A DNA stretch of 33,800 nt from Pseudomonadota bacterium (GTDB lineage: Bacteria > Desulfobacterota > Desulfobulbia > Desulfobulbales > JAGXFP01). The position numbers were made by a program, and so were the translations under genes. Where the stretch lies: NCBI GenBank assembly GCA_018814305.1, contig JAHJAA010000076.1, positions 1 through 33,800 of the forward strand. The letters are read 5' to 3'. The notes under the pieces were generated by a model. That model searched no databases. It saw only the letters and a program-made list of their open reading frames with translations, and had not been told where the DNA came from. Below are positions 1 to 33,800 of the stretch, one piece after another; the stretch's first letter is position 1; each line of letters opens with the position of its first letter.

Positions 1-48
1 AGGGTTTGAACAACAAGGCAAAAGTGGTCACAAAAAGATCCTATGGTT

Positions 49-336
49 TTAGGTCATTTGATGTGCTGAAAATCGCCTTGTATCATGCACTTGGCAATTT
101 ACCGGAACCAAAATCCACCCACAGATTCTGCTGAGGAGCCGTTTTTTCAAGTGTAAGAACTCAAAAAAACCGGGGGTTTTTTTATAGGCGACCAAAATAT
201 CCACATCACTGTCCGGTCCGGCAGTTCCCCGGACGACAGAGCCAAAAACCGCCAGATATTCAACATTGAATCTATTATAGATCTCCTGCTGGTGATCCCG
301 AATAACCGAAAAAACCTGTTCTTTCTTCGTGATCAT
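49..336 (-). pseudogene. MNT-type nucleotidyltransferase, C-terminus apparently frameshifted
   Basis: The 95-residue product resembles the small minimal nucleotidyltransferases of MntA/HepT-type pairs. The N-terminal two thirds is typical: FGSVVRGTAGPDSDVDILV carries the GSxxRG loop and the DxD metal-binding pair, followed by KTPGFFEFLHLKKRL. After about residue 68 the expected K-V-D-L-V strand and basic tail are missing. Another frame of the same DNA reads W-V-D-F soon after this point, so an indel probably shifted the frame, and that other frame then meets a stop. The start at 336 has a strong ribosome site (GAGGTGG, 341-348). No HEPN partner is visible, although it could lie beyond the left edge. 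The family call is secure; the claim of decay is inference. Confidence 0.6.
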
Positions 337-433
337 ATTACCACCTCAACAAACGAAGCTATGAACGAACAGCAAATACAGGGGACGTTCCCCCAACTTC
401 GTCATTCGATCCTTGCGATTCCTTCCATATCCT

Positions 434-733
434 TTACCAACTGGCACTGACCGTCCCAGTGCCGCCGGAGGGCGTTCCGCCGCCACCTCCCCCGCCACCA
501 CCGCCGGCAGCGGCGCCGATCGCCCCAATGGCCAGGAGCCCCAACCCCCACTTCCACCAACTGGAGCCACCTTCCTCCTTGGCCGATTCTGGAACCACCG
601 CCTCGGGCGGTAGTTCGGTGACCAGGGATTTTTCAATGGTCTCAAATTCGGTATCGATATCGGCCATGGCCCGAGGGACAGTGACGGTGACCAGCACCAG
701 CCAGCAGAGTATGAGTGTAAGAACTTTTTTCAT
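434..733 (-). CDS. small exported poly-glycine protein of unknown function
   Basis: A 99-residue protein of no family I recognise. Residues 1-24 form a good signal peptide (KK, then a hydrophobic core, then A-M-A). A short acidic segment follows. Next is WWKWGLGLLAIGAIGAAA (about 60-76), which could be a second membrane segment. Ten consecutive glycines lead into a Ser/Thr/Gly tail ending in SASW. The start has AAGGA seven bases upstream. It lies 34 bases downstream of the PIN toxin on the same strand, so it may be read from the same transcript. The Gly tract makes it likely to be flexible or aggregation-prone at the inner membrane; that is inference. Being exported links it loosely to the exported cluster just to its right. 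Confidence 0.6.
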   Translation of the reverse strand: MKKVLTLILCWLVLVTVTVPRAMADIDTEFETIEKSLVTELPPEAVVPESAKEEGGSSWWKWGLGLLAIGAIGAAAGGGGGGGGGGTPSGGTGTVSASW

Positions 734-767
734 GGTTTTTCCTTGTTGTATTTTGCTTTTACATCCT

Positions 768-1163
768 TCACCAGATCGTTTTCACCTGGGAGTACTTCCT
801 GATCTTACCGTCACGACTGACGAGTCCGGCGCCCAGGGTCAAGGCGGTGGCGACGATGATGCGATCCGCCGGATCCTGATGAAAATCGCCGGGCAGGGAG
901 ACGGAACGCAGGGCGATGGTGTTGTCGACCGGAACAAAGGTGATAAAGGGTAACGATTCGCTTTTCCGAATCCAGTCCCGCCAGTCAATGGTGAGTTCGA
1001 GCCGTCCACGATCGACCAGCATGGCGATCTCCCAGGCACTGATGGAAGAGATATGGACTTCCCCCCCAGCGACTGCTTTCTCTATTACCCCTGCAGCTTT
1101 CGGCGAAAGCAACTCAGGATTACTGAGCCACCAGAGCCAGACATGGGTATCGAGGACGATCAT
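768..1163 (-). CDS. PIN-domain toxin (VapC-like RNase)
   Basis: A 131-residue PIN-domain protein, of normal length for a type II toxin. PIN toxins are Mg-dependent RNases neutralised by a partner antitoxin. The acidic metal-binding residues are present: D5 in V-L-D-T-H-V, E45 in S-A-W-E-I, D100 in D-P-A-D-R, and D118 in S-R-D-G-K. The W-L-W-W-L segment after the first Asp is typical of the T-H-V-x-L-W-W subgroup. I chose the ATG at 1163 because it forms an ATGA overlap with the stop of the antitoxin upstream, the usual translational coupling in these operons. An in-frame start 15 bases further upstream would lie inside the antitoxin gene and is less likely. Confidence 0.85.
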   Translation of the reverse strand: MIVLDTHVWLWWLSNPELLSPKAAGVIEKAVAGGEVHISSISAWEIAMLVDRGRLELTIDWRDWIRKSESLPFITFVPVDNTIALRSVSLPGDFHQDPADRIIVATALTLGAGLVSRDGKIRKYSQVKTIW

Positions 1164-1393
1164 CGCAGGGCTTCCCACTCCGTATCCCCCACCGGCTCGG
1201 TGGGGTCATCGTAGCGCACCACGGTATGACGCAACTCCTTAACCACATCCTCTGGGACATCCTGAAAGGGAATAATCTTCAGCACCGGTTTAGCATGATC
1301 GGTAATAATCAACTCCCGTCCGGTTTCCTGGACCTGGCGGAAATACTTCAGAGCCTGGGGCTTAAATTTTGACTTTGAAACAGACTTTTCCAT
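1160..1393 (-). CDS. Phd/YefM-type antitoxin
   Basis: A 77-residue protein resembling Phd/YefM antitoxins: F-K-P-Q-A-L-K-Y-F-R-Q-V-Q-E-T-G, then E-L-I-I-T-D-H-A-K-P-V-L-K-I-I-P, which is the DNA-binding N-terminal fold. The acidic tail that would wrap the toxin follows. It would bind and inhibit the PIN toxin encoded immediately downstream (4-base overlap) and repress its own operon. The open frame extends upstream to 1477, but the ATG at 1393 matches family length and has a GGAGAG ribosome site. The leader contains the direct repeat CCATGGTAC at about 1392 and 1446, which could be part of an operator; that is weak inference. Confidence 0.8.
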   Translation of the reverse strand: MEKSVSKSKFKPQALKYFRQVQETGRELIITDHAKPVLKIIPFQDVPEDVVKELRHTVVRYDDPTEPVGDTEWEALR

Positions 1394-1493
1394 GGTACTC
1401 TCTCCATAACTGTGGCGCTTTATCACAACGGCAACGATTATGTGACCATGGTACAATGACCACACCCATTCTGTCAATCAAACCCAATCCAGC

Positions 1494-3557
1494 TTACTTC
1501 TTCGAATCCACCAGCACCATTCCCATATCCCCGACGATCTCCGGGGTCTGGTTCCGCTTATAGAGCCGATAGGCATAGTCATTGACGCTGTCCACATCCA
1601 GCAGACTGGTCTTGATATCCCCCAGGGTCAAAGGTCGGCCCTGTTCCACGGTATCCTTGATGCCCTTGAGCAAGAAGTAGGTGAAGAGACCATGGCGTTT
1701 TTCCCGATACCAGGAGCTGATCTGGTCGCCAGAGGAACTGGTGATGATCGCCGCATTGGGCAGGGCCAGGACCGGCAGTTTGGGACGGATGCCGATGGAA
1801 CTGGCGTCGGAAACCAACGGTGCCCCGGTATTGGACATCCCAGAAAAGCAGGCGTCAAAGACCAGGGCCAGACTCTTGATTTCCTTTTCGCGGCCGATCC
1901 GGGTCAGGTTTTCGTAAAGCAGATCCAGGGAATAGCCGGTGAACTTGATGGCCGAGGGATCAGCCCCGGCGGGTAAGAGAAAAACCCGGCCAGTATTGGT
2001 GTCCGGGGCACCGTGCCCGGAGTAGAAGAGGAAAACATCCGATTTTCCTTTGCGAAGACGGGAATACAATTCGCCCCGGTGATCGCCGGTATCACCGAAG
2101 ACCTTTAAAAAATCGGTCTTGCTGGCGTTCTGGAGGAAGATGATATTGTGCTCGGCAAAACCCAGGGTGTCGATCAGATACTGCCGGATCACCGAGGCGT
2201 CCCGGATGGCGAATTCCACCTGGGGTACCTGGCGATTATCATAATCCCGGTTCCCGATGACCACCGCCACCGCATCGGGTTTGACCTGGCCGGTTTTGGG
2301 CGGGAAATCCACCTCCACTGAAAGCCCGGGGGCAGCGGTGGGCAGGGAGGCGGCGTTGAGGGGGAGATTGGCCGCCACCATGATCTCCTTGGGTGCCTTT
2401 TTTTCCGGCCGGTTAAAGGCCAGGTCAAGGGGACGATCCACATTGAATTGAGCCCGCTCTTCGGTGAGAGAAACCGAAACCGGGATTCCGATGGCCCGCT
2501 TCGAGGTATAAATCGAAAAGGCGATATCCTTATAGGCCCCTGCGGGCAGTGTGCCGAGGTCGTACTCCGTTCGAGTATCTCCAGCCAGAAAAACGTCTTC
2601 CCCGATCATCACCCGGGCCTTGACATTCCGGGCATCTCCGAGTCCGATATTCTGGATCCGGGCGGTGATCTCGACGATCTCCATAGGCTCGATCTGACCG
2701 TTTTCCGACTGATCGGCGATGCCGATATCCGCCACCTTGAGCAGGGGTGGGTCAAAGGCCTTGGTGGCCATAGCGATGATCATCGGATCGGGATCAAACC
2801 CGTTTTTCTCAACGGCATTGATCCGGATGATCAGTTTATCGGTGGGCAGACTTGTCTCTTCGGTGGTGATGGAAAAATCAAGGGTCCGGCTCTCACCGGG
2901 GGGAATGGCCTCAATGGTCATCGCCTGCGCCAACTTCAACCCGGGCAGAGGCGACTCGATCACTGGCGTAACGGTGAGCTTTTGACCGCCCCCCTTACCG
3001 GAGTTGGTCACGGTTACCCGAAGACTTCCGGCTTCACCTGCCTCCAGAACCCCATTTGAATTATAATCGGTCAGGTTGACCTGCATGGCAAGAATAGCCG
3101 GATACTTGGAGATCTGGGCCTTGACCAGGGTATCCTGGAACTTGGCATTCCCCGGCTCAAGGGCCACAGCTCTGCGGGCTAATTGCAGGGCCCGGGCCTG
3201 ATCTCCGTTGGAATCGGTCATGATCAGATAGGCCAGGGCGTTTAAGGCCTTGCCGTGGTCAGGATCTTTTTTGAGGGTCTTCTCAAGCTGGCTCTGGGCC
3301 TCGCTGTAGCGCCCACGCTTATACTGAACCATGGCCAGATTGAAACTGAGCGCCGCACTTTGCGGACAGAGCATCACGGCCTTTTCCAACCGAATTTCTG
3401 CTGCAACGGGGTTTTTGGCCACCAGATTCGAGGCCTCCCGGGCCAGTGATGCCGCCTTGTTGCAGTCGGCCGCCTGGGTGGTTCCGGTCATCATCAAAAT
3501 GACCAGGGCAAGAAAAACTGGAGCCAATACCTTCCTGATTAAAATAAGATCCGCCAT
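1494..3557 (-). CDS. exported TPR / adhesion-like / caspase (peptidase C14) protein
   Basis: A 687-residue exported protein. Residues 1-30 form a signal peptide (T-T-Q-A-A at the cleavage region). About 35-145 are TPR-like repeats. About 155-265 and 270-375 are two beta-sandwich segments of CARDB/NEW3 type, each opening with an N/S-G-x-L/I-E-x-G/M-E-like turn. The C-terminal caspase domain starts at V-V-I-G-N-R-D-Y (432-439). Its catalytic pair is intact: H515 in F-Y-S-G-H-G-A and C570 in V-F-D-A-C-F-S-G. Bacterial caspase homologues usually cleave after basic residues, so a periplasmic or surface protease is the likely role; the substrate is unknown. It is the last gene of the leftward set and is a paralogue of the caspase at 10772-12454. 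Confidence 0.85.
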   Translation of the reverse strand: MADLILIRKVLAPVFLALVILMMTGTTQAADCNKAASLAREASNLVAKNPVAAEIRLEKAVMLCPQSAALSFNLAMVQYKRGRYSEAQSQLEKTLKKDPDHGKALNALAYLIMTDSNGDQARALQLARRAVALEPGNAKFQDTLVKAQISKYPAILAMQVNLTDYNSNGVLEAGEAGSLRVTVTNSGKGGGQKLTVTPVIESPLPGLKLAQAMTIEAIPPGESRTLDFSITTEETSLPTDKLIIRINAVEKNGFDPDPMIIAMATKAFDPPLLKVADIGIADQSENGQIEPMEIVEITARIQNIGLGDARNVKARVMIGEDVFLAGDTRTEYDLGTLPAGAYKDIAFSIYTSKRAIGIPVSVSLTEERAQFNVDRPLDLAFNRPEKKAPKEIMVAANLPLNAASLPTAAPGLSVEVDFPPKTGQVKPDAVAVVIGNRDYDNRQVPQVEFAIRDASVIRQYLIDTLGFAEHNIIFLQNASKTDFLKVFGDTGDHRGELYSRLRKGKSDVFLFYSGHGAPDTNTGRVFLLPAGADPSAIKFTGYSLDLLYENLTRIGREKEIKSLALVFDACFSGMSNTGAPLVSDASSIGIRPKLPVLALPNAAIITSSSGDQISSWYREKRHGLFTYFLLKGIKDTVEQGRPLTLGDIKTSLLDVDSVNDYAYRLYKRNQTPEIVGDMGMVLVDSKK

Positions 3558-3717
3558 GATTTCTCTTTCTCCCTTCTTCTTTATAGAGTGAAGGTCAATA
3601 TTTAATCAACCTGTCGCTCAAAAGCAATAATCGTCTCCCCTATAACGCCTCTGATAATTTAACCGATAGTAGCGCTATCACCTGCTTTCTCCGACCAATC
3701 CCCACCCCACCTGTCTC

Positions 3718-5814
3718 TCACATTCCCGGCTGCAGCCGCCAGTAGGTCAGACCATTGGCCTGCATGGGCTGGAGTTTCCGCAGACTCGGAGCGACCCCTT
3801 TGATGGCGCTGACGATATCCTCCACCACCCGCTGTTTGGTGGCGTAATAGGAGTGAAATTCCGGAACCGACCAGGGAGTGACTTCAACTCCGGTGGCGTC
3901 GATCACCGCAATTCCAGCCAGTGGGGTCACCGGCAGGCCCAGTCGTTTGGCGCTGTTGAGCGAGGTGGAAAAATTGAGGGCCGCATCGTTATCCGAGGTA
4001 TAGATCGTCCAACTCCTGGCCAAGCCAACCACATTCGCCGCCACCTGCTCCCGGAACAACCCGGCATCAAAATCCGGGGCAGCGAGGATTACGTTTTCGA
4101 AAAGCGGCTTGCCCTGCTTACCCCGGCGAGCCGCCATCATGTTCAGGGCGCCGATCAGCCCCTGATTGCCCATGCTGTGGGCCACCAGATGAACCCGTTT
4201 CGGCCCGATCTTGTCGAGAACATCTTCGAGAAATTGTTCAATATGAAGAACGCTCCAGGAGGCATCTTCCCGGTCGGACATATAGGCATAAAGCTTACCA
4301 TCGGAAGGCCAGGAAAACATGAGCGGCAACCCGGTGAACCCGAAGTCATAGGCGATCTGGGCGGTCCGCTTGGCGGCGGCAGCAAATTTCACATTAAAGC
4401 CATGCACAAAGACCACCGAATCATCACTCCAGCCCTGCTCTTTGGCCTTTTGGTGAACTCTTTCCTGCAGTTGGCTGAAAAAGGCCTTCCCGGGAATGGG
4501 GGTTACCTCGCGGAGGATGATATGCTTTTCGGCATCTTCCAGAAACTTCAAACCCAGAAACGCCGATTCCGTGGCCCCATGGCGATGGTTGGCAGGGATG
4601 GTGACCAGACACCGGCCATAGGAGATGAGCCCGTCCCGAGCCCGGTCGCCTCCGTAGTATTCATCGGGATCGCTCAGACCGGTGGCCTGCCGGTTGGTGG
4701 CATAGAAAACCTCCTGTTCGTAAACACTCTCTTTTTCTTTAGTGCCTTTGGCTCCGTCGGGTTGAGCCACTGCAGCCTCCGCGGTTCCGGCAGCGGGGGT
4801 AAAAGAGAGGACATTACCGGCCAATGGAGCAGTATCGGCATAATCGGCCAGTTGCCCCACCGTATTGATTCCAGGATCGTCGGGGATGGCGATATTCATT
4901 TTTTCACAGATCAGGGCCAGCAAATCAAAGACTCCCTGATGATCGAGGCCGAGATCCCGGTAAAAATCGGTGGCCGAATTCACCTGAGAAGAAGGAAGCC
5001 CGGTCTCCCCTATGACCATCGTCCTCACCTCGGCAAGTCTGGCATGCGTTTCCACCGACTCACCGCTCCCATCAAGAGGGGAGGCAGAGACCGACCCACA
5101 GCCGATCCGTTCGATCTGGATCAGATCGTTGTTATAACGGTCCGTCAGCAGGCATTGTTCAGGATCAGCCCCATCGAGAAGAATAAGATGAACCATAATA
5201 CCCTTCGCAGAAAGCCGGGCCAACTCGGCCAGGATCTCCCGTTCGGGATTATTCCCACCCCGTAGGGCGATGGTCAAGGCATCCGTCTTGTTTTCGGCCA
5301 GGGCCATAAGCTGGGGATCATTTTCAGATGCTGGCAACTCCTCACCCGGGGGCTCGAGCTGTTTCAAGATCAGGGGTTTAATCATTGGTCGGGCGTTGCC
5401 ACTTCCGGAGAGGATTATGATCCGGCTCTCCCAAGGGTGGCCCCCTTGTTCAATCACAGCGGCGGCTGCAACCAGGGCTTCCCGAAGATTACCAACTTGA
5501 CCGCCGAAGGCCATCCCGGCCAGGGATTCATTGATTGTGGTCACCGAGCCACCCAAAGGAACCACAACCTCGGCCCTTTCGGCAAAACCCAGCAACCCGA
5601 GCCGATCTTCCTCGGTCACCATCCGAGGATCCGCCAGAATTTCGGAGATGCGTTCCCGGGCCAGTTCCATGAGGGTCGTGGAACCATTTCCACACATACG
5701 ACCCATCGCCACCGACCGATCCACTCCCAAAACCAGATCTCCGGCCTGCGCTGGAACGATGACGGTAAACACCCCGAAAACCACACCAAAAAGAACCATC
5801 AGCCTTCTGTCCAT
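3718..5814 (-). CDS. exported VWA / carrier-protein-like / DUF900 alpha-beta hydrolase fusion
   Basis: A 698-residue fusion with a signal peptide (residues 1-25, ending A-Q-A-G). Residues 26-214 look like a von Willebrand A domain, but the metal site reads D-R-S-V-A rather than DxSxS. Residues 277-327 resemble an acyl carrier protein: D-L-G-L-D followed by H-Q-G where D-S-L normally carries phosphopantetheine, then the helix-2/3 pattern I-P-D-D-P-G-I-N-T-V. From about 365 is a DUF900-type esterase: F-V-H-G-F (469-473), nucleophile S547 in H-S-M-G-N, probable acid D581 in A-P-D-F-D, and H654 in E-F-H-S-Y-Y. The ATG at 5814 is preceded by GGAGAG; a longer frame to 5877 lacks one. Hydrolase activity is likely, carrier function unlikely. 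Confidence 0.8.
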   Translation of the reverse strand: MDRRLMVLFGVVFGVFTVIVPAQAGDLVLGVDRSVAMGRMCGNGSTTLMELARERISEILADPRMVTEEDRLGLLGFAERAEVVVPLGGSVTTINESLAGMAFGGQVGNLREALVAAAAVIEQGGHPWESRIIILSGSGNARPMIKPLILKQLEPPGEELPASENDPQLMALAENKTDALTIALRGGNNPEREILAELARLSAKGIMVHLILLDGADPEQCLLTDRYNNDLIQIERIGCGSVSASPLDGSGESVETHARLAEVRTMVIGETGLPSSQVNSATDFYRDLGLDHQGVFDLLALICEKMNIAIPDDPGINTVGQLADYADTAPLAGNVLSFTPAAGTAEAAVAQPDGAKGTKEKESVYEQEVFYATNRQATGLSDPDEYYGGDRARDGLISYGRCLVTIPANHRHGATESAFLGLKFLEDAEKHIILREVTPIPGKAFFSQLQERVHQKAKEQGWSDDSVVFVHGFNVKFAAAAKRTAQIAYDFGFTGLPLMFSWPSDGKLYAYMSDREDASWSVLHIEQFLEDVLDKIGPKRVHLVAHSMGNQGLIGALNMMAARRGKQGKPLFENVILAAPDFDAGLFREQVAANVVGLARSWTIYTSDNDAALNFSTSLNSAKRLGLPVTPLAGIAVIDATGVEVTPWSVPEFHSYYATKQRVVEDIVSAIKGVAPSLRKLQPMQANGLTYWRLQPGM

Positions 5815-5934
5815 AACACTCTCCGCAAGGGAAAAAAGCGATGGGGGCAACGTCACCGCGCCCCCATCAAAAATCATCGATCAGTAACCTGCCATAATTT
5901 GAGGCACTTTATATTTCAGGCACTTCTGGCGTAA

Positions 5935-6576
5935 TTAATCAACCACGCCCTGGTCCTGCATCTGCTTCCAGAACTCAGCCGCCTTCTGGGCCTGGGCCTT
6001 GGCCTGGTCATCGGCTGCCTCCCGGGCCTGTTTCTCCGCCTCCTTGGCCTTGCCTTTCGCCATATCCTTCAGGGTTTCGTCAGCGGCGGTGGTCGGCATC
6101 TGGGCCAGGGCAAAGACCTGATACCCCAGGCCGGTTTCGGTCTGCCATTTCTCCATATACCAGGTCTTCACCTTGACCCGGCTGGCCATATTGGCGGCCA
6201 GTTGTTTTTCGTAATCCTTGGTGGACTGGGTGGGATCAATCACGGTGCTGTCCAAACCAAACGACACACTAAGCGACTCAAACTTGTTCTTGACCAGGGT
6301 CCCCATCCACTTGACCACCGCATCCAGGGCATTCCGCCGGGCATCCTCCCGAGCACCCTGCTCGGTGGCAAACCGCTTGGAAACCCCCACGAAACTCATC
6401 ACGCCGTCCTCGGTATCGGGCTCTTCCATGGTCCATGCCGGCCGCTCGGCAGAAGAGCTGTAGATCAATTTTTCCCGTACTCCATCATCGGGGATGGCAA
6501 CACTGTCACCACTCCCGGCACAACCACCCAAAGCCAGGGCCAACACCAGACCTGCAACAGCCAGCATTTTATTCAT
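5935..6576 (-). CDS. LPP20-like lipoprotein
   Basis: A 213-residue predicted lipoprotein. The signal ends in the lipobox L-G-G-C at about residue 20. The mature part resembles the LPP20 family: P-A-W-T-M-E-E-P-D followed by F-V-G-V-S-K-R-F-A-T-E-Q-G-A-R-E-D-A-R-R-N-A, a pattern of surface or outer-membrane lipoproteins. The last 45 residues are rich in Ala, Lys, Glu and Gln and should form a helix or coiled coil. The start at 6576 has AGGAGGAAG at the right distance; the open frame reaches 6615 without a better start. It is 72 bases downstream of the larger lipoprotein, whose N-terminal domain shares its P-A-W-x-M-x-E-P and A-R-x-D-A signatures, so the two probably arose by duplication and are co-transcribed. 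Confidence 0.75.
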   Translation of the reverse strand: MNKMLAVAGLVLALALGGCAGSGDSVAIPDDGVREKLIYSSSAERPAWTMEEPDTEDGVMSFVGVSKRFATEQGAREDARRNALDAVVKWMGTLVKNKFESLSVSFGLDSTVIDPTQSTKDYEKQLAANMASRVKVKTWYMEKWQTETGLGYQVFALAQMPTTAADETLKDMAKGKAKEAEKQAREAADDQAKAQAQKAAEFWKQMQDQGVVD

Positions 6577-6648
6577 TTGCTTCCTCCTGTTGGTTTTAAT
6601 AAAACTCGATTCCAAAAAAGACCCGTTTCAGTATCACACAATCCGCCC

Positions 6649-8820
6649 TTAATCACGCCCGGCCACGGTGGTAATCACTGTCTCGGCCTCACCGTAGTGA
6701 TTGCCAGGTTTGCCGCCGTGGGCCCGGACCACATCAGTCACTGAATCCAGGGTGAGATTCAACACCACAAGTCCGGTGGGCAGCACTTCGCCCGGCAACA
6801 CCGGAAAAGGGGTGGCCGAAGCAAAGGCCCGTAAATATTCAACCCCGAAAGGGGCCTGAATCACAAATTCAAAACGATCATTTGGTCCTGGAACTCCCAT
6901 CAGATTCCCCCGCCGGAAAAATCCGTTGCCGGAATATTGATTAGGCAGGATCTGAATAAGATTATGGACGGCATCCTCATAGATCAGCAGGAGATAGGCA
7001 TCTCGGTCGGTACTGACAAAAAAGGTAACCACCTCCCCTTCCTGGTAGGTCCGTCCGTCCCCGAGATGAGAGGTAACTTCAAGCTTGATATCCCCTTGAA
7101 AGCTGGTCAAAGGCCGACTCTCCCGAACTGCCTGGGGATAGAGGTCCAGGCCAGGAGAATATTGGGTGATAACGGCAGTGGCAGCCTCAATCAGGCGATC
7201 GGACCCTGCGGCCTTGAGCTTCATTGCCGCCCAGACCTCGTTATTATTCTGAACCGTATAGGTCACCTCCAGGCCGGCCTCGGCCCCGTCGATTGCCGCC
7301 TGCATGGCGGCAGAACCCAGATTCGTCGGCTCTTGGTCCTCAACCGTAGAATCATTTTCCCGCAACCCGATTCCCCGAACCCGCCGGACCGTTTCTGAAA
7401 CGGTGCGAACATCTCGGGATTGTGGTTCAATCACGGCCAGTCCCTCGATCGAGGTTAACTGCTGCCGGATAATCTGCTGGAGCGCGCGCCCGAAACCGGT
7501 GGGGAGTCTGGTTTCCCCATAAGTGACCGGAGCAAAGACCACCGACCTTACCGGCAGATCCTGCAGGGCGGGACCATCAAAAATAGTATGAACCGCTGCT
7601 CGCGCCGCCCCGGCCATATCTTCTTCGGCAGTAAGCAGTGACAACCGATTATCAAGCATAGCCAAGGCCTGGCACATCTCCTTACCCAAGAGCGACAAAG
7701 GCCCGCTTTCTGCATCCACCGACACCCGATAGCGACCTGCAGGGACCTCTCCGACCAGGAATTCCGCCCGTCCGGTTGGACCGCAGGTAGTCCGGGCGAC
7801 AATCCTGCCGGTTTCGTCGGTAAGCAACAGGGGAAGACCACTCACCGGTTGTAATTTCTTCTCGGATCGAAGCCAGACCCAGACCCGAACCTTACCGCTG
7901 CCTCCCTCGAGGGTCACGGTCTGGGTGCTGAACCGTCCGGTATCAATAAATAACCGAGAACGAATGACACCGATCTCTCCAATCAGTCCCTTCTGGGCCT
8001 GTTCCAGCTTGCCGGCCCGTGCTTTAAAATGAGAGTCACCATCCTTGAACCGCTGAATCTCACCATAGAGATAATTCCAATCCTGCTGAATCCGATTGGA
8101 GGCAGGAATAATATTCCCCGCTTCAACCTCCATTCGGGCAAGGCGCAAGGTTTCGCGGACCCGGTCAAGATTTATCTGCAGGGCCTCCTCGGCCCGCCTC
8201 TCGGCCTTGGCCAGTTGGTCACGCCGCCAGGCCTGGACCCGATCGATTTCATCCACCGGCACTGTGACCAGAACCCAATACTTCCAGGCCATCCCCACGT
8301 CCCGTTCCTGACGGTTAACCCTGTAGGTTTCCGAGTACCAATGTTTTGGCTTTATCCGACTGACCTGGGCGTCGGTGGTCTGGGTCGACTGGGTGATGCT
8401 GCCCACGGTGGCATCAAGTATTTCACTCTCCCGACCATACAGGGCACGAATTACCTCATCCACCACCGCGACATCAACCCCGGTATATTTGGCGTATTCT
8501 TCCCGGGCATAGCGCAGGGCATCACTTCGGGCCTCCTGCTCGGAAGCATGATAATTGGACAAGCCGACCAGATAATGGAGTTCTCCCTGGTCGTCGGGCT
8601 CCTGCATTATCCAGGCAGGCCGCTGTTCTTCACTTCTGGTATCGCGAATATAGACGGGACGGATCTGATTTTCAACTTGGGGAATACCATTGTTGACCAT
8701 GGTTCCGGCAGGAGGAGACGCGCATGACACGAGGAGGAAACAACACAACAGGAGACCAGCAACACCCGACAGTGGGGCGACCGAAAAACGGGGGCGCATC
8801 CTTGCCTGGGAAAAAGGCAT
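6649..8820 (-). CDS. LPP20-like / CsgG-like / DUF4384 lipoprotein
   Basis: A 723-residue multi-domain lipoprotein. The lipobox is L-V-S-C with Cys at residue 33. An LPP20-like domain spans about 67-190 (P-A-W-I-M-Q-E-P-D-D, then L-V-G-L-S-N-Y). A Lys/Arg/Glu-rich helix covers about 195-240. A carboxypeptidase-regulatory-like beta domain covers about 325-375 (A-E-F-L-V-G-E-V-P-A-G-R-Y-R). About 420-555 resembles a CsgG/FlgO-like fold, and DUF4384 covers about 575-680 (Y-Q-E-G-E-V-V-T-F-F-V-S-T-D-R-D-A-Y-L-L-L-I-Y). DUF4384 is frequently found in proteins with peptidase or kinase modules. The start at 8820 has GGAGG seven bases upstream. It heads the leftward set and faces the transglutaminase gene across a 221-base divergent region. 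Confidence 0.75.
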   Translation of the reverse strand: MPFSQARMRPRFSVAPLSGVAGLLLCCFLLVSCASPPAGTMVNNGIPQVENQIRPVYIRDTRSEEQRPAWIMQEPDDQGELHYLVGLSNYHASEQEARSDALRYAREEYAKYTGVDVAVVDEVIRALYGRESEILDATVGSITQSTQTTDAQVSRIKPKHWYSETYRVNRQERDVGMAWKYWVLVTVPVDEIDRVQAWRRDQLAKAERRAEEALQINLDRVRETLRLARMEVEAGNIIPASNRIQQDWNYLYGEIQRFKDGDSHFKARAGKLEQAQKGLIGEIGVIRSRLFIDTGRFSTQTVTLEGGSGKVRVWVWLRSEKKLQPVSGLPLLLTDETGRIVARTTCGPTGRAEFLVGEVPAGRYRVSVDAESGPLSLLGKEMCQALAMLDNRLSLLTAEEDMAGAARAAVHTIFDGPALQDLPVRSVVFAPVTYGETRLPTGFGRALQQIIRQQLTSIEGLAVIEPQSRDVRTVSETVRRVRGIGLRENDSTVEDQEPTNLGSAAMQAAIDGAEAGLEVTYTVQNNNEVWAAMKLKAAGSDRLIEAATAVITQYSPGLDLYPQAVRESRPLTSFQGDIKLEVTSHLGDGRTYQEGEVVTFFVSTDRDAYLLLIYEDAVHNLIQILPNQYSGNGFFRRGNLMGVPGPNDRFEFVIQAPFGVEYLRAFASATPFPVLPGEVLPTGLVVLNLTLDSVTDVVRAHGGKPGNHYGEAETVITTVAGRD

Positions 8821-9041
8821 TTGTAACCTCCATAGCGACACAAATCGATAGAATGGTCCGAGATCACGCTCGAACCAGTTGATGCTATCTTGTTATAAAA
8901 AAAAGAGAATGGTAATGTTATATCAAACAATGGAAGAATCGCAAACGGCTAAATTCAGTAAAGTGAGCGATTCTTACCCCATTATGAAAACATCCTATAT
9001 TTTAAAGAGCAATAAACCCTCTTCAATTCAGGAGTTTCAAC
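8821..9041. promoter_or_regulatory. divergent intergenic region of the exported-protein cluster
   Basis: This 221-base AT-rich gap separates the leftward lipoprotein/hydrolase/caspase set from the rightward transglutaminase/caspase pair, so it should hold both promoters. It contains A/T runs near 8893-8905 and a TTATATC near 8917, but I cannot assign a convincing -35/-10 pair to either direction. Shared control of both arms is inference from layout. Confidence 0.4.
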
Positions 9042-10694
9042 ATGCCTCGTCTTCCATTTCTCTTTCCGGCCCTGTTGCTGTTCTGCGCTGTCAACTTCAC
9101 CTCCACCCCAGTCATAGGAAACGAGCGGACCAACCGCCCCATGGATCCCGACCTCCAAGAGTTCATGCTGGATCAGCAGAAGGAACTTGAGGACTTTGAC
9201 CAGGAGATCGACCAGGAGTATCAGACCTTCATTGATGAAAACGATCGGGACTTTGCGGTTTTTTTGAAAGAGGCCTGGGAAGAATTCGATTCTGAAGAGC
9301 CGGTCAAGGTCATCAAGCAGCCGAAACCGGATATCGTCCCACAACTTGTTACGCCGCCGGTGGGAACCGACAAACAACCAACCCCGGAGCCGATTCGAAT
9401 CGTTGTCAATACCCCTCCGGTCGAAACGAAGCCGGCCACCATAAGACCGGTCAGCCAGGAGCCGGCGCCCCCGACCCCGGCCCCTCCGAAACCGGTCAGC
9501 ATTCCACAACCGGAAGCCTCCGTACTTACTCCAAGCCAAGTTCCCATCCCCGCGGCCCCAGTGATTCCCGCCGCACCGGGACCTGACCCGACGGCATCAG
9601 GAAGTCCGCTCAGCTTTGACTATTTCGGCACGGAGATGCATCTCCGTTTTGATCCCCGGTTGAGCCGGGGCATCACTCCTCCAATCAACAATGACTCAAT
9701 CAGCCGCTACTGGGAGGCCATCGCGGGCACTGCCTTTAAACCGTATATTGAGCAAACCCTCCGCTACCGGGACACCCTCCGGTTAAATGACTGGGGGTAT
9801 CTGTTGCTTTTGGACAAGTCCGCAGCCGAAATCCTTGACGACCCCAGCCCAAACAATCGAGCTCTGTTCACCTGGTTCATGATGACCAAGGCAGGATACG
9901 ACTGCAAGGTGGGCTTCAGAGATGATACGATCACCACTCTGATGCCCGCCCAGAGCCAACTATACGGTCTGTTCTATTTCACCATCAAGAATAAAAAATA
10001 CTATTCCGTCAACCTGGGTCCCCAGGGCGACAAGATCGGCAAAATTTACACCTACCGGGCATCCTATCCCGGAGCCGAAACCAACCTCGATTTCGCCCTA
10101 CCCTCCTACCCGTCTCTAAAAAACGACCCGGCTATTCGCAAACTTTCCTTTGATTACCAGGGCAAGGAATACTCCATAAAGGCAAACTACAATAAAAACA
10201 GCATCCCCTACTTTCAGTACTATCCCCAGAACGAGGTCGGGGTCTATGCCGATGCCCAGGTTCCCGATCTGGTCAAAGGCTCACTCCTGGCCGAATTAAA
10301 ACCCCTTATTCAGGACCGACCGGAGGCAGAGGCAGTGAATCTGCTTTTGCGCTTTACCCAGACCGCCTTCAATTACCAAACCGATGACGACCAATTCCAC
10401 CGGGAAAAATTTCTCTTTCCGGAAGAGACCCTCTTCTACCCCTATTCGGATTGCGAGGACCGCTCAATCCTCTTTTCCTATCTGGTGAGAAATCTTCTGG
10501 GCCTTGATGTGGTCCTTTTGAACTACCCAAATCATATTGCCACCGCGGTCCGTCTCAAAGAAAACCATGACGGGGATCAAATTATTGTCAACGGCAAACC
10601 ATATACGATCTGCGACCCTACTTACATCAATGCGGAACTGGGCCATGCCATGCCCCAATTCCGAGAGGTTACGCCAAAGGTTATTACCCTGTGA
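9042..10694 (+). CDS. exported transglutaminase-like protein with Pro-rich linker
   Basis: A 550-residue exported protein. Residues 1-26 form a signal peptide. About 35-85 is strongly acidic and helical (D-Q-Q-K-E-L-E-D-F-D-Q-E-I). About 95-185 is a proline-rich linker of P-x-P and P-P repeats, as in proteins that span cell wall or periplasm. The C-terminal part has a transglutaminase-like Cys/His/Asp set: C471 in Y-S-D-C-E-D-R, H498 in N-H-I-A-T-A-V, and D525 in T-I-C-D-P-T-Y. Such domains act as cysteine proteases or as cross-linkers; which applies here is not decidable from sequence. The start at 9042 is preceded by CAGGAG. It lies 77 bases before the caspase gene, so the two are probably one operon. 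Confidence 0.8.
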   Translation: MPRLPFLFPALLLFCAVNFTSTPVIGNERTNRPMDPDLQEFMLDQQKELEDFDQEIDQEYQTFIDENDRDFAVFLKEAWEEFDSEEPVKVIKQPKPDIVPQLVTPPVGTDKQPTPEPIRIVVNTPPVETKPATIRPVSQEPAPPTPAPPKPVSIPQPEASVLTPSQVPIPAAPVIPAAPGPDPTASGSPLSFDYFGTEMHLRFDPRLSRGITPPINNDSISRYWEAIAGTAFKPYIEQTLRYRDTLRLNDWGYLLLLDKSAAEILDDPSPNNRALFTWFMMTKAGYDCKVGFRDDTITTLMPAQSQLYGLFYFTIKNKKYYSVNLGPQGDKIGKIYTYRASYPGAETNLDFALPSYPSLKNDPAIRKLSFDYQGKEYSIKANYNKNSIPYFQYYPQNEVGVYADAQVPDLVKGSLLAELKPLIQDRPEAEAVNLLLRFTQTAFNYQTDDDQFHREKFLFPEETLFYPYSDCEDRSILFSYLVRNLLGLDVVLLNYPNHIATAVRLKENHDGDQIIVNGKPYTICDPTYINAELGHAMPQFREVTPKVITL

Positions 10695-10771
10695 GGCTTC
10701 AGAAAACCCCTTAACAAATAAAGGGGAAACAAGAGATTCAAATCTTTTTATACTTTCTTGGAGAGAATTTG

Positions 10772-12454
10772 ATGCCCCCATTCAATCGCCCCATTGTTAC
10801 ATTGCTGACGATTATCCTTCTGCTTGCCACCTTCCCCGGCATCAGCTCTGCAGGCAACCGCAAACTGATGAGTATCAACGCCGCCAAAGTTCTGGCAACC
10901 AGGGCCCTCGCCGAGACCGTCCAAGGACTGACCGTGGTCTCCGATGAGTCGGTAACCGATCTTGCGGCAGGCCTCCCGGAGATCACGGTTGCAGCTGGAA
11001 CTGAAGCCAACCTGAAAGGTATCCGATATGAAGAAATATCCTATGATCAGGACCGCGATATCGCCAAAGTCACCGCCTCACTGATCATGGACTCCGTAAA
11101 AAGCGCCTCAGGGGAGATCATCCCCATGGGCGGACAGAAAATCAGTCGAGTCGCCTTTGCCACCACCACCCCGGACAGCGCCGGTCCCCTTGAGGCCCTC
11201 CGGGCGGCCGAACTCGATGCCTACCGCAAACTGGGTCAGGAGGTCGCAGGACTCACCCTGGAGAGCAGAACCGTCATCGGGCATCGCACCATGCAATCGG
11301 ATTCGGTTAAAAGCCGGACCAGGGCACTGCTCTATCTGGCCCAAGTCATTGATTACTCCTGGGACAGCGATGGCAACGCCCATGTCCGGATGGCCATGGA
11401 CCTTAAATCCGCTTCGGTTCTGCTTGGTGAAAAAGTCATGGCTGAGGAAACGGTGGTGGAGGTTGAAGGTGAAGCCTCCCAAATGGATGAAATCATCGCA
11501 ACCGCCCCATCTCCTGGGCCCCAGGCGCTCCCCTTATCACCCGCGCCCCAGACTCTCCCTCCGACCATTGTCCGGGACCAACCGAGTTCTCTGAGAATCC
11601 GATCCGGCATGAGCAGTGCCATAAAGTCCCCAACCCCCTTCTCTCTGCCGGGCACCACAACTCAAAACTCTGCCGGGATTGCGGTGATTATCGGTAATCG
11701 TGATTACGCCAAAGTCGGCAAGGAGGTCCCGAATATCGATTATGCCCTCCGCGATGCCGAGGCAATCACCACATATGTGACCCGCACCCTGGGGTTTCGG
11801 GAAGGCAACATCATTCGGCTTAACAATGCCACCCAGGCGGATCTGGTGGCCACCTTTGGCTCGGAGTCCAACCCCCATGGGAAATTGATGGATTGGGTAA
11901 AACCGGGTGAGTCAGAGGTCTTCATTTACTATTCCGGTCATGGCGCCCCGAGTCTTACCAGCGGTAAAGGGTATCTCCTCCCGGTTGACGCCGACCCGGC
12001 CAAAGTGGATCTAAACGGTTACGCCCTGGATCTGCTCTACAGCAACCTGGACAAAGTAAGGGCCAAGACCATGACCGTGGTCATTGATGCCTGCTTTTCC
12101 GGGACCTCCGCCGGCGGGGCGTTGGTCAAAAATGCCTCATCCCTGTCGTTACGTACCGTGGCCAGCAAGGCACCGGCATCAACCACCATCCTTACCGCCG
12201 CAGCCACTACTGAGGTCGCCTCCTGGGATACCGAACTTGGCCATGGTCTGTTTACCCGCTATTTTCTGGAAGGGATCAGCGGCAAGGCCGACCAGGGCAG
12301 CTTCGGGAATAACGATCATCGGGTAACCCTGGCCGAGCTCAGCCATTATCTACAAGAAGAGGTCGCCTACAATGCCAGAAAACTCTATGGTCGGGAGCAG
12401 CACCCCCAGATCAATGGCGACGACGGCAAGGTCCTCTCGAATCTGAGCGAGTGA
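10772..12454 (+). CDS. exported tandem LPP20-like / caspase (peptidase C14) protein
   Basis: A 560-residue exported protein with a signal peptide (residues 1-28). Two consecutive LPP20/FlgT-N-like segments follow, at about 36-111 (A-A-K-V-L-A-T-R-A-L-A-E-T-V-Q-G-L) and 142-215 (A-A-E-L-D-A-Y-R-K-L-G-Q-E-V-A-G-L). A Pro-rich linker runs from about 240 to 300, then a caspase domain opens at I-A-V-I-I-G-N-R-D-Y. The catalytic pair is intact: H390 in Y-Y-S-G-H-G-A and C441 in V-I-D-A-C-F-S-G. The ATG at 10772 has GGAGAG upstream; the TTG just before it is unlikely. The region from G-N-R-D-Y to the A-S-S-L-S-L-R segment matches the 1494-3557 caspase closely, so the two are paralogues. The probable role is an envelope protease of unknown substrate. 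Confidence 0.85.
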   Translation: MPPFNRPIVTLLTIILLLATFPGISSAGNRKLMSINAAKVLATRALAETVQGLTVVSDESVTDLAAGLPEITVAAGTEANLKGIRYEEISYDQDRDIAKVTASLIMDSVKSASGEIIPMGGQKISRVAFATTTPDSAGPLEALRAAELDAYRKLGQEVAGLTLESRTVIGHRTMQSDSVKSRTRALLYLAQVIDYSWDSDGNAHVRMAMDLKSASVLLGEKVMAEETVVEVEGEASQMDEIIATAPSPGPQALPLSPAPQTLPPTIVRDQPSSLRIRSGMSSAIKSPTPFSLPGTTTQNSAGIAVIIGNRDYAKVGKEVPNIDYALRDAEAITTYVTRTLGFREGNIIRLNNATQADLVATFGSESNPHGKLMDWVKPGESEVFIYYSGHGAPSLTSGKGYLLPVDADPAKVDLNGYALDLLYSNLDKVRAKTMTVVIDACFSGTSAGGALVKNASSLSLRTVASKAPASTTILTAAATTEVASWDTELGHGLFTRYFLEGISGKADQGSFGNNDHRVTLAELSHYLQEEVAYNARKLYGREQHPQINGDDGKVLSNLSE

Positions 12455-12670
12455 CAGGTCGATATCTCCTTATCGATGAAGCCAAATGGCACCACCTTCG
12501 ATGAGTCTGATATCCAAAAAACCGTTCCCCTCTTTGTTTTGCTTCAAAAATCACCGTGAAGAGGAAGGTACTCTGCGAAATTGTTGAGAAATCCAACTTG
12601 ACAAAGAAATCCTCCCCGTGAAATGATAAAGAATAACCTAATATTATAAACCTCTTGCGGAGAATACCAG

Positions 12671-12982
12671 ATGCAGGACGTAAATCCGAACCTCATTACG
12701 TGCATTGTGGAAAGGGGCAAAGCGGACGAAGTTGTTGAGGCTGCCATTGCAGCCGGGGCGGACGGTGCGACCATGTACTATGGCCGGGGAACCGGAGTCC
12801 GTCAGAAACTGGGATTTTCCGGGTTGTTCATTAAGCCGGAAAAGGAAATTATTCTTATTGTCACTCGGACCGAACAGACTGAGGCAGTATTTAATGCCGT
12901 GGTCAAAGCAGCCAACCTGGAACAGAAAGGCAAAGGGTTCGCCTTTCTCCATAAAATCGACCGGGCGGTCGGATTTCTATAA
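12671..12982 (+). CDS. P-II-family (GlnB-like) signalling protein
   Basis: A 103-residue protein with the layout of a P-II-like trimeric regulator. It has an opening beta strand (L-I-T-C-I-V-E-R-G-K-A-D-E-V-V-E-A-A), then A-G-A-D-G-A-T-M-Y-Y-G-R-G-T-G (residues about 27-41) in place of the canonical T-loop entry, then E-K-E-I-I-L-I-V-T and a C-terminal G-K-G-F-A-F segment. Such proteins bind nucleotides and control a transporter or enzyme encoded nearby. The ribosome site GGAG lies eight bases before the ATG. The membrane protein 40 bases downstream is the natural partner. No Tyr in the position normally uridylylated is evident to me, so control by GlnD is not implied. Confidence 0.65.
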   Translation: MQDVNPNLITCIVERGKADEVVEAAIAAGADGATMYYGRGTGVRQKLGFSGLFIKPEKEIILIVTRTEQTEAVFNAVVKAANLEQKGKGFAFLHKIDRAVGFL

Positions 12983-13022
12983 TCAATCACCTGTGAGCCA
13001 TGGCTTCGGCCCGGAGTGAACC

Positions 13023-13514
13023 ATGCTAAAGATGCTCTTAGTTGCTTTTCTAATTCTACTCGGGAATAACCTTTTCGATATCATTGGGAATGCAGAACTC
13101 AGCACCCTGATCCAGACGACCATCGGCGATCATAATACGCTGATCATGGCCTATGGCCTGGTCATCATTCTTGGCGTCACCTGCATGACGTATGTTCTTG
13201 CAGCCTTCCAGCTTCACTCCCTGCTCTTTCTCTGGACTCAACTCTTTCTCATCCTGAGCCAACTGTCGGTTTGCCTACTGGTGCTAGGCTCTTTTTTCTG
13301 CTGGTTCAGTTTATCGATCAATCCCTGGATGGAGCTTGGCGCAGTTGCTACTCTGCCCATGATCAGCCTGGCCGGAGCGAGTTTTGCCATGCGAATTTTC
13401 GATTTCAACCACCCGATTCTTCGCTCACTTTATAATTTTTTTCTCCTGCAGATCATCCCATTTTTACTGCTCATGATTTACCAAGGGTACTTCGCGGACA
13501 TCGGCCCGGAATAA
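13023..13514 (+). CDS. integral membrane protein of unknown function
   Basis: A 163-residue, very hydrophobic protein I do not recognise. Four to five membrane helices are visible: about 2-20, 38-61, 64-97 (long enough for one or two passes), 102-125 and 135-155. A short polar loop at about 22-37 (N-A-E-L-S-T-L-I-Q-T-T-I-G-D-H-N) separates the first two. There is no signal peptide cleavage site and no catalytic motif. The start has GGAG ten bases upstream. It follows the P-II-like gene by 40 bases, which suggests a regulator-membrane protein pair; that role is inferred from position only. Confidence 0.6.
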   Translation: MLKMLLVAFLILLGNNLFDIIGNAELSTLIQTTIGDHNTLIMAYGLVIILGVTCMTYVLAAFQLHSLLFLWTQLFLILSQLSVCLLVLGSFFCWFSLSINPWMELGAVATLPMISLAGASFAMRIFDFNHPILRSLYNFFLLQIIPFLLLMIYQGYFADIGPE

Positions 13515-13517
13515 AAA

Positions 13518-13566
13518 ACGGTCCCACTGCCGTTTCCCCCTTTCCCTATTCAAGCAGCAGGACCGT
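13518..13566. terminator. long-armed hairpin after the membrane-protein gene
   Basis: ACGGTCC (13518-13524) pairs with GGACCGT (13560-13566), and CTGC/GCAG extends the stem around a two-base internal loop. The loop is about 24 bases and pyrimidine-rich. On the minus strand the stem is followed by a T run, so it may work as a terminator in that direction; on the plus strand there is no T run. Its role is uncertain. Confidence 0.35.
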
Positions 13567-13726
13567 CCAAAGGAGGATGTTTCCTTGCCTCTAGAGGAAA
13601 CACGGCAACGTCCCAAGGCAAGATCATACAAATTCATAATTCATGTATTCCCCAAAGATATCTTGCATTTACCGTCACACATGATATTCTATCGAAAATA
13701 ATTCCCATTAAAATTGAGGTGAACTT

Positions 13727-14170
13727 ATGTGTATGGCGGTTTTTAAAAAATGTGAATGCGGTGCCCAAACGGTTCAGTTTCATCTGCGAGACAACCTGCT
13801 ACAACAAGATGTCATATCGCGGCTTTATTGCCCATCCTGCCCCGGAGGCGAATCCTTTAATCAGGCGGCTATGATCAATGATAATGGTTGGATCATTGAG
13901 TATGACATGATCCTGGCCGTCGATGCCATCTCACGGAACAAACTCGTTTCGCCTGAGATGGTAACCCCGGAATACATCTTTGACCTGGGCTACTGCACCT
14001 GGCTGGAAACCTACCCAGGTGAAAAGACAGATATCCACGACGAACGTGAGGCCATTCTCAAGCTCCGGGAAACCAACCAGCAGATGTATTTAAAAGAAAT
14101 CATGGCCTGGAATATCAAGCGCCTGGAGGAATTAAAAACCAAGGGCTGGCGTAAAGCAGTCTTCGCCTAG
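13727..14170 (+). CDS. Cys-motif protein of unknown function
   Basis: A 147-residue protein I do not recognise beyond a conserved-hypothetical impression. The N-terminal 40 residues hold paired cysteines (K-C-E-C-G and Y-C-P-S-C-P) spaced like a zinc ribbon. The middle is acidic and the C-terminal 45 residues are strongly helical with many Lys and Glu (E-A-I-L-K-L-R-E-T-N-Q-Q-M-Y-L-K-E-I). There is no signal peptide, so it is probably cytoplasmic. GAGGTG lies just before the ATG; a second ATG two codons in is possible. It stands alone between the P-II-like pair and the palindromic element that begins five bases after its stop. Confidence 0.6.
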   Translation: MCMAVFKKCECGAQTVQFHLRDNLLQQDVISRLYCPSCPGGESFNQAAMINDNGWIIEYDMILAVDAISRNKLVSPEMVTPEYIFDLGYCTWLETYPGEKTDIHDEREAILKLRETNQQMYLKEIMAWNIKRLEELKTKGWRKAVFA

Positions 14171-14174
14171 TGTC

Positions 14175-14300
14175 CTGTCAAGGATGAAAGGTCGCAATAT
14201 ATCTTCGTCATTTTTTGTGGTGCAAGGTGCGAGCTGAGGAGTCTAGAGCTTTTGTGCTCCTCAACTCGTTATATTGCAGGTGCGAAAAATTGCGTGACAG
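14175..14300. repeat. 126-bp nested-palindrome element (MITE- or REP-like)
   Basis: Three inverted pairs are nested around one centre: CTGTCA (14175-14180) with TGACAG (14295-14300), GCAATATA (14194-14201) with TATATTGC (14270-14277), and TGAGGAG (14235-14241) with CTCCTCA (14257-14263). Nothing in it encodes protein. The symmetric ends suit a non-autonomous mobile repeat, but I see no clear target-site duplication. It could also be transcribed as a structured 3' end of the preceding gene. Confidence 0.5.
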
Positions 14301-14569
14301 ATGCGACGGTCCAGAGTTGACGTAACATTTAGGCTTCCTGAAGCATCTCTCCTTCTTGTCATTTCCCTAATGGGGCCGGGCCGCAAAGGCCCGTCCCACC
14401 TGCGACAAAATGCCACATTGTTCGTTTCCCATGCTGTGCTAAATTACCCCCGATAGCACTTTGTGGCAGTTTATCCATCGGCCTCTTCAGCCTATCCCAA
14501 TATAGAAGCCTTGCATCACAGGCTGCGGGCCATCATCCAACTACCGGGGGTTTCCCCAAGGAGCACAGC
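14301..14569. other. gene-free leader with possible RNA structure
   Basis: This 269-base stretch before the cytochrome gene has no convincing reading frame. Two structures stand out. A GC-rich hairpin, GGGCC-GCAAA-GGCCC, lies at about 14380-14394. A composite helix is formed by TGCCACA (14411-14417) with TGTGGCA (14462-14468), enclosing GTGCTA (14436-14441) paired with TAGCAC (14454-14459). It may be the 5' untranslated region of the cytochrome gene. It does not match any riboswitch class I can recognise. Confidence 0.35.
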
Positions 14570-15370
14570 ATGACGAAAAACCATGAGGAATTGGACCAAA
14601 ACGGCCTGGCCCGTCGGCAGGTAATAATCGGCACCGGTGCCATGGCCGCCGGTGTCGCCCTTTCCCATTTCGGCGGAATGCTCAGATCAGCCGAGGCCAA
14701 GGGAGGCCCCACCGAAAAATGGCCCTGGCCCTATGAGAAACTTGATCCGGCCAAGACCGCTGAAATTGCCTACAATGAATGGTATCGAGTGTTCTGTGGC
14801 TGTGCGGTGATCAACAGCGTCTTCAGTCAATTAAGTGAAAAAATCGGAGAACCCTACAGGTCGTTCCCATCGGACGCCTTTGTTTTTCTGGAGGGTGGCC
14901 AGGTGGGCTGGGGGACGATTTGCGGATCACCGGCCGGGGCCAACATCGTCGCCAACTTGATCATCGGTCCCCGAATCGCCGGTGCCTCGGAAGGTCACCA
15001 TATCGCCTCCGACATCATGCAATGGTATTCGGAAACTGCCCTGCCAACCTTTACCCCCAAGACCCCGAAGAATTCCACCAAGATCATCACCACCACCAGT
15101 GATTCTCCGCTGTGCCATATCTCGGTGGGAAAATGGATGAAGGCAGCCGACTTCGAACTAAAGAGTCCGGAACGGAAAGACCGTTGCGCCCGGGTAGCTG
15201 CAAGCACTGCCTATCGGGTGGTTGAACTTTTGAACGACTGGAAAGACGGCAATTTTGAATCCACCTCCGATTTTACCTGCGCCAAGGAATTCGGCATCAC
15301 CGGCCAATACAACTGCAATGAATGTCATGGGGAGAAAGTCCCCGAGCCCCCTGCCCCAAAGAAGTCCTGA
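14570..15370 (+). CDS. Tat-exported split-Soret-like cytochrome c (C_GCAxxG_C_C family)
   Basis: A 266-residue protein with a twin-arginine-type signal (A-R-R-Q-V-I-I-G-T-G-A, residues 14-24) and a following hydrophobic stretch, so a folded, cofactor-bearing periplasmic protein is expected. The mature part carries the C_GCAxxG_C_C-type cysteines: F-C-G-C-A-V (C76, C78), T-I-C-G-S-P-A-G-A (C118), L-C-H (C182), and C206 and C237. One c-type haem motif, C-N-E-C-H, is at 249-253. Split-Soret cytochromes of Desulfovibrio combine haems with an iron-sulfur centre; only one CxxCH is visible here, fewer than reported for the type protein. AAGGAG precedes the ATG. It stands alone with its own terminator. 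An electron-transfer role is inferred. Confidence 0.75.
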   Translation: MTKNHEELDQNGLARRQVIIGTGAMAAGVALSHFGGMLRSAEAKGGPTEKWPWPYEKLDPAKTAEIAYNEWYRVFCGCAVINSVFSQLSEKIGEPYRSFPSDAFVFLEGGQVGWGTICGSPAGANIVANLIIGPRIAGASEGHHIASDIMQWYSETALPTFTPKTPKNSTKIITTTSDSPLCHISVGKWMKAADFELKSPERKDRCARVAASTAYRVVELLNDWKDGNFESTSDFTCAKEFGITGQYNCNECHGEKVPEPPAPKKS

Positions 15371-15392
15371 ACTGATACAAATCAGCCCTCTT

Positions 15393-15429
15393 AAGGAGGC
15401 CACGACTGATGTCGTGGCCTCCTTTTTTT
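15393..15429 (+). terminator. strong Rho-independent terminator after the cytochrome gene
   Basis: A perfect 14-bp stem (15393-15406 with 15411-15424) around TGAT is followed by a run of T. The stem also begins with A residues, so it can act in both directions and serves the convergent ilvN gene. Confidence 0.9.
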
Positions 15430-15450
15430 ATTATCGAAGGATCACCAGGA

Positions 15451-15774
15451 TCACTTTTCCTGAAAAAAGTCCTCAAGGCGAACAAAAATCTGGTGGTCCG
15501 CACCATGGAGCCCGACCTCCCGGACATCCTCTAATTTACGAAGCTGCTTGACGATTTGATCAAGCCGGCCATCATCATCCACCCTTAGCCAAATCCGGCT
15601 CTCCAGGCCATCACCCACCGGCAGACAGAGAATGCCGTCCATATTGTACACCCGGCGTGAGAAAAGTCCGCAGACGTGGGACATCACCCCGGGATGATTA
15701 TTAACGGTCAACTCCAGAATCTGATGTTTGCGGCCTTGACCGTTACTCTCCATTGCATTTTTATTATTCACCAT
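15451..15774 (-). CDS. ilvN: acetolactate synthase small (regulatory) subunit
   Basis: A 107-residue ACT-domain protein, about the size of the short IlvN subunit and much smaller than IlvH. The ACT domain opens with L-E-L-T-V-N-N-H-P-G-V-M-S-H-V-C-G-L-F-S, followed by R-R-V-Y-N-M-D-G-I. The N-H-P-G-V region binds branched-chain amino acids for feedback inhibition in this family. The ATG at 15774 has GGAGGTGAG upstream; a TTG in the same frame at 15789 is a poorer start. Its first 11 bases overlap the end of ilvB, so the two subunits are translationally coupled. It binds and activates the catalytic subunit made from the same message. Confidence 0.9.
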   Translation of the reverse strand: MVNNKNAMESNGQGRKHQILELTVNNHPGVMSHVCGLFSRRVYNMDGILCLPVGDGLESRIWLRVDDDGRLDQIVKQLRKLEDVREVGLHGADHQIFVRLEDFFQEK

Positions 15775-17443
15775 GATACTCACCTCCAATCATTTCTCGA
15801 TTGGCGCCGCCCGGCGCCACCATGGGATAGACGTCTTCATCTCTGGCAATCGGCAGATGGATCAGGCACGGTCCCGGCTCGGCCAGAGCCCGAGCCAGTT
15901 CTCCGGCCGGATCTTCTGCCGCGCCAAGGTCAAAGGTCTTCAACCCGAAACCACGGGCAATGGTTATAAAATCAACCTGATGACTATATTCAGAGGCAAA
16001 ATAGCGTTTCCCGAAGAACAGATCCTGCTGCTGACGCACCAGCCCCAGCGAGGTATTATTCAAGACGATCACCTTGAGATTAACCGCTTGTTCCATGGCT
16101 GTGGCCAACTCTTGCAGATTCATCATCAGACTGCCATCACCGCTGAAGCAGACCACTGTCTCATCCGGACAGGCCAAAGCCGCACCAATAGCGGCCGGCA
16201 AGCCAAAACCCATGGTACCAAGACCACCTGAAGTCAACAACTGCCGAGGTCGAGCAAATGGATAGGCCTGGGCCACCCACATCTGATGTTTACCCACATC
16301 GGTGGCAATGATCGCCCGCTCCCCTACCAATCGGGAAACCTCACCAATCAGACCGTACGGGCGAAGAATATCGTCAGCTCCAGGAATAACCATGGGATGC
16401 ATCTTTTTCAAGGTCTTGATCCGGGCGAGCCATTCGGTTCTCGGTTGAGGATCGATCAAGGGCAAGAGTTCAGTGAGTATATCCAACACATCACCAACCA
16501 GACCCACCAGAGCGATTTTTAACTTATCGATCTCGCTGGGATCGATATCGATATGGACAATCCCTGCTTCAGGGCAGAATTCCGCCAGTCTCCCTGTAGC
16601 TCGATCATCAAATCTGGCTCCAACGGCAATCAAAAGATCACATTCCTCCAAGGCCAGATTGGTATAGCGAGCCGCATGCATCCCCAGCATACCCAGAGCA
16701 AGTGAATGATCGGCCCGGACGGAGCCGAGCCCCATTAGAGTCATGGTCACCGGAATCGAACTTTTCTCTGCCAGGGACCTGGCCACGTCAGAGCCACCGG
16801 AGTGGATCACCCCTCCGCCCAGATAGAGGATCGGTCGTTTCGCTTGATTGATCAAATCCGCGACCCGCTGGAGACCGGACACCTCTGAACGCAGTGGAAC
16901 AGAGGGAAGCACCTCGGGCCATTGCTCAAAGGTCACCTCCTGCAACTGAACATCCTTGGGCACATCAATGACCACTGGACCAGGCCGCCCCGAGGTCGCT
17001 ATCCGAAAGGCCTCTGGAATAACCGTCAGCAGTTCCGCTGCGCTCCGCACCAGATAATTATGCTTGGTAATGGGAATGGTCATGCCATAGGTATCCACCT
17101 CCTGGAAGGCATCGGTGCCGATCATCGCGGACGGCACCTGACCGGTAATACAGATAACCGGAATGGAATCGAGCTTGGCATCGGCGATGGCGGTCAGGAT
17201 ATTGGTGGCACCGGGCCCCGAAGTAGCAAAACAAACTGCCGCTTTTCCGGTTGACCGGGCCATTCCCTGGGCCATGAACCCGGCCCCCTGTTCATGCCGG
17301 GCCAGAACATGGTGAATCATTTCGCTCCGTGACAGAGCATCATAGAGCGGCAGGTTGGACCCTCCAGGAATACCGGCAATGATCGTGATGCCATGCCGCT
17401 CCAGGAGTCCGATAATAATTTCCGCACCATTTATTGTGGGCAT
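15764..17443 (-). CDS. ilvB: acetolactate synthase large (catalytic) subunit
   Basis: A 559-residue thiamine-diphosphate enzyme, of normal family length. It joins two pyruvates to 2-acetolactate, or pyruvate and 2-ketobutyrate to acetohydroxybutyrate, the first shared step of valine, leucine and isoleucine synthesis. The catalytic Glu is E51 in H-E-Q-G-A-G-F-M-A-Q-G. The FAD region V-D-T-Y-G-M-T-I-P-I-T-K-H and the thiamine-binding G-D-G-S-L-M-M-N segment near the C-terminus are intact. The ATG at 17443 has AAGGAG upstream; an in-frame start at 17473 has none. It is preceded by the leader peptide and attenuator at 17497-17656, and overlaps ilvN at its 3' end. Confidence 0.95.
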   Translation of the reverse strand: MPTINGAEIIIGLLERHGITIIAGIPGGSNLPLYDALSRSEMIHHVLARHEQGAGFMAQGMARSTGKAAVCFATSGPGATNILTAIADAKLDSIPVICITGQVPSAMIGTDAFQEVDTYGMTIPITKHNYLVRSAAELLTVIPEAFRIATSGRPGPVVIDVPKDVQLQEVTFEQWPEVLPSVPLRSEVSGLQRVADLINQAKRPILYLGGGVIHSGGSDVARSLAEKSSIPVTMTLMGLGSVRADHSLALGMLGMHAARYTNLALEECDLLIAVGARFDDRATGRLAEFCPEAGIVHIDIDPSEIDKLKIALVGLVGDVLDILTELLPLIDPQPRTEWLARIKTLKKMHPMVIPGADDILRPYGLIGEVSRLVGERAIIATDVGKHQMWVAQAYPFARPRQLLTSGGLGTMGFGLPAAIGAALACPDETVVCFSGDGSLMMNLQELATAMEQAVNLKVIVLNNTSLGLVRQQQDLFFGKRYFASEYSHQVDFITIARGFGLKTFDLGAAEDPAGELARALAEPGPCLIHLPIARDEDVYPMVAPGGANREMIGGEYHGE

Positions 17444-17496
17444 TGTCTTCTCCTTCTTGTTTTTGTGAGTCAAAATACCGACCGTACCGGAAAGGC

Positions 17497-17534
17497 AAAA
17501 AAAAACCCGCCGGCATCGCGCCGGCGGGTTTTTT
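17497..17534 (-). terminator. attenuator terminator of ilvBN
   Basis: On the minus strand a 9-bp GC stem (CCCGCCGGC, then GCGAT, then GCCGGCGGG) is followed by nine T. It lies about 30 bases after the leader-peptide stop and about 55 bases before the ilvB start. Leader bases GGCGCGCC (17565-17572) could pair with GGCGCG inside the terminator (17517-17522) and so act as antiterminator; that pairing is a proposal. Confidence 0.85.
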
Positions 17535-17560
17535 GAAACTTTGATTCAGTAAAAATCCCC

Positions 17561-17656
17561 TTAAGGCGCGCCTCTCTGGACCAAACGTACTACAACACCT
17601 ACCAGTACGACTGGACAAAGAGTTAAAAACGCCATCGGGAAAATCACTGTATGCAT
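17561..17656 (-). CDS. ilvBN leader peptide
   Basis: A 31-residue open frame placed exactly where an attenuation leader should be. Its C-terminal half is P-V-V-L-V-G-V-V-V-R-L-V: seven Val and two Leu in eleven codons, followed by Q-R-G-A-P and the stop. The regulatory logic expected is the one known for enterobacterial ivbL: ribosomes stall at Val/Leu codons when those charged tRNAs are scarce, which prevents the downstream terminator from forming and lets ilvBN be transcribed. AAGGA lies 11 bases before the ATG, a little far. The reading frame is open further upstream to 17785, but that part consists of a short tandem repeat and is unlikely to be translated. Confidence 0.8.
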   Translation of the reverse strand: MHTVIFPMAFLTLCPVVLVGVVVRLVQRGAP

Positions 17657-17726
17657 CGAAATAAAATTCCTTGAAGGAAGTGAGGGGTCAGGCGTGAGGA
17701 GTAAGGGGTAAAAACGCCACAACACA

Positions 17727-17756
17727 CCAATCAAACCAATCAAACCAATCAAACCA
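17727..17756. repeat. 9-bp tandem repeat in the ilvBN leader
   Basis: Three full copies of CCAATCAAA (17727-17753) and the start of a fourth. On the minus strand they fall within or just after the proposed promoter. Copy number in such short repeats can vary between strains. Confidence 0.7.
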
Positions 17757-17785
17757 ATTTTTACTAACAATCCGCCCAAAGTCAA
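17757..17785 (-). promoter_or_regulatory. probable ilvBN promoter
   Basis: On the minus strand TTGACT (17785-17780) is followed after exactly 17 bases by AAAAAT (17762-17757). The -35 is near consensus; the -10 keeps only the key A and T positions. It lies about 100 bases upstream of the leader peptide, in the gap after the DUF2845-like gene. Confidence 0.45.
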
Positions 17786-17791
17786 TTCTTT

Positions 17792-18103
17792 TTAGCGGCA
17801 GTCCTGGACCCCTTGGGACTTTTCACCCCGCGAGCGGTTGGTTAAGATCCCGACCTTAAATTCCAACAGGTCCACATATCCTCGCCCTTTACAATCATAA
17901 TGCCACCGCTCGACTTTGTCACATCCTTCGGCGCTAATAATTTCCTGAAAAGCAGGGGTTCCGCATTTTTTAAGAACGGAATAGGAAGTATCGCCAATAT
18001 CCACTTTTCCACCATTACAGTAAAACACCTCCAACACCTTACCATGGGCGATCGAAGAAAACACCAACAGCCCCAGAACAAATATCCAGATATAATTTTT
18101 CAT
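17792..18103 (-). CDS. small exported DUF2845-like protein
   Basis: A 103-residue protein with a signal peptide (residues 1-21, cleavage near A-H-G-K). The mature part has the DUF2845 look: K-C-G-T-P-A-F near residue 46, then W-H-Y-D-C and D-L-L-E-F-K-V-G. Four cysteines in the mature part could form two disulfides in the periplasm. Function is unknown for the family. AAGGG lies close to the ATG. It ends only a few bases before the proposed ilvBN promoter, but I see no terminator between them, so some read-through into the ilv leader is possible. Confidence 0.65.
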   Translation of the reverse strand: MKNYIWIFVLGLLVFSSIAHGKVLEVFYCNGGKVDIGDTSYSVLKKCGTPAFQEIISAEGCDKVERWHYDCKGRGYVDLLEFKVGILTNRSRGEKSQGVQDCR

Positions 18104-18239
18104 ATCCCTTCAACACCCTCAGCTGTGGATTGACCTAACGGAACGCAAATCCCAAGGATCAGTGAATCACCCAAACAATTTAGCCAATGCCATCCTAAAT
18201 AATTTCCATTATCTGAGGAGCCCCAAAAATTCTCGAAAA

Positions 18240-18743
18240 CTAAAGACGACTATATATGGTTTTGGCGAGACCAATTACCCTAGCCTGATGCTGGGTGGTT
18301 TTTATTGCGCCATGATAACCCTCATTTTCAACCAGAACGGTCATGTCGTCCTTGAAAAAAACGACCCCGGTGGTTGATCCGTTGTTGATACTGGCGATAA
18401 AGGCCCGACCTTTCTTTCCGAGTTCAGGGACTTCAACCAGATCGGAGATTCCGCGACCCGACGCAAACAACCGCTCAATAACTTCCAGGTACTCTTCTCC
18501 CGGCGAAAACTGAATCGTCAGCAATGATTCGACCCGTTCCGCACCAGGATGGGGTGAATACCCAAAAATGATGGCCACGACTCCATCCTTCAAGGTAACT
18601 GTTTTTTCATACTTTACTCCGGCATCCCAAAGAACTTTTTGGGTATCACTCATGTCAACGACTGCCCCCAACCGCTCCTGATCAAGACTCCGCCCGCAAC
18701 CCAGCAACAAAAAAACTGTGAGAATGAGTGAAAAATATTTCAT
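18240..18743 (-). CDS. lipoprotein of unknown function
   Basis: A 167-residue predicted lipoprotein: the signal ends in L-L-G-C-G with Cys at residue 16. The mature region alternates charged and hydrophobic residues as in a compact alpha/beta fold, with G-R-A-F-I-A-S-I-N-N-G-S-T-T-G-V-V-F-F and a C-terminal A-R-V-I-G-L-A-K-T-I-Y helix. I do not recognise a family. The ATG at 18743 has AGGAG upstream. It is 136 bases upstream of the DUF2845-like gene on the same strand; both are small envelope proteins and may be linked. Confidence 0.6.
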   Translation of the reverse strand: MKYFSLILTVFLLLGCGRSLDQERLGAVVDMSDTQKVLWDAGVKYEKTVTLKDGVVAIIFGYSPHPGAERVESLLTIQFSPGEEYLEVIERLFASGRGISDLVEVPELGKKGRAFIASINNGSTTGVVFFKDDMTVLVENEGYHGAIKTTQHQARVIGLAKTIYSRL

Positions 18744-19045
18744 GCAATTTCTCCTGGAAAAGAACTAAAAAACACCTGCCGTAATAATTTCTTTTTCTTT
18801 CCAGTTGAGAATAGAGTTCTTCCTCGGTATGTCCAACTGCGATCATCGGCTGTTCATTCAAAAGAAGCAACGCGGAGGATCCTGATTAAATACTATCAAC
18901 AAGATATTCGCGCAGCCAAGCATTAAGTCAGCCTATCCACGGAGAAGACAACCATATTTCACCTCGGCAGGGAGATGTATCCACCTGCGTTCATCAGAAA
19001 CAACACGTTTGATCATCCTTTAGCCTGCAACTTTCCGGATGGAAA
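18744..19045. other. 302-base stretch with no supported gene
   Basis: I see no convincing coding frame, RNA gene or terminator here. A 62-residue minus-strand frame overlaps the start of the lipoprotein and has no family resemblance. The lipoprotein promoter should lie here, but I cannot place it. Confidence 0.5.
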
Positions 19046-20395
19046 CTATTTACCTGCTATTGCCAGGGCCTGGTCAAGGTCGGAGATAATGTCATCGATA
19101 TGCTCCAAGCCAACGGAAAGCCGCACAAAATCGATGGGAGCACCCGCCGCTGCCTGCTCTTCCGGGGTCAACTGGGAATGGGTGGTGGAGGCCGGATGAA
19201 TCGCCAGACTCTTAGCATCGCCGATATTCGCCAGGTGACTGAACAGTTTAAGATTATTGATAAATGCCTTGCCAGCCTCAAGTCCACCTTTGATCCCGAA
19301 GCCGACCAGGGCACCAAAACCGTGCTGCAGATATTTCTTGGCCAGGGCATGGGTCGGATGATCGGCAAGCCCCGGATAGACCACCCAACTCACCTTGTCA
19401 TGCATCTTGAGATGTTTGGCAACCGCCATGGCGTTGCTGCAATGCCGCTCCATCCGCAGAGGTAAGGTTTCCAGCCCCTGGATAATTTGGAAGCTGTTGA
19501 ACGGGGAGATGCAGGCCCCCATGTCACGGAGGAGAATGGTCCGAGCCCTGATGATATAGGCGGCATTGCTGACCGCCTGACTCCAGACCACCCCGCCGTA
19601 GGAGGGATCGGGATCGGTGAACATGGGAAACTTGCCCGAGGACGGCCAATCGAATTTGCCGCTATCGACAATAATCCCACCAATGCTGGTCCCATGGCCG
19701 CCGATGAACTTGGTCAACGAATGAACTAAAATGTCGGCCCCGTAATCAAAAGGGCGACACATGAACGGGGTTGATACGGTGTTATCGACAATCAACGGAA
19801 TCTTGGCATCATGGGTTATTTTCGCAATCTTCTCGATATCCGGGGTGTCCAGTCGAGGGTTGCCGATGGTCTCGATGAAGACACACTTAGTCTGGTCATT
19901 GATTGCCGCAGCATAGGCTTCAAGATTCCCGGCCTCGACAAAGGTGGTATTGATCCCATACTGGGGCAGGGTATGCAGGAACAGGTTATAGGTTCCTCCA
20001 TAGAGGCTGGAGGAAGAGACAATACTATCGCCTGGCCTGCAGATATTGAGCAAAGCGTAAGTAATCGCCGATGAGCCGGAACTGGTGGCCAAAGCGCCAA
20101 CCCCACCTTCAAGATACATGAGCCGTTTTTCCAGGATATCGGTGGTCGGGTTCATGATCCGGGTGTAGATATTACCAGTGGCCTCGGGCGAAAAATCGCC
20201 AGGCCGCAGTCCATCCAGATCCAAATTTAAGCGCGGTGCCCAGACCTCCGGTTTCAACGAGAAAAGCTGGGCCGCATCATCGGTATCATTAAACAGGTAA
20301 CTGGTGGTCTGGTAGATGGGTACAGCCCGGCTGCGGGTAGTGGGATCAGGGGTGTGACCGGCGTGCAAGACAAGCGTTTCTGGCTTCCAGGACAT
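19046..20395 (-). CDS. metY: O-acetylhomoserine sulfhydrylase (aminocarboxypropyltransferase)
   Basis: A 449-residue PLP enzyme of the Cys/Met trans-sulfuration family, matching the MetY branch by length. It makes homocysteine from O-acetylhomoserine and sulfide, a direct route suited to a sulfide-producing cell. The PLP lysine is K229 in [10 protein letters not shown]. The substrate region [11 protein letters not shown] and the S-S-G-S-S-A segment are intact. Between L-F-S-L and G-N-I-Y-T-R it has about 22 extra residues ([12 protein letters not shown]) compared with the short link I expect. The ATG at 20395 has GGAGG upstream; the frame's 20413 start has none. It appears monocistronic. A related PLP lyase cannot be excluded. 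Confidence 0.88.
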
Positions 20396-20737
20396 GGGTA
20401 ACCTCCATTTCAAATTGGGGAGATATATAACTTATGATTTTACTGTAGCAGAAAAAAATCGTTTCATCTCATGAGGAAATACCGGAGACCAACAAAATTC
20501 CCAGATCGACGCTTTTGAAGTGGGTGATGTTTCCCATTTATGGTTGACTAAGGGTCTCGTCAACCATGTAAATCTTCATATTACCCAACAGTGGAGCGGG
20601 TTGCTCCGACTTGACTTCCTTGGTTCCTGGCAAATCTAATTATACAATATCTCCGCCCCGCCCCGGACCGCAACCCCAAATCTTCACTTCAGGCTTCACC
20701 CCTTGCTCTTTTCATCTTTCTTCTTTAACCTACCCAT
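20396..20737. other. 342-base divergent gap with one perfect inverted repeat
   Basis: This gap separates metY from the DUF3786 gene and should hold both promoters. ATGGTTGAC (20540-20548) and GTCAACCAT (20559-20567) form a perfect 9-bp stem with a 10-base loop and no T run, so it looks more like an operator or RNA hairpin than a terminator. I see no SAM riboswitch pattern. Confidence 0.45.
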
Positions 20738-21538
20738 ATGCCGAAGAGTACTTGCACCCCCATCGAAGTCTATAAGATTCTGCCCCAAACCAATTGCGGG
20801 AGATGCCTCCTCCCCTCCTGCCTGGCCTTTGCAGCAGCAATTGTGGCCGGCACCAAAAAACTCAAAGAATGCCCGGGGCTCGATCAAAGAATCGCTGATG
20901 ATTTTTCAGCTCGATATCAGGAAACAGGGCCCAAGGAGATCCTGCAGGCGAAATTTATCGACAAACTACAAGAAAAGATGGCAGCAACCGATCTTGCCTC
21001 CGTTGCACCCCTGATCGGAGCCATCGTCAAAGGCGATACCATCACAATCAATTCCCTGGGCAAGGACTTCACCCTGAACCACCAGGGAACCATGACCTCA
21101 GAATGTCATATCATCCCCTGGATCCTGGCCCCGATTCTCTCCTACATCACCCACAAAACCCATGCCGACATTACCGGCAACTGGATATCTTTTCGGGAGA
21201 TAAAGGGAGGAATTGAATGGCAGGGACTCTTTACCAGCCGGTGCGAAGAACCACTGCGAAAACTGGCTGATGACCACCCGGACCTGCTGACGGACTTAAT
21301 TGCTCTGTTTATGGGAAAAACCATTAATTGGTACGAGGCCGATATTGCCCTGATCCTTTACCCCCTACCCAAGATCCCCATCCTCATCTGCTTCCAGGCC
21401 CCGGACAGTGACCTGCAATCAAGACTCACCATCTTTTTTGATGCCTGCTGCAGTACCAATCTCCATATCAAATCCCTCTTCACCCTCTGCTCGGGACTGG
21501 TCCAGATGTTTACCAAGATTGCCGAGCATCACCGTTGA
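20738..21538 (+). CDS. DUF3786 protein with N-terminal 4Fe-4S motif
   Basis: A 266-residue protein. The N-terminus has C20-x2-C23-x4-C28-x16-C45 (N-C-G-R-C-L-L-P-S-C, then K-E-C-P), the 4Fe-4S pattern also seen at the start of corrinoid iron-sulfur protein subunits. The rest matches the DUF3786 pattern: W-I-S-F-R-E-I-K-G-G, then A-D-D-H-P-D-L-L, and P-L-P-K-I-P-I-L-I-C-F near residue 210. DUF3786 proteins are common in strict anaerobes, and their function is not established. There is no clear ribosome site before the ATG; the bases upstream are pyrimidine-rich. It stands alone on the plus strand. Confidence 0.75.
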   Translation: MPKSTCTPIEVYKILPQTNCGRCLLPSCLAFAAAIVAGTKKLKECPGLDQRIADDFSARYQETGPKEILQAKFIDKLQEKMAATDLASVAPLIGAIVKGDTITINSLGKDFTLNHQGTMTSECHIIPWILAPILSYITHKTHADITGNWISFREIKGGIEWQGLFTSRCEEPLRKLADDHPDLLTDLIALFMGKTINWYEADIALILYPLPKIPILICFQAPDSDLQSRLTIFFDACCSTNLHIKSLFTLCSGLVQMFTKIAEHHR

Positions 21539-21730
21539 TCGGGAGTTGATCAATCCATCCATACAAAAAGAAACCGGGTTGTCCTTGAACTGATCATGGG
21601 AACGCGAATAAAGGCTCATTGAATTCATACAAAAAGGCGCGTATCTGCTCTTCTCAACTCGAATAAGGAGTCAAATATTGTGTAAAGCTTACCAACCAAC
21701 TCCCATAATCATTCTTCATATATCCCTTTT

Positions 21731-22120
21731 TTATGAAGTAATGCCCTGGGACTCAAAATATTTCACTATGGCTGCCTTGCCTTCTTCTTTGGCTTTCCCA
21801 TAGGGGGTCAAGCTATCTTTGCCGGAGACATCTGTTCGAGCACCATGCCCACGTAAAATTTTTATGGCCTCTAAATTATCTGCCCAAACCGCATCATGCA
21901 ATGGCGTATAGCCGTTATGCGGCCCCACCGCATTTACATCGAAATTATGCTCAATGAGCAATGTGATGATCCGCAGATTGTTTTGGAACATTGCGGCATG
22001 TAAGGCGGTACCACCGGAAGAATCACGCGCATCTGGATCCGGGTGTGTTTTTAGAATACGTTCAACTTCGGCAATATTCCCGTTATATGCTGCTTTATGT
22101 ATTTCATCTCGATTTCCCAT
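21731..22120 (-). CDS. ankyrin-repeat protein
   Basis: A 129-residue protein made almost entirely of ankyrin repeats. Three are clear: I-H-K-A-A-Y-N-G-N-I-A-E-V-E-R-I-L near the start, then G-G-T-A-L-H-A-A-M-F-Q-N-N-L-R-I-I-T-L-L-I, then G-Y-T-P-L-H-D-A-V-W-A-D-N-L-E-A-I-K-I-L. A degenerate fourth ends the protein. There is no signal peptide, so it is probably a cytoplasmic binding protein; the partner is unknown. GGAG lies close to the ATG. It is isolated in the AT-rich region and may be an accessory gene. Confidence 0.8.
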   Translation of the reverse strand: MGNRDEIHKAAYNGNIAEVERILKTHPDPDARDSSGGTALHAAMFQNNLRIITLLIEHNFDVNAVGPHNGYTPLHDAVWADNLEAIKILRGHGARTDVSGKDSLTPYGKAKEEGKAAIVKYFESQGITS

Positions 22121-22734
22121 ATTTTTTCTCCTTTCATTCTATCCTGCCAACCTACACCAGCGGCCCACTCAAACGTGCTCGTCAGTGTTACCGCGTTTCT
22201 TCCCAACGAGGAAACAATTGTTCAGCCAAATTTTTTCCATATTCAGCAAAACCCTACCCCTATTATTTCGAAAAATGAAAAAAAAAGCAGAACCGTGATG
22301 GTTCCGCTTTTTCCAGTGGGATGAGCCTCTTTTTTAAAGATACGTTGCGTTAATGCCGCCGTCTTTTATTTTAATGTTAGACTCTCCCTCGTTGATTAAA
22401 TCGTATCACCATCACCCACCCATGTAAAGCCATCAAATAAAAAAAAGCAAAAAAAATCGCCAGCACCATGCCCCCTGCAACTGCCCTAAAATTGAAAAAG
22501 TTTCTCTCGTTTAAACAACATGTTAACGATCAAAAAAAGGGGAGAACGAACCTGTTCTGGCGCATCCGATCGAGGGATGATTTTTTTTACAATGACCAAG
22601 TTATCCCTGCGATGCGTAATACGATAAACAACGTTCAAAACTTCCCCACAAAAAATATCTTGATCTGACAACCTATTTACCTCCATAATGTGAGATCGAT
22701 ATATTTACATCATCATTACTTTTGGAGGAATGCT
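22121..22734. other. 614-base AT-rich gap
   Basis: It holds one terminator-like hairpin (listed separately) and no securely coding frame. A minus-strand frame of about 60 codons (22486-22671, possible TTG start after GGAGGT) contains G-E-V-L-N-V-V-Y-R-I-T and V-I-V-K-K-I-I-P. That has a faint look of a small toxin fragment, but I do not accept it as a gene. Confidence 0.4.
22282..22312. terminator. terminator-like hairpin
   Basis: AAAAAGC(A)GAACC (22282-22294) pairs with GGTTCCGCTTTTT (22300-22312) around GTGAT, with one mismatch on the plus strand (A opposite C) that becomes a G-T wobble on the minus strand. A/T tracts on both sides allow action in either direction, with the longer T run on the minus strand. 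Confidence 0.6.
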
Positions 22735-22917
22735 ATGAAAATGATGGAAGTTAAAGACAAGGCGAAAATGATGGGAGTAAAATCCGGCAAGATGAAAAAA
22801 TCAGAACTGATTAAAGCCATCCAGGTGGCAGAAGGCTATCATGCTTGTTTTGGTTCGGGCACCGAACAATGTCCTCAGATGGAATGCTCCTGGAGGGAGG
22901 ATTGCCTCACTAATTAA
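22735..22917 (+). CDS. small Rho-N/SAP-like protein with Cys-rich tail
   Basis: A 60-residue protein. Residues 1-32 (V-K-D-K-A-K-M-M-G-V-K, then M-K-K-S-E-L-I-K-A-I-Q) look like a short Rho-N/SAP helix-extended-helix nucleic acid module. The tail has C-F-G-S-G-T-E-Q-C-P-Q-M-E-C-S-W-R-E-D-C: four cysteines spaced x8, x4, x5, likely to bind zinc or a cluster. I recall similar short proteins in Desulfobacterota, without a known function. GGAGG sits seven bases before the ATG at 22735, which decides the start over an upstream in-frame one at 22690. DNA or RNA binding is inferred from the fold. Confidence 0.65.
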   Translation: MKMMEVKDKAKMMGVKSGKMKKSELIKAIQVAEGYHACFGSGTEQCPQMECSWREDCLTN

Positions 22918-23106
22918 GGATCAAGCAGAGTGAGAAGAAACGGAATTATTGGCCATGCTGTGGGTAAAAAAATCTGATCCGGTTTTTTCTTCAAATCATT
23001 CGGGAAATTAAGGTACGCAGAAATTCAGAGTTCCAAGGGGACTTATAATCTGAGGGGTGGCCCATATCTCTCCCTTTGTTTCCACTTTTTAAAAAGGAAA
23101 GGTTAA

Positions 23107-23886
23107 ATGAAGAAAACCTGGTGTTTATCACTCGTACTCGGTTTAGCCCTGGCTGGGAACACCTTTGCGAGTGAGCAAAAGCCTGACACCCCTAAAGAGG
23201 ACAATCGTTGTGTCGGATCGGGTCCACAGGCCCCTCGAGATATTGACAACATGGCTGGAACAAATCCTGTGTTCTTATCTGACGCCCCAGCAATTTCAGA
23301 GATGAATCTGTGTAATGTTCACTTCCATCGAAACGCAGAACATAAAGCTGCGGCATATTCAACGTATGTGGAAGATGGAAGCAACTCTGGTTGGGCATGT
23401 CAGGAGCCGGCTGTCGGTCACATCGGCAAGGATCATGTTGAATACAACGGCTGCCAAGGCATTTCCGAAGGAGATACCATTGAGGTTCACTGGGTATATA
23501 CAACCTGCGACACAAAATCAGCAGGGGTGAAGCCAATTGGGGCAGGATTAGAGGCATGCATGACCACAACATGCTCGAATCCGGAATTAAGAGTTGCAGC
23601 ACAAGTTTTTGTTCTGCAAAAGAACAGTGAACTGAAATTTTCCGATGCCCCACAGAAGCATAACGATCCAATCGTCACCTATTCAGGGTCTACAACTGGT
23701 ACCAGTTTCAGTAATAACCACTGCTCACCTTTTCAGGTAACTTGGGACGTTAAAACTACATGTGAAACCCTTGATATTGATAATTTCAGCATCTGGTGCA
23801 GCAATAACAAATACAATGACAACCATGCTCATGGTGTCAGAGAACTCGTTATATCAGAAAAGCTCCTGAGTATTATTTCTAAGTAG
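23107..23886 (+). CDS. exported delta-class carbonic anhydrase
   Basis: A 259-residue protein with a signal peptide (residues 1-22, N-T-F-A-S). It resembles delta-class carbonic anhydrases, first described in marine algae and also present in bacteria, which interconvert CO2 and bicarbonate with zinc. The likely zinc ligands are H72 and H74 in L-C-N-V-H-F-H and H128 in I-E-V-H-W-V-Y, with E78/H79 close to the first pair. Several Cys (for example C35, C69, C98, C116, C134) suggest disulfides, fitting a periplasmic or surface location. AAGGAAAGG lies before the ATG, and a perfect terminator follows. In an anaerobe it could help manage CO2/bicarbonate at the cell surface. It is the only gene of its unit. 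Confidence 0.75.
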   Translation: MKKTWCLSLVLGLALAGNTFASEQKPDTPKEDNRCVGSGPQAPRDIDNMAGTNPVFLSDAPAISEMNLCNVHFHRNAEHKAAAYSTYVEDGSNSGWACQEPAVGHIGKDHVEYNGCQGISEGDTIEVHWVYTTCDTKSAGVKPIGAGLEACMTTTCSNPELRVAAQVFVLQKNSELKFSDAPQKHNDPIVTYSGSTTGTSFSNNHCSPFQVTWDVKTTCETLDIDNFSIWCSNNKYNDNHAHGVRELVISEKLLSIISK

Positions 23887-23897
23887 GATCATAGCAT

Positions 23898-23937
23898 AAA
23901 TTCGGCTCGGAACGTATTAATCGCCCGAGCCGAATTT
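23898..23937 (+). terminator. terminator after the carbonic anhydrase gene
   Basis: A perfect 13-bp stem, AAATTCGGCTCGG (23898-23910) with CCGAGCCGAATTT (23925-23937), has a 14-base loop. Only a short T run follows, but position 11 bases after the stop supports the call. Confidence 0.7.
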
Positions 23938-23981
23938 AATCTCTTTAATTTCAATACTTTCGACATCCACCAAATCAAGAC

Positions 23982-24040
23982 AAAAAAAGAGGGTCCCAAG
24001 CTTTTGGCTTGATTCCCTATATCAAAACTGGCGTCCCCAA
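23982..24040 (-). repeat. duplicated tRNA-Glu 3' end with terminator (attachment-site-like)
   Basis: The stretch 24007-24040 repeats 25442-25476 almost exactly (one indel near the middle): terminator arm, spacer, and the last 12 bases of tRNA-Glu including CCA (24029-24040). The copy keeps the A/T tract (23982-23988) but its second stem arm has diverged. Such a 3'-end copy is what tRNA-targeted integration leaves behind. No integrase is seen between the copies. Confidence 0.65.
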
Positions 24041-24202
24041 AGGTACTTACCCTGTATCCGACCTGCCTATTACGCCTCACCAAACATCAAGATAGCTGTG
24101 AGTTTTTCCAGAGCCCGCGCGCTAAAAGCCAAGCCCGACAAGGACTCCGCGCTTCTTCGCGTCCCTCAACAATGCAATTGTTATCGGTTAACCTTTTTTC
24201 CA

Positions 24203-24622
24203 TTATTCCCACGGATTAAGTAGTGCTGCTCCACTCTCTTTCATGTCAGAAGTATTGCGGGTTACTACTGTTAGGTGATGAGCAATTCCTGAAGCGGCAA
24301 TAAGAGAATCTATGGCGGGCATTGGTTTGCCAACTCGTTCCGTCATACCTTGAATTTTCCCCCATATCATCGCAGTTTGTAGGTCAACATCGATGATTCT
24401 TGTCCAAAATCTTTCTTTGAGATCATTCTCTACCCAATTATGCAGTTCTTCCTTTCTTCTCGATTCATCGAGCTTTTCAATACCTTTGTGAAGTTCGCCA
24501 ATTGTCAGGACACTGATAAAAAAATTACTCTCGTCTTCTTTTTTTATCCATCTGGTTACTTTTATGGATGGTTTTGGTCGTATGATTTCTGAAATGACGC
24601 AGGTATCCAATAGGTATTTCAT
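24203..24622 (-). CDS. PIN-domain toxin (VapC/FitB-like RNase)
   Basis: A 139-residue PIN-domain RNase of normal toxin length. The metal-binding acids are present: D6 in L-L-D-T-C-V-I, E43 in T-I-G-E-L-H-K-G, D105 in P-A-I-D-S-L-I-A-A, and D126 in N-T-S-D-M. The I-G-E-L-x-x-G-I and P-x-x-D-x-L-I-A-A signatures place it near the VapC/FitB branch rather than the T-H-V-x-L-W-W branch of the PIN toxin at 768-1163, so the two toxins in this window are not recent copies. Its ATG overlaps the antitoxin stop by four bases (ATGA). It lies between the tRNA-Glu repeats and is relatively AT-rich. Confidence 0.9.
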   Translation of the reverse strand: MKYLLDTCVISEIIRPKPSIKVTRWIKKEDESNFFISVLTIGELHKGIEKLDESRRKEELHNWVENDLKERFWTRIIDVDLQTAMIWGKIQGMTERVGKPMPAIDSLIAASGIAHHLTVVTRNTSDMKESGAALLNPWE

Positions 24623-24870
24623 AATTCGATATCCCTTGAAGAGCTCTTGTCTCTGGTGAGGTCAAGGTTTATGTCCGACAAGGGGGATTTTTTAAAGAAA
24701 GATACTAAGTCAGACTTTGGCTTATTGAGCTTTTGGTAGTCTTCAATAGCAATAATTACGACAGATTCTTTACCATGTTTTGTGACAACCTGGGGGCCAT
24801 CATGGTGGGCCTTATCTACCAAATTACTAAATTTGTTTTTTGCATCCTGAAGTTGCCATACATTTCCCAT
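24619..24870 (-). CDS. Phd/YefM-type antitoxin
   Basis: An 83-residue Phd/YefM-type antitoxin: W-Q-L-Q-D-A-K-N-K-F-S-N-L-V-D-K-A, then G-P-Q-V-V-T-K-H-G-K-E-S-V-V-I-I-A-I-E-D-Y. The C-terminal part is polar and charged, as expected for the toxin-wrapping segment. It should block the PIN toxin encoded next and repress the shared promoter. The ATG at 24870 has AGGAGG seven bases upstream; a GTG two codons earlier is less likely. The promoter and a palindromic operator are placed just upstream. Confidence 0.9.
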   Translation of the reverse strand: MGNVWQLQDAKNKFSNLVDKAHHDGPQVVTKHGKESVVIIAIEDYQKLNKPKSDLVSFFKKSPLSDINLDLTRDKSSSRDIEL

Positions 24871-24896
24871 AAACACACCTCCTGCTCCATTAATCT

Positions 24897-24942
24897 TTGG
24901 CTAGTCTGTCTAGATTATAGCCAAGAGGAAAGCGTGTGTCAA
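24897..24942 (-). promoter_or_regulatory. consensus promoter and operator of the second toxin-antitoxin pair
   Basis: On the minus strand TTGACA (24942-24937), a 17-base spacer, and TATAAT (24919-24914): a perfect sigma-70 promoter. TTGGCTA (24897-24903) and TAGCCAA (24918-24924) form a perfect 7-bp inverted repeat around the -10, enclosing a smaller CTAG...CTAG repeat (24901-24913). This is a likely site for antitoxin autorepression. Confidence 0.85.
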
Positions 24943-24954
24943 GAGTAGAGCCGT

Positions 24955-25360
24955 TTTCAGAAGGTATCGAGACAGAACTGCCAGTCACCCGACAGCCCCC
25001 TCACAGATTCCTCGTGCGGTTTTCCCGCACAATGCCCCTAAGTATTGTTCACATCGTTCAACAGCTGCTGGCTGTCGTGGCTATCCTCCCCAGGGAGGTT
25101 TGCTTGCCTTGCCCAGCTCTTCTTGGTCGGGACAAGTTTCCTTTGAGGAGCACACAATACCGTCACTCCCTTCCCTTTGTGATCGACCCTGCCGTCTCAG
25201 AGTACTCTGTAATCTGACTCTCTTCGCATTGTTATACCCATCGTGCCAGTCTTCTTTCGGTTGATCTGTCCTACCCCCAATCGGTAAATCGGAGGCGGAA
25301 GGGTCTCCCAAGCTACTGATACTTCTCCGGCATTTCCCACCAATTCCCACCAATTATCCT
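24955..25360 (-). mobile_element. possible group II intron relic without its reverse transcriptase
   Basis: No complete gene fits this stretch. On the minus strand, TGCGGGAAAACCGCACGAGG (about 25013-25032) followed by GAGGGGGC and a hairpin-forming segment resembles the RNA found just after the reverse transcriptase gene of some bacterial group II introns. The frame at 25081-25353 has a faint likeness to the N-terminal leader of such enzymes. The body of the enzyme, and domain V, are not visible. An alternative is a structured RNA unrelated to introns. This is recognition by eye, not a search. Confidence 0.3.
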
Positions 25361-25418
25361 TTTTCTCATTTTATTTGTCTCTCGATACCTGGGTTAAAAA
25401 GCCATCAAGAAAAGGCAC

Positions 25419-25452
25419 AAAAAAAGGGAATCAAGCTAATTGCTTGATTCCC
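25419..25452 (-). terminator. terminator of the tRNA-Lys/tRNA-Glu unit
   Basis: On the minus strand GGGAATCAAGC (25452-25442), loop AATTA, GCTTGATTCCC (25436-25426) and seven T: a perfect 11-bp stem, 12 bases after the tRNA CCA. Confidence 0.9.
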
Positions 25453-25464
25453 TATATGTAAAAC

Positions 25465-25542
25465 TGGCGTCCCCAACGAGATTTGAACTCGTGTTGCCGG
25501 CGTGAAAGGCCGGTGTCCTGGACCTGGCTAGACGATGGGGAC
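25465..25542 (-). tRNA. tRNA-Glu (TTC)
   Basis: The acceptor arms pair (GTCCCCA with TGGGGAC), the T arm carries TTCAAAT, and the anticodon loop reads CT-TTC-AC, giving Glu. The 3' CCA is encoded. It follows tRNA-Lys by 26 bases and its 3' end is duplicated at 24029-24040. Confidence 0.95.
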
Positions 25543-25568
25543 GCAGAGCGAAAACACGTCGATTCAGC

Positions 25569-25644
25569 TGGTGGGTCGTGTTGGATTCGAACCAACGACT
25601 CTCTGCTTAAAAGGCAGATACTCTACCGACTGAGTTAACGACCC
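25569..25644 (-). tRNA. tRNA-Lys (TTT)
   Basis: GGGTCGT pairs with ACGACCC, the T arm has GTTCGAATC, and the anticodon loop reads CT-TTT-AA, giving Lys. The CCA is encoded. It is the first gene of a two-tRNA unit read leftward. Confidence 0.95.
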
Positions 25645-25954
25645 GCCTTGGAAAGATGCCTTTTTACAATAATCGCAACAGGCTGTCAAGTTTCCACTTG
25701 CCATATTACATGTTTTTTTCGGAAGAATAAAAACAAAGTTCTTTGAAACCACGAAATCTTTGTTTCCACGAGCGAAGAATCCCGGGGGCGTCGACAAGGT
25801 CCCCGGAATTTCCTTGTTCTCCTTGGGTAGGTTTGCTATATCTTGGTAGCGTTATGCCGATCCGAACAAAAGCTTTATCCGGACACGGCTTCAGGCGGCG
25901 GACCATCCTCAACTAAGTCTGACCGCCTCAACTTTTCTGATGGAAATAGACACC
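25645..25954. other. 310-base divergent gap between tRNA-Lys and rdgC
   Basis: The right-hand part should hold the rdgC promoter, which I cannot place with confidence. The left-hand part has the tRNA promoter listed separately. Short minus-strand frames here have no family resemblance. Confidence 0.5.
25661..25689 (-). promoter_or_regulatory. promoter of the tRNA-Lys/tRNA-Glu unit
   Basis: On the minus strand TTGACA (25689-25684), 17 bases, TAAAAA (25666-25661), ending 17 bases before the tRNA-Lys 5' end. The -35 is consensus and the -10 keeps four of six bases. Confidence 0.6.
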
Positions 25955-26560
25955 ATGGGACTCATCTCCAACGCGGCCAGTCTGGTCCGCTACAGTGTGC
26001 AAGGCGAGCTGCCGGAAAACTTCTGGGAGTTTGCCGCCGAACGAATCGCCAAACACTCCTTTCGCGATATCGATGACAACTATGAAGAACGCTCGGTGGG
26101 CTGGGTTTCAGTCCGCAATATGTTTGACAGCGACCTTCTCTACGAAAGCTACGCGGTGAGCGATTATCTGGTGCTTGCCCTGCGCATCGACGAACGCAAG
26201 GTGGCCCCGGCCGCCCTGAAAAAGTTCACCATGAAGGAAGAGGAACGGATCAAACGGGAACGACAGATCCCCAAACTTAGCCGGGATCATCGCCTGGAGA
26301 TCAAAGAGGCCATCCACACCATGCTTATAAAAAAAGCGGTGCCGATGTCGGCGGTGTTTGATCTGGCCTGGAACCTGGCTGAAAACACCGTACTGTTTTT
26401 TTCTACCAACCAGAAGGCCCAGGCAGTTTTGGAAGACTTTTTCAAGGAAACCTTCGACCTCCACCTGATGCAGCAAATTCCTTATATCACAGCCGGCATG
26501 CTTCTTGACCCCGCCGAGGCTGACCAACTTGCCGGGATCCCCCCGGAAATTCTTATCTAA
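25955..26560 (+). CDS. rdgC: recombination-associated protein RdgC, short form
   Basis: A 201-residue RdgC-like protein, shorter than the roughly 300 residues of enterobacterial RdgC but like the short forms I know from Desulfobacterota. The pattern follows the family: N-terminal S-N-A-A-S-L-V-R-Y-S-V-Q-G-E-L-P, then R-S-V-G-W-V-S-V, Y-L-V-L-A-L-R-I-D-E-R-K-V-A-P-A, and L-S-R-D-H-R-L-E-I-K-E-A. RdgC binds double-stranded DNA as a ring and can limit RecA access. The ATG at 25955 has GGA nine bases upstream; an earlier in-frame ATG at 25940 has no ribosome site. It sits 9 bases before a gene of unknown function, so the two are one operon. Confidence 0.75.
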   Translation: MGLISNAASLVRYSVQGELPENFWEFAAERIAKHSFRDIDDNYEERSVGWVSVRNMFDSDLLYESYAVSDYLVLALRIDERKVAPAALKKFTMKEEERIKRERQIPKLSRDHRLEIKEAIHTMLIKKAVPMSAVFDLAWNLAENTVLFFSTNQKAQAVLEDFFKETFDLHLMQQIPYITAGMLLDPAEADQLAGIPPEILI

Positions 26561-26569
26561 AGGGCCACC

Positions 26570-27112
26570 ATGGATCTCGTCGACCTGATTACCGAAAAAC
26601 GATTCCTGGGCCAGGAGTTCCTCACCTGGCTCTGGTATAAGAGTGAAGAACGCGGCGGCACTATTTATCTGGACCGGAGCGCCACAGATATTGAGCTGAT
26701 CCTTGAAAAACATATCCTCCTGGAATCCGGCGAGGGTGAATCATATGAAAAAATGATCTGCCAGGGATTACAGACCGAACTCCAGGAGGCCCGGACCGGT
26801 CTGGCCATGGGCAAAAAAATTGAACAGGCCCGGATCATGATGATCCGCGATGACCACGAATACCGGTTCACCCTGAAGGGGAGCCTGCTCACCTTCAGCA
26901 GCATCCGACTGCCCAAGACCATGGCCGGCTCGGAAGAGGGCGATGATGTCGATGCCGTGGCCGGGATGCTGCTTGACCGGATCGGCCTCTATGAAATTAT
27001 GCTCCGGACCGTGGATGAACTTTTCCGGATGTTTCTCAAAAAAAGAATCGGGTCGGACTGGCCCGCCGAACTCGCTTCCTTGACCCGTTGGATCAAGAAA
27101 GGTGAGGCATAA
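26570..27112 (+). CDS. unknown protein paired with RdgC
   Basis: A 180-residue protein I cannot assign to a named family. It opens with [22 protein letters not shown], a tryptophan-rich motif I associate with a gene that follows short rdgC in related bacteria. The middle is charged ([19 protein letters not shown]) and then H-E-Y-R-F-T-L-K-G. The C-terminal 45 residues are helical ([16 protein letters not shown]). It starts 9 bases after rdgC and ends 14 before gatB, so translation is probably coupled to both. A role with RdgC on DNA is inference from pairing. Confidence 0.65.
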
Positions 27113-27126
27113 ACGGAGTCTTTCCC

Positions 27127-28560
27127 ATGGAATTTGAAACAGTTATCGGCCTTGAAATCCATGCCCAGCTGAAAACAAATACCAAGATCTTCTGCGGCTG
27201 CTCAACGGAATTCGGCAAGCCGCCCAACACCAACACCTGCCCGGTCTGTTTGGGAATGCCAGGAGTCCTGCCGGTGCTGAACCGCACGGTGGTGGAATAC
27301 GCCATCCGAATGGGCCTGGCCACCAACTGCGAGATCAACCGGACCAATCAGTTCGCCCGGAAGAATTACTTCTACCCCGACCTGCCCAAGGGTTACCAGA
27401 TCTCCCAGTTCGAGCTCCCGATCTGTGAGCATGGCTGGGTTGAGATTACCGTCGACGACACAATCAAACGCATCGGGCTGACCAGGATCCACATGGAAGA
27501 AGACGCCGGCAAGCTGATCCATGACGATCACGAACCGGTAAGTTATGTGGACTTAAACCGAACCGGCACCCCCTTAATCGAAATCGTCAGTGAACCGGAT
27601 CTGCGCTCCCCGGAGGAGGCGGCGGCCTACCTGCGAAAACTCCACGCCATCGTCCGCTATCTGGATATCTGTGACGGCAATATGCAGGAAGGCAGCTTCC
27701 GCTGCGACGCCAACATCTCTTTACGCCCCAAAGGTCAAGAAGCGTTCGGCACTCGCACCGAGCTTAAAAACATGAACTCCTTCCGCAATGTCCAGAAGGC
27801 CCTGGAGTATGAGGTCCGGCGGCAGCGCGATATCCTGTTGGACGGCGGCAAAGTGGTCCAGCAGACCCTGTTATGGGATCCGGATACCAACCGCACCAAT
27901 GCCATGCGCTCCAAGGAAGAGGCCCACGACTACCGGTATTTTCCCGACCCTGACCTGGTGCCCATCGTGATCTCAGAAGAGTGGATTAATGAAATTACCG
28001 TCTCCCTGCCCGAGTTGCCCCATCAACGAAAATCCCGGTTGATCGAAACCCTGGGCCTGTCGGAAGATGATGCGGGCATTATCACCGGAGATCGGGAATT
28101 GGCCGACTACTTCGAAACCGCCCTCGTCCGCTATGATAACGGCAAAAAACTGGCCAACTGGATCATGACCGAATTGCTCAGGGAACTGAAAGAACGAGAC
28201 CAGGAGATCAGCCAGTGCCAAGTCACCCCGGATGGCCTAGCCGAACTCCTGACCATGGTCGACAAGGGCACAATCAGCGGCAAAATCGCCAAGACCGTGT
28301 TCCAGGAGATGATGGTCTCGGGCAAGGACGCCGGAACCGTAGTCAAGGAGAAAAACCTGGTCCAGATGAGTGACGAAGGGGATCTTTTAAAGATGATCGA
28401 TGAAATCATCTCGGCCAATCCCGACCAGGTTACCGAATACCGGGGCGGCAAGACCAAGCTCATGGGCTTCTTTGTCGGCCAGTTGATGCAGAAGACCAAG
28501 GGCCGGGCCAATCCTCAACTGGCCAACCAACTGCTGGCCAAGGCCCTGGACAACAAATAG
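27127..28560 (+). CDS. gatB: Asp-tRNA(Asn)/Glu-tRNA(Gln) amidotransferase subunit B
   Basis: A 477-residue GatB of normal length. GatB binds the mischarged tRNA and activates Glu or Asp on it so that ammonia released by GatA makes Gln-tRNA(Gln) or Asn-tRNA(Asn). The family marks are present: G-L-E-I-H-A-Q-L at 8-15, the zinc-type cysteines C-G-C-S and N-T-C-P-V-C, then [22 protein letters not shown], and [13 protein letters not shown]. The C-terminal part is the YqeY-like tRNA-binding tail. gatA and gatC are not in this window. GGAG lies eight bases before the ATG. Confidence 0.97.
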
Positions 28561-28599
28561 CCCCTCGACCGACTTTGCGGAGTATACCCATACCGGACC

Positions 28600-29331
28600 A
28601 TGAATCAGGAAGAGTGGCAAAAACGGGGCGAAGGCCACCGATCACGACTCCGTGATAAGTTCTTTGAACGGGGCATCGCTTCGCTCAGTGATGCCGAAGT
28701 ATTGGAAATGCTGCTGACCTTGGGCACCCCTCGCAAGGACTGCAAGCAACCCGCCCGAGCCGCCCTGGAAAAATTCGGTTCCCTGGCTAAGGTCCTGGAT
28801 GCGCCCCGAGATGAACTCCTCACGATCAAAGGAATTGGCCCCCTCAATTCCTTTTCCGTAAGCTTTATCCAGGCGGTAGCCCGCCGCTATCTCCAGGATC
28901 GGCTCCCCGAAAGGCCCCATCTCCATTCATCTAAAGAGGTGGCCGACTACCTGATCCACTCCATGCGCAGCCTCAACAAGGAAGTCCTCACCGTAATCAT
29001 GCTCGATGCCAGCCATGGCATCATCGATTCCAAGATCGTAGCCGAGGGGACCTTGACCAGCAATACCATCTATCCCCGGGAGCTGGTCAAACTGGCCCTG
29101 GACAATCACGCCGCCGCCATGATCATTGCCCATAATCATCCCTCCGGCGCCCTTCACCCATCAGCAGCCGATCTTGACCTGACCCGGCATCTTTTTCAGG
29201 CCTGCAATTTGATGGGAATTAATCTGCTCGATCACCTGATCATCGGCAACGACCAGACCCCATACAGCTTTGCCGACCATGGCCTGATGGCCGATATCAG
29301 GCGCGAACTTCAAACTGGTGAACCAGGATGA
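28600..29331 (+). CDS. radC: RadC-family JAMM/MPN protein
   Basis: A 243-residue RadC. The N-terminal half has a UPF0758-type helix-hairpin-helix (I-K-G-I-G-P-L). The C-terminal half is an MPN/JAMM metal domain with E128, H178 and H180 in A-H-N-H-P-S-G, and D191 in S-A-A-D-L-D-L-T, so a metal hydrolase site is complete. The name comes from an old link to DNA repair in E. coli that has been disputed; the true role is unknown, and related proteins occur on mobile elements. Its start lies 39 bases after gatB without a strong ribosome site, so coupling to gatB translation is unlikely. Confidence 0.95.
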   Translation: MNQEEWQKRGEGHRSRLRDKFFERGIASLSDAEVLEMLLTLGTPRKDCKQPARAALEKFGSLAKVLDAPRDELLTIKGIGPLNSFSVSFIQAVARRYLQDRLPERPHLHSSKEVADYLIHSMRSLNKEVLTVIMLDASHGIIDSKIVAEGTLTSNTIYPRELVKLALDNHAAAMIIAHNHPSGALHPSAADLDLTRHLFQACNLMGINLLDHLIIGNDQTPYSFADHGLMADIRRELQTGEPG

Positions 29332-29374
29332 GATCAGGGCAGATCCTTCGATGTTTCGGCACGAAGAGTGAATC

Positions 29375-30523
29375 ATGAGTGCTCGTCCCGAGGCCGGACT
29401 CTATCTCCACATCCCTTTTTGCCGCTCAAAATGTGATTACTGCGCCTTTGTCTCCTACCCCCTGGGCAGGCACGACCTCACCGACTATTGCACCGCGCTG
29501 GCCAAAGAAATCAAGAAGGTCTCAACTCTTGACTGGAGCCGCAATCACCGTTTTTCCACCATCTTTATCGGTGGCGGCACCCCCACCATTGTTGAGGCCG
29601 CATCCTTGGTCCACCTGCTTGACCTCCTGCGCAGCCATTTTTGGGTGGACGACCAGGCCGAGATAACGGTTGAAACCAACCCCAACACCGTTCACTCTGA
29701 AGCACTCAGCCACTTACGAGAGGGCGGAGTGAACCGGCTGAGTATCGGCGTTCAGACCTTTGATGATGCGATCCTCACCCGGATCGGCCGGACCCATACC
29801 GCAGCCCAGGCGATCACCGCGGCCACCCAGGCCCGCGAATCCGGTTTTGAAAATATCAATCTGGACCTGATCTTTGGGCTACCCGGCCAGACTCTTAGCG
29901 ACTGGCAAGCAACCCTGACCCAAGCCATCAATCTCGCCCCTGATCACCTCTCGATCTACCAACTCAGCCTGGACCAGGGCAGCCGTTTCAGCGAACTTGC
30001 CGACCAGGGAGCCCTGACCCTCCCTGACGAAGAAGAAGAGGCAGAGATGTTTGAGTTTACCAACCTGGTCCTGCCGCCAAACGGTTTTGAACGCTATGAA
30101 ATCTCCAATTACTCCCGACTAGGCCGACAATGCCGCCACAATCTCAATTACTGGGATAACGGCTCCTATCTCGGCTTCGGGGCCGGGTCAGTCTCCTGCC
30201 TCTCAGGCCTGCGTCTCCAGACAACCCCGAATCCCGACCGATATACCAAATGTATAACCCAAGACCTGCCACCATATATCGAGGCGGAATCCTTGGCCCC
30301 GGAAGCCCGCTTCCGGGAAACAGTGATCATGGGTCTCAGGCTCATCACGGGGATCGACGGAAACCTTCTAAGGGAACGTTTCGGCCTGGATCTTCGCGAA
30401 TACTATGGTACTATCCTGGAAAATTTGATCCATCAAGATCTGCTTCGGTTCGACCATAACCGATTGTATTTGACCGAGAGGGCCTTACCGATTGCCAATC
30501 AAGTCCTGGCGGAACTGGTATAA
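29375..30523 (+). CDS. hemW: radical SAM haem chaperone HemW
   Basis: A 382-residue HemW-type radical SAM protein. The cluster motif is C16-x3-C20-x2-C23 in H-I-P-F-C-R-S-K-C-D-Y-C. F-I-G-G-G-T-P-T follows, a SAM-binding signature, and G-V-N-R-L-S-I-G-V-Q-T-F and L-D-L-I-F-G-L-P-G-Q-T complete the family pattern. HemW was long annotated as an oxygen-independent coproporphyrinogen oxidase (HemN), but it lacks HemN's extra cysteine in the C-x3-C-x2-C-x-C motif and acts in haem delivery to respiratory enzymes. This fits a cell with c-type cytochromes, such as the one at 14570. The ATG has only a weak GAGTG ribosome site. Confidence 0.92.
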   Translation: MSARPEAGLYLHIPFCRSKCDYCAFVSYPLGRHDLTDYCTALAKEIKKVSTLDWSRNHRFSTIFIGGGTPTIVEAASLVHLLDLLRSHFWVDDQAEITVETNPNTVHSEALSHLREGGVNRLSIGVQTFDDAILTRIGRTHTAAQAITAATQARESGFENINLDLIFGLPGQTLSDWQATLTQAINLAPDHLSIYQLSLDQGSRFSELADQGALTLPDEEEEAEMFEFTNLVLPPNGFERYEISNYSRLGRQCRHNLNYWDNGSYLGFGAGSVSCLSGLRLQTTPNPDRYTKCITQDLPPYIEAESLAPEARFRETVIMGLRLITGIDGNLLRERFGLDLREYYGTILENLIHQDLLRFDHNRLYLTERALPIANQVLAELV

Positions 30524-30613
30524 ATTCGATATGTTGTTCCTCTTAGGTAAGAAATATTCAGAATATCCGGATAGAACCACTTCACATAGAGACCTTTGAC
30601 GAGTTATCCCGCC

Positions 30614-31972
30614 ATGGCCAAAGAAAAAAAAGTATATCGTTGCCTGAAATGCCAAGCCGAATTCAGTCGCTGGCACGGGCAATGCCCTGACTGCGGAGAA
30701 TGGAATACCCTTGAAGAGGGAGAGCCATCAAGGACAGCGTCACCTAGCCGTTCCCTGGGTTTTGCCGGAGCCCGTTCGGAAGTCCTGACCATGGCCCAGG
30801 TCAAGACCGTCAGTTCGCCCCGTTTCTCCTCGACCCTCGGCGAATTTGATCGAGTCCTGGGCGGCGGCGTGGTGCCGGGCTCCGTGGTCCTGGTGGGTGG
30901 TGATCCCGGGGTAGGAAAATCAACTATTCTTCTCCAGATCGGCTGCCAGTTGGCTGCATCCATGAAGGTCCTCTACGTCACCGGCGAAGAGTCTCCCCAA
31001 CAGATCGTCATGCGGGCCACGCGTCTCAATCTTCCCGAACAACAGCTGCTGCTACTGGCCGAAACCCGGGTGGAGGAAATTCTGGCGGCGGCGGAACGGG
31101 AGAAGCCGGCCGTGCTGATCATCGATTCCATCCAGACCATGCAGACCGCCGAGGCCAACTCCGCCCCGGGCAGTGTCACCCAGGTGCGGGAATCCGCCGC
31201 CCTGCTCACCACCTTTGCCAAATATTCGGGTACCGCCGTTTTCCTGGTGGGTCATGTTACCAAGAGCGGTGAATTGGCCGGACCACGTGTACTGGAGCAT
31301 ATAATTGATGTGGTCTGCTATATCGAGGGCGGCACCGACAGTCGCTACCGGATCATTCGCGCGGTGAAAAACCGCTTCGGGGCAGTCAATGAACTGGGGG
31401 TCTTCGGAATGACCGACCGGGGTTTAAAAGAAGTCAAAAATCCCTCCGCCATCTTCCTTTCCCGTCAGGATGAAGAGATGCCCGGTAGCGCGGTCACGGT
31501 CCTCTGGGAAGGCAGCCGCCCTTTACTGGTAGAAATCCAGGCCCTGGCCGACACCAGCTATTCGGAGAATCCCCGTCGAGTCACCCTGGGACTTGACGGC
31601 AACCGGTTGGCCATGCTGCTGGCCGTGCTCCATCGCCATGGCCGGATCACCACCTATGACAAGGATGTTTTTGTCAACGTGGTCGGCGGAATCAAGGTTA
31701 TGGAAACCAGCGCCGACCTGGCTTTAATTATGGCCGTAGTCTCAAGCCTCCAGGGTCGCCCCCTGCCCCGAGACCTGGCCGTATTCGGTGAGATTGGCCT
31801 GGCCGGTGAAATCCGCCCGGTTCCCGGTGGCCAGGAGCGTCTCCGGGAAGCGGCCAAACACGGCTTCACCCAGGCAATAATCCCCCAAGCCAACACCCCC
31901 AAAATACCAATCAAGGGGCTGGTGATTAACTCAGTCAGTCGACTCTCCCAGGCCCTTGACGTTCTTTCATAA
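30614..31972 (+). CDS. radA: DNA repair protein RadA
   Basis: A 452-residue RadA, the RecA-like helicase that helps branch migration of recombination intermediates. A C4 zinc finger opens the protein (C10, C13, C24, C27). Walker A is G-G-D-P-G-V-G-K-S-T at 95-104, and the RadA-specific K-N-R-F-G motif is at about 252-256. The C-terminal Lon-like domain is complete (D-G-N-R-L-A-M-L-L-A-V-L-H-R-H-G, then S-A-D-L-A-L-I-M-A-V-V-S-S). I chose the ATG at 30614; an in-frame TTG at 30596 adds six residues before the zinc finger. The gap from hemW is 90 bases, so it may have its own promoter. Confidence 0.96.
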   Translation: MAKEKKVYRCLKCQAEFSRWHGQCPDCGEWNTLEEGEPSRTASPSRSLGFAGARSEVLTMAQVKTVSSPRFSSTLGEFDRVLGGGVVPGSVVLVGGDPGVGKSTILLQIGCQLAASMKVLYVTGEESPQQIVMRATRLNLPEQQLLLLAETRVEEILAAAEREKPAVLIIDSIQTMQTAEANSAPGSVTQVRESAALLTTFAKYSGTAVFLVGHVTKSGELAGPRVLEHIIDVVCYIEGGTDSRYRIIRAVKNRFGAVNELGVFGMTDRGLKEVKNPSAIFLSRQDEEMPGSAVTVLWEGSRPLLVEIQALADTSYSENPRRVTLGLDGNRLAMLLAVLHRHGRITTYDKDVFVNVVGGIKVMETSADLALIMAVVSSLQGRPLPRDLAVFGEIGLAGEIRPVPGGQERLREAAKHGFTQAIIPQANTPKIPIKGLVINSVSRLSQALDVLS

Positions 31973-32187
31973 GAAAAGGCTGATCTGGTACAAAAATTAA
32001 CACCAAATCTTTGGTTTTTTCATTAAGTACAATTTTTTGTATCAATTCTCCCCGATTGTTTTTCCTATAAAACAACCGGAAGCCCTAGAAAACAATGAAG
32101 CAATCAAATAAAATAACAACTTGGCACACCCATTGCAATTATAACCAATCAAATAAAGCGAAATAATACATTTCTCTTTCCCCCTTG

Positions 32188-32222
32188 AAACCGGCCAGCT
32201 TCCCCCCTGGCCGGTTTTTTTA
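32188..32222 (+). terminator. terminator downstream of radA
   Basis: AAACCGGCCAG (32188-32198) pairs perfectly with CTGGCCGGTTT (32208-32218), followed by T. The loop is pyrimidine-rich. It lies about 215 bases after the radA stop. Confidence 0.85.
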
Positions 32223-32236
32223 TGTCATTCACAGTA

Positions 32237-32265
32237 TTGACATGGGTAAGCTGACATGGTACATG
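32237..32265 (+). promoter_or_regulatory. probable promoter of the tRNA-Ser genes
   Basis: TTGACA (32237-32242), 17 bases, TACATG (32260-32265), ending 17 bases before tRNA-Ser(TGA). The -35 is consensus and the -10 is weak. Confidence 0.4.
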
Positions 32266-32282
32266 GACATATTCTTACCCTG

Positions 32283-32368
32283 GGAGGAATGGCCGAGTGG
32301 TTGAAGGCGGCGGTCTTGAAAACCGTTGAACGAAAGTTCCGTGGGTTCGAATCCTACTTCCTCCGCCA
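32283..32368 (+). tRNA. tRNA-Ser (TGA)
   Basis: A class II tRNA with a long variable arm. GGAGGAA pairs with TTCCTCC, the T arm has GGTTCGAATCC, and the anticodon loop CT-TGA-AA gives Ser. The CCA is encoded. Confidence 0.95.
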
Positions 32369-32387
32369 TAATACGATTTTCAGTACT

Positions 32388-32481
32388 GGAGAGATGACCG
32401 AGCTGGCCGAAGGTGCTCGCCTGCTAAGCGAGTGTAGGGTCAAAAGCCTTACCGAGGGTTCGAATCCCTCTCTCTCCGCCA
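32388..32481 (+). tRNA. tRNA-Ser (GCT)
   Basis: A second class II tRNA, 19 bases after the first. GGAGAGA pairs with TCTCTCC, the variable arm is long, and the anticodon loop CT-GCT-AA gives Ser. The CCA is encoded. The two differ in the stems and are not a recent duplicate. Confidence 0.95.
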
Positions 32482-32514
32482 TATGTTTGTCCGGCATTGC
32501 CCGGCACAGCCGCT

Positions 32515-32540
32515 AAAGCCCCGATTCCTCGGGGCTTTTC
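32515..32540 (+). terminator. terminator of the tRNA-Ser unit
   Basis: AAAGCCCCGA (32515-32524) pairs with TCGGGGCTTT (32529-32538) around TTCC, then a short T run. It lies 33 bases after the second tRNA. Confidence 0.85.
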
Positions 32541-32690
32541 TGTTTCAATCTTCGCTGGCAGTCCGATTTCCTTTTTATGCCAACAAACGGGACACACTTC
32601 TTCAGGCAAGAAAATGGGACGGAAAATCGACATAGGGAATTTAATGTGGGTTCGGAGGGATGACCAGGGTAAACGACTGGAATCATCAAA

Positions 32691-33734
32691 TCAAAGAGCG
32701 ACTTCCACACGATTACGTCCAGATTCTTTAGCCTGGTATAACAATGCGTCCGCTTGTTCAATGATATCCTGGGGTGATCCATCATTTGAACAACGCACTG
32801 AAACAACACCTAAGCTGGCAGTAACCAAATCTTCTACACGTGATGACTTATGAGGGATAGTAAGATCCATAATGCCACAGCGAATTTTCTCTGCGACAGC
32901 AATCGCACCGTCAAGGTCTGTTTCGGGTAGAATACAGACAAATTCTTCGCCTCCATAACGGGCTGCAAGGTCAGAAGGACGGTGAGTGAAATCAGCTAAT
33001 ATCTTGGAAATTTTTTGTAGGCACTTGTCTCCTGCAATATGACCGTAGGAGTCGTTATAAGCCTTAAAGCAATCAATATCTAAAAGGATTAAAGCAAGAT
33101 TCTTCCCTGAACGCGAATGCCTGCTGTATTCCTTAAGCAGAGACTCGTCGAAAAACCTCCTATTTGCCAACCCTGTCAATCCGTCAGTAGTACTTAAAAT
33201 TTCCAGTCGGTGGTTTGTCTCTTGAAGCTTGGCCTCAGCCTGTCTTTTATCGGTTATATCCTGTATTACGCCATCAATATAGAGTATTTCCCCTGATTTT
33301 CGCTTCCTTGCATTCAGCGAGAATGAGGCTATAAAACGGGTTCCCCCTTTTTTTCCGAGCCAAAAATCATATTCGGTAATAGAAGTATTTTTTTTAAGAA
33401 AATCGAGGATATTCTGCCATTCGGTGGCATCAACAAAAAAATTTATGATGGACAATTTTTTCGCGATTTTCTCAGGCGCAAATCCCAGTAGAGAAGACAT
33501 AGCCTGGTTCATATGGATAATCTCACCAGACTCTTTTAATCTGACAATTCCTACATCCAGACGATTTACAAGGTCACTATATTGGGATTCAAGTGCTTCT
33601 TTTTGACTTACACGATAGAAAGTATATGCTCCAAGAATCAAGCTGATGATTAACAGAACAACAGCAATTCCCGAAGTGTTTATAACCCCAATAAAATCAA
33701 GGTTTGTTGTTAGTGGCTTCGCAAACTTTGGACA
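32691..33734 (-). pseudogene. PAS-GGDEF diguanylate cyclase, N-terminally truncated
   Basis: From the TTG at 33641 the frame gives 316 residues: a PAS domain at about 21-135 (V-G-I-V-R-L-K-E-S-G-E-I-I) and a GGDEF domain with the active G-G-E-E-F at 230-234, which would make cyclic di-GMP. The frame is open upstream to a TAA at 33735-33737 and reads N-L-D-F-I-G-V-I-N-T-S-G, then a clear membrane helix. There is no ATG or GTG in this part, and coding character ends at the TAA. A sensor domain has therefore probably been lost, although a start from TTG at 33641 or an unusual codon would still leave a complete cyclase domain. I infer a 5'-truncated gene. Confidence 0.6.
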
Positions 33735-33800
33735 TTAAGAATGAGGCACAAAAATCAATAACACTTTGTTTTCACGGTTATAATTTATTTTAAAGCGGCG

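Follow-up and report, generated by a model that had tools for sequence, protein, structure and literature searches.

Exported caspase clustered with a LapG-like protease and LPP20/LpoB-type lipoproteins in Desulfobacterota

Five neighbouring genes of a desulfobacterial genome, here called B to F, encode an exported caspase (F), a LapG-like cysteine protease (E), two lipoproteins with LPP20- and LpoB-type modules (C and D) and an exported VWA-hydrolase (B), and parts of this cluster recur in distant Desulfobacterota. Envelope location and genetic linkage are both well supported. The most likely reading is that lipoproteins of the outer membrane form an assembly bearing, or controlling, two envelope proteases. 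No named system with such a combination was found, as the preliminary description of the locus had supposed, and none of the literature consulted links these protein families.

Results

The locus lies in a 33,800-nucleotide stretch of DNA, hereafter the window, and its features are listed in Table 1. The six consecutive large genes described earlier (1494-12454) are borne out as long open reading frames where they had been placed. Their N-termini, assessed by eye, all resemble Sec signals or lipoboxes, in agreement with the export proposed for the set. The arrangement in two arms around a divergent region also holds, with the limits first given for that region (8821-9041) now narrowed as shown in Table 1. 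When aligned with their relatives, B, C and D seem to start later than the open reading frames do, at ~5814, ~6576 and ~8799 respectively, and these starts give better export signals. Promoter and terminator scans yielded nothing informative.

Table 1. Features at the caspase locus of the window
Feature	Positions	Strand	Basis
Small exported Gly-rich protein (99 aa, ...WWKWGLGLLAIGAIGAAAG(G)n...VSASW)	434..733	-	Sequence and paralogues
Phd/YefM-like antitoxin and PIN toxin	768..1477	-	Pfam PIN 1.9e-17, PhdYeFM 1e-6
A: exported TPR-CARDB-caspase, His515/Cys570	1494..3557	-	Pfam, identity to L008 copy, tree
B: exported VWA, acyl-carrier-like module and DUF900 alpha/beta hydrolase	3718..5877	-	Pfam/NCBIfam, G024 ortholog
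C: LPP20-type lipoprotein, lipobox LGGC	5935..6615	-	Homology to D N-terminus and LPP20 proteins
D: multi-module lipoprotein, lipobox LVSC	6649..8841	-	Pfam DUF4384 5e-20, AlphaFold model, VIA
Divergent intergenic region between the two arms	8842..9041		ORF map, sequence
E: exported LapG-like protein	9042..10694	+	Alignment, model, fold searches, LapG profile
F: exported caspase, His391/Cys442	10769..12454	+	Pfam, tree clade

E consists of a coiled N-terminal module, a Pro-rich linker (approximately residues 92-174) and a catalytic domain that had been described as transglutaminase-like. The fold (shared with transglutaminases at Z of about 8) and the Cys/His/Asp triad were correctly recognized, but the identity probably was not. 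The best solved match of E is LapG (Foldseek 4.5e-4; VIA Z 11.2, rmsd 4.1 over 142), and a seven-row alignment shows C471, H498 and D525, together with D470, E472 and D473, to be invariant in seven relatives. In DvhG, the D and E flanking the cysteine are required for calcium and for activity (PMC13090378). The fold match, the triad and the DCED calcium motif favour a periplasmic cysteine protease of the LapG-like, adhesin-cutting type over a 'transglutaminase' as the identity of E. Profile comparison with 21 LapG proteins of the same order, all of which carry GDCED, gave an hhalign E-value of 6.7e-5 and a score of 36, where 30 column shuffles reached no more than 19; with full-length E the match is modest. 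Pfam detected no transglutaminase above cut-off in E (best E-value 0.11), PF06035 (LapG/BTLCP) gave no match, and a profile search against solved sequences returned nothing meaningful; the N-terminus of E matched that of MltC only weakly, as helix. No c-di-GMP receptor or giant adhesin was found beside E in the cluster, and the genome's own LapG-LapD-adhesin locus is separate, on contig C59.

LPP20-like modules had been reported in three of the genes. Profile comparison upholds them in C and D (hhalign E 1.1e-7, score 54 versus at most 14.6 in shuffles), whose single sequences fall below the Pfam cut-off, and C is homologous to the N-terminus of D and to Pfam-confirmed LPP20 proteins; the N-terminal region of F is marginal, with 21.8 bits for a cut-off of 25.9 and a profile comparison not above shuffles. 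D is composed of LPP20, helical, Ig/macroglobulin-like, LpoB-like and DUF4384 modules. The LpoB-like domain, overlooked until now, occupies residues 393-546 of a middling AlphaFold model (pLDDT 66, pTM 0.40) and is the top row in VIA (Z 11.3, rmsd 4.1 over 118), which proved informative where Foldseek with the whole of D had returned only scattered beta-domain matches.

B was confirmed as a fusion of VWA and hydrolase domains (Pfam VWA_2 and DUF900 above cut-off) with an intact AHSMG motif around Ser568. It also contains a previously unnoticed pseudo-acyl-carrier module, degenerate and devoid of the phosphopantetheine Ser.

Both caspases announced for the locus retain their GHG/DACFSG dyads, and Peptidase_C14 is above the Pfam cut-off in F and, together with CARDB and TPR, in A. 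F groups in a tree with the cluster caspases L030, L031 and L042 (clade support 97/100). Relatives often have a lipoprotein as their cluster caspase, and lipoboxes are present in the caspases of three of them (G033, G334 and G024, the last by eye), which strengthens the case for export. Two acidic residues, the Asp at the DxC position and an Asp on the first helix, are invariant in an alignment of ten caspases; the corresponding positions of TbMCA2 are Asp211 and Asp95 (PMC4357240). By this motif equivalence, F is predicted to cleave on the C-terminal side of Arg or Lys. The metacaspase calcium aspartate (Asp220 of TbMCA2) is not kept, Cys+7 being Thr in A and Gly in F, a calcium site in these caspases is not supported, and no solved relatives of the caspases were found by sequence. 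The N-terminal modules of the caspases are variable and include HEAT, LPP20-like, LpoB-like and WD40 types.

Linkage across genomes delimits the cluster. In G033 the gene order is F-C-D|E, in G024 F-B-(C-like)-D, in a Desulfuromonadales genome F-D-E and in G012 D|caspase-caspase-lipoprotein-E; in G334 a caspase lipoprotein lies 1.7 kb from E. The linkage of D, E and F is thus repeated in distant genomes, at 35-58% protein identity. C has a clear ortholog in one relative (G033, 60% identical) and a C-like counterpart in another, and B adjoins the cluster in only one other genome (G024, 53% identical). A caspase is found within 6 kb of E in five of the seven E-bearing genomes (one of the other two, G437, has no caspase at all), compared with a chance expectation of about 1-2% per genome, low because caspases per genome are few, and LPP20-type genes adjoin E in all seven; these counts are not fully independent, the genomes being mostly contig-level MAGs, with several from one order. 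A class-wide search returned the same set as the order-level search, and a pattern scan of the genome contigs gave just three loci, with poor patterns.

As an independent check, an operon found later in Bacteroides finegoldii encodes, in order, an LpoB-like protein, DUF6175, two LPP20 proteins, an unknown protein and E; no caspase occurs in the stretch read. Together with G437, this indicates that the caspase is not obligatory. In other genomes, this operon included, the LPP20 and LpoB proteins have genes of their own next to E. The core found in two phyla therefore comprises LpoB-like and LPP20 lipoproteins plus E, to which this lineage has added caspase F and VWA-hydrolase B.

Caspase A does not belong to the cluster. 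A-type caspases form their own clade in the tree and recur in a different unit, composed of a TPR-caspase, a small Gly-rich exported protein and a C-type-lectin-fold lipoprotein, which rules out A to F as a single unit. A is 73% identical to the L008 copy, and Gly-rich paralogues adjoin A-type caspases at L008 9264-9566, L010 17222-17698 and L011 9980-10315. The Gly-rich protein of the window, which had escaped notice, is accordingly a regular partner of A-type caspases and not of B to F; the antitoxin/PIN toxin pair sits between it and A. A diversity-generating retroelement driving the lectin-fold proteins was rejected, as a search of the genome found no reverse transcriptase. Co-occurrence in other Desulfobacterota, the check proposed earlier for all six genes, therefore fails for A, holds for D, E and F, and extends to B and C in some relatives.

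Discussion

Bacterial caspases have been studied mostly as cytoplasmic proteases of cell death and defence. The conserved, unstudied cluster described here, which exports a caspase (a lipoprotein in relatives) beside a LapG-like protease and LpoB/LPP20 lipoproteins, provides a concrete and testable setting other than death, and suggests that the activity of bacterial caspases can extend beyond the cytoplasm. The E-family protein of B. finegoldii is annotated 'hypothetical protein' and lies in an uncharacterised LPP20/LpoB operon, so that an assay is possible in a tractable gut bacterium.

We consider it about an even prospect that B to F constitute an envelope-located proteolytic assembly of a lipoprotein scaffold and exported proteases. 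C and D, through their LPP20, LpoB-like and DUF4384 modules, would provide a scaffold anchored in the outer membrane, of a type that in other settings contacts peptidoglycan synthases. E would be its periplasmic protease, probably calcium-dependent and joined by the Pro-rich linker to its helical module; F, the caspase with predicted Arg/Lys cleavage; and B may attach to the scaffold. F could be switched on by envelope stress, or by a ligand that binds the variable N-terminal caspase modules, and F and E might then process surface or peptidoglycan-associated proteins. The analysis establishes the domains, the intact active-site residues, the export-type N-termini and the conserved linkage of D, E and F and of E with LPP20 and LpoB proteins; substrates, purpose, physical complex and order of activation are inferred. 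Of the functions suggested earlier, envelope processing fits best, and nothing points to inter-cell attack. Possible, though doubtful, is a broader picture in which LpoB-like and LPP20 lipoproteins and a LapG-like protease make up a widespread unnamed envelope machine; some lineages would have added caspases of the outer membrane, with interchangeable sensor modules, to give an extracytoplasmic, NTP-independent caspase pathway.

An unlikely but serious alternative is cell-wall maintenance, in which the LpoB-like and LPP20 parts would regulate peptidoglycan synthesis or cleavage, E would cut peptide cross-links or wall-bound proteins and not surface adhesins, and the caspase would be a regulator. 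The LpoB-like domain of D is consistent with this, as are a separate LpoB in G334 with a close relative in G437, a lytic transglycosylase of the MltC type encoded in the G437 cluster, the pseudomurein endoisopeptidase 8z4f among the fold matches of E (Z 8.4), and the Helicobacter LpoB, which has a lipoprotein partner and is tied to peptidoglycan hydrolases (PMC11394524). However, LapG outranks the endoisopeptidase as a match of E, the LpoB fold alone does not imply PBP binding, and a Campylobacter lipoprotein operon of like kind acts in adherence (PMC3100323), Cj0091 being an ortholog of HP1457/LpoB (PMC11394524).

That unrelated exported genes merely lie side by side in an envelope-rich region, with the caspases as scattered copies, is improbable for the locus as a whole. 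The genome has seven caspases, A clearly sits in another unit and an F-clade caspase stands alone in G637; this reading stands for A. For C to F it is already disfavoured by the repeated D-E-F linkage in distant genomes and by the linkage of E with LPP20 genes in two phyla.

Equally hard to credit is an extracytoplasmic counterpart of the VMAP-type conflict systems, acting on invaders at the envelope without an NTPase: in VMAP ternary systems (PMC7159879), vWA and caspase always have an alpha/beta hydrolase as neighbour, and a transglutaminase-like peptidase is on rare occasions included, a set mirrored by the vWA-hydrolase of B, caspase F and the fold of E. Those systems are cytosolic, however, whereas all parts here carry export signals, a Pfam scan of 20 proteins of the window (A to F included) gave no MoxR ATPase or VMAP protein, and the cluster lipoproteins are not known as defence parts. 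A defence system was likewise rejected, PADLOC giving only weak caspase matches.

Among other known systems, LapG and DvhG, which work with LapD/DvhD and an adhesin, resemble E in fold, triad, the DCED motif around the cysteine and export, whereas E is far larger, with its helical module and linker. The LpoB/LPP20 operons of the Helicobacter hp1456-1457 type and Campylobacter cj0089-0091, compared by their descriptions (PMC11394524, PMC3100323), likewise encode LpoB-like and LPP20-type lipoproteins together; in the present cluster, by contrast, D unites both types in one protein, and E, a caspase and a VWA-hydrolase are encoded alongside. Prokaryotic metacaspases and orthocaspases (C14B), for which an extracellular location and TPR, WD40 and FGE partners had already been noted (PMC3501461), share the p20 fold family, the His-Cys dyad and the acidic S1 positions; the caspases described here differ from them in their conserved exported cluster, their lipoprotein forms and the absence of the calcium aspartate.

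Two gene units in the window

The six long genes reported at 1494-12454 in the preliminary description are present in the ORF map and encode proteins with export-type N-termini. Intergenic gaps measure 33 (D-C), 57 (C-B), 160 (B-A) and 74 (E-F) bases, and a divergent region of 200 bases separates the two arms.

Genes and flanking features of the window
Feature	Product	Positions	Strand	Order of transcription
Gly-rich partner of A	small Gly-rich protein	434-733		
PIN pair	toxin-antitoxin pair	768-1477		
A	exported TPR-CARDB-caspase	1494-3557	minus	fourth of minus arm
B	VWA plus DUF900 hydrolase	3718-5877	minus	third of minus arm
C	LPP20-type lipoprotein	5935-6615	minus	second of minus arm
D	multi-module lipoprotein	6649-8841	minus	first of minus arm
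E	LapG-like protein	9042-10694	plus	first of plus arm
F	cluster caspase	10769-12454	plus	after E

With Pfam, both A and F matched Peptidase_C14, and A also matched TPR and CARDB; B matched VWA_2 and DUF900, and D has DUF4384 at its C-terminal end. C and E gave no domain match. An acyl-carrier-like stretch in B (TIGR00517, 3.5e-6; PF00550 slightly below cut-off) has His or Arg in place of the phosphopantetheine-carrying Ser and is therefore, judging from sequence, probably a structural remnant.

The proposal that all six genes form one set gave way to two units, as A-type copies recur elsewhere with partners of their own and form a separate tree clade. The window's genome holds seven caspases. 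The caspase encoded on contig C7 shares 73% identity with A. On C7, C43 and C66 alike, the A-type caspase is followed by two exported proteins, a small Gly-rich one and a lipoprotein of Fib_succ_major/Lcl_C type. Genome G012 again combines an A-type caspase with a lectin-type lipoprotein, order kept. The PIN pair stands between A and its Gly-rich partner, and in G012 a different toxin-like insert occupies the equivalent place. Toxin-antitoxin-like pairs of differing kinds thus separate an A-type caspase from its Gly-rich partner in two genomes (window 768-1477, L108 2190-3070). Among 22 caspases placed in a tree, A grouped with the A-type copies (support 100/98), and F with caspases of E/D clusters and one lone G637 caspase (97/100).

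The A-type unit recurs at L008 7336-11639, L010 15022-18869, L011 8592-12089 and L110 6276-11282. It consists of a TPR-caspase and a small Gly-rich protein with the ending ..S.W, both exported, plus a Fib_succ_major/Lcl_C lipoprotein that at some loci carries LamG or MopE metal-binding repeats. At L012 601-2538 one protein unites an exported caspase with PEGA domains and, at its C-terminal end, a Fib_succ_major-type domain; a caspase at L052 6854-9406 is similar. In two genomes an exported TPR-caspase precedes an exported FGE-sulfatase-like protein (L009 8550-11288, L105 1964-4837).

Conservation of the remaining cluster

Matches to D of any strength occurred in 9 of 77 genomes, own genome counted, and were strong in three others. 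Neighbourhoods comprised F, C, D and a divergent E in G033; F, B, a C-like stretch and D, where the contig ends, in G024; D divergent from two caspases, a lipoprotein and E in G012; and consecutive F, D and E in a Desulfuromonadales genome. E is rare, being found in 3 of 258 genomes of the order and 5 of 395 sampled phylum genomes (window included, G393 by a weak match only). In G334, where E is spread over two contigs, its neighbours are a lipoprotein caspase to one side and, to the other, genes of LPP20/DUF4384, LPP20, LpoB and GNA1162-like type. LPP20 genes accompany E in G299; in G437, a caspase-free genome, E occurs with LPP20, a protein related to the LpoB of G334, and an MltC-type lytic transglycosylase. 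The transglycosylase (L054 4522-5736) shows a weak resemblance to E in a helical stretch at its N-terminus. A caspase lies within 6 kb of E in five of seven E-bearing genomes, against a chance expectation of 1-2% (two to seven caspases per genome), a figure that serves as a guide and not as a strict probability since the genomes are partly related.

Searching a plasmid collection with E yielded a single match, in Bacteroides finegoldii (35% identity), within an operon encoding LpoB-like (LpoB 1.4e-5), DUF6175, LPP20, LPP20, an unknown protein and E. This operon (L152 5831-13056, NZ_OY725910.1) is annotated mostly as hypothetical. The association between E and LPP20 and LpoB genes, noted in Desulfobacterota before this match, therefore holds in a second phylum.

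Proteins of the cluster

The AlphaFold model of E is confident in its catalytic half. Its best solved structure was LapG (Foldseek 4.5e-4; VIA Z 11.2, rmsd 4.1 over 142 residues); true transglutaminases, the family to which E had been assigned, ranked below (VIA Z about 8). Profile comparison of its C-terminal part with 21 same-order LapG proteins gave an E-value of 6.7e-5 and a score of 36, against at most 19 over 30 shuffles. Seven relatives all keep Cys471, His498 and Asp525 as well as the acidic residues at 470, 472 and 473, and LapG proteins of the same order carry GDCED. In DvhG of Desulfovibrio, acidic residues flanking the cysteine bind calcium and are required for activity (PMC13090378). 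Given the fold and profile match, the invariant residues and this precedent, E is most likely a calcium-dependent periplasmic protease. It resembles LapG in fold, Cys-His-Asp and cysteine-flanking acidic residues, but differs in giving no match to the PF06035 model and in its neighbours, with neither a c-di-GMP receptor nor an adhesin adjoining, and was therefore kept apart. The window's genome holds a separate LapG-LapD-adhesin locus (L113 9750-17890: canonical LapG, GGDEF-EAL receptor, repeat adhesin).

Both caspases have intact catalytic sets, as previously described, and keep GHG and DACFSG. An Asp at the DxC position and another on the first helix are invariant across ten caspase rows; because they correspond to Asp211 and Asp95 of TbMCA2 (PMC4357240), cleavage after Arg or Lys is predicted. 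The N-terminal parts vary by cluster: HEAT in G024 and the Desulfuromonadales genome, weakly LpoB-like and WD40 in G012, and weakly LPP20-like in F. Lipoboxes occur in the cluster caspases of G033 and G334, and in G024 as judged by eye.

C is homologous to the N-terminus of D, and both match confirmed LPP20 proteins (profile comparison, E-value 1.1e-7). The AlphaFold model of D contains additional domains, with LpoB as top match for residues 393-546 (VIA Z 11.3) and macroglobulin/Ig matches at about 280-390 (VIA Z about 10). Together with DUF4384, these modules make D a fusion of parts, at least some of which stand as genes of their own in G334 and Bacteroides.

Proposed working and known systems

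We infer a complex in which an outer-membrane lipoprotein scaffold would carry or control two envelope proteases; the variable sensor parts of the caspases would determine the trigger, and the products might be surface or peptidoglycan-linked proteins. What the analysis observed are the domains, the residues, the export-type N-termini and the gene linkage; the complex, its trigger, its substrates and the sequence of events are inferred.

Metacaspases located outside the cell and pairings of caspase with FGE are on record (PMC3501461), as are LpoB/LPP20 lipoprotein operons in Helicobacter and Campylobacter (PMC11394524, PMC3100323). Our literature search found no paper tying the caspase, LapG-like, LpoB/LPP20 and vWA-hydrolase families together. 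VMAP systems combine cytoplasmic vWA, alpha/beta hydrolase and caspase and require MoxR (PMC7159879); MoxR was not found among window proteins scanned with Pfam, whereas vWA, alpha/beta hydrolase and caspase are common to both.
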